DNA of 64,000 nucleotides, from positions 124,001 through 188,000 of the forward strand of contig JAQQAL010000011.1 of assembly GCA_028532855.1 (NCBI GenBank). The letters are read 5' to 3'. Below the pieces are notes generated by a model, which saw nothing but the letters and a program-made list of their open reading frames with translations, searched no databases and had not been told where the DNA came from. The position numbers were made by a program, and so were the translations under genes. Within the stretch, counting starts at the first letter, position 1; each line of letters begins with the position of its first letter. The DNA comes from Candidatus Thalassospirochaeta sargassi (lineage in GTDB: Bacteria; Spirochaetota; Spirochaetia; UBA9216). Below, piece after piece: positions 1-64,000 of this stretch.

Positions 1-186
1 GGGTCGTTTTATTATTATATTTCCTATCGCATCAATCTTATATTCAAGTCCCTGTGCATCGGCAAAATCAGACACATACTTCCGTACACCCTCTTCGTTC
101 CCTGACTCACGCGGGATTCGGGTAAGATTATAAAAATGCTTCCAGAAGGAAGCCGGCTCGAGGCCTTTGATAATATCCATATTCAT
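1..186 (-). CDS. pepD: PepD-like aminoacyl-histidine dipeptidase, N-terminal fragment
   Basis: Reverse-strand frame open from an ATG at 186 (a second ATG lies at 180) to the window edge, so only about 62 N-terminal residues are visible. The peptide includes ..GLEPASFWKHFYNL.. followed by IPRESGNEEGVR, the pattern that opens M20-family Xaa-His dipeptidases (PepD, cytosol non-specific dipeptidase). These are cytosolic two-zinc enzymes that split dipeptides. The metal ligands lie beyond the window. gpmI stops 6 bases upstream of this start, so the two are probably co-transcribed. Family assignment is from the N-terminal motif only. Confidence 0.7.
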   Translation of the reverse strand, partial: MNMDIIKGLEPASFWKHFYNLTRIPRESGNEEGVRKYVSDFADAQGLEYKIDAIGNIIIKRP

Positions 187-192
187 TCCTGT

Positions 193-1848
193 CTATTTAT
201 AATTTAGAACTGAAGAGTCGTAGCCTTCAGGTGCTTCAAAGCCGAGAAACTCAAGCGTGGTTGCCGCAAGCGAACTGATACCGAGCCCCTCTTTCAGCTC
301 AGTCTTGTATTCTCCCTTGCCTGCCGGATCATAAACTATGCAGGGAACAGGGTTAAGCGAGTGCGCAGTCTTAGCCTTCGGTTTCCCGTTTTCATTCGTT
401 TTTACGGCTCCTGTTTTTTTATCATGCTCGTACATATCGTCTGAATTTCCATGGTCGGCAGAAACAATCATCACGCCGCCGGCAGCTTCAACAGCCTTCT
501 TCAGCCTGCCGATACAGAGGTCAAGGGCTTCCATAGAACAAACTACGGCCGGAAAAACTCCGGTATGTCCAACCATGTCACCATTGGGAAAGTTCATCCT
601 GATAAAATCATACTCACCGCTTTCAACCACTTCAAGAACCCGGTCGGTAATATCGGCACATTTCATCCAGGGGCGCTGCTCAAAAGGAACAACGTCCGAG
701 AGGATTTCCTCGAATGTTTCCAGCTTTTCATCGAATTTACCGAGCTTGTTGCCGTTGAAGAAGTAGGTTACGTGGCCGTACTTCTGAGTTTCGCTTATCG
801 CGAATGATTTAACACCGCTTGCGGCAAGATATTCACCCATCGTGCGGTCAATTGCCGGCGGGGACACGAGATACTGAGCGGGAATATGCAGATCACCGTC
901 GTACTCCATCATCCCGGCGTACTCTACAGAAGGACAGCGTTTCCTATCAAATTCGCTGAAATCATCTCCAGCCTCAAATGCCTTTGTAATTTCCAGAGCT
1001 CTGTCGCCCCTGAAGTTGAAGAATACAACTGCATCACCATCCTCAACCGTACCCACAGCCTTGCCGTCTTCGGCAATAACAAAGGGAGGAAGGTCCTGAT
1101 CAATAGCTTCTGTTTCAGCTCTCAGGGTTTCTATGGCCTCGTGAGGGTTCGCAAAGCTTCGGCCTTCACCAAGCACATGTGTTTCCCATCCAAGTTTTAC
1201 CATATTCCAGTTGGCTCCGTATCGGTCCATAGTAATTACCATTCTGCCGCCGCCGCTTGCAATTCTCGCAGAAAATCCGTCTGTACTGAGTTCTCTGCAA
1301 AAATCCTCAAAGGGATCAAAATATTCAAGGGCCGATGTTTCACCGACATCACGACCGTCAAGAAGAGCATGAACCCTTACTTTTTTTACTCCGGCCTCTT
1401 TCGCTTTTATTATCATCTGTTTAAGGTGATCTATATGGGAATGAACATTTCCATCGGATAGAAGTCCGATAAAATGCATCGTTGATCCCTTCTCTGCACA
1501 GTTTCCTGTAAGTTTTTTCCAGGTATCGCCTTCGAACATTGCGCCGCTGGCAATGGAATTTGAAACAAGCTTGGCTCCCTGTGCAAAGACACGCCCGCAG
1601 CCTATAGCGTTATGTCCGACCTCTGAGTTACCCATATCATCATCTGAGGGCAAACCGACGGCAGTTCCATGAGCCTTCATCGAAACTGTAGGCCATTCGG
1701 ACATCAGGGCGTCGAGATTAGGTGTAAGCGCAGCCTTGAAACCGTCGCCTTCTTCATATTTTCCATACCCGACGCCGTCCATTATAACCAGCATAACGGG
1801 GCCTTTTCTTTTTTCCATTTTGGTATTCTTAGCTAAGGGTTTAACCAT
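193..1848 (-). CDS. gpmI: 2,3-bisphosphoglycerate-independent phosphoglycerate mutase
   Basis: A 551-residue iPGM, interconverting 3- and 2-phosphoglycerate in glycolysis in the cytosol. Seen: the first metal motif DGVGYG (Asp24), the catalytic serine motif MGNSEVGH (Ser75) and the late metal motif SADHGNSDD near residue 470. The protein is somewhat longer than the usual 510 residues, with an N-terminal extension of about 15 residues before the alkaline-phosphatase-like core. The ATG at 1848 is preceded by AGGAG at good spacing, which supports the long start; the ATG at residue 11 is an alternative. pepD follows after 6 bases. Identification is secure. Confidence 0.95.
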   Translation of the reverse strand: MVKPLAKNTKMEKRKGPVMLVIMDGVGYGKYEEGDGFKAALTPNLDALMSEWPTVSMKAHGTAVGLPSDDDMGNSEVGHNAIGCGRVFAQGAKLVSNSIASGAMFEGDTWKKLTGNCAEKGSTMHFIGLLSDGNVHSHIDHLKQMIIKAKEAGVKKVRVHALLDGRDVGETSALEYFDPFEDFCRELSTDGFSARIASGGGRMVITMDRYGANWNMVKLGWETHVLGEGRSFANPHEAIETLRAETEAIDQDLPPFVIAEDGKAVGTVEDGDAVVFFNFRGDRALEITKAFEAGDDFSEFDRKRCPSVEYAGMMEYDGDLHIPAQYLVSPPAIDRTMGEYLAASGVKSFAISETQKYGHVTYFFNGNKLGKFDEKLETFEEILSDVVPFEQRPWMKCADITDRVLEVVESGEYDFIRMNFPNGDMVGHTGVFPAVVCSMEALDLCIGRLKKAVEAAGGVMIVSADHGNSDDMYEHDKKTGAVKTNENGKPKAKTAHSLNPVPCIVYDPAGKGEYKTELKEGLGISSLAATTLEFLGFEAPEGYDSSVLNYK

Positions 1849-1905
1849 TTGTTTCTCCTGATATGTAAAATTGTAATTATTTGTAATTTTGTCGATTTAA
1901 GTATA

Positions 1906-2832
1906 CTAATCGAGGCTTTCCTCTGTCAAACCGTAGCGCTCCTGATCCTCAAAATTACCGCCCGGTTCCAGATGAACAATAACATCATAAAGATTATCAA
2001 TACTACTCCTGAGCTCTTTTTCAGCCCGTTTTGACAATTCATGACCTTCGTATACGGTAAGATTACCATCCACCTCAATATCAAGATCAATTACATACAT
2101 TGTATTTATCTTTCTGATTCTTACCCGGTGAGGATTGCTGATTTCATCGACTCTCTTCAGTGCTTCGAAAACTTTTGAATATATTTCGTTGTCTCCGGCT
2201 CCCTCCATCAACTCATCGTTTGATTCCATAAAAATACTAATGCCGTTGCGCAGAATCCACAGACCAACTCCGATAGCCATAATTGAATCTATTATCGGCA
2301 GATTTGCAAACACAGTCACCAGCAGTCCTGCAAGCACCGAGGACGAGAGAACTATATCTGCCTTCATGTTTTCTGCATCCGCAATAACCATCTGGCTGTT
2401 AACCTCGCGGCCTATCCTCATCTTATAGACAAAAAGTACAAACTTCGCGACAATGGCCCCGGCCGAGATATACACAGCATAAACGGCAGGCATTGATTTC
2501 TCTTCCCCGCTGAAAAAACCGGTTACTGTACTTATTAATAGCTGGACGCCGGCCATGATTATTATGAATGAAAGGATTTTGGCAGCGATAGCTTCAGCCC
2601 TGCCGTGACCGTAGGGATGTTCTTTATCCGGAGGTTTGTCTGCAATATCAGCTGTAAAAAGTGTCACTATTGAGGAAACTATATCTGTTGCTGTATCAAT
2701 ACCGGCACCGACAAGTGAAGCGCTGCCGCCAACAGTCCCGAACCAGATCTTCAGTACCGCAAGTATACCGTTTCCGGTTATTCCTGCCCATGATGCACGT
2801 TTTATCTTTCGGGTTCTATCGGATGTTTTCAA
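1906..2832 (-). CDS. Cation diffusion facilitator family transporter
   Basis: A 308-residue inner-membrane CDF protein, predicted to export Zn2+, Mn2+ or Fe2+ by proton antiport. Seen: about six hydrophobic segments in residues 15-205, the paired aspartates of the transport site in helix 2 (GIDTATD, D46 and D50), the HPYGHGRAEAIAA loop (about 72-84), the helix-5 acidic motif DAENMKAD, and a C-terminal ferredoxin-like cytoplasmic domain (about 210-300). The start overlaps the stop of the upstream YkgJ-type gene by 4 bases (ATGA), so translation is probably coupled. Metal specificity cannot be read from the sequence. Confidence 0.9.
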   Translation of the reverse strand: MKTSDRTRKIKRASWAGITGNGILAVLKIWFGTVGGSASLVGAGIDTATDIVSSIVTLFTADIADKPPDKEHPYGHGRAEAIAAKILSFIIIMAGVQLLISTVTGFFSGEEKSMPAVYAVYISAGAIVAKFVLFVYKMRIGREVNSQMVIADAENMKADIVLSSSVLAGLLVTVFANLPIIDSIMAIGVGLWILRNGISIFMESNDELMEGAGDNEIYSKVFEALKRVDEISNPHRVRIRKINTMYVIDLDIEVDGNLTVYEGHELSKRAEKELRSSIDNLYDVIVHLEPGGNFEDQERYGLTEESLD

Positions 2833-3317
2833 TCCATGACTTCCGGTCTGATAAGGTTAAGAATGCGATATACGCCGGGACAGATTGTGCTGTTTCGAAG
2901 TGTAAGATTAAGCCTCTTCTGCATATTCGGATAACCGGTATGAGGATATTCAGCACAGGCACGCGGCCGGGCTTCGTAGATTGAACAGAAATTCTCTTCC
3001 TTCAAAAATGGACATGGCATTCTGTTGAAAACGAAATCATTATCTTCATCAACATCAAGGTAATTGTTTCTGACCTTTCCAGCCCGCATGTTGATGAATT
3101 TTCCTATTCTCTCAATATCCCTGTTATTCACCTTGGGTCCGAGATCTTTGCAGCAGTTTCCGCATTTCCTGCAGTCAAGCGCCGCGAAGACTTCTTCGTG
3201 AGCCGCAATGAAAAGCTCGTCCAGATCCTTTCTTTTCCATCGTTTAAGTTTCTCAATGAGCTTTTTGTTTTCCTTATACATGTTTTGAGCCTTCTGAAGC
3301 TCGCTTTCTAAATTCAA
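2829..3317 (-). CDS. YkgJ-family cysteine-cluster protein
   Basis: A 162-residue protein with the zinc/iron-chelating CxxCxxCC domain: CRKCGNCC at residues 49-56, then CPFL..FCSIYEARPRACAEYP at about 102-123. The family (PF03692) is widespread and its function is unknown, with metal binding inferred. The reading frame opens with TTG at 3317, which has only a weak Shine-Dalgarno sequence. The ATG at 3281 (residue 13) has AAGG 8 bases upstream and is a credible alternative that keeps the whole domain. It overlaps the following efflux gene by 4 bases, hinting at a joint role in metal handling. Confidence 0.8.
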   Translation of the reverse strand: MNLESELQKAQNMYKENKKLIEKLKRWKRKDLDELFIAAHEEVFAALDCRKCGNCCKDLGPKVNNRDIERIGKFINMRAGKVRNNYLDVDEDNDFVFNRMPCPFLKEENFCSIYEARPRACAEYPHTGYPNMQKRLNLTLRNSTICPGVYRILNLIRPEVMD

Positions 3318-3326
3318 TGTTCTGTC

Positions 3327-4037
3327 TTATCCCGTTTCTACCGCTGTCTCAAGAGCTAGGAGAATCATTTCATCGAACGATCGCTCTCTGTCTTCTGAGG
3401 AAAGCAGGGTCTGATTTACAATGCTATCACTTACAGTACAGATAGCAAGGGCTTTTACACCCATCTTGGCTGCGAGGGTATACAGCATAGACGCTTCCAT
3501 TTCGATTGCAAGCACTCCGAATTTTGCCCATAGCTTCCAGACTTCAGGATCTTCATCGTAAAAAGTATCCGAAGAAAGGATGTTACCGGCTTTAACACTC
3601 AACTTCATTTCTTCCGCCTTCTTTGAAGCCGTAAGAAAAAGTTCGGCATTCGCACAGGGAGCAAAGTCCATTCCTCTGAATATTCCCCTGTTGTTTCCGC
3701 CGTTGGTTGACGCTGACATTGCAAGAACAATATCACGGAGCTCTATCTCCGGCTGAACTGCTCCGCAGGAACCTATTCTCATAATGGTTTTCGCTTCATA
3801 AAATGACATCAGTTCATAGGCATATATACCCATTGATGGCTGGCCCATTCCTGAACCCTGTATTGATATCTTTTTTCCCTTGTAGGTACCGGTAAAACCG
3901 TACATACCTCTGACTTCATTATAGCATACGGGGTTCTCTAGAAATTTTTCCGCTGCGTATTTTGCCCTCAGTGGATCACCGGGCATCAAAACAGTATCGG
4001 CAATGGCGCCTTTTTCGGCCGCTATGTGTAAACTCAT
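3327..4037 (-). CDS. deoD: Purine-nucleoside phosphorylase, DeoD type
   Basis: A 236-residue hexameric PNP that cleaves purine (deoxy)ribonucleosides with phosphate in the cytosol. Seen: VLMPGDPLRAKYAAE near the N-terminus, VRGMYGFTGTYKGK, the phosphate-site MRIGSCGA, the ribose-binding AIEMEAS and the TVSDSI loop with the catalytic Asp. I chose the ATG at 4037 because GGAGG lies 5 bases upstream and MSLHIAAEKG aligns with E. coli DeoD. The upstream in-frame ATG at 4049 overlaps that ribosome site. With add further along (41.5 kb) it supports purine salvage. Confidence 0.93.
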   Translation of the reverse strand: MSLHIAAEKGAIADTVLMPGDPLRAKYAAEKFLENPVCYNEVRGMYGFTGTYKGKKISIQGSGMGQPSMGIYAYELMSFYEAKTIMRIGSCGAVQPEIELRDIVLAMSASTNGGNNRGIFRGMDFAPCANAELFLTASKKAEEMKLSVKAGNILSSDTFYDEDPEVWKLWAKFGVLAIEMEASMLYTLAAKMGVKALAICTVSDSIVNQTLLSSEDRERSFDEMILLALETAVETG

Positions 4038-4097
4038 TACTACCTCCATGATTGTCGGAGTTTATTGTAAAACATTAATCACCAGCGGACAATAGTT

Positions 4098-6227
4098 TTA
4101 ATCGCTTGCTTTGCGTCCACTGCGGCCGAGAGCTACAAAGATAAGAATAATGGCGGCTATAATTCCTATGGCTACAGCAATAAATACAGGATTATGCCCT
4201 TCGCCTATCTGATAAAAGAGGGTGGCGACAACCCAGGCTACAACAGTCAGATAAACTGCCTGTAGCAATCCGAATCGTACACTTATCTCCTTCATAGTCG
4301 TGCTTAGCGCGGCTATACAGGGCATGTAGAGCAGGACAAAGAGCAGATAAGCATAAGCCCCTGTTCCCGTAAAATTATCTTTAAGCAGGGCTAAGCCTGT
4401 AGCGCCCGTTGTTCCCCCGAGCTGACTGTATATTGCACTTAGCGTTCCGACAATTGATTCCTTGGCAAATATACCGGTGAACAGCCCTACAGCTGCAGGC
4501 CAATTATCCCTTGCCACACCCATCGGGGTAAATATCGGAGCAACAGCGCGTCCGGCAGCGGCAAGTAGCGAATCAGTTACATTATCAGGCTCAAAACCTC
4601 CATGAACGCTTATGGCGGAGAATATCGATAGAATGAATACCGCAATAACAATTACCTGTCCTGCGCGGCGAATAAAATCCTTAACCCTTGACCAGGTGTG
4701 CAGTAGAATGTGTTTTGCCCTGGGAACATGGTAACGCGGCAATTCCATTATCAGATGCGAGGGCTCACCGTGGTAAAGAGTAAACTTTACAAGCAACCCC
4801 GAAAGCACAGCAATGAGTATGCCGACCATATAAAGTGAAAAAACGATAAACCCTGTTCTATGCGGAAAGAAGGCTGCTGCAAAAAGAGCATATACCGGCA
4901 GCCGCGCGCCACATGACATGAGCGGTACCATGAAGACGGTAATCATCCGGTCCCGCCTGTTGTCCAGGGTCCTTGTTGCAAGGATTGCAGGAACAGTACA
5001 ACCAAAGCCTACAATCATCGGAACAAAAGCCTTACCGGGTAGCCCGAGCATCGACATAAACCGATCCATTACAAAGGCGGCCCTGGCCATATAGCCTGAA
5101 TCTTCAAGCAGCGACAGCATCAGAAACATGAAGAAAACAAAGGGTATAAAAGAAATGACCATCTGAATTCCGGCACCTATTCCGTCCGCCGCAAAGAACG
5201 CTACGATATCAGGAGCGCCCAGCCGCGTCAGCAGCGAACGAAATCCGTCGACAAAAACAATTCCCGCTGCTGTATCGAACCAGTCTACAAAAATATTTCC
5301 AATTTCAATTGTAACATAAAAAACCAGCAGCATTACTGCAAAAAATATCGGCACTCCCAGAACAGGATGCATAACAAACGAATCAATTATATCACTGACC
5401 GGTTTTGTCTTTCTTACCCTGCTGATCACCTCGCGGCATACACCGTTAACTGCTCCGTAGATATAATCCGCAATTACCACATCCGGAGACTCAGTAAGAA
5501 TATTTTTTACTGCGTTAATACCGGTTTTTATTTCTTCTTCACTGATAAGTCCCTTAACCGTAACCTTGTAGGTAACCCAGGGATCTTCCTCAACCAGTCT
5601 CAACGCCAGCCATCTGGAATCAACCCCCGGTCTCACTGAACCGGGTTTAAGCCTTTTAGCCCATTCGGAGGCTAGATCCTCAATCTCATTTGGATATCTG
5701 AGTTCAAGATTAGATATCTCCTGCTCAGCTGCTCTTTCCGCAATAAAGTCCTTCAGCCGCTTCGGATCCGCTGGATTTACCGCACTGACCCCAATAACGG
5801 GACACTTCAGATGCGCGGAAAGATGTTCAATATCTATAGCGATACCGCTGTTTTCAGCGAGGTCCATCATATTTAGAACAACAACAACCGGAACCTTCAT
5901 TTCAATAAGCTGAAAAGTAAGATACAGATTTCGTGATAGGTTTGAGGCATCAAGGATATTTACAACAAGATTTGCCTTGCCGCTGAGAACATAATCTCTA
6001 GAAACCCTTTCGTCATCGGAATTCGCCGACATCGAATAAATTCCCGGAAGGTCTATTAATTTGTAATTCTGATCATTATATTGATAACTGCCCTCTACTA
6101 GTTCTACAGTAACTCCGGGCCAGTTTCCGATATGCTGTTTAGCCCCTGTAAGGGCATTGAATAGGGTGCTTTTGCCACAATTAGGGTTGCCGGTAAAAGC
6201 TATTGTAAAATCATTGCTGTTTGACAT
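4098..6227 (-). CDS. feoB: Ferrous iron transport protein B
   Basis: A 709-residue Fe2+ permease of the inner membrane. Domains in order: cytosolic G domain with G1 GNPNCGKST (13-21), G3 DLPG (about 59) and G4 NMMD (about 119); a GDI helical domain to about residue 270; then a membrane core of 8-10 helices with the Gate motifs GFGCTVPAILATRTL and GIFAKESIVGTLSAIY. The length is normal for the family. The start lies inside feoA (17-base overlap), giving translational coupling. There is no FeoC, which is usual outside enterobacteria. Confidence 0.95.
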   Translation of the reverse strand: MSNSNDFTIAFTGNPNCGKSTLFNALTGAKQHIGNWPGVTVELVEGSYQYNDQNYKLIDLPGIYSMSANSDDERVSRDYVLSGKANLVVNILDASNLSRNLYLTFQLIEMKVPVVVVLNMMDLAENSGIAIDIEHLSAHLKCPVIGVSAVNPADPKRLKDFIAERAAEQEISNLELRYPNEIEDLASEWAKRLKPGSVRPGVDSRWLALRLVEEDPWVTYKVTVKGLISEEEIKTGINAVKNILTESPDVVIADYIYGAVNGVCREVISRVRKTKPVSDIIDSFVMHPVLGVPIFFAVMLLVFYVTIEIGNIFVDWFDTAAGIVFVDGFRSLLTRLGAPDIVAFFAADGIGAGIQMVISFIPFVFFMFLMLSLLEDSGYMARAAFVMDRFMSMLGLPGKAFVPMIVGFGCTVPAILATRTLDNRRDRMITVFMVPLMSCGARLPVYALFAAAFFPHRTGFIVFSLYMVGILIAVLSGLLVKFTLYHGEPSHLIMELPRYHVPRAKHILLHTWSRVKDFIRRAGQVIVIAVFILSIFSAISVHGGFEPDNVTDSLLAAAGRAVAPIFTPMGVARDNWPAAVGLFTGIFAKESIVGTLSAIYSQLGGTTGATGLALLKDNFTGTGAYAYLLFVLLYMPCIAALSTTMKEISVRFGLLQAVYLTVVAWVVATLFYQIGEGHNPVFIAVAIGIIAAIILIFVALGRSGRKASD

Positions 6228-6432
6228 ATATCTGTTTGGCCATTCCTCTACCGATCATTACCTGAGCTCCCTGAACATTGAGAACCATCGGGCCCATCTT
6301 ACTCGAACGAACAACCGTAACCTCAGAACCGGGAAGCATTCCCATATTAACCAGTCTCTGCCGCAGATTCCGGCCCCCGAGTATCGATGCTACAACGGCT
6401 TTTTTGCCCTGTTCAAGTTCAGATAAACTCAT
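6211..6432 (-). CDS. feoA: Ferrous iron transport protein A
   Basis: A 73-residue SH3-like cytosolic protein that works with FeoB. Seen: the LVNMGMLPGSEVTVVR core and the C-terminal VLNVQGAQVMIGRGMAKQIYV strand pattern typical of FeoA. I chose the ATG at 6432 because GGAGAAAA sits 6 bases before it; the in-frame ATG at 6444 overlaps that site and has no good Shine-Dalgarno sequence of its own. A Fur-like sequence overlaps the predicted promoter upstream, consistent with iron repression. Confidence 0.9.
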   Translation of the reverse strand: MSLSELEQGKKAVVASILGGRNLRQRLVNMGMLPGSEVTVVRSSKMGPMVLNVQGAQVMIGRGMAKQIYVKQQ

Positions 6433-6462
6433 AGTTTTCTCCATATATGTAAAAGTATTCCT

Positions 6463-6481
6463 TAATAATGATAAATCCTTT
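6463..6481 (-). promoter_or_regulatory. Fur-like operator candidate before feoAB
   Basis: The plus-strand sequence TAATAATGATAAATCCTTT matches the first half of the classical Fur box (GATAATGATAATCATTATC) well and the second half poorly. It overlaps the predicted -10 and spacer of the feoA promoter, the right place for iron-dependent repression. No second copy was seen nearby, so this is a suggestion only. Confidence 0.3.
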
Positions 6482-6493
6482 AAATCTTAACAA
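6465..6493 (-). promoter_or_regulatory. Possible sigma70 promoter for feoAB
   Basis: On the minus strand TTGTTA and CATTAT are separated by 17 bases. Four of six bases match the consensus in each hexamer. The predicted start would lie about 25 bases before the feoA ATG. Confidence 0.35.
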
Positions 6494-6540
6494 AGATTAA
6501 CCAATCGGTTTTTATTAGTCAACCCTAACAAGTTGATCTA

Positions 6541-6569
6541 TTGATGAAATCCTTAATCGCTGTTACATT
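6541..6569 (+). promoter_or_regulatory. Predicted promoter, leaderless arrangement, for the DUF401 gene
   Basis: TTGATG, 17 bases, TACATT. The A of the second ATG of the gene (6576) lies 7 bases after the -10, where transcription should begin. No Shine-Dalgarno sequence is present. Confidence 0.45.
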
Positions 6570-6575
6570 TTTATG

Positions 6576-7871
6576 ATGATTGATTTACTTCTAAATTTAC
6601 CGGAAATGGTGAAGATTCTTGTTTCACTTGCTTCAATAATTATCATCAATAAGATCTTAAAAAATCAGATTATCGGTGTCCTTACAGGAACCGTAATTCT
6701 TGCGTTCTGGTGCGGTCACAGCCTGAACAGTATTTTGTCGATATCATGGGAGAGATTATCAGACAGGGACAACCTGTTCCTGCTGATAGTAGTATTCATA
6801 ATTATTGTCCTCTCGTCTCAGATGAAATCTACAGGAATGATGAGGGACCTGGTTCAGAGTATTACCCGGAAATTTTCCCGCAACAAAGCAATGGCCATTC
6901 TACCGGCTGTAATAGGACTTCTGCCTATGCCCGGCGGGGCGATGTTTTCCGCACCCATGGTGGACAGCTGCGATGCGGATGATTCTCTAGACCCTGTTCT
7001 TAAAACAAGAATCAATTACTGGTTCCGCCATGTCTGGGAATACTGGTGGCCCCTATATCCCGGAGTCCTGCTGGCTATAGATATTTCGGGACTTTCTGTA
7101 CCGACATTCATGCTGCTGCTCTTTCCTATTACGATAGTATCAATCACAGCCGCCTGGTTCTTTCTGCTGCGAAAAGCGGGTAAGGATCAGGTGCCTGATA
7201 AAAATGAAACCGAGAAAGAAGAATCTCACATACTCTTTCTGGTGTCACCTGTAATCATCGTAATGGGCTCCTATGCCGTACTTGGCAGTCTGATACCGGC
7301 ATTATCAAACTATACCCGATATCTTCCCATTGCTATCGGTATTCTAATTTCAATTATATATCTGCAGATAGTACGCCCCCTTTCCATTGTCGAATGGCGT
7401 GAGATCTTTAGATCTAAGACATTCGTAAACATGGTAGTCCTTGTCGCCCTTATCAGGATCTACGGCGCCTTTATTGAAGGACGTCTGCCCGACGGGACTT
7501 TACTGATGGAGGCCCTTCGCGGCGAACTTGCGGCAGCCGGCATTCCAGCCTTTCTGCTGATAATGCTGATTCCGTTTATAAGCGGCGTATCAACCGGCAT
7601 CGCAATCGGCACAGTCGGAGCTGCATTTCCTATTGTAATCAGCCTGCTTGGTCCTGACCCTGACTTTGCCCTGCTTGCATCTACAACAACCCTCGCCTAC
7701 ACCTTCGGACATATGGGTCAGATACTGTCGCCGGTTCATGTCTGCCTACTTGTTTCAAACGAATACTTCAATGTCGGGCTTGGACAAAGCCTCAGAGGCC
7801 TTATAAAGCCGGCAATCATTGTCCTTGCCGCAGGGTTCTTACTCTCAAGACTGTATTTGGGTATACTGTAG
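6576..7871 (+). CDS. DUF401 family integral membrane protein
   Basis: A 431-residue, very hydrophobic protein with roughly 11-12 membrane segments. Features typical of DUF401 (PF04165) are the LPMPGGAMFSAPMVD segment near residues 114-128 followed by INYWFRHVWEYWWPLYPG, and a second half with SGVSTGIAIGTVGAAFPI. It resembles permeases of the ion-transporter superfamily; the substrate is unknown. Two adjacent ATGs open the frame. I prefer the second (6576) because it coincides with the expected transcription start of a TTGATG-17-TACATT promoter. It is divergent from feoAB and followed by the M15 peptidase gene after 22 bases. Confidence 0.8.
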   Translation: MIDLLLNLPEMVKILVSLASIIIINKILKNQIIGVLTGTVILAFWCGHSLNSILSISWERLSDRDNLFLLIVVFIIIVLSSQMKSTGMMRDLVQSITRKFSRNKAMAILPAVIGLLPMPGGAMFSAPMVDSCDADDSLDPVLKTRINYWFRHVWEYWWPLYPGVLLAIDISGLSVPTFMLLLFPITIVSITAAWFFLLRKAGKDQVPDKNETEKEESHILFLVSPVIIVMGSYAVLGSLIPALSNYTRYLPIAIGILISIIYLQIVRPLSIVEWREIFRSKTFVNMVVLVALIRIYGAFIEGRLPDGTLLMEALRGELAAAGIPAFLLIMLIPFISGVSTGIAIGTVGAAFPIVISLLGPDPDFALLASTTTLAYTFGHMGQILSPVHVCLLVSNEYFNVGLGQSLRGLIKPAIIVLAAGFLLSRLYLGIL

Positions 7872-7893
7872 ATAGACGATTAATGAGGTTCAA

Positions 7894-8931
7894 ATGAAAA
7901 TAATCAGTAAAACACTTCGCCTGTCGGCCTTTTTTATCCTATTTTCAACTCTTTTCTCTTCCTGCGCAGATGGCAGGACAGCCATGCTCGTTTTCAACCC
8001 ACAGGAAACAGAGCTTGAACCCGGGCTTACAAGCGAAATCACGCTTACCGCAATCTTCGTTGATACCGATTCAGAACCAAAAATTCTAAGTACTGATATA
8101 CAAAAACCTGGAAAGGCTCATCTCAAACAGTTCACAGATCCTCCTGTAATCACTGTCTCAAACCCGGGACTGAAGATTCTGTCAGCCGAGCCGGTTGTAT
8201 CCGGTACTGGCATCAAGGCCGGTATTATCATACTTGCATCTAAAGAGCTTATATCCGGCAGCAGCGGCACAATCACCGCAAACTGGGGTAACTGCAGCGC
8301 TGAGACTGCACTCAAAATAAAAAAAAATCCGCTGAGCTGCATCGACTCCGACGGGGTTGTAACCGATCCGGCCGCGTACGACGTGCTGGTCAACAAGCAG
8401 CGGCGCATGCCTGCCGACTACGTACCCCCAGATCTGGTGCGTGTTGAGGTTCCAACTATACTGAGCTTCGATGAAGTGAACCATCTGCGGCAGGCTGCCT
8501 CAGACGCACTCAACGAAATGTTCGCCGCGGCCAGGACAGAGAAAGGCTATGAGCTTCTGGCCCGTTCCGGCTACAGGTCGTATAAAACGCAGGTGATGCT
8601 ATACGATCTCAACGTCCGTGAATACGGCGAGGAGCAGGCCGCCCGTATAAGTGCGCAGCCCGGCACGAGCGAGCATATGACAGGACTTGCCATGGACATA
8701 AGCAGCCCTGAAGTGAATTATCAGCTTACAAAAGCATTCGGCGAAACCGAGCAGGGACTATGGGTGGCCGCTAATGCTCACCGTTTCGGTTTTATTATCA
8801 GATATCCTGAAGGGAAGGAAGATATCACCGGCTATGACTATGAACCCTGGCATCTTAGATGGCTAGGTCCCGAGCTGGCTGAGGAAATATACACCCGGAA
8901 CCTTACCTTTGAGGAATATTTTCTGAATTAA
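7894..8931 (+). CDS. M15-family D-Ala-D-Ala carboxypeptidase lipoprotein (VanY-like)
   Basis: A 345-residue exported protein. The N-terminal signal ends in a spirochaete-type lipobox (LFSSC, Cys about 24), so it is probably anchored in the outer or inner membrane facing the periplasm. Residues 30-150 look like a beta-rich Ig-like region. The catalytic domain at about 195-340 carries SGYRS, the zinc motif GTSEHMTGLAMDI (His and Asp ligands) and EPWHLRW (third ligand and catalytic region). The family trims the terminal D-Ala of peptidoglycan stem peptides. It is probably co-transcribed with the DUF401 gene. Family assignment is secure, exact substrate inferred. Confidence 0.88.
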   Translation: MKIISKTLRLSAFFILFSTLFSSCADGRTAMLVFNPQETELEPGLTSEITLTAIFVDTDSEPKILSTDIQKPGKAHLKQFTDPPVITVSNPGLKILSAEPVVSGTGIKAGIIILASKELISGSSGTITANWGNCSAETALKIKKNPLSCIDSDGVVTDPAAYDVLVNKQRRMPADYVPPDLVRVEVPTILSFDEVNHLRQAASDALNEMFAAARTEKGYELLARSGYRSYKTQVMLYDLNVREYGEEQAARISAQPGTSEHMTGLAMDISSPEVNYQLTKAFGETEQGLWVAANAHRFGFIIRYPEGKEDITGYDYEPWHLRWLGPELAEEIYTRNLTFEEYFLN

Positions 8932-8946
8932 GTTTTTCTCAGCCGC

Positions 8947-8973
8947 ATCCTACTTGGTAAACCCCAGTAGGAT
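8947..8973. repeat. Inverted repeat after the M15 peptidase gene
   Basis: ATCCTACT and AGTAGGAT form a perfect 8-bp stem with an 11-base loop, 15 bases after the stop codon. There is no T-run on the plus strand, so it may be a weak terminator or an mRNA 3'-end hairpin. Confidence 0.4.
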
Positions 8974-8994
8974 TACTGCTATAAAATAGTGAAA

Positions 8995-9024
8995 CCGAAA
9001 TAAACCGCCCCGTTAAGGGCGGTT
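8995..9024 (-). terminator. Rho-independent terminator of the lipoprotein gene cluster
   Basis: AACCGCCC and GGGCGGTT form a perfect 8-bp stem with a 6-base loop (9003-9024). Read on the minus strand it is followed by TATTTCGGTTT, a moderately T-rich tail. It lies 21 bases beyond the last lipoprotein stop. Confidence 0.65.
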
Positions 9025-9045
9025 GGGTAAATAATCAAACAATAT

Positions 9046-9510
9046 CTAATAAAGAGAAGAATCGTAGGCATCAATATCGTCAATTATATCTTCAAAACTG
9101 GTATCTTCAGACTGCTTCGATAGCACGTAGACATCACCTACAGCTATTGAGTCATATTCCCAGTTCATAAGCCCTTCAGCTATAAAGTACAGGGTCAGAG
9201 TATCACCGTCTGTGGATAAATCATATGCATAATATCCGCTGTAGTAATTTAATAGGGCATTTATTTCAAGATGGTACCCGTCGTTGTTCCAGCTGAATGA
9301 AGCCTCTCTACCTGCGAAATCCACCTCGGTGCCGGCCATACGCGCAGTGCCGTCTTCAGACAGTTCCATAGCAAGAGCATATTCACTATCATCGACCCAG
9401 ATACCTACGAGATCTTCATCCTCTATGCTGCTGAAAATATTACATGAAGAAAAAAGTAATGCAGCTGCGGCTGCTGTAACTGCAAATAAAGCAAAATATT
9501 TTCTATTCAT
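9046..9510 (-). CDS. Small lipoprotein, family B, second copy
   Basis: A 154-residue predicted lipoprotein; the signal peptide ends in LLFSSC (Cys about 23). The mature part contains LVGIWVDDSEYAL and STDGDTLTLYFI, the W-x-x and DG-x-x-L strand pattern of small lipocalin-like beta proteins. It is paralogous to the gene at 10089-10562, most clearly in the YxYDLSTDGDTLTL segment. I chose the ATG at 9510, with GGAG 8 bases upstream; the longer frame lacks a signal peptide. It overlaps the preceding lipoprotein gene by 8 bases. Function unknown. Confidence 0.75.
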   Translation of the reverse strand: MNRKYFALFAVTAAAAALLFSSCNIFSSIEDEDLVGIWVDDSEYALAMELSEDGTARMAGTEVDFAGREASFSWNNDGYHLEINALLNYYSGYYAYDLSTDGDTLTLYFIAEGLMNWEYDSIAVGDVYVLSKQSEDTSFEDIIDDIDAYDSSLY

Positions 9511-9997
9511 TTCCGAACTCCTTAAGACAGGCCCTTGCAGCAGCGTCAGTTTCATCGCTGTAATCAACTATCCGGGTCAGATAAAGTATATCCCCCGGCT
9601 CCAGGGAATAATCCTCATTACCTTCAAAAACCGTCAGAGATATGTCGTCGGATGAATATGAATAAATTTCAAACTCGAAGCCAAGGATGCCGAAATACTG
9701 ACTCAGTGTCAGGGTATCATTATTCAAGCTATAATTAAAGTCTGTGACATTTGGAAAAAGCGGAGCATTATAATTAGGCCAGTTTTCAGTCCAATCCGTT
9801 ATATAGACTCTACCGTCGTCTCTGAAATCATAATAGCAGTAACTTTCCTCAGACCAGTAATCATCGCTCCAGCTCCCGCTGCGCCACAATCCCACAAGGG
9901 CAGATTCTTCCTCGCTCATGAAGAGCCCGCCGCAGCTGCTGAGTAATAGGATGATTACCATTACGACCGCAAACATTATCAATTTGTGTTTTTTCAT
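9503..9997 (-). CDS. Small lipoprotein, family A, second copy
   Basis: A 164-residue predicted lipoprotein with a signal ending LLLSSC (Cys about 22). The mature part has EEESALVGLWRSG, SYCYYDFRDDGRVYITDWTE, FNYSLNND.LTLSQYFGI and GFEFEI. These segments match the gene at 10559-11041 closely (EEAQSLEGLWYSG, CYYDFRADGRVFVTEWTD, FNYSVRNG), so the two are duplicates. The ATG at 9997 has AGAGGA upstream. It heads a two-gene unit with its own promoter at 10028-10056 and is translationally coupled to the next gene. Function unknown; probably a periplasmic or surface beta protein. Confidence 0.78.
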   Translation of the reverse strand: MKKHKLIMFAVVMVIILLLSSCGGLFMSEEESALVGLWRSGSWSDDYWSEESYCYYDFRDDGRVYITDWTENWPNYNAPLFPNVTDFNYSLNNDTLTLSQYFGILGFEFEIYSYSSDDISLTVFEGNEDYSLEPGDILYLTRIVDYSDETDAAARACLKEFGNE

Positions 9998-10010
9998 TCA
10001 TTCCTCTTTA

Positions 10011-10030
10011 AATTGAATTTTTATTCAATT
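10011..10030. repeat. Inverted repeat at the start of the A'-B' lipoprotein transcript
   Basis: AATTGAAT, TTTT, ATTCAATT: an 8-bp perfect stem between the predicted -10 element and the ATG at 9997. It could be an operator or a 5' mRNA hairpin. Confidence 0.35.
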
Positions 10031-10056
10031 ATAAGGACAGTATAAATTCGGGTCAA
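10028..10056 (-). promoter_or_regulatory. Sigma70-type promoter for the second lipoprotein pair
   Basis: On the minus strand TTGACC and TATAAT are separated by exactly 17 bases, a near-consensus promoter. It lies between the first pair (ending at 10089) and the second pair (starting at 9997), so the second copy has its own transcription start. Confidence 0.6.
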
Positions 10057-10088
10057 TTTCTTTTTTTTAGAACTATGCAAAAACGGTA

Positions 10089-10562
10089 CTAATATGCGCT
10101 GTAATAATCATCACTGAAGTAATACTGGAAGTCGTTTACTTCGTCCCTCGAAAGTTCAATTCTGTCACCGGTACGTATTTCTTCATAAGTTTCGTTGAAG
10201 AAATTGCGCCTGATCAGTATCATAAAAAGCGTATTTCCGTCAGTGCTGTACTCATATGCATATTCGGCAAAGTACATTCCAAGCCAGCCGGTTACGGTGA
10301 TGTAATTCTCATCCATTGACCAGGTAAAGTTCTGGTCTATAGCCTCATCATAGATGATGATATCATCCGGGTCGCCCATAATGAAATCGCCGCCTTCCCT
10401 GAACTCAAAGACAACGGTATAACTGTCATACCCGTCCGCTGTTTCAACGGTTCCGACCCAGAGAGAATCGGCAATGTCAGTCCCGTCCGGACCATCGGAG
10501 CGGCATGAGTTTAAGAAGATAACCGGCAGGATTATAATTATAAGAATCATCCTTGCTCTCAT
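10089..10562 (-). CDS. Small lipoprotein, family B, first copy
   Basis: A 157-residue predicted lipoprotein with signal VIFLNSC (Cys about 20). The mature part has DSLWVGTVET, VVFEFREGGDF, FTWSMDENYITVTGW and AYEYSTDGNTLFM, matching the family-B gene at 9046-9510 in order and spacing (WVxx..FSWNNDGYHLEI..YAYDLSTDGDTLTL). The ATG at 10562 has GGAGG 6 bases upstream and overlaps the stop of the family-A gene by 4 bases (ATGA). Function unknown. Confidence 0.75.
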   Translation of the reverse strand: MRARMILIIIILPVIFLNSCRSDGPDGTDIADSLWVGTVETADGYDSYTVVFEFREGGDFIMGDPDDIIIYDEAIDQNFTWSMDENYITVTGWLGMYFAEYAYEYSTDGNTLFMILIRRNFFNETYEEIRTGDRIELSRDEVNDFQYYFSDDYYSAY

Positions 10563-11041
10563 TCTTCACCTCCGTACAGCGAGCGGACTTCCGCTGCTCT
10601 GGAATAGTTCATTTCCTTATAGAGATAAAAATCCTGTTCGTCATAGATGTAATAAAAATCAAAATCGTTTGTGTAATCTGAAACAATAAGGTGACAGTAG
10701 CCCTCGGAAATTGACGAATCATCATCAATTATGAACTCAAAACTTGCGATTCCAAGATATTGAACCATTTTGAGAATTCCATTCCTAACCGAGTAATTGA
10801 AGTGCGACGGGATAAGAATGCTGTTTCCTAGCTCAACATCATCGGTCCATTCGGTTACAAAAACCCTTCCATCAGCACGGAAGTCATAATAACAGGTTGA
10901 ATCTTCCGAATCCCAGCCTCCGCTGTACCAAAGCCCTTCAAGGCTCTGAGCCTCTTCGCTTAAGAACCATCCGTTTATATAATAGCAGCCTGAAATAAAA
11001 AGCACAGAAACGGCAACAGCAAAAAGAAAAACTCTTTTCAT
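10559..11041 (-). CDS. Small lipoprotein, family A, first copy
   Basis: A 160-residue predicted lipoprotein with signal VLFISGC (Cys about 19). It is paralogous to the gene at 9503-9997 through the GLWYSGGWDSEDS, CYYDFRADGRVF and QYLGIASFEF segments. I chose the ATG at 11041, with AGGAG 6 bases upstream; the in-frame TTG at 11047 overlaps that site. It leads the first A-B pair. Very acidic and tyrosine-rich; function unknown. Confidence 0.76.
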   Translation of the reverse strand: MKRVFLFAVAVSVLFISGCYYINGWFLSEEAQSLEGLWYSGGWDSEDSTCYYDFRADGRVFVTEWTDDVELGNSILIPSHFNYSVRNGILKMVQYLGIASFEFIIDDDSSISEGYCHLIVSDYTNDFDFYYIYDEQDFYLYKEMNYSRAAEVRSLYGGEE

Positions 11042-11139
11042 ATGCAACTCCTATTTACTTTTACTCTTTAAATATTTTAACACGGGTTCATTGATTTTTC
11101 GATTTTTAATGGAACGAACGGGCGCAAAGCTCCTGAATT

Positions 11140-13416
11140 TCAGTCTTCAATCAGGTTCATGACCATATAACTCTTCACGAACAGCACAGGCGGCAGATCC
11201 TTATATGACTTTATTTCCCGGTCGAAAAACAACTGATTCAGCTTGAATACCCCTGTAGCCCTGTTCTCATAGTTGCCGGGAAGGCCAAGCATTATCATGG
11301 ACGCCCCTGATGAGGTATCAGCGAGGATCTCGTGAAAACTGTCGTCCGACCAGGGAAGGATTATTATCTCGCCCTCCAGCCTGGAAAGTTTCAGCAGCCT
11401 TGAAATCTCTTCCCGTGCGGAGGAATCATTCTGATCCTTCTCAAGGCGTCGGATTATCCTGATATTATATGGTGCAAGCCTTCTGTCACGAAGGTAGCGG
11501 TTTATTATGAAGGCCAGCAGAACCATCAGATTACCGTTTCGTTCACCGCGCCACCAAATATCAAGCCTCATCCGTCCCGCGGCGGGAATGCCGGGCTTGT
11601 AAAGCAGCAGGTTCTGGTGATCATCCAGCACAGCCTTTATTACCCTGACATTGTTGATCCGGCTGTTGTATGCAAGCAGAACAGTATTATTATCGATTCC
11701 TGTTACATTGCCGCCCTGTAACAGGGTGATAATCGAATCAGTCATATTTGCCGATTTTACAAATGATACCGGAACGGTTGAATTGAGATCTGACAGCCTC
11801 TCCTCAAATCCTTCATTCTGAATACCTGTGAGCAGATCACAGTTTACAAGACCCTGAAATGCGGCAATCTGCTCGGCAAGTTCAACAACTGCGCGGCATT
11901 CGTTCTCATGCTCGGGGAAGGCAATGCAGGTAAGCACAGGACGCCAGTTCCGGGTACCCTGAACAATAGTTTTAAGCCGGACAAGCCCGCGTGTAATCTG
12001 CGAGAAAATAAATCCCCACCAAACACCTTCGAGCCGGCCGCTTGATTTATACTTTAATATCAGTTTAAACATGATGAACTGACTTGCGAATATTGCAAGC
12101 CCGACAAGCCAGTTAAAAAGACAGATTGCTATTATACAGGCTGAACAGCCGTAAAGTGATATAAGCCAGTGCCCCCTGAAGGTTGGTCTGAAAGTCGGGT
12201 TTCTGCTTATTCGTTCAAGAAAGGCTGCGCCGTTAACCCAGCCGTAAACAACAAGGAAAAGGATACCGACAACCATCGATGCGAAGTTTATGCTGCCCAT
12301 CCAGATTATTAGAAGGCCTATAAAAAACGACAGAATTACAGCATATCTCGGTTCGGTGCCATCCTCCCTGAAATCGTTCTTGAGAAAACCCAGCTGCCGC
12401 GGCAGAATACCGTCGCGGGCCAGAAACTGAAGGGTACGCGGGCCTGTCATAAATACCGAAAGAGCCGATGAACAGGTTGCGAAAAGAACACCTGCAAGAA
12501 TCATCACGCCTGGAATATTGTATGGAAATCGGTTTCCAAGCCCGAAAAGCCTCGTAAGAATTACACCTGCAGGAATACCGTTCTCATAACCGCTAATCAG
12601 AATATCTTTGTTAATAAACGAGAAAACCAGAGCGGCAAGGATGTAGAAGACCATAGTCATTGCAATGGCTGAGAATGTCCCTTTCACAATACTTTTTCGC
12701 GGTTCTTTTAGATCCCCGCTCATACCGATTCCTGAACTGATACCTGTTACTGCTGGAAAAAACTGGGTAAAGGTAAGAAAGAATATCCCCATCGTAAGCG
12801 TTCGATTGCCGCTGATGTTCAGCCCGGTGGTAAACACCGCCCTGCCCTCATAGGAGGGCCCGATGAAGGGGGCGGCGAAGATTGTTAAAACAGAGGCAAG
12901 TAAAACAAAAAGTATAAGAATCTGAAGTTTCAGGGTAAAATCGGCGCCAATCATGACAATGATGAAGAAGACAATCATGAAGCAGGTTGCCAGAACCTGT
13001 TTCTGCACCAAGACCGATCCAGGGTCGGATGCCGCGAAAATATCGAATGTGCGGGCAAGCCAGGGCGCTATGAGGCTATGCAGCGGCTCGGCAAAGCCTA
13101 TGCAGTAGAAGCCTATTGAGGCAGCCTGGGCAAGGTAGAGCATAATTCCTATGGAACCGCCCATCGCGCTGCCGAGAGATTGTTTAGACAGTGCGTAGAG
13201 ACCGCCGCCCTCGATGTTATTGAGGTTTGTAGCGCAGTCGGACAGCGATGATGTAGTAGCCAGCGTTACGGAGTGGGCAATCAGGACGATTGCAAGCATG
13301 GAAGCGAATCCCACATCAGCCGTAAGCAGAGGCATCAGCAGAAACAGCACCGTGCCTAAGATGGCCTCAGTTGACGGGACGAAAACTCCCTTGAAGGTTC
13401 CGAATTTACCTGCCAT
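11140..13416 (-). CDS. APC-superfamily transporter resembling SLC12 cation-chloride cotransporters
   Basis: A 758-residue membrane protein. Residues 1-460 hold about 12 membrane segments; residues 470-758 form a soluble C-terminal domain. Signatures of the cation-chloride cotransporter branch are visible: EGGGLYALSKQSLGSAMGGSIG followed by YCIGFAEPL, and TGISSGIGMSGDLKEPRKSI in helix 6. Eukaryotic NKCC/KCC proteins carry equivalent motifs with a similar C-terminal domain. Predicted role: ion or amino-acid symport across the inner membrane; ions not readable from sequence. The avtA stop lies 3 bases before its start, so it is in an operon with avtA and the FAH-family gene. Confidence 0.75.
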   Translation of the reverse strand: MAGKFGTFKGVFVPSTEAILGTVLFLLMPLLTADVGFASMLAIVLIAHSVTLATTSSLSDCATNLNNIEGGGLYALSKQSLGSAMGGSIGIMLYLAQAASIGFYCIGFAEPLHSLIAPWLARTFDIFAASDPGSVLVQKQVLATCFMIVFFIIVMIGADFTLKLQILILFVLLASVLTIFAAPFIGPSYEGRAVFTTGLNISGNRTLTMGIFFLTFTQFFPAVTGISSGIGMSGDLKEPRKSIVKGTFSAIAMTMVFYILAALVFSFINKDILISGYENGIPAGVILTRLFGLGNRFPYNIPGVMILAGVLFATCSSALSVFMTGPRTLQFLARDGILPRQLGFLKNDFREDGTEPRYAVILSFFIGLLIIWMGSINFASMVVGILFLVVYGWVNGAAFLERISRNPTFRPTFRGHWLISLYGCSACIIAICLFNWLVGLAIFASQFIMFKLILKYKSSGRLEGVWWGFIFSQITRGLVRLKTIVQGTRNWRPVLTCIAFPEHENECRAVVELAEQIAAFQGLVNCDLLTGIQNEGFEERLSDLNSTVPVSFVKSANMTDSIITLLQGGNVTGIDNNTVLLAYNSRINNVRVIKAVLDDHQNLLLYKPGIPAAGRMRLDIWWRGERNGNLMVLLAFIINRYLRDRRLAPYNIRIIRRLEKDQNDSSAREEISRLLKLSRLEGEIIILPWSDDSFHEILADTSSGASMIMLGLPGNYENRATGVFKLNQLFFDREIKSYKDLPPVLFVKSYMVMNLIED

Positions 13417-13419
13417 TGT

Positions 13420-14667
13420 TTATCCCTTTTCAACCTCTTCCGCTATTATATCAAGACCTCTACTAACCTCGGCAAAGTCGCCGGAATAATTCACCCTGAT
13501 ACATTGATGCCGGTGTTCCCAGGCTTCATCCTCTTCCGGAAGTCCGAAGAAAAAGTAGTCACCGGGAACTATGATTACCCCGCGATTTTTTAGACGGTTA
13601 TACAGATCGACGGAGCCGCATTGAAGATTTTTGAACCACAGCCACAGAAAGATTGCGCCCTCGCTTTTATGTATCGAATATTCGATGCCGTCAAATCTTT
13701 CTTTTATATACTTTATAGTCTGTTCTGATTTTGACCTGTAGTAGGGCATTACAATCTCACGGCTTATATCAAGAATGCTTCCGTCTTTCAGCATAGGCAA
13801 CACAATCTCCTGCCCTACACCCGAGGGAGCAAGGCTCGCGACGGCACTCATGGCCGAGAGGGCTTCTATCATCTCTTCTTTAGCTACTATAATCCCTGTT
13901 CTTGTTGCAGGTAAACCTATCTTAGAAAGGCTCATACTAAGTACAATATTCTCATTCCAGACCGGCTTGACATCTTCAAATATGATACCGGGAAAGGGCA
14001 GCCCATAGGCATTGTCCAGAATAAGCGGTATATCATGTTCAGCAGCCAGTTCACTCAGGCGGCCTACCTCGACATCTGTCAGCACGTTGCCGGTCGGATT
14101 AGTCGGCCGCGACGCAGTAATTGCGTTTACGCCCGTAATATCTATCCGGTCAAAATCAACCTGATATTTAAACATATTCGGCGCGTACTCATTAATTCCA
14201 GGTCTGAACGACACAAAGGACCCGGGGTCTATGGTCTGGTCGGCATATCCGATATATTCAGGCATCAGGGGAAGCAGGATCCGCCCTTTTGTACCGTCAG
14301 CCATTTTACCTGCAAGCATATTGTACAGCAGAAAGCAGGAGGTTTGGCTGCCGTTAATTACAGCAATATTCTTTCCTGTAACAGGCCATCCGTACTGATT
14401 ATGCAGAAGCTCCGCGAGGGCATCGAAAAACTTAAGGCTGCCTATTGATGTTCCGTAAAGACCCATCATCTTCTGATACTGACTCCCGTTTTCAAGAATA
14501 TCAGTCATCCGCTTTCGCCAAACCTCATTAACCTCTGGAATAAGCGCTGGGTTTCCGCCGCCAAGCATACAGGTTCCTTCTATTCCGGCATATTTGCCTA
14601 AATCATCTACAAGATCCTTTATGCCTGTATCATTTATAAATCGTTCGCCGAATGATGAAAATTTCAT
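13420..14667 (-). CDS. avtA: Valine-pyruvate aminotransferase
   Basis: A 415-residue PLP enzyme of aminotransferase class I/II. It follows E. coli AvtA throughout: MLGGGNPALIPE near residue 34, NGSQTS, LLPLMPEYIGYAD, SRPTNPTGNVLTD, DNAYGLPFPGI and SLSKIGLPATRTGI containing the PLP lysine. AvtA transfers amino groups between alanine/pyruvate and valine/2-oxoisovalerate in the cytosol. It starts 1 base after the FAH-family stop and precedes the SLC12-like permease. The joint role of the three genes is not evident. Confidence 0.88.
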   Translation of the reverse strand: MKFSSFGERFINDTGIKDLVDDLGKYAGIEGTCMLGGGNPALIPEVNEVWRKRMTDILENGSQYQKMMGLYGTSIGSLKFFDALAELLHNQYGWPVTGKNIAVINGSQTSCFLLYNMLAGKMADGTKGRILLPLMPEYIGYADQTIDPGSFVSFRPGINEYAPNMFKYQVDFDRIDITGVNAITASRPTNPTGNVLTDVEVGRLSELAAEHDIPLILDNAYGLPFPGIIFEDVKPVWNENIVLSMSLSKIGLPATRTGIIVAKEEMIEALSAMSAVASLAPSGVGQEIVLPMLKDGSILDISREIVMPYYRSKSEQTIKYIKERFDGIEYSIHKSEGAIFLWLWFKNLQCGSVDLYNRLKNRGVIIVPGDYFFFGLPEEDEAWEHRHQCIRVNYSGDFAEVSRGLDIIAEEVEKG

Positions 14668-14668
14668 A

Positions 14669-15376
14669 CTATGCCCTTACAACGGGGTTCCTCAGAACAC
14701 CGATATTTTCAATCTCTACCTCAACAAGATCCCCCTCTTTTATGAGCCCCACTCCCTTCGGAGTGCCAGTGCTTATGAGATCCCCCGCTTCAAGGGTAAA
14801 CCACGATGATAGAATTGAAACAATCTGCTTAATACCGAATATCATCTGATTGGTATTTCCACTCTGAACAGTTTGACCGTTTAAACGGCATACAATATCA
14901 AGATTATCCGGATTGCCGATATCCTCTGTCCTTACAATTACAGGACCAACCGGACAGTATGTGTCGAGAGATTTTCCGCGGAACCATCCTGCTTTATCAC
15001 CAGTCTGAAGATTTCTCTGACTGACATCATTGAGACAGGTAAATCCGTAGATGTAATCTATTGCATCCTCTTCCTGCACATTTCTGCAGTCCTTTGAGAT
15101 TATGAAGGCAAGTTCCGCCTCATAATCGGTTCTGGGTTCTTCAAAATCATAGTTATCGATGAAGGCAGGAATTATGATATTTTCTTCAGGGCCGATGAGA
15201 GACGAGCTGGCTTTTGGAAAAATAACAGGTTCAGTCGGTGTCTCAGGTTTATATCCGCCGGCAAGGATGGAAACACTTTCCTTTACATGTTCAGAATAGT
15301 TCAGTCCAAGCGCTACTATTTTTCCTGGTTTTAATTTATATTTTTCTTCAGAATTCAAAATCGGAAGTTCGATCAT
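14669..15376 (-). CDS. Fumarylacetoacetate hydrolase family protein
   Basis: A 235-residue member of the FAH superfamily (2-keto-4-pentenoate hydratase, oxaloacetate decarboxylase or acylpyruvase types). Seen: ALGLNYSEH, FPKASSSLIGP, the metal site DYEAELAFIISKDCRNV, YIYGFTCLNDVSQRNLQ and the terminal LISTGTPKGVG. AGGAG precedes the ATG at 15376. It is the first gene of the avtA-permease unit. The exact beta-keto-acid substrate cannot be decided from the sequence; oxaloacetate decarboxylase or acylpyruvate hydrolase activity is common in proteins of this length. Confidence 0.85.
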   Translation of the reverse strand: MIELPILNSEEKYKLKPGKIVALGLNYSEHVKESVSILAGGYKPETPTEPVIFPKASSSLIGPEENIIIPAFIDNYDFEEPRTDYEAELAFIISKDCRNVQEEDAIDYIYGFTCLNDVSQRNLQTGDKAGWFRGKSLDTYCPVGPVIVRTEDIGNPDNLDIVCRLNGQTVQSGNTNQMIFGIKQIVSILSSWFTLEAGDLISTGTPKGVGLIKEGDLVEVEIENIGVLRNPVVRA

Positions 15377-15424
15377 GCTGATCTCCTATTTAATTGAGAA
15401 TTAATTGTGAATATTCTACAACAT

Positions 15425-16786
15425 TCAGGTAAGATCGTGTACCCACTTTTCAGATCTCACGCGCATCATACATATGACAGATTTAACAACCTCTTCGAGA
15501 CTGACAAAGGCATAGACGATGTAAACAGGAAGCTCAAGGTAGATTCCGGTTATAAAAGCAAGAACGACCCCGACTCCCCAGACCCCGGCAATCTCGGTTA
15601 CTGCCGCAAAGAGAGTATCGCCTCCGCCGCGAAAAATCCCTACTATTGAATGGATATTGAAGGATTTAAACGGCAGAAAAGCTGAAAAAATCAGGATGAT
15701 AATGCTTGCCGACTGTTTCAGTGAATCATCCACATTAAACCCCCTCGGCAGAATACCGCTGAAAGCAGCACAGATTAGCGCTATAACAATACCCTCAATC
15801 AGTGCAAACTTTATAAAAGAACGACCGTTTCTACGTGCCCCGTCATAATCACCCTCGCCTATTTTCTTACCCGTAAGCACAGCAGTCCCTGTTGATGAGC
15901 CTATCATGGCGACAAACATAAGGTTCATAACCGCTTCAGCAATATTCACCGAGGCAAGAGCGGAGGTTCCCATCCGACCGTATACAACCTTGAAAACGGT
16001 CATACCGAGGGCCCAGAACAGCTCATTTATAATAACCGGTGAGGCCGTCTTTATGAATCGTTTAAGGAAATCCGCGCTAAACCCTGTCATCTCACGGAAC
16101 GTACCAGCGGCAGGATTTTCCCGTCCGTTGTAGATCAGAACTATCAGCAAAATACATTCAACACCCCGTGCCACAGCAGTCGCTATAGCAGCCCCGCTTA
16201 CCCCAAGGGCCGGAAAACCGGCCTTGCCGAAAATAAGCAGCCAGTTCAGGAGAGTGTTCATCCCCAGAGATACCGCTGATACAATAAACGGCAGGTTGGC
16301 TTTCTCGATGCTGCGCTGCACCTGCGACATGGTAATTACTACGGCTGAAAAAAGGTAGCTGACGGCAACTACCGACACATAATCTGCCCCGAGCCTTATT
16401 ACTTCCCGGTCAGTTGAAAATATACCTACCAGTTTCTCCGGAATTATTAGGGAAAGAAAGCTGAAGGGCAGGGCGCCGGCAAGTCCCAGAAGGACGCTCA
16501 AACCAGAGGTTTTCCTTATACTTGCATAGTCTTTTTTACCCCAGAACTGGGAGACAAATATTCCGCTTGCGCTGCCTATGCCGAAGAGAAGCAGGGTATA
16601 GAGAAAAAAAAGCTGGTTTCCAATACCAACAGCAGCAATTTCAACCTCGCCCAGCTGACCAATCATCAGGGTATCTACAAAAGACAGCGATGATATAATA
16701 AGATTCTGCAGGGCTACAGGTGCCGCTATTTTAAAGAGACTGATATAAATCTCATTTTTTAAAGGGTTTCTATTTTTATTGAACAT
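15425..16786 (-). CDS. MATE family efflux transporter
   Basis: A 453-residue membrane protein with 12 predicted helices in two repeats of six. Family features: ALQNLIISSLSFVDTLMIGQLGE at the N-terminus, GIGNQLFFLYTLL, and the second-half FIGSSTGTAVLTGKKIGEGDYDGARR signature. It exports drugs or metabolites in exchange for Na+ or H+ across the inner membrane. It is followed on the same strand by the FAH-family gene after 48 bases. Substrate unknown. Confidence 0.9.
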   Translation of the reverse strand: MFNKNRNPLKNEIYISLFKIAAPVALQNLIISSLSFVDTLMIGQLGEVEIAAVGIGNQLFFLYTLLLFGIGSASGIFVSQFWGKKDYASIRKTSGLSVLLGLAGALPFSFLSLIIPEKLVGIFSTDREVIRLGADYVSVVAVSYLFSAVVITMSQVQRSIEKANLPFIVSAVSLGMNTLLNWLLIFGKAGFPALGVSGAAIATAVARGVECILLIVLIYNGRENPAAGTFREMTGFSADFLKRFIKTASPVIINELFWALGMTVFKVVYGRMGTSALASVNIAEAVMNLMFVAMIGSSTGTAVLTGKKIGEGDYDGARRNGRSFIKFALIEGIVIALICAAFSGILPRGFNVDDSLKQSASIIILIFSAFLPFKSFNIHSIVGIFRGGGDTLFAAVTEIAGVWGVGVVLAFITGIYLELPVYIVYAFVSLEEVVKSVICMMRVRSEKWVHDLT

Positions 16787-16805
16787 TAAAATCTCCGCTA
16801 AACGG

Positions 16806-18659
16806 TCAGACTGCTCCCTTTCGAGCCCGTTCAGCCATCAGAATCAGATTGCGCAGATCATCAACCGTTTTAACCTTCATCCAGTTCGTAAGAAAGTCAG
16901 GAGCCTGTACTATCTGGGCTATTGCCATAAGGGCTTTAAGGTGGAAGTTGCGCTCATCTTTTGAACCGGACAGGGCAAAAACAACGTTAACGGGGTTTTC
17001 TGAACCGCGGAACATTATACCTTTTTTCGAACGAACGACAACTATATCAAACTGGTTTTTTCCACCGGTAACAATGTGCGGAATTGCCAGACCGTCATGA
17101 ATAACAGTCGTCGAATCCTCTTCTCTCTCATAAAGCATTTCCAGAATGTCATCATCACTGCATCCGTCGTGACAGGACAGTTTTTTTGCAAGCAGCTTGA
17201 ATAGCTCGTCCATATTCATATCTTCATCAATATCAAGTATCTCAGATTCCTTTATTATCCTGTCAAAGCGATCTTCTACAATCCCATCACGCTCCCTGAG
17301 AATTTCTCGCAGCTCATCGGACAGTTCGGTTGATTTGATTTTGCTTGAGGTTATCCGCTCAACTATCTTTACAATAGCCGATTCCTGCCTGTCTCTTGAA
17401 CGCGTGTAGATGAAATACCATACAAACGATGCAACAAAGAATATTCCCGTAATAATCAGAGGCAGTCGTCCCATCTCGAAAATCAGTGCTGTGTAGATAA
17501 CCAGACCTGCTATCGGCACTGCCGGATAAAACGGGGTAAGAAATGACGGTTTGTAGGTGACTATCCTGCTCTCGCGCATAAGTATCACTGCTATGCAGAC
17601 CAGGGCGAAGAGGATAAGTTTCATCGTCGACGCCACCTTAACGAGTGTTTTCATATCAAGCAGTAGAATACATGCAATCATAAAGGCGCTTGTAACCAGA
17701 ATCGAAACCCAGGGAGTCTGCCTTTTAATCGACATCCTTGAAAAGAAGCCCGGAAGAAGATGGTCACCGCTCATAGCAAGGGGACTGCGGGATGAGGCCA
17801 TTAGACCTGCATTTGCTGTTGAAATAAAGGCCAGCATTGCTGCTGCAGAAAGAATATAAAATCCAGGTGCTCCCGCGACATATTCCGCTGCGTCAGAGAT
17901 GGGTCTCAGAGAGCCTTCAAAGACCTCCGGAGGAAGCACGCCGGTAACGATAAAGATAACCAGAATATATAATACTGTAACAACAGAATATGCCGCAAAC
18001 ATTCCGGCGGGAATGGTTTTAGCCGGATCCTTTATCTCCTCAGCCACCGACGCAATCTTCGTTAAACCTCCGTAGGATATAAAAATCATTCCTATTGCGG
18101 TAATGAAATTCCTGAAACTGTCGCCGGTGTAGAAATTAGTAAAATTATTGATATCAACCCTCGGAGCTCCGCCTATTATGAATGCTGTCAGAATCGCCAG
18201 CATGGCGGCAACCAGTATAACCTGGACCCGGCTGCTTTCCTTTACACTGAGAATATTCAGTACCGTGAAAACAAGTGTAAAACCGACAGCTAACATCTTA
18301 ACCATCATCGGCGAGTAAACAGGAACCAGGGGCTCAAGAAAGATACCGATGCCGACAAGAGCAAAGGCTGATTTAAGACTGAGTGAAAACCAGGAAGCGA
18401 AACCGGCAAAGGTGCCGAAGAGAGGGCCGAAACTTCGGTTTATATAGAAATAATCCCCGCCTGATTTTGGCATAGCCGTAGCAAGCTCGGTTTTAGCGAA
18501 CATAGCCGGGATTACAAAGAGAGCTGCCAGAAAATAGGCTGCTATAACCGCAGGACCAACCTCGGCAAAAACCAGCGACGGCAGTACGAATAAACCGGAA
18601 CTTATCATTGCTCCGGATGAGATTGAGAAGACTTCCTTAAAACCTAGCTGCTTTTTCAT
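16806..18659 (-). CDS. APC amino-acid permease fused to a fructose-type PTS EIIA domain
   Basis: A 617-residue fusion. Residues 1-415 are a 12-helix amino acid-polyamine-organocation permease (GAMISSGLFVLPSL, GGDYFYINRSFGP, SRSPLAMSGDHLLP). A charged linker (about 420-465) leads to a PTS_EIIA_2-type domain (about 470-615). It keeps the phosphorylatable histidine in DGLAIPH (about residue 528) and the FALSGSK and HLKAL segments. The EIIA domain probably senses or gates transport by phosphorylation; that role is inferred. I prefer the ATG at 18659, 7 bases after AGGA; the ATG at 18665 is too close to it. No other PTS gene is visible in the window. Confidence 0.85.
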   Translation of the reverse strand: MKKQLGFKEVFSISSGAMISSGLFVLPSLVFAEVGPAVIAAYFLAALFVIPAMFAKTELATAMPKSGGDYFYINRSFGPLFGTFAGFASWFSLSLKSAFALVGIGIFLEPLVPVYSPMMVKMLAVGFTLVFTVLNILSVKESSRVQVILVAAMLAILTAFIIGGAPRVDINNFTNFYTGDSFRNFITAIGMIFISYGGLTKIASVAEEIKDPAKTIPAGMFAAYSVVTVLYILVIFIVTGVLPPEVFEGSLRPISDAAEYVAGAPGFYILSAAAMLAFISTANAGLMASSRSPLAMSGDHLLPGFFSRMSIKRQTPWVSILVTSAFMIACILLLDMKTLVKVASTMKLILFALVCIAVILMRESRIVTYKPSFLTPFYPAVPIAGLVIYTALIFEMGRLPLIITGIFFVASFVWYFIYTRSRDRQESAIVKIVERITSSKIKSTELSDELREILRERDGIVEDRFDRIIKESEILDIDEDMNMDELFKLLAKKLSCHDGCSDDDILEMLYEREEDSTTVIHDGLAIPHIVTGGKNQFDIVVVRSKKGIMFRGSENPVNVVFALSGSKDERNFHLKALMAIAQIVQAPDFLTNWMKVKTVDDLRNLILMAERARKGAV

Positions 18660-18726
18660 TTCCATATCCTGATTTTAATACAGAATCATGTATTAAGAAA
18701 CCGAAAGATTACTATTTAATAAGCGA

Positions 18727-20637
18727 TTAACGCCCAGATCTCTTATATCCCGCAGGCCTGACCAGACAGCTCTTAGAATTTCCTATCAAATCGTTTCGGC
18801 CGGCTTTTTGAAGCGCCTTTATGACAATTTTCCTGTTTTCCGGTTTATGAAAGTGCAGAAGAGCGCGCTGCATGTTCTTTTCTTCCCGGGTTTTAGCCGT
18901 ATACACCTTTTTGCCGGTAAAAGGATCAATACCCGTATAGTACATACAGGTGGAAAGGCTTGCAGGTGTTGGGTAAAAATCCTGCACCTGATCAGGTATA
19001 AAGCCCTGTTTTTTCAGATAGAGAGCAAGTTCTATAGCCTCATTCAGTCCGGAGCCCGGGTGTCCCGAAATGAGGTAGGGGATAATATACTGTTTTTTTC
19101 CAAGCCTGCTGTTTACTGACTCAAATTCCCTTACAAAACGCTGATAAACCGCATTCTTCGGTTTTTTCATAAATTTAAGAACCTGATCGGACACATGCTC
19201 GGGCGCAACCTTAAGCTGACCGCTGACATGATACTCACATAGTTCGTTTATAAACTCAATCCCGGAACCCGGGCCGTCGCATTCCTTATTCTGTCCCCTC
19301 TGCCTATCCTGTTCAACCGCCGTCATTAGATAATCAAAGCGAATACCGCTTCTGATAAAAACACGTTTCACACCGTCCAGTTCACGCAGACCCCTCAGCA
19401 ATTCGAGATATCGGCTGTGATCGACATCCAGATTAGGGCAGGGCTCGGGGTAAAGACATTCCCTGTGTTCACAGGCACCCGAGGTTCGCTGTTTTTCGCA
19501 GGCGGGATGAAAAAAATTCGCTGTAGGGCCGCCTACATCATGGATTATCCCCTTAAACCCCGGCAGCTGCGTCATCTTTTCCGCCTCAGCCGTAACCGAA
19601 GAGATGCTGCGTGCCTGGATAATCCTGCCCTGATGAAAAGCCAGCGAACAGAATGAACAGCCGCCATAGCAGCCCCTGTTGACAGTAAGACTGAACTCAA
19701 CCTCCTTCAAGGCAGGAATTCCGCCCTTACTTTCATAGTCCGGGTGGGCGCGCCTTGTGAAGGGCAGGCTGTATATTCCATCCAGTTCCGCTTCACTCAG
19801 TGCTGCTGCAGGCGGATTCTGCACCGCAACCTGGGCATCGGTCTTCTCCGCAAGGGCTTTGGCTGTGAAGGGGTTTGTATTTTTATAACGAAGGACGAAA
19901 CTGTTGGCAAAGGCTTCCTTTGACGCACTGACCTCGGCAAAGGAGGGCAGCGCAAGGGGCTTTCCAATGCCCTTTCCAGAGTTTGTTTTTTCCTCTTCCC
20001 GCATCCCCATCCGGTATACAGTCCCGCGAATATCCTGTAACCGGCGAACATCCTCACCCTCTGCGAGCCTTCGCGCTATCTCGATAATCTGTTTCTCACC
20101 CATGCCGTAAACCAGCAGGTCAGCCTTCGAATCAATCAGGATAGAGCGTCTAAGCCTGCCGCTCCAGTAATCGAAATGACTCAGCCTCCTGAGCGATGCC
20201 TCAATTCCGCCGAGGATTACCGGCACAGCGCTGTATGCCGCCCTGGCCGCGGAGGTATAAGGAATAAGTGCCCGATCCGGGCGCAGCCCGCATTTACCGC
20301 CGGGCGAATATGAATCGCTGCGTCTGCGCTTCTTAGCGCTCGTGTAATGATTAACCATCGAGTCAAGGTTCCCCGATGTTATCAGAAAACCCAGGCGCGG
20401 CCGGCCCAGAACCTTAAACGCCTCCGGGTCTTTCCAGTCGGGCTGGGCAATAATGCCAGTTTTATAACCGGCATCCTCCAGTACGCGTCCAATGACAGCC
20501 GCCCCGAAAGACGGATGATCAACATAGGCATCGCCTGAAATAATTATGAAGTCACAATTTTTCCATCCGCGTTGACTGAGATCATTTCTGTTAACGGGAA
20601 GGAAGTTTTTTCTGTCTGGAAATTTACTGATTGACAT
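18727..20637 (-). CDS. ygiQ: YgiQ family radical SAM protein
   Basis: A 636-residue radical SAM enzyme. Family-typical segments: FLPVNRNDLSQRGW, SGDAYVDHPSFGAAVIGR, PVILGGIEASLRRLSHFDYW and VYGMGEKQI. The 4Fe-4S site reads CYGGCSFC (Cys-x3-Cys-x2-Cys, about residues 320-327), followed by the downstream PCPNLDVDHSRY and APEHVSDQVLKFMKKP segments. YgiQ proteins are widely conserved; the reaction is unknown. It stands alone on the minus strand between the fusion permease and the divergent glycosidase gene. Confidence 0.9.
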   Translation of the reverse strand: MSISKFPDRKNFLPVNRNDLSQRGWKNCDFIIISGDAYVDHPSFGAAVIGRVLEDAGYKTGIIAQPDWKDPEAFKVLGRPRLGFLITSGNLDSMVNHYTSAKKRRRSDSYSPGGKCGLRPDRALIPYTSAARAAYSAVPVILGGIEASLRRLSHFDYWSGRLRRSILIDSKADLLVYGMGEKQIIEIARRLAEGEDVRRLQDIRGTVYRMGMREEEKTNSGKGIGKPLALPSFAEVSASKEAFANSFVLRYKNTNPFTAKALAEKTDAQVAVQNPPAAALSEAELDGIYSLPFTRRAHPDYESKGGIPALKEVEFSLTVNRGCYGGCSFCSLAFHQGRIIQARSISSVTAEAEKMTQLPGFKGIIHDVGGPTANFFHPACEKQRTSGACEHRECLYPEPCPNLDVDHSRYLELLRGLRELDGVKRVFIRSGIRFDYLMTAVEQDRQRGQNKECDGPGSGIEFINELCEYHVSGQLKVAPEHVSDQVLKFMKKPKNAVYQRFVREFESVNSRLGKKQYIIPYLISGHPGSGLNEAIELALYLKKQGFIPDQVQDFYPTPASLSTCMYYTGIDPFTGKKVYTAKTREEKNMQRALLHFHKPENRKIVIKALQKAGRNDLIGNSKSCLVRPAGYKRSGR

Positions 20638-20700
20638 GAATTTTATTTTTCCATAAAATAAATAAAATTTCTATGCAAATCCTCTTTTTTCTTATTTGAC

Positions 20701-20729
20701 TTGTAGTATCGCAGATATTACATTATAAT
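20701..20729 (+). promoter_or_regulatory. Predicted promoter of the trehalase-like gene
   Basis: TTGTAG, 17 bases, TATAAT. Transcription would begin near 20736, giving a leader of about 70 bases with a GAGGT ribosome site before the TTG start at 20807. An overlapping TTGACT-17-TACATT option exists a few bases upstream. Confidence 0.5.
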
Positions 20730-20806
20730 TAATATATTCTTATCTACAATGTAAATAACTCAGTTTTAATAAGTTATATGCAATACACGTAAAGAGGTTT
20801 AAATAA

Positions 20807-22231
20807 TTGGTAAAAAAAGGTTTTCCTGCTGTACATTTCTACGATCAAGATTTTGTAGACCTTTATGAAAAAACCTGGGCATGGCTTCAGGATTCTTGGA
20901 AAAGCGGTAATGCCAAAAACGGCTTCCCAAAAACATATTTTAACTATCCTGCAAATGAAACTGTGAATCAGTTTGAATCTATACTTGCTACTTTTTTTCT
21001 GGTTTACAGTAACAGTCAATTTCCTGCTTCTCCCTCTCTCGATCTGTTTTATTCCAAACAGGAAGAAAGCGGAGCAATAAGAGGGCAGTACAAAGAATCG
21101 GACGGTAGCCCAGCATTCGATAAAGAAAATCCCGAAGGCATTCAGCCTCCTCTATTCTCATGGGCGGAGTATAATCTCTACCATAAAGAGGGAAATAAAA
21201 AACGCCTTAAAGAAATAGTTGTATATCTTGAAAAATACTACCACTGGGTAGAACAGACATTCAAGAAAGAGAACGGCCTGTATAATGTCCCTCTCAAGGC
21301 AACAATGATGGACAACGCACCCAGAACCGGGACTTATTATCCTGTAGATTTCAACGCCCAGCAGGCAGTAAACGCACTTTACATGTCCGAAATCGGCGAT
21401 GTCCTTAATGATAAAGAGATGAGTTTCAAATATAAAAGAAAATACTTTTCGCTTAAAACAAGAATCTCATCACAGATGTGGAATGAAGAAGACGGCTTTT
21501 ATTATGATCTTAATGCAGATGGTGAACAGGTAAAGGTTAAAACAATAGCATCGTTCTGGGTACTTCTTGCAGAAATTCCGAACGAGGATCGTGCAAATAC
21601 CCTGATTGAGCATCTCCAGAATCCTGAATCTTTCGGTACAGATAACCCCTTCCCAAGCCTAGCAGCCTCCGAACCGGATTTTTCCGAGGAAGGCGACGCA
21701 TGCAGGGGATCGGTTTATCCGCCCTTTACATTCATGGTAGTTAAGGGCCTTGAGAAATACGCCCGCTATGAGCTTGCACGGGAATGCTCAATTCGCCACC
21801 TGTATTTCATGCTTGATACCCTGCATCCCGAAGGGGACAAGAAGGGCGATATCTATGAAGCATACAAACCGAATTCGGACGGACCGGCAGTCAGCACCGG
21901 TCTCAAGGATTTTCCCAAACCTGTCTTTCTCGCATATACATCAATCGCCACGGTAACCCTGGTAGTAGAAAATATCTTAGGTCTTTATATAAGCCTTCCC
22001 CGAAAAACTGTCGACTGGATTATGCCGACACTCGAGATAATGGGAATTGAGAATCTTTCTCTTAAAAGAAATCTTATTACAATTCTCAGCAACAAGAGCG
22101 GTAGAGGCTGGGAGATTCGTCTGGAATCTGAAAAGCTGTATTATTTTACTATTAATATTCTTGATGAGCATAAGAAGAAGACTCTTCCTATTCCTTCCGG
22201 TAAATGCTCCATGCTAATCGACAAACTATAA
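20807..22231 (+). CDS. Trehalase-like / GH63-type glycoside hydrolase
   Basis: A 474-residue (alpha/alpha)6-barrel glycosidase without a signal peptide, so probably cytosolic. Trehalase/GH37-GH63 signatures: the NGLYNVPLKATMMDN and YYPVDFNAQQAVNALYM segments, SSQMWNEEDGFYYDL near residue 220, and the late CRGSVYPPFTFMVVKGLEKY and IYEAYKPNSDGPA stretches. Related enzymes hydrolyse trehalose, mannosylglycerate or glucosylglycerate. The start is TTG, supported by GAGGT 9 bases upstream and the absence of any nearby ATG. The DjlA-like gene follows after 9 bases. Substrate undecided; a role in compatible-solute turnover is an inference. Confidence 0.75.
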   Translation: MVKKGFPAVHFYDQDFVDLYEKTWAWLQDSWKSGNAKNGFPKTYFNYPANETVNQFESILATFFLVYSNSQFPASPSLDLFYSKQEESGAIRGQYKESDGSPAFDKENPEGIQPPLFSWAEYNLYHKEGNKKRLKEIVVYLEKYYHWVEQTFKKENGLYNVPLKATMMDNAPRTGTYYPVDFNAQQAVNALYMSEIGDVLNDKEMSFKYKRKYFSLKTRISSQMWNEEDGFYYDLNADGEQVKVKTIASFWVLLAEIPNEDRANTLIEHLQNPESFGTDNPFPSLAASEPDFSEEGDACRGSVYPPFTFMVVKGLEKYARYELARECSIRHLYFMLDTLHPEGDKKGDIYEAYKPNSDGPAVSTGLKDFPKPVFLAYTSIATVTLVVENILGLYISLPRKTVDWIMPTLEIMGIENLSLKRNLITILSNKSGRGWEIRLESEKLYYFTINILDEHKKKTLPIPSGKCSMLIDKL

Positions 22232-22240
22232 GGCAGAAAA

Positions 22241-23086
22241 ATGAGTTGTTTAGGCGCCGTAATAGGCGGAACCATTGGTTTATTTTTAGGTGGTCCCCTC
22301 GGGGCCATAGCAGGTGCGGCTTTCGGCGGTTTTATTTCCGGCGGCGGTACGCGTATTAATTTCGGTGATCAGCAGGAAAACTTCCAGGGTGGAAATTATT
22401 ATTCCAACCTCTACGGAAGCCGCATGAATCAGAATCAACGCCACCAGATGACATTCTTCGTCGGCGCTTTTTCTATGCTTGCGAAAATTGCAGCTGTAGA
22501 CGGGAATGTATCGGATAAAGAGCGTAGGAAGGTTGAAGAGTTCATGGACAAGGATCTTAACCTTGATGCTTCAACCAAACAGGCTGCGTTCCGAATCTTT
22601 GATACTGCAGTTAATTCACAGGAAACATTCTATTCCTTCGCAAACCAGTTTGCAAAAGAATTCAGATATCAGCCTCAGATGTACGAATTGATGCTTGATA
22701 TGATGGTAAGAATCGCTGTCGAAGACAACGGGATAAGCGCCGAAGAGGAAACCCTTATTATCGACGCTGTGCACATATTCAGACTTGACGACAGTGTATA
22801 CGCAAGGCTGAAGGCGAAACATACCGGAACAGGCTACGACGGCTCACAGAGCCGATACGGAGCACAGGGCGGATATAGTTCGAGTGCTGCCTATGCAGTT
22901 TTAGGCTGCAGCCAGTCTGACAGCGATGATAAATTAAAACGCGCATACCGGAAACTTGTTTCTGAATATCACCCCGACAAGATTTCAGCCAAGGGCCTTC
23001 CGGACGAGTTTCAAAAGGTCGCAAAGCAGAAATTCATAGAGATTCAGAACGCCTGGGATGAAATAAAAAAAGAACGCGGATTATAA
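22241..23086 (+). CDS. DjlA-like protein: glycine-rich membrane segment, TerB and J domains
   Basis: A 281-residue protein. Residues 1-40 are a glycine-rich hydrophobic segment (GGTIGLFLGGPLGAIAGAAF). Residues 65-190 form a TerB/tellurite-resistance-like domain (FSMLAKIAAVDGNVSDKE, MVRIAVEDNGISAEEE). Residues 215-281 form a J domain with the HPD motif (SEYHPDK) that would stimulate DnaK. This order is that of DjlA co-chaperones. It starts 9 bases after the glycosidase stop and ends in a strong terminator at 23111, so the two form an operon. Confidence 0.85.
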   Translation: MSCLGAVIGGTIGLFLGGPLGAIAGAAFGGFISGGGTRINFGDQQENFQGGNYYSNLYGSRMNQNQRHQMTFFVGAFSMLAKIAAVDGNVSDKERRKVEEFMDKDLNLDASTKQAAFRIFDTAVNSQETFYSFANQFAKEFRYQPQMYELMLDMMVRIAVEDNGISAEEETLIIDAVHIFRLDDSVYARLKAKHTGTGYDGSQSRYGAQGGYSSSAAYAVLGCSQSDSDDKLKRAYRKLVSEYHPDKISAKGLPDEFQKVAKQKFIEIQNAWDEIKKERGL

Positions 23087-23110
23087 TTAAGCACTAATTT
23101 TTAATATAAA

Positions 23111-23147
23111 AAGCTGATCGGGGTAAATCCCGGTCAGCTTTTTTTTT
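23111..23147 (+). terminator. Rho-independent terminator after the DjlA-like gene
   Basis: AAGCTGATCGGG and CCCGGTCAGCTT pair as a 12-bp stem (one G-U) with a 6-base loop, followed by a run of T. Confidence 0.9.
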
Positions 23148-23212
23148 CCACTCTTTAACCATTCAGATGAAGCTGTTCACATTTATTATTTCAGTCCTCC
23201 TATAATCAGCAG

Positions 23213-23246
23213 GACAAAAAAAAGCCCCGAACCGAAGTCCGGGGCC
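23213..23246 (-). terminator. Rho-independent terminator of the major OMP gene
   Basis: On the minus strand a GCCCCG / CGGGGC stem (loop partly paired) is followed by nine T residues. It lies 19 bases past the OMP stop. Confidence 0.88.
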
Positions 23247-23264
23247 GAAGAACTTCTAATAGAA

Positions 23265-24545
23265 TTAGAAAGAGATAGTTGCTGTACAGCTCAGGATACC
23301 AGCATCCGAAGAAGCATAGTCGCCGTCTACATCGTACATACCGTCTGTGTAGTCGATTGAAAGAGTTGTGTTGTCGATTCCTGTGAAAGCTGCGCCCATT
23401 GAAAGACTTGCAGCAATGTCAAAATCTGAAGTTGAGTCATAACCGGGTTCTACTGTGAGCGTAAGACCGTCAGCAAGATCCATTGCTGCTGAAACGTCTA
23501 CGCCCCAACCCATAGTAGCTGCTGCAGTACCTGAAGTCATGATGTCAGTAAGATCAAAATCTACAGAAGCAACAAGACCGTCTACGAGGCCGTCAGTTGA
23601 AACACCAATTCCTGCATCAAGAAGGCTTGCAACATCAACATTGTTGTAGTAGTAAGCATAAACGCTTGCAGCTACTTCGTCAGTGATGTCATAAGAAACC
23701 ATCGGATATGCGTCAAAACCCATTACATCGCCAATCATTACGAAGTCAACAGGAGCTGTAACTGAAAGATTGCCAGCTGCTACAGAAGGATCAACACTTA
23801 CACCGAGGAGGAAATCACCCATGTAATCAGGATCGATTGTTGCGTAAACAGGGAAAGCAAAAGTATCATTTGCATATTCAACGTCAACGCTGAAAAGAAG
23901 ACCGTTTACTCCGGTCTGAGTTGAATCAGTATCATCGGATTCATCGGTGTCATCTGACCATGCATCAGCATGATCTACGTTAGCGTCACCTGTAGATGCT
24001 CTTGTAAGACCATTCTTTGCAATTACTTCTAACTCGAAATCAATGTTTTCGGTGCTGAAACCGAGTGCAAGATCACCGAAGTCAGAGAAGTCGTACCAGT
24101 CGCTTGAAAGGTTAACATTGTAGTCGCCTGATTCAGGATCGGCATAGTCATTGTTATAACCGCTCCAGTTAAGGCCAATATAAAAGTTACCTGCAACAAT
24201 TCTTGCAGCGAGATCGCCGAAGTCATTGTCTTCTGAGTAACCGTAGATTTCTTCTCCATCAGCGTCTTCGCTTCCGAGAGAATCAATGTTTACAGAAACG
24301 TCTGTGAGGTAGATTTCACCGTAAAGATCGTCATCACCGGCAACGCCGTCGCTGCCGTTTGCAAGCGGTATTGAGATTGAGATAGAGCTGGTTGCATCGG
24401 CACCCCAAACTCTGCTGTCGAGGTCCATACCAATCTGTGTTGCTACTTTACCTGAAACAGTGGCTGCACCACCAACTTCAACTTCAGCAAAAGCTGCTCC
24501 GCCAACAACAAGCAGTACAGCAAGGACAAGTGCTAATTTCTTCAT
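23265..24545 (-). CDS. Predicted abundant outer-membrane beta-barrel protein
   Basis: A 426-residue protein with a classical signal peptide (MKKLALVLAVLLVVGG, cleavage after AFA near residue 20). The mature part is rich in Asp, Ser, Gly and alternating hydrophobic strands. It ends in phenylalanine (CTATISF), the usual C-terminal signal of outer-membrane barrels recognised by BAM. Many D-x-D stretches suggest Ca2+ or surface-exposed acidic loops. A near-perfect sigma70 promoter, a 5' hairpin, a GGAGG ribosome site and a strong terminator suggest very high expression, as for spirochaete porin-like major OMPs. No specific family is recognised. Confidence 0.75.
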   Translation of the reverse strand: MKKLALVLAVLLVVGGAAFAEVEVGGAATVSGKVATQIGMDLDSRVWGADATSSISISIPLANGSDGVAGDDDLYGEIYLTDVSVNIDSLGSEDADGEEIYGYSEDNDFGDLAARIVAGNFYIGLNWSGYNNDYADPESGDYNVNLSSDWYDFSDFGDLALGFSTENIDFELEVIAKNGLTRASTGDANVDHADAWSDDTDESDDTDSTQTGVNGLLFSVDVEYANDTFAFPVYATIDPDYMGDFLLGVSVDPSVAAGNLSVTAPVDFVMIGDVMGFDAYPMVSYDITDEVAASVYAYYYNNVDVASLLDAGIGVSTDGLVDGLVASVDFDLTDIMTSGTAAATMGWGVDVSAAMDLADGLTLTVEPGYDSTSDFDIAASLSMGAAFTGIDNTTLSIDYTDGMYDVDGDYASSDAGILSCTATISF

Positions 24546-24570
24546 ATTAATTCACTTCCTCCGTGTTTTT

Positions 24571-24600
24571 GGGATCAAGCCAACGGCTTGTTAATATCCC
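24571..24600 (-). promoter_or_regulatory. Hairpin in the 5' leader of the OMP mRNA
   Basis: In the minus-strand transcript CAAGCC-GTT-GGCTTG forms a 6-bp stem-loop, extended by GGGAT/ATCCC across a 5-base bulge. It begins about 15 bases after the predicted transcription start, a position seen for mRNA-stabilising 5' hairpins such as that of E. coli ompA. Confidence 0.5.
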
Positions 24601-24621
24601 GTTTTAATATTTTTTGGGGTA

Positions 24622-24650
24622 ATTATAACAACCCCATTTTTCGCTGTCAA
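24622..24650 (-). promoter_or_regulatory. Consensus sigma70 promoter of the OMP gene
   Basis: On the minus strand a perfect TTGACA and a perfect TATAAT are separated by exactly 17 bases. Transcription should start near 24615, giving a leader of about 70 bases. Confidence 0.88.
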
Positions 24651-24893
24651 GAAAATATAAAATATTAACCTAGTCTAAACGAGTCTCCTAATATTAAATA
24701 TGTGTTAAAAATGAGATTTGATTGTTTGTAGTCCAGCACCGATGTCTGATTAAAAAATGACATGCTTCTCAGTATATCGGCTGTAAAACCAGTCTGCATT
24801 AATAGTATTTTATCCCCCTTTTATCATAAAGACAAGCGATTAAATGTAAAAAGGTATAGAAATTCGGCCGTTGACCGATAAATATTTCCTGTA
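24651..24893. other. Intergenic stretch with no recognised feature
   Basis: AT-rich sequence between the OMP promoter and the metK terminator. I see no ORF of note, no RNA gene and no strong repeat here. Confidence 0.5.
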
Positions 24894-24932
24894 ATAAATA
24901 AAAAAAGGAGCATTCCGTTTCCGGAACACTCC
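24894..24932 (-). terminator. Rho-independent terminator of metK
   Basis: On the minus strand GGAGTGTTCCG-gaaa-CGGAATGCTCC forms an 11-bp stem (two G-U pairs) followed by TTTTTTT and more T/A. The two G-U pairs mean it is better as a minus-strand than as a plus-strand terminator. Confidence 0.88.
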
Positions 24933-24966
24933 TTTCTAATACCAGTTTTTTCAACTAAAAACGGCG

Positions 24967-26130
24967 TCAGCCTACTTCTTTCTGAAGCTCTGCAGCCTTG
25001 TCCGTTTTCTCCCAGGAGAAAATATCCCGGCCGAAGTGGCCGTAGGCGGCTGTTTCCTGGTAAACAGGTTTTTTAAGATCGAGGGTTTTTACAATACCCG
25101 CCGGACTCAAATCAAAAACCTTCTTTACAGCCTCTTCTATCTTGCCCTCGGGCGCCTTGCCGGTACCAAAGGTTTCAACCATTACTGAAACAGGGTAAGG
25201 AACACCGATTGCATAGGCAAGCTCTACCTCGCACCTTCGGCACAGATCCGCGGCCACGATGTTTTTAGCCACATAGCGGGCCATGTATGCTGCGGATCTG
25301 TCCACCTTTGAAGGGTCCTTTCCGCTGAACGCGCCGCCGCCGTGTCTGCCCATTCCACCGTAGGTGTCTACGATGATCTTGCGTCCCGTAAGACCTGAAT
25401 CTCCGTGGGGTCCGCCTATTACGAAACGGCCTGTCGGATTTACAAAATACTTTGTGTCGTCGGTAAGCAGGCCGGTGGGCTCAAGTACCGGTTTGATAAT
25501 CTTTTCGGTTATAGAAGTCTTTAGCTCTTCATAGGATATATCCTCATCATGCTGATGACTTACGACAACCGTGTCGATACGCTTCGGAGTGAAGCCTTCG
25601 TATTCAATGGTTACCTGACTTTTTGAGTCGGGACGCAGCCAGGTAAGGGTTCCGCCCTTTCTCAATTCGGCGGCTTTCAGCAGGATCTGGTGTGAGAACA
25701 TAACAGGTGCCGGCATAAGCTCGGGCGTTTCCTTGCAGGCGAAACCGAACATCATTCCCTGATCTCCTGCGCCCTGTTCCTTGAACAGACCTTCACCGCT
25801 CGAGACGCCCTGAGAAATATCAGGCGACTGACTGTGGATTGTGTTGAGTACGGCCATAGACTCGCAGTCGAGACCGTATTCCGGTTTAATGTAGCCGATC
25901 TTCTTTGCAACGCCGCGCGCCACTTCCTGAACATCGACATAGGTGTTTGTTGTGATTTCGCCGCCGACCAGAACCATTCCGGTGGTTGCGAAACTTTCAC
26001 AGGCTACCCTTGATTCGGGGTCATCCCGCAGGCATGCATCGAGTATCGCGTCGGATACCTGATCACAAAGCTTGTCCGGATGCCCCTCACTTACTGACTC
26101 TGATGTAAAGAGGTAGTTTCTGTTTTCCAT
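24967..26130 (-). CDS. metK: S-adenosylmethionine synthetase
   Basis: A 387-residue cytosolic enzyme making SAM from methionine and ATP. Seen: [16 protein letters not shown] at the N-terminus (ATP/metal site), the [10 protein letters not shown] hexapeptide region (about 113-122), [14 protein letters not shown] and [16 protein letters not shown]. Length is normal. AAGGAG lies 8 bases before the ATG. It lies downstream of ahcY on the same strand; the two make and recycle SAM/SAH, so co-regulation is likely. No SAM riboswitch could be recognised upstream. Confidence 0.97.
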
Positions 26131-26189
26131 AATTTTGCTCCTTAGATTGCACGGACATGGCTGCCCGACAAAACAATATAAATCTCAAC

Positions 26190-26220
26190 CCCCCGGTTCA
26201 AGCAAGCAAAGGACCGGGGG
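26190..26220 (-). terminator. Hairpin between ahcY and metK (terminator or attenuator)
   Basis: CCCCCGGT and ACCGGGGG form a perfect, GC-rich 8-bp stem with a 15-base loop just after the ahcY stop. The downstream minus-strand tail is only moderately T-rich (GTTGAGATTTAT), so some read-through into metK is plausible. Confidence 0.55.
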
Positions 26221-26233
26221 TAATGATTTCTAT

Positions 26234-27676
26234 TTAATACCTGTAATGCTCCGGTTTATACGGACCCTCGGGTGATACACCGATGTAGGCGGCCTGCTCA
26301 GCCGTCAGGGTAGTCAGCTTTACGCCTATTTTCTCAAGGTGCGCACGGGCAACCTCTTCATCAAGTTTCTTGGAAAGTCTGTATACTCCGGGTTTATAAT
26401 CATTCTGGTGCAGATCAAGCTGAGCCAGGGTCTGGTTAGAGAATGAGTTTGACATTACAAAAGACGGATGACCGGTTGCACAGCCGAGATTAACAAGACG
26501 TCCTTCGGCGAGCATGAAAATCTCATGTCCGTCTTCATATATATACTTGTCAACCTGGGGTTTCACGGTAAGTTTTGTTACCCCGGGCCACTTATTAAGT
26601 TCATCAACCTGGATTTCGTTATCGAAGTGTCCGATATTGCAGACAATAGACTGGTTTTTCATTTTAGACATATGTACCGCTGTAATAACGTCCTTGTTAC
26701 CAGTTGTTGTTACATATATATCACCCACACCCAGGGTGTCTTCAACGGTTTTAACCTCAAAACCCTCCATTGCGGCCTGCAATGCACAGATGGGATCAAC
26801 CTCGGTAACTATAACCCTGGCACCGAAACCCCGCATAGACTGGGCACAACCCTTACCGACATCGCCGTAGCCGCAGACAACAGCCACCTTACCGGCAATC
26901 ATTACATCAGTAGCACGCTTGATCCCGTCAGCCAGTGATTCTCGGCAGCCGTAGAGGTTGTCGAACTTGCTTTTAGTTACACTGTCGTTGACGTTGATAG
27001 CGGGAAACAGGAGGCTTCCGTCTTCCATCATCTGGTACAGTCTGTGAACGCCTGTAGTGGTTTCTTCTGAACAACCTCGAATCTCTTTAACCATCGAACT
27101 CCAGATCCCGCTGTTTTCAGCGCTGACCTTCTTTAAGAGATTCTTGATTACCTGCTCTTCATGTTTATCGCTTTCTGAGTTAACCCAGTCGCTTCCGTTT
27201 TCTAATTCAAATCCCTTATGTACAAGAAGGGTAGCGTCTCCACCATCATCTACAATCGACTGAGGGCCTTTTCCACCGGGAAAACTCAGCGCTTTGAGTG
27301 TACAGTCCCAGTATTCTTCGAGGGATTCTCCCTTCCATGCGAATACAGGAACACCTTTCGGATTATCAACCGTTCCACCTGTTTCAGGTCTACCGACAAC
27401 TACTGCAGCAGCGGCATGATCCTGTGTTGAAAAAATATTACAGCTTGCCCAGCGTACATCTGCTCCGAGATCAACAAGGGTTTCAATCAGAACCGCTGTC
27501 TGAATTGTCATATGAAGTGAGCCCATGATGCGAATACCCGCAAGGGGTTTTTCAACTGAGTATTTTTTTCTGATGGACATCAGTCCCGGCATTTCATGCT
27601 CGGCTATGTCCAGTTCTTTCCTGCCCCAATCGGCAAGATTAATGTCTTTGATCTTATATTCCAAAGTTAACTCCAT
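26234..27676 (-). CDS. ahcY: Adenosylhomocysteinase
   Basis: A 480-residue NAD-dependent SAH hydrolase, splitting S-adenosylhomocysteine to adenosine and homocysteine. Seen: [35 protein letters not shown], the NAD-binding [15 protein letters not shown], and the C-terminal YRY ending (KPEHYRY) whose Lys and Tyr contact NAD. The annotated ATG is at 27676. However GGAG inside its first codons is ideally placed for a TTG start at 27664, which would give [14 protein letters not shown], a normal N-terminus. Either is possible. It precedes metK. Confidence 0.95.
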
Positions 27677-27764
27677 AAATAAAAAAAGTAAGGCCTGTTA
27701 AATATAATAATATACTAACCATTAAGCAATAATGGATTTATCCATATTAAGTTTTTTTGTATGA

Positions 27765-27793
27765 TTGACACTGACCTCCGCGTGCTCTATCAT
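27765..27793 (+). promoter_or_regulatory. Near-consensus promoter giving a predicted leaderless wecA-like mRNA
   Basis: TTGACA, 17 bases, TATCAT; the ATG at 27800 begins 7 bases after the -10, at the expected +1. There is no proper Shine-Dalgarno sequence. Confidence 0.6.
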
Positions 27794-27799
27794 TGAGAG

Positions 27800-28858
27800 A
27801 TGTTCGAAATAATGCTCGTTTCCGCGGGAATCATTTCTTTTATTCTCTGCGTTCTTATCATTCCAATTCTTATCAGACTCAGTGAGAAAAACCACTGGTT
27901 TGATGAAATTGATGAAAGAAAAATTCATACTGGTCAGATCTCACGCCTTGCAGGTGTTGCAGTCTTTTTATCAATGATGGCAGGCCTTATTATCGGTCTT
28001 ACACTTGTAAATTCTCAAACCGGAATAATGAATGATTTTCCTATCGGCCGCCTGGTTACCTTTCTTGCAGCCTTTACCCTTATTCATATTATAGGTTTAA
28101 TTGATGATTTTAAAAACATAAGACCCAGATACAAATTCGCAGTACAGATCATTGCAGCCCTGATAATTATTTTTCCGAATAGAACCTTGTCAATGCTTTA
28201 TATTCCTTTTTTCAATTTTACCCTGAATATAGGAATATTCGGTTATATTCTGACGGCCGTCTGGATTATCGGTGCATGTAACGCGGTTAACCTGATAGAC
28301 GGTATAGACGGATTAAGCGGCGGTATAACCGCAATTGCTTCACTTGCGCTTTCATTAACTGCTTTAGCCCTTGGTAATCCTGTTACCGCAGTTATATCAT
28401 TTGCTCTTTTCGGTTCGCTGATAGGATTCCTCGTTTTTAACTTTCCGCCGGCAAAAATCTTTATAGGCGACTCGGGCGCATTATTTTTAGGCTTCGCACT
28501 GGCCAGCCTTCCCCTGCTTGAAATAAATACTCACTCTGATATGGCTATGATAATATCCGTAAGCATATTATTTATTCCGGTGGTAGACACCCTCACATCA
28601 ATGCTTAGGCGGCTAAGAAGACGACAGTCTCCTTTTTATCCTGACAGAGAACATATTCATCATAAACTGATGGACAGAAATCTTTCCACAAAACAGATTC
28701 TTTTTACTATATATACAATAAGTATTATTATTTCTGCGCAGGTATTTCTCTGGGCGATTACCGGAAACAGAGTCTTTATTATAGTTGATATGATAGTCTG
28801 GGCAATATTGATAGCAGTCCTGCTTTTACTCGAAAAACATCACGCGGATAATACATAA
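27800..28858 (+). CDS. WecA/MraY-family undecaprenyl-phosphate glycosyl-1-phosphate transferase
   Basis: A 352-residue membrane enzyme with about 10-11 helices. Seen: the DEIDERKIHTGQISRLAGVAVF cytoplasmic loop, GLIDDFKNIRP (Asp pair for Mg2+), NAVNLIDGIDGLSGG, KIFIGDSGALFLGF and the HIHH motif in REHIHHKLMDR. That HIHH motif points to WecA/TagO-like rather than MraY enzymes. They load a sugar-1-phosphate on the lipid carrier to start a surface polysaccharide. No polysaccharide cluster surrounds it. The start lies 7 bases after a strong -10 element. Confidence 0.88.
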   Translation: MFEIMLVSAGIISFILCVLIIPILIRLSEKNHWFDEIDERKIHTGQISRLAGVAVFLSMMAGLIIGLTLVNSQTGIMNDFPIGRLVTFLAAFTLIHIIGLIDDFKNIRPRYKFAVQIIAALIIIFPNRTLSMLYIPFFNFTLNIGIFGYILTAVWIIGACNAVNLIDGIDGLSGGITAIASLALSLTALALGNPVTAVISFALFGSLIGFLVFNFPPAKIFIGDSGALFLGFALASLPLLEINTHSDMAMIISVSILFIPVVDTLTSMLRRLRRRQSPFYPDREHIHHKLMDRNLSTKQILFTIYTISIIISAQVFLWAITGNRVFIIVDMIVWAILIAVLLLLEKHHADNT

Positions 28859-28861
28859 ATA

Positions 28862-28891
28862 TAAAAAACCCCGCATCGGGAAGAGCGGGGT
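28862..28891 (-). terminator. Terminator of the rpmH-to-jag gene cluster
   Basis: ACCCCGC and GCGGGGT form a 7-bp stem; on the minus strand it is followed by TTTTTT. It lies just after the convergent wecA-like gene and may act in both directions. Two smaller hairpins (ACAGCC/GGCTGT at 28896-28911 and AAGAAC/GTTCTT near 28946) lie between it and the jag stop. Confidence 0.8.
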
Positions 28892-28962
28892 CCTTAACAG
28901 CCGTATCAGGCTGTGAGTCAATTGACTAGCAGTATTCTTTTCTTTTTAAAGAACTGAGTTCT

Positions 28963-29604
28963 TTACCTTACATCTCCGCGGTAGAGGACTCGAATCTGTT
29001 TGTACAGGCCGTCCCCCTCGCTTATCGTATCAATATCCGTAAGCTCATTCAGTGTAGTATGAACAAGCCTTCTTTCAAACGGATTCATCGGCTCAAGAAG
29101 TCTTGACCCCTGTGTCCGTCGTACCTGTTCGGCACTCTTTCGTGCCATTCTGACAAGGTTTTCTTCTCTTCGTTCACGGTAGTTTTCAGCATCAATTATA
29201 ACTCTGCTGTCGCTTCCTAGACGACCGGCATAAACATTCATAATCAGCTGAATTGCATCGAGGTTTTTTCCCTTTCGACCGATAAGAATACCAGTGTTTT
29301 CAGATTCAATCTCAATACCTATTTTATTCTCTTCTCTGAATGCTATTTTACCTTTTCCGGGAAAACCCATTTTTTCAATAAGGGTTTCAAGATATTCGAC
29401 AATTTTCTTCTCAAAATCATCTACAGCACCGTTATCATCTTCAGATTCACCTATGTAAACCTTGATTTTAACGTTTCCCTTCCTGAATATTCCGGATTGT
29501 TTGTTAACTATCTCAACATCAAATTCTTCCCGATCTATTCCTAGTTCCTCTACTGCTTTATCAATTGCCTCCTTTTCTGTCTTTCCTTCAAATTCCTTGA
29601 ACAT
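28963..29604 (-). CDS. jag: Jag/KhpB RNA-binding protein
   Basis: A 213-residue protein with three domains: Jag_N (1-52, FEGKTEKEAIDKAVEELG), a KH domain (about 65-145, with GILIGRKGKNLDAIQ replacing the classic GxxG loop as RKGK) and R3H (about 150-210, ESAEQ..RRTQGSRLLEPMNPFERRLVHTTL). KhpB binds RNA together with KhpA and affects cell division in other bacteria. It follows yidC in the conserved rpmH-rnpA-yidD-yidC-jag order. Confidence 0.93.
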   Translation of the reverse strand: MFKEFEGKTEKEAIDKAVEELGIDREEFDVEIVNKQSGIFRKGNVKIKVYIGESEDDNGAVDDFEKKIVEYLETLIEKMGFPGKGKIAFREENKIGIEIESENTGILIGRKGKNLDAIQLIMNVYAGRLGSDSRVIIDAENYRERREENLVRMARKSAEQVRRTQGSRLLEPMNPFERRLVHTTLNELTDIDTISEGDGLYKQIRVLYRGDVR

Positions 29605-29642
29605 ATTTAAAACTCCTTAGAGACATGACTTGCTCTAATTAC

Positions 29643-29663
29643 GAGGTAATCTGAAATTACCTC
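29643..29663. repeat. Hairpin between yidC and jag
   Basis: GAGGTAAT, CTGAA, ATTACCTC: perfect 8-bp stem in the yidC-jag gap, without a T-run. It may be an mRNA processing or stability element. Confidence 0.5.
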
Positions 29664-29681
29664 TGTATTGTTTAATTTCAT

Positions 29682-29705
29682 GGAGTTTTGCGAAGCAAAA
29701 CCTCC
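29682..29705. repeat. GGAGTTTT-type hairpin element, copy 1
   Basis: GGAGTTTTGC-GAA-GCAAAACCTCC: a stem with one bulged C and a GAA loop. A close relative lies at 38838-38865 between gyrB and gyrA, so this looks like a small dispersed intergenic repeat. Confidence 0.5.
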
Positions 29706-29724
29706 TAAAGAAGAAAGAGAAGTT

Positions 29725-31566
29725 TTACTTCTTTTTCTTCTTCTTTTTCTTAGGCGGTGGAACAACCTTGGATTTATTTTCCTCTTTTCCTACTATTTTC
29801 AGATCAGGTCCTGTAGCTCCGGCTGCTGCCGGTTTAATATGTCGATTAGTATACATCTGCTGAAACAGGGTGAAAAGGTTTGAACAAATCCAGTAAACCA
29901 GCAGTCCTGAAGGTGCATTATACAGGATGAAAAAGAACATAATAGGCATTCCGTACATCATCATCTTCATCTGACTTCCGTTAGCACTGGTTGAAGGCTG
30001 ATTACTCTGAGTAATTTTAGTACTAAGCATCTGGCTTCCTACGAAGATAATTGGCAGAAGTCTCAATGCGGTCCAGTTTACAAGAGGAATGGTAAAGCCG
30101 AAATCAAGGATTGATTCAGGTGCCGAAAGGTCTATAATCCATCCCGGAATAAAAACAGCCCCGCGGAACTCAAAATACTTGTTTAATAGCCCGTACATGG
30201 CAATGAAGAATGGAAACTGAATAAGCATAGGCAGACATCCGCCCATAGGACTGACGCCTTCTTTTTTATACAGTTCACTCATAGCCTTATTCAGTTTGTC
30301 CGGCTGGTCTTTATACTGAACTTTTAACTCTTCCAGCTGCGGCGAAAGTGCAGACATTCGCGCTGTTGATTGAGTACTTTTTCTTGTAAGAGGAAACAGA
30401 ACAACCTTGATGAAGAGGGTGAGTATAATTATGGCAATACCGTAATTAGGAATAATCCTGTACAGAACAGAAAGTCCTTTCTGCAGCAGCCATTCAAGCC
30501 AGCCCAGAATTGAGCTGGAATCAACTACATTGTCGAGGTTTAGGTCTTTCATAGAAAAACCGTTTTCATCGGCATTGTTATACGGCTGCAGATATTTATT
30601 AAGCTTAGGTCCGAAATATACCTTGAAAACATCCTCACTATTTGAACTGTTAACAGGAGGTCTTGAAAGCACTATTTCGTTAGTCTGCGGAAGATCACCG
30701 TCTTTATTTTCAGTCAGAGTGATATCATACTTAACGGCATCGGGTACTACGATGGCTGCAAAGTATTTTCCGGCAAGAGCAGTCCAGGTAACACGGTCTT
30801 CAAGTTCAGTTGAACCGTCCTTGATTTTAACTGTATCAGCCTTACGTCCGCCGTTGTCAATATAAAATCTACGGTAAAAATACCTGTTGTCAAGTTCGGT
30901 GAATTCAGGTCCAATCTGAGGACCTATAGTCAGACTGTAGGAATAGCCGTTGAAATTGAGTGAAGGAATTTTATTAACAGAGTTTTCAATACCAACCCGT
31001 AATTCCATCATATAATCATCAGCTGTGAACTTATACACCTTTCTTAAAACAAAGGGATTACGAACACCTTCTGCATTTGCAGGAGCAAGAAAAGCTTTTG
31101 AAAATTCAAAAGTAAACTGATCAAGCTGTCTGTACTCAAATGTATCACTCAGGGGTTCAGCATCAAGATCGCCGAAGGCTATATCAAATGCTCCCTGAGC
31201 ATCATTTGCAGTAAAAAGCATTTCAAGCGGTTCACCGTTTTCCAGATGCTCTTTAAGCTTTAACGAGGTGATAATACCGCCCTTGTTTGAGAATGTAATG
31301 AGGAATCTGTTTGTTTCCGCCTTAATAATTCTCTCTTCGATAACGGTTTCAGTATCAAGCTTCAATTCGTTCGAAGACGCAGACTGCTGCTGACGCGGGG
31401 CTTCTAATGTCTCGGTTTCAACTGCAGCCTCAGCGGCTGACTCGGTAGTCATCTGGGTGGCGGCAACGGGTTGTTCCGGAGCCGGGAAAAATTTCGCCTG
31501 AATGAAAAATCCGGCGACAATTACAACTGTAGAAAGGATAACCGCATAAAGCGTATTTCTATCCAT
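29725..31566 (-). CDS. yidC: Membrane protein insertase YidC
   Basis: A 613-residue YidC/Oxa1 insertase. Residues 1-25 are the N-terminal helix; 40-375 the periplasmic beta-super-sandwich (present in Gram-negative-type YidC); 375-570 the five-helix core, with the KVVLFPLTRKSTQSTARM amphipathic region and MGGCLPMLIQFPFFIAMYGLL. The C-terminus ends in a run of at least eight lysines, a basic tail that could contact the ribosome. AAGGAG precedes the ATG. It acts alone or with SecYEG to place proteins in the inner membrane. Confidence 0.96.
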   Translation of the reverse strand: MDRNTLYAVILSTVVIVAGFFIQAKFFPAPEQPVAATQMTTESAAEAAVETETLEAPRQQQSASSNELKLDTETVIEERIIKAETNRFLITFSNKGGIITSLKLKEHLENGEPLEMLFTANDAQGAFDIAFGDLDAEPLSDTFEYRQLDQFTFEFSKAFLAPANAEGVRNPFVLRKVYKFTADDYMMELRVGIENSVNKIPSLNFNGYSYSLTIGPQIGPEFTELDNRYFYRRFYIDNGGRKADTVKIKDGSTELEDRVTWTALAGKYFAAIVVPDAVKYDITLTENKDGDLPQTNEIVLSRPPVNSSNSEDVFKVYFGPKLNKYLQPYNNADENGFSMKDLNLDNVVDSSSILGWLEWLLQKGLSVLYRIIPNYGIAIIILTLFIKVVLFPLTRKSTQSTARMSALSPQLEELKVQYKDQPDKLNKAMSELYKKEGVSPMGGCLPMLIQFPFFIAMYGLLNKYFEFRGAVFIPGWIIDLSAPESILDFGFTIPLVNWTALRLLPIIFVGSQMLSTKITQSNQPSTSANGSQMKMMMYGMPIMFFFILYNAPSGLLVYWICSNLFTLFQQMYTNRHIKPAAAGATGPDLKIVGKEENKSKVVPPPKKKKKKKK

Positions 31567-31581
31567 TTTTTCTCCTTATTC

Positions 31582-31803
31582 TCATGGAACCGGATCATAT
31601 CCGCCGGGATTAAAAGGATGACACCTTAATATCCTCTTGGCTGCAAGTAAACTGCCTTTACCGGGTCCGTATTTCTCTATTGCAATGATTGCGTATTTTG
31701 AACAGGTGGGAGTAAAACGACACGAGTCAGGGAGTAAAGGGGAAATGAACTTCCTGTAGAAATTTATGATACCAATTAAAAGAATTTTAACCGGCTGTTT
31801 CAT
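31582..31803 (-). CDS. yidD: YidD membrane protein insertion efficiency factor
   Basis: A 73-residue protein with the DUF37/YidD signature: [26 protein letters not shown], then [14 protein letters not shown]. It has an amphipathic N-terminal helix attached to the inner membrane and assists YidC. It starts 1 base after the rnpA stop and ends 15 bases before yidC. Confidence 0.93.
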
Positions 31804-31804
31804 A

Positions 31805-32164
31805 TTAATCTTGTGTTCCTCCGCTGGAGTAAAGCCCGGCTTTTTTTAGAAGTTTAAGCATTTGAGTTTCCCTTGGAAGATAATTATCTTCATTCGGAAA
31901 AAAAACCATAACTATATCAAATCCCGGCTTGATCCGGTGTTTATTAAGTCTGAAGACCTCTTTGCCAATTCTTTTTGCTCTGTTCCGCTGAATAGAATTA
32001 CCGTAATTTCTTACCAGAGTTACCATGAATCTTGAGTATTCAAGCTCATTGGTTTTAAACACCAGCTTTGCTCCCGGAGCGCTGAATCGTTTTCCGGAAG
32101 CAAACGTCCTTTTAATATCAGAAAGTTTACCAAGCCTCTCCGACTTAGTAAGGCTTCTTCTCAT
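31805..32164 (-). CDS. rnpA: Ribonuclease P protein component
   Basis: A 119-residue protein subunit of RNase P, which matures tRNA 5' ends. Seen: [24 protein letters not shown] and the RNR-type motif [17 protein letters not shown]. The frame is open upstream to a TTG at 32209, but [11 protein letters not shown] matches the usual RnpA N-terminus, so I use the ATG at 32164. That start lies inside rpmH (20-base overlap) with no clear ribosome site of its own, implying coupling to rpmH translation. Confidence 0.92.
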
Positions 32165-32300
32165 CAGCTGCTGAAAGCTTAGCTCTTCCTTTCTTTCTGC
32201 GACGGGCAAGAATGGCTCTGCCGCTCTTCGTTTTCATTCTGGCGCGAAAGCCGAATTTTCTGTTTCTTTTAACCCTGCTGGGCTGATATGTTCTCTTCAT
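32145..32300 (-). CDS. rpmH: Ribosomal protein bL34
   Basis: A 51-residue protein read directly from the reverse strand: [18 protein letters not shown], then [20 protein letters not shown], then a short tail ending DEKKPY. These are hallmark L34 sequences. AAGGAG precedes the ATG at 32300 by about 8 bases. It is the first gene of the rpmH-rnpA-yidD-yidC-jag cluster and its 3' end overlaps rnpA. Confidence 0.96.
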
Positions 32301-32359
32301 CAGAGATGCTCCTTAATCCATATAAATAAATATATTAGTTTGTACAATTAGGGTGCTGT

Positions 32360-32389
32360 AGTATACGTTTTTAGTTCTGCACATGTCAA
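32360..32389 (-). promoter_or_regulatory. Promoter of the rpmH cluster
   Basis: On the minus strand TTGACA, 18 bases, TATACT. It starts 4 bases before the dciA stop and gives a leader of about 53 bases ahead of rpmH. Confidence 0.7.
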
Positions 32390-32392
32390 TGG

Positions 32393-32674
32393 TCAGAGCA
32401 TAAACCGGACTGTTTTGATAGCCAATTCCGGATAATTTTTTTGAAGTTTTTTGAGTATGCCATTGCGTTTCATTTCAAGCTTCTGAAGCCACCCGGGATG
32501 GTCAACCTTTACAAATACCACTCCATTTTCTATCTCCTCAATATGCGAATGAGCCCCCTCATTTAAACCGGCAATCTGCGTCCAGGCAGAAAATAATGAT
32601 ACCGCTTCACGCTGTGCATCGTTCTGCAGCAGGCTGTCCATCATTGCATTTATTAGATCAGATGCTTTTTTCAT
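32393..32674 (-). CDS. dciA: DUF721/DciA-type protein, probable helicase loader or operator
   Basis: A 93-residue protein with the DUF721 pattern: LFSAWTQIAGLNEGAHSHIEEIENGVVFVKVDHPGWLQKLEMKR. DciA proteins help place the replicative helicase DnaB at origins in bacteria lacking DnaC. It overlaps the recF stop by 4 bases (ATGA) and ends the dnaA-dnaN-recF series, a location typical for this family. It is shorter than many DciA proteins, comprising little more than the core domain. Confidence 0.82.
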   Translation of the reverse strand: MKKASDLINAMMDSLLQNDAQREAVSLFSAWTQIAGLNEGAHSHIEEIENGVVFVKVDHPGWLQKLEMKRNGILKKLQKNYPELAIKTVRFML

Positions 32675-33753
32675 ATTTCCTCTCCGCTTATTCTGCCGTT
32701 CTCAACCCTGTACAATGGGCCTGACTCCTTATAATCTACAAGACCCTCATCAGGAAGAAATGTAAAAAATGCCTGCTTGTACTCAGGCAGATAATCAAGA
32801 AATCTTCTTCTTTTTTTCAAATCCATTTCAAGCAGAACATCATCCAGAAGCAAAACCGGTTTCAATCCGCTTTTATCTGCGGTAAAAGCCGCCTGTGACG
32901 CCCTGAGCACCAGGGATATAAGCCTTATCTGCCCTGTTGAGGCAGTTGCCGCATAGTTTCTACCGTCTGCATAGAACCCTATTTTATCCCGATGCGGTCC
33001 TGTAGTACTGGTTTTATACATCATATCGCGATTCCGATTTTCACGGATAAACGACAAAACAGCGTCAGAAGAAAGTTCAGTTTTCCATGAGGGAGAATAA
33101 CGTATACTTAAATTGATATTGTATCCGGAAATATTCCTGAAGAGATAAGAAAAAGTGCTGTTGAATTCTTCAATCAGTTTAATACGCTTTTTTTGAACCT
33201 CCAAGCCTGATTCAGCCGCCTGACGGTCATAGATATCAAGAAGATCAGAACGCCGCTCTTTCAGGGCTTTGTTACGAAGTTTGATAACCCTGTTATAAGT
33301 CTTAAGCGAATCGATGAATGATGCATCGTAAAGGCTGATTGTCTGGTTTATAAACAGCCTGCGCAGGGCGGGAGGTCCGTTAACATAGTTTATATCTTCA
33401 TGGGTAAAGGCTATACAGGGAAACTGAGCCAGCAGTTCTCGCCTGTCGCGGATCTGTTTGCTGTCGATCCTGATGGATTTTTTACCCCGATCAAGTTTGA
33501 ATTGAATTTTACGAATAATCCCTTCATCGGAAAAATCAGCGGTTAGTGACATTTCTCTGAAACCTGTTTTTATTAACAGAGATTCATTTCGCGTACGAAA
33601 AGATGAACCTACACAGAGAAGATATATGGCTTCAAGAAAATTTGTCTTACCCTGGCCATTTTCACCGATAAGATAGATATCCTTATCGGTGAAGACTATT
33701 TCAGTATCATCCAGATTTCGAAACTGAAATATTCTAACCGAGCTGAAAGCCAT
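32671..33753 (-). CDS. recF: DNA replication and repair protein RecF
   Basis: A 360-residue SMC-like ATPase that helps load RecA at gapped DNA with RecOR. Seen: Walker A IGENGQGKTNFLEAIY (about 30-45), the HEDINYVNGPPALRRLFIN segment, the ABC signature region TASTGQIRLISLVLR and Walker B LLLDDVLLEMD. The ATG directly follows the dnaN stop. RecR is also in the window (47.7 kb). Confidence 0.95.
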   Translation of the reverse strand: MAFSSVRIFQFRNLDDTEIVFTDKDIYLIGENGQGKTNFLEAIYLLCVGSSFRTRNESLLIKTGFREMSLTADFSDEGIIRKIQFKLDRGKKSIRIDSKQIRDRRELLAQFPCIAFTHEDINYVNGPPALRRLFINQTISLYDASFIDSLKTYNRVIKLRNKALKERRSDLLDIYDRQAAESGLEVQKKRIKLIEEFNSTFSYLFRNISGYNINLSIRYSPSWKTELSSDAVLSFIRENRNRDMMYKTSTTGPHRDKIGFYADGRNYAATASTGQIRLISLVLRASQAAFTADKSGLKPVLLLDDVLLEMDLKKRRRFLDYLPEYKQAFFTFLPDEGLVDYKESGPLYRVENGRISGEEI

Positions 33754-34857
33754 TTAGTCAAGCTGCATAGGCATAACGATGTGGAAATAATCCGATTCTT
33801 CAGCAGACTGAAGCGTTATAGCCTTATTAGACTCAGTAAAAAGAAGTTTTATATTCTCATTATCAATGACCCTCAGTGGATCTATCAGATAAGAGTAATT
33901 AAGTGCAATAAGTGTATCAGTACCGTCATAGGCACATTCTATCTCTTCAGTTGCAACACCAATTTCACTTTCTTCGGAATTCAATTCAATCAGTCCGTTT
34001 GTGAGATTAAGAAATATTCTTCTTGATTTATTTTCAACAAGCAGAGATACGCGTTTTACAGCTTCAATCAGTTCATCACGTTTGACAGTAAGCTCATTGC
34101 TCTGACTTTCAGGAATAACCCTGTTGTAATTCGGAAACTGTCCCTCTATCAGAGAAGAAGAAATTGTCTGATTGTCAAATTTAAAGAAAATACTTTTTTC
34201 AGTGACTGCAACCTGTATTGTCCCCTCACCGCTGCTCTGTTTACTTATGAGCTGAAGAACCTTCGGTGGTATGATTACACCGCTGAAGGGTTTTACGGTA
34301 CCGGCTGTATTTTTTTTGATGTAAGAAAGCCTTCGTCCGTCGGTTGCTACCATGATGAGACTGCCTTCAATGTTTTCCATGAAAACTCCGTTCATGAAAT
34401 ATCTTGTCTCATCATCAGATACTGCAAAAATTGTCTGTCCGATCATCTCAATCAGATCTGCCTGCGGGATGACAAAATAGTTTTCTTCAGCAATACTCTG
34501 CATTTCAGGATACTGTTCGGAAGCAATACTCTTAAGCTGGAAGTTGATTTTCTTAAAGAGAGGCTTGATATACAGTTTTCCGTCCTTGAGTTCAAACTCG
34601 ATATCTCCGTCGGGTAATGATCTGAGAATACTTAAAAATTTATCACAGTATACTGTTGTACTTCCAGGGACAGCTATATCAACAGGAATACTTGTTTCAA
34701 AACCAACCTTCAAATCAGTTGCCTTAATTGTCAGGGTATTATTATCTGCTTCTAGCAACACATTCGAAAGAATCGAAAGAGCGTTCTTTGAGGATATGAT
34801 TTCCTGGGCGATGGAAATTTCTTTTGTAAGATTATTTTTCTCACATGTAAACTTCAT
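33754..34857 (-). CDS. dnaN: DNA polymerase III beta sliding clamp
   Basis: A 367-residue clamp with three repeated domains. Seen: MKFTCEKNNLTKEISIAQ, LSNVLLEADNNTLTIKATDL in domain I, FAVSDDETRYFMNGVFMEN and ATDGRRLSYI in domain II, and the C-terminal HIVMPMQLD (M-P-M-x-L), part of the partner-binding pocket. GGAG lies 5 bases before the ATG. It is downstream of dnaA across a 207-base gap that holds further DnaA boxes. Confidence 0.97.
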   Translation of the reverse strand: MKFTCEKNNLTKEISIAQEIISSKNALSILSNVLLEADNNTLTIKATDLKVGFETSIPVDIAVPGSTTVYCDKFLSILRSLPDGDIEFELKDGKLYIKPLFKKINFQLKSIASEQYPEMQSIAEENYFVIPQADLIEMIGQTIFAVSDDETRYFMNGVFMENIEGSLIMVATDGRRLSYIKKNTAGTVKPFSGVIIPPKVLQLISKQSSGEGTIQVAVTEKSIFFKFDNQTISSSLIEGQFPNYNRVIPESQSNELTVKRDELIEAVKRVSLLVENKSRRIFLNLTNGLIELNSEESEIGVATEEIECAYDGTDTLIALNYSYLIDPLRVIDNENIKLLFTESNKAITLQSAEESDYFHIVMPMQLD

Positions 34858-35000
34858 ATGTTCTCCAATTCACACTAATATTACTTTATATTAATAAAAG
34901 TAATAGTATTAGTAGGCACTTCTAATATGTTAATAAGCCTCTTAAAACCTTAACATAGAAATAATTATTTGTATAATAACTAGTGATTCATTTTCACATG

Positions 35001-35059
35001 TTATTCATATTATACACAGGATAATAGATTTTCGCCGTTTCATAAACAATTTATTCACA
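35001..35059. other. oriC part 1: DnaA boxes between dnaA and dnaN
   Basis: Two boxes fit TTWTNCACA exactly: TTATACACA at 35010-35018 and TTATTCACA at 35051-35059. TTATTCATA at 35001-35009 is one base off. All lie in the same orientation in the dnaA-dnaN gap, which is AT-rich. Together with the boxes upstream of dnaA this suggests a bipartite origin. Confidence 0.65.
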
Positions 35060-35064
35060 GTTTT

Positions 35065-36492
35065 TTAAGATTTTATATTGTCTTTTACAGTGCGAATCAG
35101 ATTATTTATAGTCGGTTCCAGAGTGGAGTCAGTTTTCATCCTGCTTTCTATACGCTGACATGCATGCATTACGGTAGTATGATCACGACCTCCGAATTCA
35201 TAACCTATCTCTGTAGTGGAATATTCTGTTAATTCTCTTAGAATATACATGGCTATCTGTCTTGGAAGAGTAACTGCCTTTGTTCTTTTTTTGCTTTTAA
35301 GATCTGCAGTACTGACATTAAAATAATCTGAAACTATTTTTTGAATCAGATCAACTGATATATTAGTCTGAAATGAACTTGTAAACTTATCTTTGAGCTG
35401 CTCTCTTGCAATATCAACAGAAATATCTTTATGAACAAGCTCAGCATAGGCTACAAGCTTCAGCAAAGCAGATTCTAGATCTCTTACATTGGATGTAATA
35501 TTCTGGCAGATTAACTCAAGAACTTCGGGTGAGATGGAAATATTTCTACTTTCTATCTTTTTCATCAAAATTGCCTGTCGTGTTTCAAGATCAGGCGGTC
35601 TCAGGTCAACATTCAGTCCGCGTTCAAAACGGCTTCTCAATCGATCAGTCAAATTCTTGAGCTCAGATACGGGACGGTCACAGGTGAATACTATCTGTTT
35701 CTTTGATTCGTAAAGTGCATTGAAGGTATGAAAGACCTCTTCCTGGGTAGAATCCTTACTCTGTAGAAAATGGATATCATCAATAAGCAGAACATCTACT
35801 GAACGGTATTTATTCTTAAACTGATGCATATTGTTTTTCTTAAGCATATCAAGAAATTCATTAGTGAATGATTCTGCGGTAACATAGACTATCTTAAGCT
35901 CAGGGCTGTCCTGTCTTACTGAATGACCGATAGACTGAATAAGATGTGTTTTACCGAGCCCGACGCCTCCGTAAAAAAGACAGGGATTATATGCAGTACC
36001 GGGATTTTTGGATATTGCGTATGCAGCATTAGCGGCAAAAGAGTTATTGTCGCCTATAACAAAAGATTCAAATGTATAATCAGGATTCAGAATATCATTT
36101 CCAGGCCTGCGGGAGACTGTATGTGAATGCATTCCGGGCTGTTTCGGTTTTGGTGAAGGGGCAGCAGGCTGTTTTTCAGGAATATCAGCTACCTTCTCAT
36201 CATTTTCAATCGGTTTATCAACAGGTTGTGGATTACCAACATGAAATTCAACGCTGAGTTTTCTTCCGCTTATATTTTCAAGGGTCTCATTTATCATTGC
36301 CCCGTAACGCTGAGAAATCTGGTCTTTATAGAAAGAGGAGGGCACGGCTATTCGAATAACTTCTTCTGTACCTGAAAGATATTCAAGATTTCCGAACCAC
36401 ATAACAGATTCCTGTTCACTGATTCGGGCTTTCAGTTGGTTAACAGTTTCCGACCAGAAACTGCTCCAGTCCCAATTTACCTCGTTTTGCAT
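35065..36492 (-). CDS. dnaA: Chromosomal replication initiator DnaA
   Basis: A 475-residue initiator. Domains: I (1-85), a variable proline-rich linker II (about 95-145), AAA+ III (about 150-350) with Walker A GGVGLGKTHLIQ and Walker B VLLIDDIHFLQ plus the arginine-finger region LRSRFERGL, and DNA-binding IV (380-475) with GRDHTTVMHACQRIE. A perfect DnaA box (36517-36525) lies just before the gene, so autoregulation is likely. AAAGGAC precedes the ATG. Confidence 0.97.
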   Translation of the reverse strand: MQNEVNWDWSSFWSETVNQLKARISEQESVMWFGNLEYLSGTEEVIRIAVPSSFYKDQISQRYGAMINETLENISGRKLSVEFHVGNPQPVDKPIENDEKVADIPEKQPAAPSPKPKQPGMHSHTVSRRPGNDILNPDYTFESFVIGDNNSFAANAAYAISKNPGTAYNPCLFYGGVGLGKTHLIQSIGHSVRQDSPELKIVYVTAESFTNEFLDMLKKNNMHQFKNKYRSVDVLLIDDIHFLQSKDSTQEEVFHTFNALYESKKQIVFTCDRPVSELKNLTDRLRSRFERGLNVDLRPPDLETRQAILMKKIESRNISISPEVLELICQNITSNVRDLESALLKLVAYAELVHKDISVDIAREQLKDKFTSSFQTNISVDLIQKIVSDYFNVSTADLKSKKRTKAVTLPRQIAMYILRELTEYSTTEIGYEFGGRDHTTVMHACQRIESRMKTDSTLEPTINNLIRTVKDNIKS

Positions 36493-36516
36493 AGGTTTTG
36501 TCCTTTTATTAACAGC

Positions 36517-36723
36517 TTATCCACAAGCAGTACAATACTTAAGTTCTGTTAAAAATCAACTAAATTCTAAAAAAAGAAGATATAAAATATTGTAATTATT
36601 ATAACTACTTATAATATAAGAAGTTATAACTCTATTATTAAAAATTTTATATATATGTCCCTGATAAACAGGTAAAAATTACTAAACAACAAAGATATAA
36701 AAGTTATACACAAGTTATACACA
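36517..36723. other. oriC part 2: DnaA boxes and AT-rich zone upstream of dnaA
   Basis: A perfect DnaA box TTATCCACA lies at 36517-36525. Two tandem boxes TTATACACA lie at 36704-36712 and 36715-36723, exactly 11 bases (one helical turn) apart. Between them (about 36560-36665) is a very AT-rich stretch, the likely unwinding element. The region sits between divergent dnaA and gyrB, where gene orientation switches, as expected for oriC. Confidence 0.75.
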
Positions 36724-36843
36724 ATTAAAAAAAGAAAGTACGTAGTTTTTTATTTCTTTTTAGTCGCAGTTGGATATTTTAATATAGAGTCTATCTCTTT
36801 GCAAGAAAATATCAGTAAGAAAACAAGTCAAATTATACGATGG

Positions 36844-36872
36844 TTGTTTTTTTATCGTAATCTATATATAAT
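36844..36872 (+). promoter_or_regulatory. Promoter of gyrB
   Basis: TTGTTT, 17 bases, TATAAT. The leader would be about 40 bases long and carries AGGACGG before the gyrB ATG. Confidence 0.6.
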
Positions 36873-36891
36873 TATTTGTTCATAAGAATGA

Positions 36892-38826
<1,935 letters not shown>

Positions 38827-38837
38827 CTAAAAACTTC

Positions 38838-38865
38838 TGGAGTTTTTCGAAGCGAAAAACGTCCA
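38838..38865. repeat. GGAGTTTT-type hairpin element, copy 2
   Basis: TGGAGTTTTTCG-AAG-CGAAAAA followed by CGTCCA: a stem-loop closely related to the element at 29682-29705. It begins 11 bases after the gyrB stop. Confidence 0.5.
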
Positions 38866-38887
38866 AATATAAAATACATAGAACAAA

Positions 38888-38901
38888 CTAACGTACGTTA
38901 G
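38888..38901. promoter_or_regulatory. 14-bp perfect palindrome between gyrB and gyrA
   Basis: CTAACGTACGTTAG is a perfect two-fold palindrome centred on CGTACG, 31 bases before the gyrA start. It has the form of a dimeric-regulator binding site, but no regulator is known to me for it. Confidence 0.35.
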
Positions 38902-38932
38902 CGCAGTCTATTAAAATAAGTGGAGACTAACT

Positions 38933-41449
38933 TTGGAATCGACAGGAAAAATAATACCCATCTCAATTGAAGATGAGATGAAAACATCCTATCTCAATTA
39001 TGCTATGTCAGTAATTGTAAGTCGCGCACTTCCAGATGTAAGAGACGGTCTTAAACCAGTACATCGTAGAATACTCTATTCAATGTATGAAATGGGTTTA
39101 CGATCCGATCGATCGTTTAAGAAGTGCGGAAGAATTGTAGGAGACGTACTTGGTAAATATCATCCGCATGGTGATCAATCTATTTACGGCGCTCTTGTAA
39201 GACTGGCACAGGAATTCTCTTTACGATATCCGATGGTTAATGGTCAGGGGAACTTCGGTTCAATCGATGGTGACCCGCCTGCTGCTATGCGTTATACCGA
39301 GGCAAAACTGCAGAAGATAGCAGATGATATGCTTAATGACATCAAGAAGGAAACCGTAGATTTCGGTCCCAACTATGATGATTCAATGATAGAGCCCCTT
39401 GTGCTTCCTGCAGCTATCCCTAATTTACTTGTGAACGGGGCAAGCGGTATAGCAGTTGGTATGGCTACTAATATGGCTCCTCACAACCTTGAAGAAGTAT
39501 CTGCTGCAATTCAGGCTTATATAGATGATCCGGAGATAACAGTAGATGGATTGATGGAACACATTACCGGCCCGGATTTTCCTACAGGAGCACTTATCTT
39601 CGGTAAAGCCGGTATTAAAAAGGCATATAAAACTGGACGCGGAAGGGTTACAATGCGTGCCCGATGCAGTCTGGAAACAACCAGTAAAGGCAAAGATATA
39701 ATTATAGTTACCCAGATTCCATATGCAGTTAATAAGGTAACTCTAATAACCAGAATTGCTGAACTTGTTTCTGAAAAGAAATTACAGGGAATATCTGATC
39801 TCAGGGATGAGTCCGACCGTGACGGAATAAGAATTGTTATTGAGCTTAAACGCGGTGCAATTCCAAGGGTTGTTCTTAACAAGCTGTTTATGAATACCCA
39901 GCTGCAGCAGAACTTCAACATCAATGCACTGGCCCTTGTCGACGGTAAGCCCAGGCTGCTTACCCTGAAGGATCAAATACACTATTTTGTAAAACATCGC
40001 AAGGAAGTAATAACAAGGCGAACACAGTTTGACCTGAGAAAGGCCAGAGAGCGGGAGCACATCCTGCTGGGTTTGAAGATAGCACTCGACAACATCGATG
40101 AGGTCATTGCGATAATCAAGAGTTCCAAGACTGTAGATGTTGCAAGGACAAGATTGAGAGAAACCTTCGAGCTGTCAGAGAAGCAGGCCCAGGCAATTCT
40201 TGATATGAGGCTGCAGAAACTAACAAGCCTTGAAACACAGAAGATTCTTGATGAACTGGCTGAACTTAAAGTTTATATAGAATACCTCGAAGATCTTCTT
40301 GCAAACGAGCATAAGATACTTGGAGTAATAAAAGATGAAACAATTGAAATTTCTGAAAAGTACGGAAATAAGAGATCAACTGAAATAGTACTGGAAGAAG
40401 CTGAAAAAATAGATATTGAAGACATGATTAAAGAAGAGGATATGGTAGTTCTTATATCCGGAAAAGGCTTTATAAAACGTCTTCCTGTCACAGCTTATAA
40501 AAACCAGGGCCGTGGCGGCAAGGGATCATCCTCTGCCAATCTGAAAAACGATGATTTCATCGAGCACCTTTTTGTAGGCTCAACTCATGATTATGTAATG
40601 TTTATCACAAGTACGGGTAAATCGTACTGGATGAAGATACATGAGATTCCTGAGGGCTCGAGAGCCGCTAGAGGTACACAGATAAAAGCCCTGGTATCAA
40701 TATCTCCTGATGAAGAAATAAAGGCTATAGTTTCTCTGAAGGAATTTTCTGATAAAGAGTTTATTTTTATGGGTACAAGAAACGGTATCGTTAAAAAGGT
40801 AAAAACATCAGATTTTTCCAATGCTAAAACAAGAGGAATAATAGCTGTCAAACTTGATAATGGCGATTCTCTCGTTGATGCGGTTCGTACCTCCGGCGAT
40901 GATGATGTTTTTCTTGTTACCAAAAAGGGAAATGCATTGAGATTTCATGAGTCGTCGGTAAGGACTATGGGACGTGCCACCAGAGGGGTAACCGGTATAA
41001 AGTTAAACGGGGATGATGAGCTTGCCGGATTTTTAAGCGTTAAAGAAGGCGAGATGATGTTCGTTATAAGTGAATACGGATACGGTAAGAGGACTGAATA
41101 CTGCCAGTTCAATCCTCACGGACGCGGCACAAGGGGGCAAAAAGCATATAAGGTTTCTGAAAAGACCGGAGAGCTTATAGGAGTTCTTGCAGTATGTGAA
41201 GATGATGAGCTTGTCTGTATTACCTCCCAGGGCAATACCCTTAAACTTGCTCTTAAGAATATATCTGTGATGGGTAAAAATACACAGGGTGTCAGGGTTG
41301 TAAATATCAATAGTCCTGATTCTGTTATAGGCGTTGCCAGGGTAATTAAGGAAAATGATGAAGAAACAATAAATGAGGCAACCAGGAATGCTGAAGCTAC
41401 TTCAAAAGAGGAGCCTGTTGACCCTGTAAAACCTGACGAAACTGAATAG
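38933..41449 (+). CDS. gyrA: DNA gyrase subunit A
   Basis: An 838-residue breakage-reunion subunit. Seen: [28 protein letters not shown], the quinolone region [24 protein letters not shown], the active-site tyrosine in [10 protein letters not shown], and six C-terminal beta-propeller blades including the GyrA-box QGRGGKGSS. The start is TTG (38933), with GGAG 7 bases before it; no ATG fits. Ser/Asp quinolone-sensitivity positions look wild-type in kind (DQSIYGA). The C-terminal tail is acidic. Confidence 0.96.
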
Positions 41450-41473
41450 ATTATATCTGAACATATATTAATA

Positions 41474-41512
41474 AAGGCTGAATGTTTCACGTGAAACGTT
41501 CAGCCTTTTTTT
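41474..41512 (+). terminator. gyrA terminator with an embedded parS-like site
   Basis: A continuous 34-base palindrome: AAGGCTGAATGTTTCAC and its complement pair over 17 positions (one G-U), followed by seven T residues. The stem contains TGTTTCACGTGAAACG, a parS sequence with one mismatch. Confidence 0.88.
41483..41498. other. parS-like site 1 (inside the gyrA terminator)
   Basis: TGTTTCACGTGAAACG differs from the parS consensus TGTTNCACGTGAAACA at the last base only. ParB, encoded 2.4 kb to the right, would be the ligand. Confidence 0.75.
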
Positions 41513-41517
41513 AATTT

Positions 41518-41533
41518 TGTTTCACGTGAAACA
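41518..41533. other. parS site 2, perfect
   Basis: TGTTTCACGTGAAACA is a perfect 16-bp palindrome matching the bacterial parS consensus at every position. It ends 1 base short of the add stop codon and starts 19 bases after site 1. ParB-CTP spreading normally starts from such sites near oriC. Confidence 0.9.
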
Positions 41534-41534
41534 A

Positions 41535-42575
41535 TTATCGGTATTTCTTTATTACTTTTTCTGCTTTTTTCCAGATTGCTTTCTTTACCTTTTCATCAGC
41601 ATAGATTGCATAAACTGTTTTTTTCATGATATCGATGATCTCATCTTCAGTGAAAATCTTGTTTTCATAAAGAAGTTCGTATTCCTCACAGAGATCCGAA
41701 CTGAAAAGGGTTGGATCATCTGAGTTAAGGGTTACGTAGAGGCCTCTGTTATAAAACTCTTTTATGGGATGCTCTTCTATTTTCTGTACGTATTTTTTGG
41801 TGAAGAGGTTACTTGTCGGGCATATCTCCAGAGGGATCTGATTATCTTTAAGATATGTCATCAGCTCTTCATCCTGAATGGCGCTTATACCATGCCCAAT
41901 TCTATCAACATTAAGATCTTTCAGGGCTGCCCAGATAGATTCCGGCCCGATGTCTTCTCCGGCATGGGCAACAACCTTGAGGTTGTTTTTTATCGCGCGC
42001 TCAAAAACAGCCTTATAATCTGCTGCTGGGCCCTTGCTTTCAGCGCCGCCGAGGCCTATGCCGATAATGCTCTTCCTGGGGTTATTAATAACAAGGTCCA
42101 GATTCTGTTCCGCATTTTCAGGGCCGAAGGTTCTTGATACATCTACAAGGAACTTAACTGTAATATTTGACTCTTCAAATATCTTCTTTGACCCGGCCTC
42201 TAGAATGTCGGCCATATGAGGAAAAGAAAACCCGCTCTGTACAAATTTTGAGGGTGCAAAAAAGATTTCAGCATATACAATATTATTACGGACAAGATAA
42301 TTCTGAGCATCAGTAATAAGATGCACAATATCCTGTTCTTTCCTGAAGCTCGACTGGATTACATTAAGGAAAAGACTGATAAATTCATCGAGGCTGTTTA
42401 CATTGAACCTTTTCTTCAGGTTTTCTTTAGAATCGCTTCCATCAAATTCAAGATGATTTTCCTGGACAAGATTCCATATTGTGTCAACACTGATTAGACC
42501 TTCTAAATGAAGATGAATTTCTGCCTTTGGGATTTCTCTAATTAATTCTTTGAAGCTATAATTTCCGGAACTCAC
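41535..42575 (-). CDS. add: Adenosine deaminase
   Basis: A 346-residue zinc enzyme converting adenosine to inosine. Seen: the metal motif AEIHLHLEG at residues 17-25, VVAHAGED (catalytic His/Glu region, about 200), RIGHGI, and SLNSDDPTLFSS (metal Asp and catalytic Asp). The start is GTG at 42575, with GGGG about 9 bases upstream. It is convergent with gyrA and fits with deoD in purine salvage and with ahcY, which releases adenosine. Confidence 0.93.
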   Translation of the reverse strand: MSSGNYSFKELIREIPKAEIHLHLEGLISVDTIWNLVQENHLEFDGSDSKENLKKRFNVNSLDEFISLFLNVIQSSFRKEQDIVHLITDAQNYLVRNNIVYAEIFFAPSKFVQSGFSFPHMADILEAGSKKIFEESNITVKFLVDVSRTFGPENAEQNLDLVINNPRKSIIGIGLGGAESKGPAADYKAVFERAIKNNLKVVAHAGEDIGPESIWAALKDLNVDRIGHGISAIQDEELMTYLKDNQIPLEICPTSNLFTKKYVQKIEEHPIKEFYNRGLYVTLNSDDPTLFSSDLCEEYELLYENKIFTEDEIIDIMKKTVYAIYADEKVKKAIWKKAEKVIKKYR

Positions 42576-42708
42576 AAATTTTCCCCATTTACAGAATTTC
42601 TATATGGACCTAGTCTATTAACGGCTGAATTTGTTAAAAAATTAAATTAATTAGTAAATTACAACCTTTCTAATTAAATATACTACTGATCTCAGGAATT
42701 TCAAACAA

Positions 42709-42747
42709 TAAAAAAAGAGCCTGCTGTTTTAATAAGCAAGCTCTTTT
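42709..42747 (-). terminator. Rho-independent terminator of the nfu gene
   Basis: On the minus strand an AAAGAGC-x-TGCT / AGCA-x-GCTCTTT stem (one G-U) is followed by a run of T. It starts just past the nfu stop. Confidence 0.85.
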
Positions 42748-42750
42748 AAT

Positions 42751-42972
42751 TTAGGCTTCTACAACCTCTTTGACTCCCGGTACCTGTTCTTTCAGGTATC
42801 GTTCAACACCCTGTTTCAAGGTCATTGTAGCCATTGGGCAGCCGTTACAGGCACCTGATAATTGAACGGAGACTACGCCGTCTTCCGAAACATCGACTAG
42901 TTCAATATCTCCGCCGTCAGCCTGAAGTGACGGTCGAACGTCCTGGATTGCAGCAGCTACTGCTTCTTTCAT
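42751..42972 (-). CDS. NifU-like (Nfu) Fe-S cluster scaffold/carrier
   Basis: A 73-residue protein consisting only of the NifU C-terminal domain: VRPSLQADGGDIELVDV, then SGACNGCPMATMTLKQGVE with the CxxC that binds a 4Fe-4S cluster between two monomers. It carries clusters to target proteins such as the Fe-S enzymes in this window. An AGGAG-type site precedes the ATG, and a strong terminator follows, so it is a single-gene unit. Confidence 0.92.
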   Translation of the reverse strand: MKEAVAAAIQDVRPSLQADGGDIELVDVSEDGVVSVQLSGACNGCPMATMTLKQGVERYLKEQVPGVKEVVEA

Positions 42973-43064
42973 ATATTTCTCCTAAATACCCGCCTGGGCG
43001 GCAGGTTCTTTATTATTATATATTACTAATCAAATCTACAATCGTCAACATTTGAAACATCCCC

Positions 43065-43092
43065 CTTACACAATTCTGAAAATAGGTATAAT
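43065..43092 (+). promoter_or_regulatory. Predicted parA promoter, leaderless arrangement
   Basis: CTTACA, 16 bases, TATAAT; the parA ATG begins 9 bases after the -10. No Shine-Dalgarno sequence is seen. Confidence 0.45.
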
Positions 43093-43100
43093 ATGGCTCT

Positions 43101-43859
43101 ATGAATGGGAAAACTGTCGTATTCGCCAATCAGAAAGGCGGAGTCGGAAAAACCACTACAGCGGCGAATCTAGGTGCATATGTAGCGGAAGCAGGAAAAA
43201 AGGTACTACTCGTTGATTTTGATCCTCAGGGCAATTTGTCAAGCTGTGTCGGAGCGGACAGAAATCAGGCAGGAATCTATGAAGTTATAGTAGGAAAGAT
43301 GGAAATTCATCAGGCTCTTCAGCATAGCGCAATGGAAGGAATGGATATCCTCTCCTCGAATATAAATCTGACTGGTGCAAACGTAGAGCTGATTAATCTG
43401 GAAGATCGGGAATATTATCTTAAAAACAGCCTTGAAAAGATAAAAGATGAATATGATTATATTTTCATTGATTGTCCTCCGTCCCTTGGTGTTCTGACAC
43501 TTAACGGGCTGACAGCGGCCGATTCTGTTATTATCCCACTGCAGTGTGAGTATTTTGCGCTTGAGGGTTTAAGCCTTCTACTGCAGACGGTGAAAACCGT
43601 ACAAAAAGAACTGAATAAAAGTCTTGTCATAGACGGTATACTGTTTACCATGTACGACTCAAGAACTAGACTAGCGAATGAAGTTGTACAGGAGGTCTCT
43701 GGCTATTTCAAGGACAAGGTTTTCAGAACCATTATACCTAGAAACATCAGGCTTTCTGAAGCACCGTCTCACGGTGTTCCTGTCAATCTATATGATAAAA
43801 CCTGTATCGGCGCCAGAAGTTACGAGCGCCTGGCCGGGGAGGTGTTGAAGCGTGTCTAA
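43101..43859 (+). CDS. parA: Chromosome partitioning ATPase ParA/Soj
   Basis: A 252-residue deviant-Walker ATPase. Seen: FANQKGGVGKTTTAANLG (deviant Walker A, about 8-25), VLLVDFDPQGN, IFIDCPPSLGVLTLNGL and the DNA-binding region near RLSEAPSHG. It has no N-terminal HTH, so it is the chromosomal Soj type. It moves ParB-parS complexes and, in other bacteria, regulates DnaA. It overlaps parB by 8 bases. The ATG lies 9 bases after a TATAAT. Confidence 0.95.
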   Translation: MNGKTVVFANQKGGVGKTTTAANLGAYVAEAGKKVLLVDFDPQGNLSSCVGADRNQAGIYEVIVGKMEIHQALQHSAMEGMDILSSNINLTGANVELINLEDREYYLKNSLEKIKDEYDYIFIDCPPSLGVLTLNGLTAADSVIIPLQCEYFALEGLSLLLQTVKTVQKELNKSLVIDGILFTMYDSRTRLANEVVQEVSGYFKDKVFRTIIPRNIRLSEAPSHGVPVNLYDKTCIGARSYERLAGEVLKRV

Positions 43860-44730
43860 GCGACCAGCCCTTGGGAAGGGAATGAGCGCCCTCATTGGCG
43901 CAGCAGAATCTGCTGATGAATCCGACAAAAATGCAGTAATAAATGTTGCACTTGATAAAATTGAAGGTAACCCTGATCAGCCTAGAAAGAGCTTTGATCA
44001 GCACAGCCTGAAAGAACTTTCAGAGTCTATCAAAGAAAAGGGAATTATCCAGCCAATTATCGTTGAAGAAAAAAACGGTGCATATATGATCATTGCCGGA
44101 GAAAGAAGATTCAGGGCTTCAAAACTTGCAGGTCTTAAAGAAGTGCCGGTTATTGTAAAGAATTTTTCCGAGAATGAAAAACTCGAAATAGCTTTGATTG
44201 AGAACATACAGCGCGAGGATCTTAACCCGATTGAGGAAGCTTTTGCCTATCATGATCTGATGGATCGCGGCAACCTCAACCAGGAAGAGGTAGCTGCAAA
44301 GGTCGGTAAAAACCGATCTACCGTTGCAAACAGTCTTCGGCTTTTAAAGCTTCCTGAGAATATCCAGAACACCCTTGCGAAGGGTGCGATATCGTCCGGT
44401 CATGCAAGAGCTATTCTCGCCCTCGATACTGAAGAGCAGATGGAAGACCTGCATAAAAGAATAATAACCTACGGATTATCGGTTCGGGAGGCCGAGGCTT
44501 TTTCGGCAAACCGCGACGGCGGTAAAGCTGATGGGTCAAAGAAATCCGCAAAAGCCGGGGGTACTGATCTTCCCAGGGATCCGGAATTGAAAAGTATTGA
44601 AGAAAAATTTATCGATATATTTGGAACTAAAGTAAATATAAACGGTACCATGGAAAAGGGCCGCATAGAGATTTCTTATTTTTCAATGGAAGATCTCGAC
44701 AGACTCTATGAAATAGTAAAACCCGATTAA
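43852..44730 (+). CDS. parB: Chromosome partitioning protein ParB/Spo0J
   Basis: A 292-residue CTP-dependent parS-binding protein. Seen: KRPALGKGMSALIG, the NPDQPRKSF start of the CTPase domain, the GAYMIIAGERRFRAS motif, IALIENIQREDLNPIEEA, the HTH region NQEEVAAKVGKNRSTVANSLRLL and GHARAILAL. The C-terminal 45 residues are the dimerisation domain. GTG start, with GGGGAGG 8 bases upstream inside parA. Two parS sites occur 2.3 kb to the left. Confidence 0.95.
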   Translation: MSKRPALGKGMSALIGAAESADESDKNAVINVALDKIEGNPDQPRKSFDQHSLKELSESIKEKGIIQPIIVEEKNGAYMIIAGERRFRASKLAGLKEVPVIVKNFSENEKLEIALIENIQREDLNPIEEAFAYHDLMDRGNLNQEEVAAKVGKNRSTVANSLRLLKLPENIQNTLAKGAISSGHARAILALDTEEQMEDLHKRIITYGLSVREAEAFSANRDGGKADGSKKSAKAGGTDLPRDPELKSIEEKFIDIFGTKVNINGTMEKGRIEISYFSMEDLDRLYEIVKPD

Positions 44731-44796
44731 TCTGACTATTCTTATATAGAATATGACGGCATTTGTAATCCGCAGTAGAATTGCTAAGCAAACCCA

Positions 44797-44825
44797 TTGA
44801 CAAAACCCCTGCTGATAAATATATT
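44797..44825 (+). promoter_or_regulatory. Promoter of the tRNA cluster
   Basis: TTGACA, 17 bases, TATATT, ending 25 bases before the first tRNA-Ser. Confidence 0.7.
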
Positions 44826-44850
44826 TAGTCCACTGATATTTAATCAATAT

Positions 44851-44935
44851 GGAGAGGTGTCCGAGCGGTCGAAGGAGGCGGTCTTGAAAACCGTTGAGCC
44901 GAGAGGTTCCGTGGGTTCGAATCCCACCTTCTCCG
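44851..44935 (+). tRNA. tRNA-Ser(UGA)
   Basis: 85 bases, class II, with a long variable arm. Acceptor GGAGAGG pairs with CTTCTCC and the discriminator is G. The anticodon loop CTTGAAA gives UGA. CCA is not encoded. Confidence 0.95.
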
Positions 44936-44953
44936 TATATTATTATTTATCCC

Positions 44954-45040
44954 GGAGAGGTGCGAGAGTGGTTGAATCGGGCTCCCTGCTAAGGAGTTGT
45001 GCTGGTAACGGTACCGAGGGTTCGAATCCCTCCCTCTCCG
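44954..45040 (+). tRNA. tRNA-Ser(GCU)
   Basis: 87 bases, class II. The anticodon loop CTGCTAA gives GCU, for codons AGC/AGU. G discriminator; CCA not encoded; a T-run follows. Confidence 0.95.
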
Positions 45041-45067
45041 TTTTTTTTCAGCTAATGATAATGCAGT

Positions 45068-45107
45068 GAAGAAATAAATGAACTGTCTGCAGATTATTTA
45101 TTTCTTC
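45068..45107. repeat. Inverted repeat between tRNA-Ser(GCU) and tRNA-Arg
   Basis: GAAGAAATAAAT and ATTTATTTCTTC pair perfectly over 12 bp with a 16-base loop. It may be a terminator or an RNA-processing hairpin. Confidence 0.5.
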
Positions 45108-45111
45108 AAAA

Positions 45112-45142
45112 AACTTACAAAAATAAAAGATTTTTGTAAGTT
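45112..45142 (+). terminator. Second hairpin before tRNA-Arg
   Basis: AACTTACAAAAAT and ATTTTTGTAAGTT pair perfectly over 13 bp with a 5-base loop, followed by TT. It lies only 6 bases before tRNA-Arg, so it could equally guide 5' processing of that tRNA. Confidence 0.45.
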
Positions 45143-45148
45143 TTCCGT

Positions 45149-45222
45149 GTACCCATAGCTCAGCTGGATAGAGCGTTAGGTTGCGGACCTAAAGGTCGGA
45201 GGTTCGAGTCCTCTTGGGTATA
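45149..45222 (+). tRNA. tRNA-Arg with anticodon GCG
   Basis: 74 bases, class I. Acceptor GTACCCA pairs with TGGGTAT (first pair G-U), D-arm GCTC/GAGC with A20, T-arm GGAGG/CCTCT. The anticodon stem TTAGG/CCTAA encloses the loop TTGCGGA, giving GCG (codons CGC/CGU). A20 and C35 are the known arginine identity elements. Most bacteria use ACG (inosine) here, so G34 is unusual. Discriminator A; CCA not encoded. Confidence 0.85.
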
Positions 45223-45279
45223 CTTTTTTTTTGTTTTCTCCAAATTTACGGAAAACAACCGGAAATAGGGGAGCACTCT

Positions 45280-45367
45280 GGAGAGATGCGAGAGTGGTTG
45301 AATCGGGCGGCCTCGAAAGCCGTTGTGCAGCTTGTCTGTACCCAGGGTTCGAATCCCTGTCTCTCCG
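45280..45367 (+). tRNA. tRNA-Ser(CGA)
   Basis: 88 bases, class II. Acceptor GGAGAGA/TCTCTCC; the anticodon loop CTCGAAA gives CGA, for codon UCG. G discriminator; CCA not encoded. Confidence 0.95.
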
Positions 45368-45407
45368 ATAATTAAAATTTTGGTGTTTTTTCAGATTGTT
45401 TTTAACT

Positions 45408-45492
<85 letters not shown>

Positions 45493-45498
45493 ATTTTT

Positions 45499-45606
<108 letters not shown>

Positions 45607-45681
45607 ATACTATATCAGGAATTCCTGACATCCCGCGAATACGGACAATAGAAAATGATCGGTAATATTTAGAATGTTAGA

Positions 45682-45710
45682 TTGATACCACGTTTATTAT
45701 CGGGTACAAT
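45682..45710 (+). promoter_or_regulatory. Predicted dnaX promoter, leaderless arrangement
   Basis: TTGATA, 17 bases, TACAAT; the dnaX ATG begins 8 bases after the -10. No ribosome site lies between them. Confidence 0.6.
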
Positions 45711-45717
45711 TCCGAAT

Positions 45718-47376
45718 ATGGCATATGAAGTAACCGCAACGCGACGGCGTCCCGGAATGTTCGAGGATTTAATCGGACAGGAATTCGTCGTTTCTACAAT
45801 AAAGAATTCAATTAAAGCCGGGCGAATAGCCCACGCATACCTGTTCTCAGGCCCCCGCGGCGTCGGCAAGACCTCTGCCGCCAGAATCCTGGCCCGGGCT
45901 GTAAACTGCGAAGAGGGTCCCACGCCGACTCCCTGCGGGGTCTGCAACGCATGTACCGAAATTACCCGCGGCAACGCACTCGACGTAATTGAGATAGACG
46001 GCGCGTCAAATACCTCGGTAAATGATATCCGCGAAATAAAGGACGAAGTCCTCTTCGCGCCGAACACCTGCAGATACAAGGTTTATATCATCGACGAAGT
46101 CCACATGCTTTCGACCTCGGCATTCAATGCCCTGCTGAAAACAATCGAAGAGCCGCCGCCCTACGTCATTTTCATCTTTGCAACAACCGAAATCCACAAA
46201 GTCCCCGCGACTATCCGCAGCCGGTGTCAGCAGTTCAACTTCAGACTGATTTCACTCGAAGAGATTAAAAACAGCCTAATGACCGCTGCAGCCGAGCTGA
46301 AAATTGAGGCCGAGGACGACGCCCTGTTCTGGATAGCGAAAGAAGCCACCGGCTCAATGCGCGACGCCTACACGCTTTTTGACCAGGTCGCAGCATTCTC
46401 AGACGGGCTGATAACGCTCGAAAAAATCCGCGAAAAGCTCGGTCTTGTCGGACTGGACAGTATGAACGCCATTGTTGAGGCCATGTGTGCCCGTAATTCG
46501 GCCGATGTAATAGACTTAAGTTCCGGCATCATTGCCGGCGGCGTATCAATAGAACAGTTTGCAGTCGATCTCGCTGAATACTTCAGAAGCCTGCTGTTCA
46601 TCCGCTGCGGCATTGAAAAGGAATCTCTGCTGGGATATGCCCGCTCTCGGTATTCGGAAAAAACAGTATCAGCTTTCTCAAAAACTCAGCTTGAAAAGGC
46701 TCTTGAAATAATATTCAGATTCTACCGGGAGGTTCGCTACTCTATAAATCCCCGTTTCGAGCTTGAACTCATGCTCAGTCAGCTCTCCGATCTCTCTGCC
46801 TGGGTCTCTCCGGCAGATGTCGCTGACAGGCTTGAGGCCCTAAAGCGCGCAATTGCCTCCGGTGAGGTTGAGCTTAAAGAGCCTTCGACAGCTCAGTCAG
46901 AACCAGCTGAGCAGCAGGCATCTCCGGCCCCGAATCCTGCTCCTGCGGCAATGAAGTCGGCACCGGAACCCGAACCCGAACCCGAAGTGGAAACGGAACC
47001 GGCGCATACAGCTCCCGCTGCTGCCTCCGAGGGGCCGCATGGGCTTTCCGCCGATGAGCGCAATGCAGTACTTGATGCGATTAGAAAAAAGAAGCTGACG
47101 CTTGCGGCATCGGTTGATCAGGCCGTTGGATGGAGACAGACCGAAGAAAGCATGAGCTTTTCCTTTGAGAACGCCTACCAGGCTGCTGTCGTCAAGAACG
47201 ACAGAAATCTGATAAAAGATGCAATTCAGGAAGTCACCGGCCGCAGCTTCGCAATTGAAGTAGAGGTGGTGCAGACTAAGAGCGCGGGATCAGCTGATGA
47301 AGAACAGAAGCTGAACAAGCAGGTAGACGCTGTAAAGAAAGTCTTCCGCGGCGAAATAATTCAGGGTGGTAATTAA
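45718..47376 (+). CDS. dnaX: DNA polymerase III subunit gamma/tau
   Basis: A 552-residue clamp-loader ATPase. Seen: the MAYEVTATRRRPGMFEDLIGQE opening, Walker A FSGPRGVGKTSAARIL, a zinc module with CEEGPTPTPCGVCNAC, Walker B IIDEVHML and sensor ATTEIHKVPATIRSR. A Pro/Glu-rich linker (about 395-435, repeated EP) precedes a C-terminal tau domain. The frame is open 36 bases further upstream, but MAYEV matches the family and lies 8 bases after a -10 element. Codons 456-458 (AGA AAA AAG) contain the heptamer A-AAA-AAG, a possible -1 frameshift site. Confidence 0.95.
   Translation: MAYEVTATRRRPGMFEDLIGQEFVVSTIKNSIKAGRIAHAYLFSGPRGVGKTSAARILARAVNCEEGPTPTPCGVCNACTEITRGNALDVIEIDGASNTSVNDIREIKDEVLFAPNTCRYKVYIIDEVHMLSTSAFNALLKTIEEPPPYVIFIFATTEIHKVPATIRSRCQQFNFRLISLEEIKNSLMTAAAELKIEAEDDALFWIAKEATGSMRDAYTLFDQVAAFSDGLITLEKIREKLGLVGLDSMNAIVEAMCARNSADVIDLSSGIIAGGVSIEQFAVDLAEYFRSLLFIRCGIEKESLLGYARSRYSEKTVSAFSKTQLEKALEIIFRFYREVRYSINPRFELELMLSQLSDLSAWVSPADVADRLEALKRAIASGEVELKEPSTAQSEPAEQQASPAPNPAPAAMKSAPEPEPEPEVETEPAHTAPAAASEGPHGLSADERNAVLDAIRKKKLTLAASVDQAVGWRQTEESMSFSFENAYQAAVVKNDRNLIKDAIQEVTGRSFAIEVEVVQTKSAGSADEEQKLNKQVDAVKKVFRGEIIQGGN
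47085..47091 (+). promoter_or_regulatory. Candidate -1 frameshift site in dnaX
   Basis: A AAA AAG in the correct phase (codons 456-458). In the -1 frame eight codons follow before TGA, giving a gamma-like protein of about 466 residues that lacks the C-terminal domain. E. coli dnaX uses the same heptamer. No strong upstream Shine-Dalgarno or downstream hairpin is evident. Confidence 0.4.
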
Positions 47377-47377
47377 T

Positions 47378-47695
47378 ATGAATCCGATGGATATGATAAA
47401 AAACCTGCAGGGAATGCAGTCAAAGATGCAGGATATGCAGTCTAAACTAAATAATGTAACTGCCGAAGGTGAATCCGGCGGCGGAATGGTAAAGGTTGTT
47501 TTAACCGGCCAGTATTCCGTAACAGATGTTAAGATTGCGAAAGAGGTTATAAACCCCGAGGATCCGCAACTCCTGGAAGACCTGGTCCTCTCAGCCTTTA
47601 CCGACGCCTCGAATAAAATCAAGGCAAAAATCCAGGAGGAAGCCTCCAGCATTGCCGGTGAAATGAATCTTCCCCCTGAAATGATGGGTTTCTAA
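47378..47695 (+). CDS. ybaB: YbaB/EbfC family nucleoid-associated protein
   Basis: A 105-residue DNA-binding protein: NPMDMIKNLQGMQSKMQDMQSKLNN coiled-coil helix, then ESGGGMVKVVLTGQYSVTDVKI and a second helix. The ATG at 47378 follows the dnaX stop by one base; the in-frame GTG/ATG upstream inside dnaX is less likely. dnaX-ybaB-recR is a conserved trio across bacteria. Confidence 0.93.
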   Translation: MNPMDMIKNLQGMQSKMQDMQSKLNNVTAEGESGGGMVKVVLTGQYSVTDVKIAKEVINPEDPQLLEDLVLSAFTDASNKIKAKIQEEASSIAGEMNLPPEMMGF

Positions 47696-47708
47696 TCCGG
47701 AGCATGCG

Positions 47709-48356
47709 GTGAATGCCCTCGACCAGCTGGTTAAAACACTTTCAAAACTCCCCGGCATCGGCTCAAAAAGTGCCCGTCGTGTCGCGCACCATCTTCTGAA
47801 AGCCGATTCCTACTGGGTTGCTGAGCTTGCATCCCAGATTGCAAAACTTCAGGAAAGCGTAAAAAACTGTGAAATATGCGGAAACTACACCGAGGAATCA
47901 CCCTGCTCAATCTGTTCGGATTACAGCCGTGACCGTAAACTTATATGCGTTGTCGAACAGCCTGAAGATATCGGCACAATTGAGCTCACAGGCGATTTCA
48001 ACGGCCTTTACCATGTCCTGGGCGGTGTAATCTCTCCCATAGACGGGATGGGGCCCGAAGAGCTCTCCATCGGCCGTTTGCTGCAGCGGCTGAAATCCGG
48101 CGGGGTTGAAGAGCTGATAATTGCGACAAACCCTACCGTAGAAGGCGAAACAACAGCCCTGTACATTGTAAACCTGCTGAAGGACTCCGGTCTGCGGATA
48201 AGTCAGCTTGCATCAGGACTGCCTGCCGGAGGAGATCTTGAGTATGCCGACAGGCTGACTATATCAAGATCACTAAAAGGACGCCGAACCCTGCTTAAAC
48301 CGAAGGAAAGCCTGAAATCAATCGGCAGCCCCGAACCGGAAAAACCCCTCTTTTAA
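47709..48356 (+). CDS. recR: Recombination protein RecR
   Basis: A 215-residue ring-forming protein that works with RecO/RecF to load RecA. Seen: LSKLPGIGSKSARRVAHHLL helix-hairpin-helix, a C4 zinc finger CEICGNYTEESPCSIC (about 56-71), and a TOPRIM domain with VVEQPEDIGTIE and ATNPTVEGETTALYI. The start is GTG, with GGAG 7 bases upstream; no suitable ATG. Confidence 0.95.
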   Translation: MNALDQLVKTLSKLPGIGSKSARRVAHHLLKADSYWVAELASQIAKLQESVKNCEICGNYTEESPCSICSDYSRDRKLICVVEQPEDIGTIELTGDFNGLYHVLGGVISPIDGMGPEELSIGRLLQRLKSGGVEELIIATNPTVEGETTALYIVNLLKDSGLRISQLASGLPAGGDLEYADRLTISRSLKGRRTLLKPKESLKSIGSPEPEKPLF

Positions 48357-48397
48357 TATTCGGTTATACGGTTTAGAAATAATCCCCAGGAGGAGTG

Positions 48398-49324
48398 ATG
48401 ATCAAACCTAAATACCCTGATCTTAGAAACTACATTGATCCCGATACCCCCACTGTAAAATCAGATGAGACTTCGCACGAGGGATATTTTGTTCCTGAAA
48501 TAATATTCACCTATGGACAGCCGAAAAGCATTATTAAAAAAATATTGACCCTGCTTCCGACAATACTCGATACACTCCGAAATGTGTTTAAAAGCTATAA
48601 GTCGATAAGACGCAACCCCGGAGAAGCCTCACAGCTTCCCGGGGACGGTCTGTTCGATGATTTCAAAACCCTGGCGATAAAGCTTCACTGCAGCAGTGTC
48701 GGTTTTACCGAAATCCCGACGGACATGATTTTCCGAAACAGGGAAATACTCTATAAATACGCATTCGTAATGACCATGGAAATGAGACGCGAGGCAATCA
48801 GCCGGGCGCCCGGAAGGGTTGCCGCCGGAGAAGTCTGGCGGACATATCACGAACTTGGCCGGGTGGTTAACCGCCTGGCTGGATTTCTTCGCGACAGGGG
48901 ATACAACGCCCAGGCCGGACCGTCCCTCGGGGGTGACACTAACTATGTCCGCTTGGCGCAGAAAGCGGGTATGGGCTGGACAGGCAGACACGGACTGCTT
49001 ATCTCGCCTGAAAACGGCCCCTGTCAGCGGATAGCCGTCGTATATACCGATATAAGCCTCCCATTTACAGATTCAGTCGACCACGCCTGGATAGAAAGTT
49101 TCTGCTCAAGCTGCGGCCGCTGCGTAAAAAAATGCCCCGGTAATGCAATCTATCAGGAATATAAAAAGCTTGATGAGGGCGGCAGACAATACATCGACTA
49201 CAAAAAATGCGCGGTCCCTTTTTCCCAGACTTTGGGATGCTCAGTCTGCATTAGAGAATGTACTTTCACAAAAGGATCATACGATAAAATAAAGGCTGCT
49301 TTTAACGCGAAGGCTCAGGGTTAA
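48398..49324 (+). CDS. 4Fe-4S double-cluster protein of the QueG-like/dehalogenase-related type
   Basis: A 308-residue cytosolic protein. The C-terminal region has two ferredoxin-type 4Fe-4S motifs: FCSSCGRCVKKCPGNAI and, after YKKCAVPF, GCSVCIRECTF. The middle contains GPSLGGDTNYVRLAQKAGMGWTGRHGLLISPENGP. These resemble epoxyqueuosine reductase and its relatives, but the protein is shorter than QueG and lacks an evident HEAT tail, so the queuosine role is uncertain. AGGAGG ends 4 bases before the ATG at 48398. Its end overlaps the convergent BASS gene by 23 bases. Confidence 0.65.
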   Translation: MIKPKYPDLRNYIDPDTPTVKSDETSHEGYFVPEIIFTYGQPKSIIKKILTLLPTILDTLRNVFKSYKSIRRNPGEASQLPGDGLFDDFKTLAIKLHCSSVGFTEIPTDMIFRNREILYKYAFVMTMEMRREAISRAPGRVAAGEVWRTYHELGRVVNRLAGFLRDRGYNAQAGPSLGGDTNYVRLAQKAGMGWTGRHGLLISPENGPCQRIAVVYTDISLPFTDSVDHAWIESFCSSCGRCVKKCPGNAIYQEYKKLDEGGRQYIDYKKCAVPFSQTLGCSVCIRECTFTKGSYDKIKAAFNAKAQG

Positions 49325-50222
49325 AAAACCTTATTCGTCCGATAAGGGCCGGCAGAAGGTTCGCCGGCAGCTCGTACAGCATTACAAACATAATCACCTC
49401 GCTGCTGAAAAAGCCTGCAGCTACAACAGCAGTCAACCCTATGTTCATATAAACATTGCCTACCGCAAGACCAATCCGCTTACTTCTGTCCAGAAAGAAA
49501 AAGCAGAACCAGCCGGTAAGGACCATAATAATACCCAGAATAAAAACAATACCCGTCATAGGCAGGGCAACAGCCGGATTTGCTTTAATATCATCAGCCG
49601 CAAGGGCCAGCAGACCTGTCAGCAGAAGGCTAATCAAAAGAATATTAACTGCACCGAAATAACCCCGGGTACGCTCAATAAGCCTGCGCAGCAGAGGTTT
49701 TAAAACCAATGAAAGCGTAAAAGGAACAATAATAAGAAACAGCAGACTCTTCATCATCGCAAACGGATCAATCTCAACAGCCGCTCCCGCGTAAAGCATC
49801 ATCAGAAAGGGCATGTAGAAAGGCGCAAGCAGGGTTAGAACCACCTGAGAAAGCATAATAAACTCCGTATCGCCGCCCACAATCTGTGTTAAAGTCGGGG
49901 AAACACCCGCAAAAGGCGTCAGACAAAGCAGCAGTACCCCAATCGAAATATCCTGCCCCAGCGGAAGGCTGAGCCTGTAGATAAGGAAAGGCAGAACCAC
50001 TTTCGAAATAATAACAACGGCGCCGATGTTATGAAACTTCTTTAGGTTCGCCGCAACCGCCTGAAGATCGATACTGATAAATGTCAGCGTCATAACCGTG
50101 CCTAGAATCAGCATTGTCCGGTCGGCCACCGAAATGAACCTTCCCGGGAAAATAAAACCAAGCGCCATACCAGCCGCGAAAAAAAGCCCGAAATATTTCT
50201 GAATAAAACTATGCCATTTCAT
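49302..50222 (-). CDS. Bile acid:sodium symporter (BASS/SBF) family transporter
   Basis: A 306-residue membrane protein with 9-10 helices. Seen: FGLFFAAGMALGFIFPG at the N-terminus, the helix-4 segment LTPFAGVSPTLTQIVGGDTE near residue 125 (sodium-site crossover) and LAVGNVYMNIGLTAVVA in the second half. Bacterial members import organic anions, pantoate or other small acids with Na+; some export arsenite. No arsenic genes are nearby. It is convergent with the Fe-S protein gene. Confidence 0.8.
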   Translation of the reverse strand: MKWHSFIQKYFGLFFAAGMALGFIFPGRFISVADRTMLILGTVMTLTFISIDLQAVAANLKKFHNIGAVVIISKVVLPFLIYRLSLPLGQDISIGVLLLCLTPFAGVSPTLTQIVGGDTEFIMLSQVVLTLLAPFYMPFLMMLYAGAAVEIDPFAMMKSLLFLIIVPFTLSLVLKPLLRRLIERTRGYFGAVNILLISLLLTGLLALAADDIKANPAVALPMTGIVFILGIIMVLTGWFCFFFLDRSKRIGLAVGNVYMNIGLTAVVAAGFFSSEVIMFVMLYELPANLLPALIGRIRFFNPEPSR

Positions 50223-50319
50223 CGTTAGACCTTACTCAAAAATGAATATAAATACAAGAAAACGTCCGTCCGTCCCGCCTTCGCCGGTCCGACGGGTGCT
50301 CCGCTCGTAGCGCTGTATA

Positions 50320-50348
50320 TTGACATTGCCCCACCATTATGACAAATT
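50320..50348 (+). promoter_or_regulatory. Predicted gatC promoter, leaderless arrangement
   Basis: A perfect TTGACA, 17 bases, then a weak CAAATT; the gatC ATG begins 8 bases later, with no ribosome site. Confidence 0.4.
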
Positions 50349-50355
50349 CTAATCT

Positions 50356-50634
50356 ATGGAAAAGGATGATCTATTAATCACAGCCGCGCAGGCACAACTT
50401 GCACTGTCAGCGGAAGAAGCCGGGCGGCTTGAAACCGCCGTATCAGAAATGCTGGATTACTTCGAAATGATGAACGAAGTCGACGTAAGTAATCTCCCCC
50501 CCACCACACACGCACTCGTACGCGAGAACGCTCTCCGCGAAGATAATCCCAATCCTAATAATAATCAGGAAGACCTCGTAAATCGCGCTCCCGAGAATGA
50601 AGATAATTTTATCGTAATTCCCAACGTACTTTAA
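50356..50634 (+). CDS. gatC: Asp-tRNA(Asn)/Glu-tRNA(Gln) amidotransferase subunit C
   Basis: A 92-residue GatC: AQLALSAEEAGRLETAVSEMLDYFEMMNEVDVSNLPPTTHAL, then RENALREDNPNP and a C-terminal APENEDNFIVIPNVL. It wraps GatA to GatB. It heads gatC-gatA-gatB-aspS. The ATG lacks a Shine-Dalgarno sequence. Confidence 0.93.
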   Translation: MEKDDLLITAAQAQLALSAEEAGRLETAVSEMLDYFEMMNEVDVSNLPPTTHALVRENALREDNPNPNNNQEDLVNRAPENEDNFIVIPNVL

Positions 50635-50658
50635 AAAATAACCTTACAGGGTAAATAT

Positions 50659-52008
50659 ATGACAGAACTGAAAGAACATGACAAGGATATTAACAGTTTT
50701 CTGGAATTTGCGAGCGAGGATGCAGCTGCATCGGTAGCTGCTTCCGCAAACCAGGATGGTCCTCTTGCCGGATTAACATTCGGTGTTAAGGACAATATTG
50801 CCGTAGAAGGAATGCACCTCACCTGCGGATCGAAGATGCTTAAGGATTTCGTTTCACCATACGATGCTACAGCCGTACGAAAGCTGAAGGAAGCCGGAGC
50901 AGTCTGCGTCGGCAAGACGAACCTCGATGAGTTCGGAATGGGTTCATCAACCGATAATTCGGCCCTCGCCGTAACAAACAACCCGTGGGACCTTGAATGC
51001 GTCTGCGGCGGATCAAGCGGCGGTTCGGCTGCCGCAGTTGCCGCGGGGCTTGTGCCCTTTGCTCTCGGTACGGATACAGGAGGATCGGTGCGTCAGCCGG
51101 CGTCGTTCTGCGGCGTCTACGGACTTAAACCCACCTACGGGGTGGTTTCGCGATTCGGCCTTGTTGCCTATGCGTCCTCTCTCGAGGTCTGCGGTATACT
51201 TGCCGACAGTGTGGACACAACCAGAAAGGTTTTTGAGGTCATCAAGGGCAAGGACGGTTCAGACCAGACATCAATCGATCATATTCCAGCATCCGCAGAT
51301 GCCGAAACGGTTGCGGTACTGGCCGGTGATCTTGGACTTAAACCCGAGGTTGAAACAGCCTATAAAAAGGCTGTAGACGGATTGAAATCGTCCGGGATGA
51401 AAATTATAGAGGTTGAGCTGCCCATGCTTGATTACGGCATTGCAGCCTACTATACAATAGCCATGGCCGAGGCCAGTGCAAACCTTGCGCGTTATAACGG
51501 CGTGCGCTACGGACACCGCTCGGCAGAGGCAGGCAGCTTTGAAGATCTTATGAGAATGTCGCGCGACGAGGGCTTTGGGGATGAGGTTAAACTCAGGATT
51601 CTCCTTGGAACATACGTGCTTCGATCAGGGTTTCAGGACCAGTACTACACCAGAGCCCAGAAAATCAGGACAGCTGTCCGTAACGAGTTCGACGGGGTTT
51701 TTACAAAGGCTGATATGATTATGCTTCCGGCCTTTCCGACAGCCGCTTTCAAACACGGCGACCAGAGTCTGGACCAGTTTCAGCAGAAGCTGGCTGATAA
51801 GTTCACCGTTGCGGCCAATCTATCAGGTATGCCGGCAATGTCGGTTCCTGTATCGGTTGAAAACGGTCTGCCCGTCGGTATGCAGCTTATGGCTCCGGTC
51901 TTCGCTGAAGAGCGTATATTCAAGGTTGCTGAAAAACTTGCGGAAGTTCTACCACCCGCGGCTTGTCCATTATCAATGGCCGGACAGCGAACTACGGAGG
52001 CGAAATAA
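50659..52008 (+). CDS. gatA: Asp-tRNA(Asn)/Glu-tRNA(Gln) amidotransferase subunit A
   Basis: A 449-residue amidase that releases ammonia from glutamine for GatB. The amidase triad region is intact: GVKDNIAVEG (catalytic Lys about 43), GGSSGGSAAAVAAGLVPFALGTDTGGSVRQPA (cis-Ser and nucleophile Ser about 118-142). It is shorter than the usual 480-490 residues because the N-terminus before the amidase domain is trimmed to about 30 residues. Its TAA overlaps the gatB ATG by one base. Confidence 0.95.
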   Translation: MTELKEHDKDINSFLEFASEDAAASVAASANQDGPLAGLTFGVKDNIAVEGMHLTCGSKMLKDFVSPYDATAVRKLKEAGAVCVGKTNLDEFGMGSSTDNSALAVTNNPWDLECVCGGSSGGSAAAVAAGLVPFALGTDTGGSVRQPASFCGVYGLKPTYGVVSRFGLVAYASSLEVCGILADSVDTTRKVFEVIKGKDGSDQTSIDHIPASADAETVAVLAGDLGLKPEVETAYKKAVDGLKSSGMKIIEVELPMLDYGIAAYYTIAMAEASANLARYNGVRYGHRSAEAGSFEDLMRMSRDEGFGDEVKLRILLGTYVLRSGFQDQYYTRAQKIRTAVRNEFDGVFTKADMIMLPAFPTAAFKHGDQSLDQFQQKLADKFTVAANLSGMPAMSVPVSVENGLPVGMQLMAPVFAEERIFKVAEKLAEVLPPAACPLSMAGQRTTEAK

Positions 52009-53453
52009 TGGCTGCATCAACAAGCTACGAGACTTTTATCGGTCTTGAAATACATATCCAGCTGCTGACCGAAACAAAGATATTCTGCGGCTGTAAATCC
52101 AAATTCGGCGACAAACCCAACAGCAATGTCTGCCCCGTCTGTCTCGGCTACCCCGGTGTTCTGCCGGCTCTGAACGAGCACGCGGTAGAACTTTCCTATA
52201 AGGTCTGCCGTGCAATGAACTGCGATCTTGCAAAAGAAGGTATGTTTGAGCGTAAAAACTACTTTTACCCGGACCTGACGAAGAACTATCAGATTTCACA
52301 GTTTGAGAAACCATTCGGCCGCAACGGATATTTTGAGTATGAAAGCGGCGGCGGAATAAAGAGAATCCGGTTTCACGAGATACACCTTGAAGAAGACGCC
52401 GGCAAGATGATTCATCAGGGAGGACGTTCATTCTGTGATTACAACCGCGCCGGAACCTGTCTGCTTGAGATTGTAACCGAACCTGAGTTCAAGGAGCCTC
52501 AGGAAGCTGAAGACTTTCTGCAGGCCTTTCGCCGCACGGTACGCCACCTGGGGGTCTGTGACGGAAACATGGAAGAAGGCTCATTACGCTGCGATGCTAA
52601 TATTTCAATAAACACCCCCGGTGCCGGTCTTGGTGTAAAAACTGAGGTTAAAAACCTGAACTCATCGCGCTTTGTTAAAAAAGCGCTGCAGTATGAACGC
52701 AGACGTCAGGAGAAGGTTCTAAAATCAGGCGGAAAAATCATTCAGGAAACCCGCCTCTGGGACGAGGACAAATCGGTTACCGAGAGCATGCGAACCAAAG
52801 AGGAGGCTCACGACTACCGCTACTTCCCCGAACCCGATCTGCCCCCGTTCAGGCCCGATCAGGCTTTCTTTGATATGATAGAAAAAAGCCAGATTGAACT
52901 TCCGCTCGCGCGTAAACAGAGACTGACCGAAGACTACGGGCTTACTCCCGACCAGGCTGATTACATCGTTGAGGAAAAGGCTGCTGCTGATTATTTTGAG
53001 GCTGTGGTTGCTCTCGGAGCAGACGCAAAGACGGCTGCCAAATGGATAATGGGCAATGTTGCGAAAGAGCTCAACAGAATAGACCTGTCCAAGGCGGATC
53101 TAGGCACTGAAAAATGTGCTCTCAGCGCAGAAAGGCTTACAAAGCTGCTGGGGATGCTTGCAGATAATAAAATTCATGGTAAAATAGCCGCTCAGACGCT
53201 TGCCGCAATTTTTAATGAAGATAAAGACCCTGAAGTAATCGTTAAGGAACAGGGCTGGGACAGTTCAGCCGACGAGGGAGATCTTGAAAAGATCGTCCAG
53301 CAGATCCTTGATGAGAATCCCAGGGTAGTTGAACAGATTCGCGGCGGTGATCAGAAACCGAGGGGCTTCGTTGTCGGTAAGGTAATGAAGGCTACGCAGG
53401 GAACGGCAAACCCGCAGTCGGTACAGTCAATAATCGGAAAATTAATTGGATAA
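52008..53453 (+). CDS. gatB: Asp-tRNA(Asn)/Glu-tRNA(Gln) amidotransferase subunit B
   Basis: A 481-residue kinase/transamidase subunit. Seen: FIGLEIHIQLLTETKIFCGC, NVCPVCLGYPGVLP (zinc Cys residues), RKNYFYPDLTKNYQISQFEKP, LEEDAGKMIHQG, and the C-terminal YqeY-like tail ending KATQGTANPQSVQSIIGK. The ATG at 52008 has GGAGG 7 bases upstream; the open frame continues upstream inside gatA but lacks family similarity. Confidence 0.96.
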   Translation: MAASTSYETFIGLEIHIQLLTETKIFCGCKSKFGDKPNSNVCPVCLGYPGVLPALNEHAVELSYKVCRAMNCDLAKEGMFERKNYFYPDLTKNYQISQFEKPFGRNGYFEYESGGGIKRIRFHEIHLEEDAGKMIHQGGRSFCDYNRAGTCLLEIVTEPEFKEPQEAEDFLQAFRRTVRHLGVCDGNMEEGSLRCDANISINTPGAGLGVKTEVKNLNSSRFVKKALQYERRRQEKVLKSGGKIIQETRLWDEDKSVTESMRTKEEAHDYRYFPEPDLPPFRPDQAFFDMIEKSQIELPLARKQRLTEDYGLTPDQADYIVEEKAAADYFEAVVALGADAKTAAKWIMGNVAKELNRIDLSKADLGTEKCALSAERLTKLLGMLADNKIHGKIAAQTLAAIFNEDKDPEVIVKEQGWDSSADEGDLEKIVQQILDENPRVVEQIRGGDQKPRGFVVGKVMKATQGTANPQSVQSIIGKLIG

Positions 53454-53462
53454 GGAAATTAA

Positions 53463-55244
53463 ATGAAACTTAAAAGAACGCATAACTGCGGAGAACTTAG
53501 AATAGAAGATAGCGGTAAAGACATTGTTCTAAACGGCTGGGTAGAAAACTACCGTGACCACGGCGGTGTTGCATTCATCGACCTTTTCGACAGATGGGGG
53601 CTTACCCAGGTTGTATTCGACCCCCAGGTTGCTCCCGAGGCACATGCCGTTGCTCATACCCTGAGAAGCCAGTTTGTAATTGCTATTGAGGGTGAGGTCA
53701 GGGCTCGTCCCGAAGGTATGGCCAACCCGAACATGGACACCGGGGATGTTGAGGTTTACGTAAAGAGCTTTGAGCTGCTTAATAAATCGGCAACCCCGCC
53801 TTTTGATGTTCAGCACTCGGAAGATGTAAACGCCGAAACCAGGCTTGTTCACCGCTACCTTGATTTGCGGGGAAAGAAGCTGCAGAACAACATGATCTTC
53901 CGAAGCAGGGTAACCGGAATGATTAGAAATTACTTCCTAGGGAATGATTTTGTCGAGGTTGAAACACCCATTCTGACAAAATCGACCCCGGAAGGCGCCC
54001 GTGACTATCTTGTACCGAGCCGTGTTAATCCAGGAAACTTTTACGCATTGCCGCAGTCGCCCCAGCTTTTCAAGCAGAGCCTGATGATTGCCGGTTTCGA
54101 CCGCTATTTTCAGATTGCCCGCTGTTTCCGAGATGAAGATCTGCGAGCCGACAGACAGCCCGAGTTTACCCAGGTAGACCTTGAGATGTCATTTGTAAAC
54201 CGCGACGACATCATGGGCATGCTTGAAGGCCTCTTCAAGGACCTGATGAAGGATCTCTTTGACAAGGATCTTAAACTTCCGCTTCCGCGGATTACCTATG
54301 ACGACGCAATGATGAAATACGGCTGTGACGCACCTGATCTCAGGTTTGATCTTGAGATTGTCGACTGCTCTGATGTTTTCAGAGAATCAGGATTCGGCGT
54401 ATTCAAGAACGCGATTGCCGCCGGCGGTTTTGTCCGATCAATCAATCTTAAGGGCGCAGCCGACAAACTCAGCCGGAAAGATCTTGATGAGATGACCCCC
54501 TTCATAAAGCCCTTCCGCGGCAAGGGTGTTGCCTGGATTAAGATGAATGAAGACGGCCCCCAGTCGCCGATTGTGAAGTTCTTCACCGATGAAGAATCAA
54601 AGGCTCTTTATGAGAAGATGGGCGCGGAAAAGGGCGATGTTCTGATTTTTGTCGCGGACCAGGAAAAGGTTGTATGTCAGAGTCTTGCTGCTCTTCGTGA
54701 CCATATGGCAAAGAAGCTCGGTCTTGTTGATGAAAATGAGCTGAACTTTTCATGGGTAATCGATTTCCCGCTGTTCGAGAAGGACGATGAGGGTAATCCT
54801 ACGTCGGTACACCATCCGTTCACGGCTCCGAGACCGGAAGACGAACACCTGCTTGATACTGATGTTTTCAAGGTTAAGACAAACGCCTATGACCTTGTTC
54901 TGAACGGTAATGAAATTGGAGGTGGTTCGGTGCGAATCCACGACGGCGAGATGCAGGCTAAGATCTTCTCCCTCCTGGGCATCAGTGATGATGAGGCGAA
55001 GGAAAAATTCGGCTTCCTGCTCGATGCTCTGAAGTTCGGTGCTCCGCCGCATGCAGGTCTTGCCCTCGGTCTTGACCGGATCATGATGCTTTTCCTCGGG
55101 ACAGACTCAATACGGGACGTAATTGCATTCCCGAAAACACAGAAGGCCACCTGTATGATGACAGATGCGCCGGGTGTTGTTGCTGAAGCTCAGCTAGACG
55201 AGCTTGGAATTGAGCTTGCTTTGATTGAAGAGGATGATGATTAA
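53463..55244 (+). CDS. aspS: Aspartyl-tRNA synthetase, bacterial type
   Basis: A 593-residue class II synthetase. Domains: OB-fold anticodon domain (1-105, LNGWVENYRDHGGVAFIDLFDRWG), catalytic motif 1-2 (LTKSTPEGARDYLVPSR, FRDEDLRADRQPEFTQVDLEMSF), a GAD insertion (about 285-425) and motif 3 (GLALGLDRIMMLFLG). It is the last gene of the gatCAB operon. That context suggests it may also mischarge tRNA-Asn with Asp for GatCAB to repair; the sequence alone does not prove it. Confidence 0.95.
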   Translation: MKLKRTHNCGELRIEDSGKDIVLNGWVENYRDHGGVAFIDLFDRWGLTQVVFDPQVAPEAHAVAHTLRSQFVIAIEGEVRARPEGMANPNMDTGDVEVYVKSFELLNKSATPPFDVQHSEDVNAETRLVHRYLDLRGKKLQNNMIFRSRVTGMIRNYFLGNDFVEVETPILTKSTPEGARDYLVPSRVNPGNFYALPQSPQLFKQSLMIAGFDRYFQIARCFRDEDLRADRQPEFTQVDLEMSFVNRDDIMGMLEGLFKDLMKDLFDKDLKLPLPRITYDDAMMKYGCDAPDLRFDLEIVDCSDVFRESGFGVFKNAIAAGGFVRSINLKGAADKLSRKDLDEMTPFIKPFRGKGVAWIKMNEDGPQSPIVKFFTDEESKALYEKMGAEKGDVLIFVADQEKVVCQSLAALRDHMAKKLGLVDENELNFSWVIDFPLFEKDDEGNPTSVHHPFTAPRPEDEHLLDTDVFKVKTNAYDLVLNGNEIGGGSVRIHDGEMQAKIFSLLGISDDEAKEKFGFLLDALKFGAPPHAGLALGLDRIMMLFLGTDSIRDVIAFPKTQKATCMMTDAPGVVAEAQLDELGIELALIEEDDD

Positions 55245-55280
55245 GCCACTATAGTCGAGATATAATAAATTACTAATTAG

Positions 55281-55310
55281 AGCTGTCCTGTAAAATGGGC
55301 AGCTTTTTTT
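55281..55310 (+). terminator. Terminator of the gatCAB-aspS operon
   Basis: AGCTGTCC and GGGCAGCT form an 8-bp stem (one G-U) with an 8-base loop, followed by a run of seven T. Confidence 0.88.
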
Positions 55311-55328
55311 GGTCTGCCTTTAAAAGAT

Positions 55329-56807
55329 ATGAAATTTACTTTTTTTTATGCAGCTTTACTTCTTTTAACTAATCCGAATTTGTCAGGTCTTCCAGCTCCC
55401 CTCACTGAAGCAGAGCTTCAATGGATAAAAGAGCATCCCGTCATCCGCGTCGTTACAGATCCTCATTCTGCTCCCCTGGAGTTTTTTGAAAATGATAAAA
55501 TTCTGGGAATATCAGGCGATTACCTGGATCTGATAACCGATAGGACAGGTCTGAATGTGGAGATTATTAAGACTGAAACCTGGTCGGAAGCCCTGGACAT
55601 GCTGAAAACACGCGATGCGGATATGAACGTTGCAATGGTGCCTACAGATGACCGTCTTGAATATATGCTTTTTACTGAATCTTTCTTTGAATCCGATGTT
55701 CTAATTTTCAGTACACGGGATAACAAAGTCAGGGTTGAACTTGATGATTTAATCGGGCACAGGGTAGGAATAATATCGGGTTACTCAGAGGACGAGTTTC
55801 TTTCGAAGGTAATTCCTGATCTCGAGCTTATTAGATATTCATGTTTCGGTACTGCGCTTGCAGATCTGTCGCTTGGACAGTTGGATTATTTTATAGGCGA
55901 TCTGGCTTTTGTGAGTTATAATCGCAGAAACAGAAATTTTGCCAATATTGTGATTGCAGGTGATATAGGGTTCAAACACCGGTTGAGTCTTGCTGTGAGA
56001 TCCGACTGGCCTGAACTGCAGAGTATCCTGCAGAAGGGGCTTGATACAATCACCGGCGAGGAACGCTCAGAAATAGAAGAGAAATGGGTTGGTTTGAGGC
56101 TTACAAACAACTATATCTCCAAATCAATTCTGCCCTACATCTTCATTACCGGGGGGCTAATCATAATACTGCTGATAATAATCATTATCCGGAACCGGGC
56201 TCTTGCAGGCAGGGTAACGAATAAAACCTCTGAACTGAACAATGAGCTTGAGCAGAAGGAAAAACTGCTCTTTGAGGTTCATCACCGAGTTAATAACAAC
56301 ATGCAGATGGTCATGAGTCTGCTGCTGATGGGTTTCAGCGATTCAGTTGTACTGCGAATGAGGGTTCTGGCCCTTGTCCAGAAGCATGGGCATACCAATA
56401 ATAACGCAGCCCGGGTAAGAATAGTGAATATAATTAAAGAAGTAATTTCCGCTGCGGCTGATGAATACGATCTTAAACAATCATCAACTATAAGGATAGA
56501 GGGCGATTATCTCTGTGGGATGAAGACGGCAACAGATATAGGTCTGCTGATAAACGAGATTTTTATCAATCTATATTCAACAAAAGTTTTCAGGGATAAT
56601 GATTGCATGATTAAGCTGACAGCTTCTGAAAGCGGTAAATGCCGGATGTCGCTGTCTTTTGCCGAGCCTGTTCTTGATATTTCAGTGTTTGAAGGTCTTG
56701 AAGGAAGTCCTGCGGCTAAGCTTATTAAATATATGAAAAAAGAGCTTTCGGCTGAGGGCGGACTTACCTCAGAAGGCTATACCCTTATAATCACACCGGC
56801 CGATTAG
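55329..56807 (+). CDS. Membrane sensor: SBP_bac_3 domain plus HisKA_2-type kinase with a degenerate ATPase domain
   Basis: A 492-residue protein. Residues 1-20 are a signal/anchor segment; 34-255 are a periplasmic solute-binding family 3 domain; 266-288 a membrane helix; 295-312 a short coiled coil; 313-340 the H-box LLFEVHHRVNNNMQMVM (His 318/319) of the HisKA_2 (HWE-like) group. The following HATPase region (about 380-490) keeps only part of the N box (LLINEIFIN) and I cannot find G boxes. It may bind no ATP or act as an adaptor. No response regulator is adjacent. The ligand is unknown. Confidence 0.75.
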   Translation: MKFTFFYAALLLLTNPNLSGLPAPLTEAELQWIKEHPVIRVVTDPHSAPLEFFENDKILGISGDYLDLITDRTGLNVEIIKTETWSEALDMLKTRDADMNVAMVPTDDRLEYMLFTESFFESDVLIFSTRDNKVRVELDDLIGHRVGIISGYSEDEFLSKVIPDLELIRYSCFGTALADLSLGQLDYFIGDLAFVSYNRRNRNFANIVIAGDIGFKHRLSLAVRSDWPELQSILQKGLDTITGEERSEIEEKWVGLRLTNNYISKSILPYIFITGGLIIILLIIIIIRNRALAGRVTNKTSELNNELEQKEKLLFEVHHRVNNNMQMVMSLLLMGFSDSVVLRMRVLALVQKHGHTNNNAARVRIVNIIKEVISAAADEYDLKQSSTIRIEGDYLCGMKTATDIGLLINEIFINLYSTKVFRDNDCMIKLTASESGKCRMSLSFAEPVLDISVFEGLEGSPAAKLIKYMKKELSAEGGLTSEGYTLIITPAD

Positions 56808-56820
56808 CCCCTCAAAGCTG

Positions 56821-57801
56821 TCAGAAGCTCTTTTTTATCTCTGCAAGCCTTCCCATTGTAAACTGAGCGCCCATCTGGCCTACTATACCGGCTGCAAGCT
56901 TTGAGGCGATATGTCCGGATTCTTCAAGCCCCAGCCCGGAGCATATTCCGTAGAGAAAGCCCCCGGCATAAATGTCGCCGGCGCCTGTTGTGTCAATTGC
57001 ATCAACCTTGTAGACGGGTATGTCGTAGTACTCGTTCCCGCTTTTTACTACTGATCCCTCCGCACCGTTTTTGACCACTGCAATTTTACATAGGTCTGCG
57101 AGTCTGTTTATGCATTCGGATAGATCGTCATTACCGAACATAAGCCGTGCTTCCTCGGCGTTTGCAAGCACTATATCGAAGTGTTCTTCTATGAGCCGGC
57201 AGAATTCGCCGGCATTTCGTTTTATTGCGAAGGGGTCTGCCGCGTCGAAGACTATCTGGGTCCCGGCTTCCTCGGCTATTGAAATGGCCTTAAAAAGGGC
57301 TTCTTTCTGGCTGTCGGTATCCCACATATAGCCTGTGAAGTATAAATAATCAGCTTCACGGATTGATTCCTCCTGGATATCGTTTACACAGTAATTCTGA
57401 TTGTTTTCCAGGCTGGTGTTCATTGTCCGCTCGGAATCGGGGCTCACAAGAATAATGCTTGAGCCTGTGTTTCCATCGTCACTCGTCAGAAAGGAGGTTA
57501 CGCCGTGTTGCGCGAGCTGTTTCTCATATCTTTCGCCGAAATGATCCCGGCCTATTTTTCCGGAGAGTGCGGTATTTATTCCAAGCTGCGCCAGGGTTAT
57601 AATGGTGTTGGGCGCCGAACCGCCGCAGCAGTAGGTGCTGTCATTCGATGATATGAACTCTACAATTCTGTCGCGCTCTTCTCCCTCAACAAGCTTCATT
57701 ATCCCCTTATCAAGGCCGAGGTTTTCAAGATCCTGATCATCAGCATGCGATACAATATCAATAAGTATGTTTCCAATTCCGTAAACCTTTAATTTTCCCA
57801 T
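56821..57801 (-). CDS. PfkB-family sugar or nucleoside kinase, adenosine-kinase-like
   Basis: A 326-residue ribokinase-fold kinase. Seen: the N-terminal GIGNILIDIVSHADD, the GGSAPNTIITLAQLG substrate-binding segment with GKIGRDHFGE, and the catalytic motif DTTGAGDIYAGGFLYG (Asp base) near residue 265. Members with this pattern include adenosine and ribokinase-like enzymes; the acceptor cannot be fixed. It is convergent with the sensor gene and ends 13 bases from it. Confidence 0.82.
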   Translation of the reverse strand: MGKLKVYGIGNILIDIVSHADDQDLENLGLDKGIMKLVEGEERDRIVEFISSNDSTYCCGGSAPNTIITLAQLGINTALSGKIGRDHFGERYEKQLAQHGVTSFLTSDDGNTGSSIILVSPDSERTMNTSLENNQNYCVNDIQEESIREADYLYFTGYMWDTDSQKEALFKAISIAEEAGTQIVFDAADPFAIKRNAGEFCRLIEEHFDIVLANAEEARLMFGNDDLSECINRLADLCKIAVVKNGAEGSVVKSGNEYYDIPVYKVDAIDTTGAGDIYAGGFLYGICSGLGLEESGHIASKLAAGIVGQMGAQFTMGRLAEIKKSF

Positions 57802-58003
57802 TGGTTCAATATAGCTGAAAAGATTTGTTTTTTAAAGAGATCAGTGCCTGTTCTTTATCCTTATTCTGTCACGGTTATAGCGGGCGGGGCAGGGGGGCAC
57901 ACGGAAGTATACGGGGTAAATTCTATGGTGATTTTTTTTTATATTACCGTAATCTCTGTTGAAATCCTGAAGAATCTGCTATAATTCTGACACGGGTAAG
58001 AGG

Positions 58004-58588
58004 ATGAATACAAACATCATACCGCACAGCTTCAGCGTTACTACCTCAATGCGTGAAAAACTAAAGGGTCACCCCGGCCGGGTAATCTGGTTCACGGGTC
58101 TCTCCGGATCCGGCAAATCTACTATCGCTCATGAGCTTGATCTCAGGCTCAACAGGAAAGGAATTCATACCTATATTCTCGACGGTGATAACATCAGAAG
58201 CCGCCTGAACTCTGATCTGGGTTTTTCAGACAGAGACAGGGCTGAAAATATCAGGAGAATAGCTGAGACCGCAGCCCTTTTTGCGGATGCCGGCATAGTT
58301 GTTATTACCGCGTTCATCTCACCTTTTCGCGCCGGCCGGGAGCACGCCCGCGGTCTGCTTCCCCGGGGGCGTTTCATTGAGGTCTTCGTAAACTGCCCTC
58401 TTGAAACAGCTGAGGCACGTGACCCGAAGGGTTTGTATAAAAAGGCCCGCAGGGGGGAAATACCCGACTTCACTGGCATAAACAGCCCGTATGAAGAACC
58501 CCTGAACCCTGAAATAATAATTGACAGCGGCAATCAGTCTGTCGACGAGGCGGTTGAAGCTGTCATTGCATATCTGAATAAGGAGTAA
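58004..58588 (+). CDS. cysC: Adenylylsulfate (APS) kinase
   Basis: A 194-residue kinase converting APS to PAPS. The active site is intact: P-loop TGLSGSGKST (31-40), LDGDNIRSRLNSDLGFSDRDRAENIRR, and FVNCPLETAEARDPKGLYKKARRGEI. AAGAGG lies immediately before the ATG, and a TATAAT lies 24 bases upstream at 57980. It is the first gene of cysC-cysD-cysN and supplies the APS-kinase activity that the C-terminal domain of CysN seems to have lost. Confidence 0.95.
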   Translation: MNTNIIPHSFSVTTSMREKLKGHPGRVIWFTGLSGSGKSTIAHELDLRLNRKGIHTYILDGDNIRSRLNSDLGFSDRDRAENIRRIAETAALFADAGIVVITAFISPFRAGREHARGLLPRGRFIEVFVNCPLETAEARDPKGLYKKARRGEIPDFTGINSPYEEPLNPEIIIDSGNQSVDEAVEAVIAYLNKE

Positions 58589-58591
58589 CCC

Positions 58592-59473
58592 CTGGACTAT
58601 CTCGAACAGCTTGAACAGACAAGTATCTACATTCTCCGCGAGGCATACGCCAACTTCAGGAACCTGGCCATGCTATGGTCAATCGGCAAGGACAGCACGG
58701 TTCTGCTCTGGCTCGCGAGAAAGGCTTTTCTGGGCCACGTGCCCTTTCCTCTTGTCCATATAGATACACACTATAAAATCCCGGAAATGATCGAATACCG
58801 TGACCGTCTGGCCCTTGAGTGGGGGCTTAACATGGTCTACGGAGAAAATAGTGAGGCGATTGAAAACAGGCAGACCTTTCCCGACGGCAATGTAGACAGG
58901 GTCACCTGCTGTTCGCTGCTTAAAACGAAGGCCCTGCGGCAGACGCTGGACGGTTCGGGGCGCCGCTACCGGATGAACCACGAAACAGGCAGCTATGAGC
59001 CGGATACGAATACCGAGGCCTACACCGGCGTCATTGTCGGAGCGCGTGCTGATGAAGAGGGCTCACGCAGCAAGGAGCGTTACTTTTCTCCCCGCGACAA
59101 GCAGAACGAGTGGAATGTAGGTGATCAGCCGCCTGAGTTCTGGAACCAGTTCAAAACCGATTTTGCTCCCGGTACCCATGTCCGGGTGCATCCCCTTCTG
59201 GACTGGACCGAGCTGAATATCTGGGAATATATAAAGCGAGAGAGCATCCCTACCGTATCACTGTACTATAACAAGGGTGACGGCAGGCGCTACCGCAGCC
59301 TCGGCTGCTACCCCTGCACAGCGCCGATTGACAGCGATGCGCGCAATGTCGACGAGATTATAGAGGAGCTTGCGTCCGGAAAGCTGACTCATGTAGCGGA
59401 GCGTTCAGGCCGCGCGCAGGATGCTGAGGACGGGGGCGGGCTTGAGACCCTTCGCCGCGGGGGGTACATGTAA
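58592..59473 (+). CDS. cysD: Sulfate adenylyltransferase subunit 2, probable CTG start
   Basis: A 293-residue ATP-sulfurylase subunit. Translating upstream of the first ATG (58670) gives [20 protein letters not shown], an ordinary CysD N-terminus, and only CTG at 58592 can open it: a stop codon lies two codons before and AAGGAG sits 6 bases upstream. The PP-loop is [30 protein letters not shown] and [11 protein letters not shown] are further CysD features. TAATG joins it to cysN. Confidence 0.88.
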
Positions 59474-61311
59474 TGACTGACTTAAACAGCAGACAGCAGA
59501 TGAATATCGTAATCGCTGGGCATGTTGATCACGGTAAAAGTACGGTTATCGGCCGCCTGCTCGCTGATACAGACAGCCTGCCCGACGGAAAGCTTGAGGC
59601 TGTCAGGGCCGGCTGTGAGCGCAATTCCAAACCCTTTGAATACGCTTTTCTGCTTGACGCCCTGAAGGATGAACAGGCGCAGGGGATTACAATAGATGCC
59701 GCCAGGGTGTTTTTCAAGACCGGAAAGCGGGACTATATTATTATAGACGCGCCGGGGCATATTGAGTTTCTGAAGAATATGGTGACAGGTGCAAGCCGGG
59801 CTGAATGTGCCCTGCTTGTAATTGATGCTGCCGAGGGGGTGCGGGAAAATTCCCGCCGCCACGGTTATATGATCAGCATGCTTGGTATCAAACAGCTGAT
59901 AGTCCTTGTAAATAAAATGGATCTAGTTGGTTACAGACAGGACGTTTTTGAATCTATCCGGTCGGAATACAGCGCTTTCTTAAGTGAAATCGGCGCTGAG
60001 GCGATTGCCTTCATCCCTGTAAGCGGTATGCAGGGGGATAACATTGCGGAATCCGGCGGTAAAATGGACTGGTACAGCGGTATAACGGTGCTTGAAGCCC
60101 TGGACAGGTTCACTAAAGAGGCTGAAAAGGCTGAAAAGGCTTTCCGCATGCCTGTTCAGGATGTTTATAAATTCACGGGCTTCGGCGACAGCCGCCGCAC
60201 GGTAGCGGGTACTGTTGAGACGGGATGTCTGAATGTGGGCGATGAGGTCATCTTCTACCCTTCGGGTAAGCGAAGCAGGGTGAAGAGTTTTGAGGCTTTC
60301 AACGAGTCTGAGGTACGGGTCTCTGTCGGCGCCGGCAGGGCTGCCGCCTTCACCCTTGATGAGCAGATTTACATCCGCCGGGGTGAGATTGCCGCCCGGG
60401 CTGATGAAGCGGGGCCCTGTGTTTCAAGCCGTCTGAGGGTAAACCTGTTCTGGCTGGGAAGACGTCCGGTAACAACTGAACACGAGTATCTTTTTAAATG
60501 CGGCACCTTGAAGGTTCCGGCCCGTGTGGAAGAGATTAAGCGGGTGATTGATGCGTCAAGTCTTGGGGTTGATGAGGCGGGGCGGCAGATTAACCGCAAC
60601 GATACGGCTGAATGCGTGCTGAAGCTGAAAAACCCCGCGGCCTTTGATATTGCGGCCGAATATGAGGGGACTGGGCGCTTTGTCATTGTCGACGATTATG
60701 AGATTGCGGGCGGGGGGATAATCCGTGAGGCCCTGACTGACAAGCAGGAGGAAATTCGCGGCAAGGTAATGCTGCGGAACTTCAAATGGGAGAAGGGGCA
60801 TATTTCGCCTGCCGACAGGGCGGCGCGCTACAATCAGAAACCCCAGCTTATACTTGTCACCGGCGGCCGAGATACGGGTAAAAAGGTTATTGCAAAGCGT
60901 TTAGAAGAGCAGCTGTTCATCAACGGCAAGTATGTTTACTTCCTGGGTATAGGAAACGTCCTCTATGGTGTAGATGCGGATATAAAGGGGGCTCCGGGGT
61001 CTGCCGCAGGCATTCCTGTGGGAAACGGCAAGCGCAGCGAGCATATCAGGCGTCTGTCGGAGGTCTGCCATCTCCTGCTTGATACGGGGCTTATCCTGAT
61101 TGTTACGGCTATCGATCTGAATCAGGGGGAGCTTGAGGTTTTTAACACAGTTGTCGGTGCTGAAAATATCGAGACGCTGTGGGTTGGTTCTGAGGTAACT
61201 ACCGATATCAACTATGATCATTACTTTGCTGATGGTTCCGCTGCTGATGAGGCCTGCGAAATAGTAATCCGCCGCCTGCAGGAGAAGGCTGTTATCTTCA
61301 AGGCCTGGTAA
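59473..61311 (+). CDS. cysN: Sulfate adenylyltransferase subunit 1 with a degenerate C-terminal APS-kinase-like domain
   Basis: A 612-residue GTPase subunit that drives ATP sulfurylase. Seen: G1 [10 protein letters not shown] (15-24), G3 DAPGH, G4 NKMD, then two beta-barrel domains to about residue 445. The remaining 150 residues align with APS kinase, but the P-loop is GGRDTGKK (464-471) and the substrate motif reads [14 protein letters not shown] instead of [13 protein letters not shown] is retained. It thus resembles CysNC with a dead kinase domain. Confidence 0.9.
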
Positions 61312-61492
61312 GAGTCTGCGGCGATATATCCTCTTTCTGTGTTTTTCTGTAATTGATGTTCATTGTCTGAACAAAAATAGCCGAAAATCGTATAAATTCA
61401 CTACTATTTTCAAGGAATAACTTGATCTTCTCACTATTTGGGATATAATTGTTCATACATCGAACATAACCGGTGACATTTTTTATACCCAT
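61298..61492 (-). pseudogene. Possible N-terminal fragment of a DDE-type transposase
   Basis: A 64-residue frame on the minus strand. MNNYIPNSEKIKLFLENSS followed by EFIRFSA resembles the opening of a transposase group whose members begin with a short helix and xIxxFLEGS.. before a winged-helix region. The similarity stops after about 40 residues and nothing downstream continues it. Resemblance is from memory of the family, so this is a weak call. Confidence 0.25.
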
Positions 61493-61637
61493 TCTTATGC
61501 CTTTCAGCCTGTTTCGGCGGCGTCTGCGCTTGGTCTGGGGCCGATTTGAATATCAAATCCGTACCGATTTTTAAGAGGAATGAGGACGGACCGGCCCTGC
61601 TGTGCAGTTTTATAAATCAGGCTAATATTTTACTAAT

Positions 61638-61977
61638 ATGACTGATGAAGAAGTATTATACAATGAAAAATATCTCAATATCGTCAAAGATAAACTGCTG
61701 GAATTAACAGAAGGAACAACGGCTTATGTTTTTCTTTTCGGCTCCCGGGCTTCGGGAACTTTCAGGCAGGGGTCTGATTTTGCTGTTTCTTTAAATATTG
61801 ATCTTTCCAGACTGGATCCTGTAGTTGTTGATTCCGTTAAAAGCGGAAGGGTTTATAGAAGTGCTCAATGACCGAAATAATCTCAGCCATCTATACAGCA
61901 AAGAGCAGTTTGAAGATATATATAAGGAATTGGTAAAAAAATTCCCGTTATTTGAAAAGGTACTTGCTCTAATATAA
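61638..61977 (+). pseudogene. Broken MNT nucleotidyltransferase joined to a HEPN-like substrate-binding remnant
   Basis: The first frame (61638-61871) gives 77 residues with the nucleotidyltransferase motif LFGSRASGTFRQGSDF, but the usual D-x-D that should follow is lost (GSDFAV). It then ends prematurely. From about 61845 another frame encodes AEGFIEVLNDRNNLSHLY then SKEQFEDIYKEL, the C-terminal end of the nucleotidyltransferase substrate-binding (HI0074/HEPN-like) family, up to the stop at 61975-61977. The simplest reading is that a deletion fused the 5' part of an MNT gene and the 3' part of its partner. Not functional as read. Confidence 0.6.
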
Positions 61978-61981
61978 AACT

Positions 61982-62488
61982 ATGAATGAAAAAGAATTAG
62001 AGATCCTTAACAACATTAACGACTATCCCGAGTATCTAAGCCAGCGTGAACTGGCCAGCAGGTCAGGTATGTCCCTTGGCATGACGAATGCTGTGCTTAA
62101 ACGCCTTGTTCAGAAGGGCTGGCTGATGATGAGAAAGGTTAACAACCGCAATATCCGTTACGTTATTACCCCCGCGGGAATGGAGGAGATAACCCGTAGA
62201 AGTTACCGTTACTTCAAGCGGACTCTTAAGAATGTAGCTGAGTACAAGGATAAAATTGAAACCCTCATTCTGAAAATACAGGCTGACGGTTACGATGGTC
62301 TGGTTCTTGTCGGTTCAAGCGATGTCGATTTTATAGTTGAATACCTCTGTATGCAGCACAGCATCAAGCTGGTTCGCCGCGACAGTGAAATAACCGACAG
62401 TACATTCATGCTTTACGCTGAATCATATATTCCGGACAAAACGGAAAAGAAAGACGGAGTCCTCTTCCTGCAGGATGTGTTTGTCTAA
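61982..62488 (+). CDS. Winged-helix transcriptional regulator
   Basis: A 168-residue protein. Residues 1-75 form a winged helix (LSQRELASRSGMSLGMTNAVLKRLVQKGW, then VNNRNIRYVITPAGMEEI). Residues 85-168 form a C-terminal domain with GYDGLVLVGSSDVDFIVEYLC that I do not recognise. No Shine-Dalgarno sequence precedes the ATG; TAATAT lies 7 bases before it. Its final 58 coding bases are repeated at 63299-63368 beyond the HEPN/MNT genes. It may regulate the adjacent genes. Confidence 0.75.
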   Translation: MNEKELEILNNINDYPEYLSQRELASRSGMSLGMTNAVLKRLVQKGWLMMRKVNNRNIRYVITPAGMEEITRRSYRYFKRTLKNVAEYKDKIETLILKIQADGYDGLVLVGSSDVDFIVEYLCMQHSIKLVRRDSEITDSTFMLYAESYIPDKTEKKDGVLFLQDVFV

Positions 62489-62495
62489 GCACAAT
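62426..62495 (+). repeat. 70-bp direct repeat, left copy (3' end of the regulator gene)
   Basis: Identical to 63299-63368 in 69 of 70 positions (one A/G difference). It covers the end and stop codon of the winged-helix gene plus 7 bases beyond. Confidence 0.95.
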
Positions 62496-62509
62496 AAGGG
62501 TTGTATAAT
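62481..62509 (+). promoter_or_regulatory. Predicted promoter of the HEPN/MNT cassette, leaderless arrangement
   Basis: TTGTCT, 17 bases, TATAAT; the ATG at 62516 begins 7 bases after the -10. The -35 hexamer lies inside the left direct repeat. Confidence 0.55.
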
Positions 62510-62515
62510 TAGAGT

Positions 62516-63012
62516 ATGGTTGATACAAAAACGATTTTATCAAACCGTTTTATAAAACTCGAAAGACATATTGCGGCATTAAAGGATTATTATCATTTAA
62601 TAAAGAATAAAGAAGATATAAAAAATATCTATAATCCTGATGTTTATAACAATCTAAGTACAGAGGAAAAAGCAGTTTTAGATGCATACCTGAAAAGATT
62701 TTTTCAGTTCAGGAATATCTTGGAGCAAAAATATTCCCGATTATTGCAGATTTAATCGGAACCAAATCGTCTAAAATGGCTGATATTCTTCTTCAATTAG
62801 AGAAAGAAGAGATTATTGATAGTTTTGAATCCTGGATAGAGTTGAGGGAACTTCGTAATGCACTTGAGCATGATTACCCTGAAGAACTTGAACAGGCTTT
62901 GAATGATTTAAAAAGCTGTGTCGACAGTTTTATAATTTTAGAGAACACTTATAAAAAGTCGCTTGCCATAACAAAGAGGTTTTTCAAGGATTTCAACTAT
63001 GAGATTAAATAA
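62516..63012 (+). pseudogene. HepT-like HEPN-domain gene interrupted by a frameshift
   Basis: Two overlapping-in-sense frames make one protein of about 165 residues. The first (62516-62755) gives 79 residues ending abruptly at ILEQKYSRLLQI. One frame over, the sequence continues as EYLGAKIFPIIADLIG and then the HEPN core SWIELRELRNALEHDYPEE. RNALEH is the R-x4-H motif of HEPN ribonucleases. Loss of one base near 62715 explains the break. It could be a true mutation, a sequencing error or programmed. It overlaps the MNT gene by 14 bases. In known HepT/MntA pairs the HEPN protein is the toxin. Confidence 0.7.
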
Positions 63013-63295
63013 TACGCTTAGAAAAGAAATTATCTCCTCAGCAAAAGACTCTTTTGGTGATGTTTCTGTTTATCTATTCGGCAGTAGAACGGATGACACA
63101 AAAAAAGGCGGCGATATTGATCTTGCGATAATGTTATCTGAAGAAAAGGCTGTTTTTAGACAAAAGAAAATTAAGTTTTTGACGGCCATGATGAGACGAG
63201 GATTCGATTATCCTTTTGATATTGTCCAATACAATTCGGAAACCACTCCCTTGCTAAGAAAGGAAATTGACAGGTCGGGAATTCTGTTGAAATAG
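62999..63295 (+). CDS. Minimal nucleotidyltransferase (MntA-like antitoxin candidate)
   Basis: A 98-residue MNT protein with an intact active site: YLFGSRTDDTKKGGDIDLAI (G-S, then D-x-D). The family transfers AMP to its HEPN partner, silencing the toxin. The ATG lies 14 bases inside the HEPN gene and the stop lies 3 bases before the right copy of the direct repeat. If the HEPN gene is truly broken, this antitoxin would now be redundant. Confidence 0.85.
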   Translation: MRLNNTLRKEIISSAKDSFGDVSVYLFGSRTDDTKKGGDIDLAIMLSEEKAVFRQKKIKFLTAMMRRGFDYPFDIVQYNSETTPLLRKEIDRSGILLK

Positions 63296-63298
63296 CAG

Positions 63299-63368
63299 TA
63301 TATTCCGGACAAGACGGAAAAGAAAGACGGAGTCCTCTTCCTGCAGGATGTGTTTGTCTAAGCACAAT
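63299..63368 (+). repeat. 70-bp direct repeat, right copy (orphan 3' end of the regulator gene)
   Basis: 69 of 70 bases match 62426-62495. Here the sequence has no gene in front of it, so it is a remnant of the regulator's 3' end, placing the HEPN/MNT pair between two copies. Confidence 0.95.
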
Positions 63369-63433
63369 GTAATAATAACAAATAGGAGTAAATAACCATC
63401 ACATTTATGATAATGCAGCAGCTGTAGATAGCC

Positions 63434-63462
63434 TTTACCATTATTAATGTGAAGTTTAAAAT
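63434..63462 (+). promoter_or_regulatory. Predicted metF promoter, leaderless arrangement
   Basis: TTTACC, 17 bases, TAAAAT; the metF ATG begins 7 bases after the -10 and no ribosome site lies between. Confidence 0.55.
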
Positions 63463-63468
63463 GCATCC

Positions 63469-64000
63469 ATGAAACCTACAATCAGTTTTGAATTCTTTCC
63501 CCCTAAAACACAGAAGGGGGCTGATAACCTTATAGCCAGGATTAAGAACGACTTTATGCCGCTTAATCCTTCCTATGTCAGCATGACCTTCGGTGCAGGA
63601 GGCTCAACACAGAACCTTACCAAGGACACCATCCTTCGGATGAAGGCTGAAACTCCATTAAAAGTAGTAAGTCACCTTACCTGTGTCGGAATGGATAAAG
63701 ATCAGATAAAGACCCTGCTTGATGAGTACAATGAGCTGGGTATTCACGATATTCTGGCCCTGCGCGGTGATCCGCCCAATGGCGGTATTGATTTTACTCC
63801 TCCTGAAAATGGGTTTACCTATGCTGCGGAGCTGGTTTGTTTTATAAAGACAAACTACCCTCATATGAATGTAGGTGTGGCGGGTTTTCCCGAGGGCCAT
63901 CCGGCCACTCCGAACCGCCTTGTTGAGCTTGATAATCTTAAAAAGAAGGTGGACTGCGGGGCTGATTATATCTGTACCCAGTTGTTTTTTGATAACCGCG
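63469..64000 (+). CDS. metF: Methylenetetrahydrofolate reductase, N-terminal part
   Basis: The first 177 residues of MetF, cut by the window edge. Seen: ISFEFFPPKTQKGADNL, YVSMTFGAGGST, VVSHLTCVG, ILALRGDPP and VGVAGFPEGHP, followed by DYICTQLFFDNR, all hallmark segments of the FAD-dependent TIM barrel. It makes 5-methyl-THF for methionine synthesis, feeding MetK. The start lies 7 bases after TAAAAT with no Shine-Dalgarno sequence. Confidence 0.95.
   Translation, partial: MKPTISFEFFPPKTQKGADNLIARIKNDFMPLNPSYVSMTFGAGGSTQNLTKDTILRMKAETPLKVVSHLTCVGMDKDQIKTLLDEYNELGIHDILALRGDPPNGGIDFTPPENGFTYAAELVCFIKTNYPHMNVGVAGFPEGHPATPNRLVELDNLKKKVDCGADYICTQLFFDNR

Follow-up and report, generated by a model that had tools for sequence, protein, structure and literature searches.

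A tRNA-Arg(GCG) gene without TadA in Candidatus Thalassospirochaeta sargassi, and the division of its phylum between GCG and ACG anticodons

Most bacteria read the arginine CGN codons with an anticodon that is edited to inosine. The tRNA-Arg gene considered here, from the spirochaete Candidatus Thalassospirochaeta sargassi, has a GCG anticodon, and the question that it raises is whether this tRNA stands in for the edited one, or is an extra isoacceptor beside it. The gene lies in a stretch of 64,000 nucleotides (contig JAQQAL010000011.1, positions 124,001 to 188,000, assembly GCA_028532855.1), hereafter the window, whose own numbering is used below. We consider it very probable that tRNA-Arg(GCG) is the main arginine tRNA for CGU and CGC, that TadA is absent, and that this state most likely arose once and early, most simply through an A34-to-G34 swap together with loss of tadA.

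The tRNA gene and the arginine decoding set of its genome

The tRNA-Arg with a GCG anticodon that the preliminary description of this DNA had placed at 45149-45222 is confirmed: ARAGORN reports a tRNA-Arg (gcg) on the + strand at 45149-45223, and Rfam model RF00005 spans the full 45149-45222 with 66.3 bits (gathering score 29), so the tRNA is intact. Its anticodon loop, TTGCGGA, reads U32 U33 G34 C35 G36 G37 A38. The minimum free energy fold contains no cloverleaf and is weakly better than those of shuffled sequences (z -1.59), and for this reason the call relies on ARAGORN together with the covariance model. The gene is the third in a cluster of five tRNAs, Ser(UGA), Ser(GCU), Arg(GCG), Ser(CGA) and Ser(GGA), and ARAGORN, Rfam and Pfam place the cluster in the order parA, parB, tRNA cluster, SRP RNA, dnaX, recR, as follows.

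43101..43859, + strand: parA, upstream of the cluster (Pfam PF13614)
43852..44730, + strand: parB, upstream of the cluster (Pfam PF02195, PF17762)
44797..44825, + strand: promoter-like TTGACA-17-TATATT, 5' of the cluster (11 of 12 consensus positions; a consensus match only)
44851..44935, + strand: tRNA-Ser(UGA), at the head of the cluster; accompanies tRNA-Arg at GCG and ACG loci alike
44954..45040, + strand: tRNA-Ser(GCU); accompanies tRNA-Arg at GCG and ACG loci alike
45149..45222, + strand: tRNA-Arg(GCG), anticodon 45183-45185, G37 at 45186 (ARAGORN, RF00005, sequence)
45280..45367, + strand: tRNA-Ser(CGA) (ARAGORN, Rfam)
45408..45492, + strand: tRNA-Ser(GGA); separated from tRNA-Arg by tadA in the ACG loci L059 and L175
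45502..45600, + strand: small bacterial SRP RNA, scr/ffs (RF00169, 55.9 bits)
45682..47376, + strand: dnaX, DNA polymerase III gamma/tau (Pfam PF13177, PF12169, PF22608)
47709..48356, + strand: recR (Pfam RecR_HhH, RecR_ZnF, RecR_C)

The genome assembly to which the window belongs (53 contigs with 3,835,059 bases in all, completeness given as 100%) contains 44 tRNAs, in which ARAGORN identifies a tRNA-Arg set of GCG, UCG, CCG, UCU and CCU. No tRNA-Arg(ACG), the gene that would have made GCG a mere extra isoacceptor, is found among these 44 tRNAs. The preliminary description had foreseen that a further tRNA would be needed for CGA, and tRNA-Arg(UCG) is indeed present (G000:C18:20714-20787, G000 being this genome), as is tRNA-Arg(CCG) (G000:C6:93611-93684). 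Its suggestion that TadA might be dispensable on tRNA-Arg also agrees with what was found: the TadA model NF008113 has no match in this genome, is positive in 12 of 14 control genomes, and finds TadA in ACG genomes of the phylum. An adenosine deaminase gene in the window, at 41535-42575 (-), is not TadA; Pfam assigns it to the purine-metabolism family PF00962. CGA is an ordinary codon here, making up 83 of the 888 arginine codons in 46 window ORFs (CGT 125, CGC 171, CGG 110), where the CGA and CGG counts describe usage and not codon meaning. Also missing from the 44 tRNAs are tRNA-Ile(GAU) and tRNA-Ala(UGC), a gap that usually points to an rRNA operon left out of the assembly, as is probably the case here.

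By wobble rules, tRNA-Arg(GCG) would be the main reader of CGU and CGC, with G34 pairing directly with U and C, so that no inosine would be made. CGA would be read by tRNA-Arg(UCG), and CGG by tRNA-Arg(CCG) and possibly also by UCG. TadA would then have no tRNA substrate, in keeping with its apparent absence from the organism.

Comparable arrangements have been described elsewhere. In the available text of the sources, species without A34 tRNAs also lack TadA (PMC8072771), and TadA-less Mollicutes, e.g. the M. pneumoniae group, carry GCG and UCG without tadA, for which a stepwise route was proposed of UCG gain, tadA loss and change of ACG to GCG (PMC3711424). The present genome shares this G34-U34 scheme for CGN, with GCG and UCG present and neither ACG nor tadA found. 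However, in the Mollicutes concerned the genome is reduced and tRNA-Arg(CCG) is missing (PMC3711424, as available), whereas this genome measures 3.84 Mb and has kept tRNA-Arg(CCG), so that the trait peculiar to the Mollicute variant is not seen here. CPR bacteria have been described with GCG, UCG and CCG and without ACG, as here, although they belong to another phylum and some of them reassign CGA and CGG (PMC8629427, available portions), a reassignment of which the present genome gave no obvious sign.

Anticodon and TadA across the phylum

A 2021 review states, in its available text, that all sequenced Spirochaetes have Arg(GCG) replacing Arg(ACG), as do Thermotogae, and links ACG with the occurrence of tadA (PMC8007984). 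The replacement of ACG by GCG is thus already known for spirochaetes, and the swap seen here is the same one, in the same phylum. Because the trait is clade-wide and, by that text, already in print, the rarity that the preliminary description implied for the GCG scheme was overstated for this phylum.

We searched 296 genomes of the phylum with tRNA patterns for GCG, ACG and UCG and with NF008113. First-pass matches were obtained for GCG in 146 genomes, ACG in 75 and UCG in 146, and a looser pattern, applied to the 75 genomes that had so far matched for neither anticodon, added 43 GCG and 8 ACG (doubtful looser-pattern matches in G044, G216 and G261 being counted as neither). The two anticodons proved mutually exclusive: 189 genomes had GCG, 83 had ACG, none had both, and 24 were assigned neither. 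Contrary to the statement in the available review text that all sequenced Spirochaetes have GCG (PMC8007984), ACG was therefore found in 83 of the 296 genomes sampled. The window's own class comprised 115 GCG genomes, no ACG genomes and 3 with neither (118 in all); in these three, G194, G261 and G271, which are nearly complete, the patterns found neither GCG nor ACG, and G271 is the RpoB neighbour of the window's genome. The UCG pattern matched in 117 of 189 GCG and 20 of 83 ACG genomes, and since it is strict, the 72 GCG genomes that it did not match may be misses. In G302, three tandem tRNA-Arg(GCG)-like genes lie within about 220 bases (G302:C1:1413224-1413439).

The distribution of TadA follows that of the anticodon. 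NF008113 reached at least 85 bits in 71 genomes, namely 68 of the 83 ACG genomes, 1 of the 189 GCG genomes (G093) and 2 genomes without an assigned anticodon. The G093 protein (locus L106) fits a guanine deaminase better than TadA when compared with PDB entries (188.9 versus 76.6 bits), and we rejected it as TadA, as we did the protein of G018 (L095; 149.3 versus 84.7 bits). A third protein, L100, from a GCG genome, is ambiguous between the deaminase types (70.7 versus 65.9 bits). The same comparison recognised two deaminases used as positive checks: that beside the ACG tRNA of L071 matched a putative cytosine/adenosine deaminase (138.1 bits) and tRNA-specific adenosine deaminase (135.6 bits) well above guanine deaminase (73.2 bits), and the divergent protein of L059 scored 49.3 bits for TadA versus 30.8 for guanine deaminase. 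NCBIfam could not separate the deaminases, because TadA was the top model for all ten proteins submitted, each under the cut-off except the true TadA of L071; the remaining deaminase candidates from GCG genomes were judged by eye, on motifs only. Fifteen of the 83 ACG genomes had no NF008113 match of at least 85 bits; seven of these belong to family f29, f53 gave weaker matches, and G181 and G227 are incomplete. Where the f29 ACG genomes were read, they encode a short, divergent TadA of about 141-147 amino acids with HSE replacing HAE (L059 3134-3556, L113 303-743, L114 436-870).

When named genomes were scanned, the GCG pattern yielded 51 loci, 47 of them with spirochaetal titles, including Borrelia sp. 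BU AG58, Borrelia persica and Candidatus Marispirochaeta associata; no TadA-family match was found in the two named Borrelia genomes. The other four were titled Proteobacteria (two), Synergistales and Chloroflexi. The Synergistales-titled genome (L148/G317) combines a GCG pattern match with a TadA match of 153.6 bits, and represents either a mixed bin or a genome in which the two truly coexist. Among the 51 loci, those whose ParA, ParB, DnaX and RecR are closest to the window's come from uncultivated Spirochaetales, the nearest being L154, L140 and L143, and L154 is 93% identical in ParA and 75% in DnaX. On the strength of these titles, the phylum is taken to be Spirochaetota.

A shared locus for the ACG and GCG genes

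We read 20 ACG and 20 GCG loci, and then 20 more ACG loci (four genomes stand twice among the 40 ACG loci, having been taken again with longer flanks), and scored them for tRNAs, ParA, ParB, DnaX, RecR and TadA. ARAGORN confirmed tRNA-Arg in 38 of the 40 ACG loci and all 20 GCG loci. The two failures, L072 2960-3160 (G061) and L180 5320-5480 (G236), are 3' fragments of tRNA-Arg(ACG) and were rejected as genes. A second match to the ACG pattern lies about 25 kb away in G061 and 20 kb away in G236, and the fragments resemble attachment sites left behind by elements that integrated at tRNA-Arg(ACG). Both genomes are counted as ACG above, although one pattern match in each (in G236, one of its two ACG matches) is such a fragment.

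The two kinds of gene occupy a common locus. In L059 and L175, both of family f29, the order is Arg(ACG)-tadA-Ser(GGA)-dnaX-recR, with Ser(UGA)-Ser(GCU) upstream of Arg(ACG) in L059; in the window, L162, L132 and L165 it is Arg(GCG)-[Ser]-Ser(GGA)-dnaX-recR. The arrangement Ser, Ser, Arg(GCG), Ser(GGA), dnaX without tadA recurs in the window, L076, L078, L082, L084, L132, L162, L165 and others, the window's full order being Ser-Ser-Arg(GCG)-Ser-Ser-SRP-dnaX-recR. Many other ACG loci have Ser(UGA)-Ser(GCU) 5' of Arg(ACG), and in a good part of them tadA follows Arg(ACG) directly. Only the two f29 loci have tadA between tRNA-Arg and dnaX; elsewhere among the ACG loci tadA stands beside tRNA-Arg without dnaX found nearby, or lies at another place. 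The window's tRNA-Arg(GCG) is thus the positional counterpart of the tRNA-Arg(ACG) kept beside tadA in related lineages. The available text of the 2021 review describes neither a common locus nor tadA beside the tRNA (PMC8007984).

The tRNAs themselves differ in the anticodon loop. G37 occurs in 21 of 23 GCG tRNAs versus 3 of 20 ACG tRNAs, and C32 in all 20 ACG tRNAs versus 1 of 23 GCG tRNAs. The earlier proposal that G37 fits a changed decoding scheme therefore stands in part: the tie between G37 and GCG is a real association, and it is not a requirement, since some GCG tRNAs have A37 (L079, L090) and the ACG tRNAs of L059, L060 and L175 have G37.

Origin of the GCG state and its meaning

An RpoB tree of 55 genomes across families (23 ACG, 28 GCG, 1 without assignment, 3 others; 1141 columns), quickly built under a simple model, divides the ACG from the GCG genomes by one change on a branch with support of 100 (SH-aLRT only). 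It needs one change whichever the direction, and its three outgroup rows are uninformative on this point, having been chosen through their own GCG tRNA. The differences in anticodon and tadA would thus most likely have arisen once, early in the phylum. For the direction we turn to Bacillus subtilis, in which, as described in the available part of PMC10454642, the dispensable yaaJ (tadA) lies directly 5' of scr-dnaX-yaaK-recR. From this common linkage of tadA with dnaX we infer a change from ACG to GCG with loss of tadA at the dnaX locus, the simplest steps being an A34-to-G34 change plus removal of tadA from between tRNA-Arg and tRNA-Ser(GGA)/dnaX. We lean somewhat towards the further view that the phylum still shows, at the same point of the chromosome, the states before and after a single ancient wobble switch, Arg(ACG)-tadA-Ser-dnaX in one deep branch and Arg(GCG)-Ser-dnaX without tadA in the other, with some ACG genomes that have UCG as a possible intermediate.

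Alternatively, one could suppose that the phylum began with G34 and no TadA, and that A34 and tadA entered the ACG lineage later, side by side. The RpoB tree would accommodate this equally with one change. In many ACG genomes tadA adjoins tRNA-Arg(ACG), much as would be seen if the two had been transferred as a cassette, and in several ACG genomes the anticodon stem of the ACG tRNA closely resembles that of UCG tRNAs. However, f29 genomes share with B. subtilis (PMC10454642, available part) a tadA gene placed at the dnaX locus, which suggests an old common position, and we regard such a gain as unlikely, though to be taken seriously. Acquisition of tRNA-Arg(GCG) from an archaeal or other source, displacing a native ACG tRNA, could be imagined from the GCG, UCG and CCG set that the available text describes in CPR bacteria (PMC8629427), but is very improbable: the locus and its tRNA-Ser neighbours are those of the ACG gene, GCG is clade-wide, and outside the anticodon the window's tRNA is closer to the L055 ACG tRNA (about 0.81 identity) than to its own genome's UCG tRNA (0.75). 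That GCG is a mere extra isoacceptor, with tRNA-Arg(ACG) and tadA hidden in sequence missing from a 53-contig assembly that does lack tRNA-Ile(GAU) and tRNA-Ala(UGC), is hardly credible and we reject it, because the class-wide result speaks against an unassembled gene (no ACG match in 118 genomes, several of them single-contig, and GCG in 115) and no GCG genome has a TadA match of at least 85 bits apart from the guanine deaminase-like protein of G093.

What is added here to the known trait is the split between ACG and GCG within the phylum and the before-and-after locus; we found no text on either in the available portions of the literature searched. The printed generalisation that all Spirochaetes have GCG is narrowed for the phylum as sampled, and TadA A-to-I editing should not be expected in this class. 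Bacterial tadA is commonly regarded as essential, and the losses on record come mainly from organisms with reduced genomes. Spirochaetes that live without tadA, in genomes of about 1 to 5 Mb, can be set beside relatives that keep it, which offers a natural comparison for a change of wobble rule. If a single switch is indeed what occurred, a usually conserved editing enzyme would have been lost in large, non-reduced genomes by a path other than genome shrinkage.
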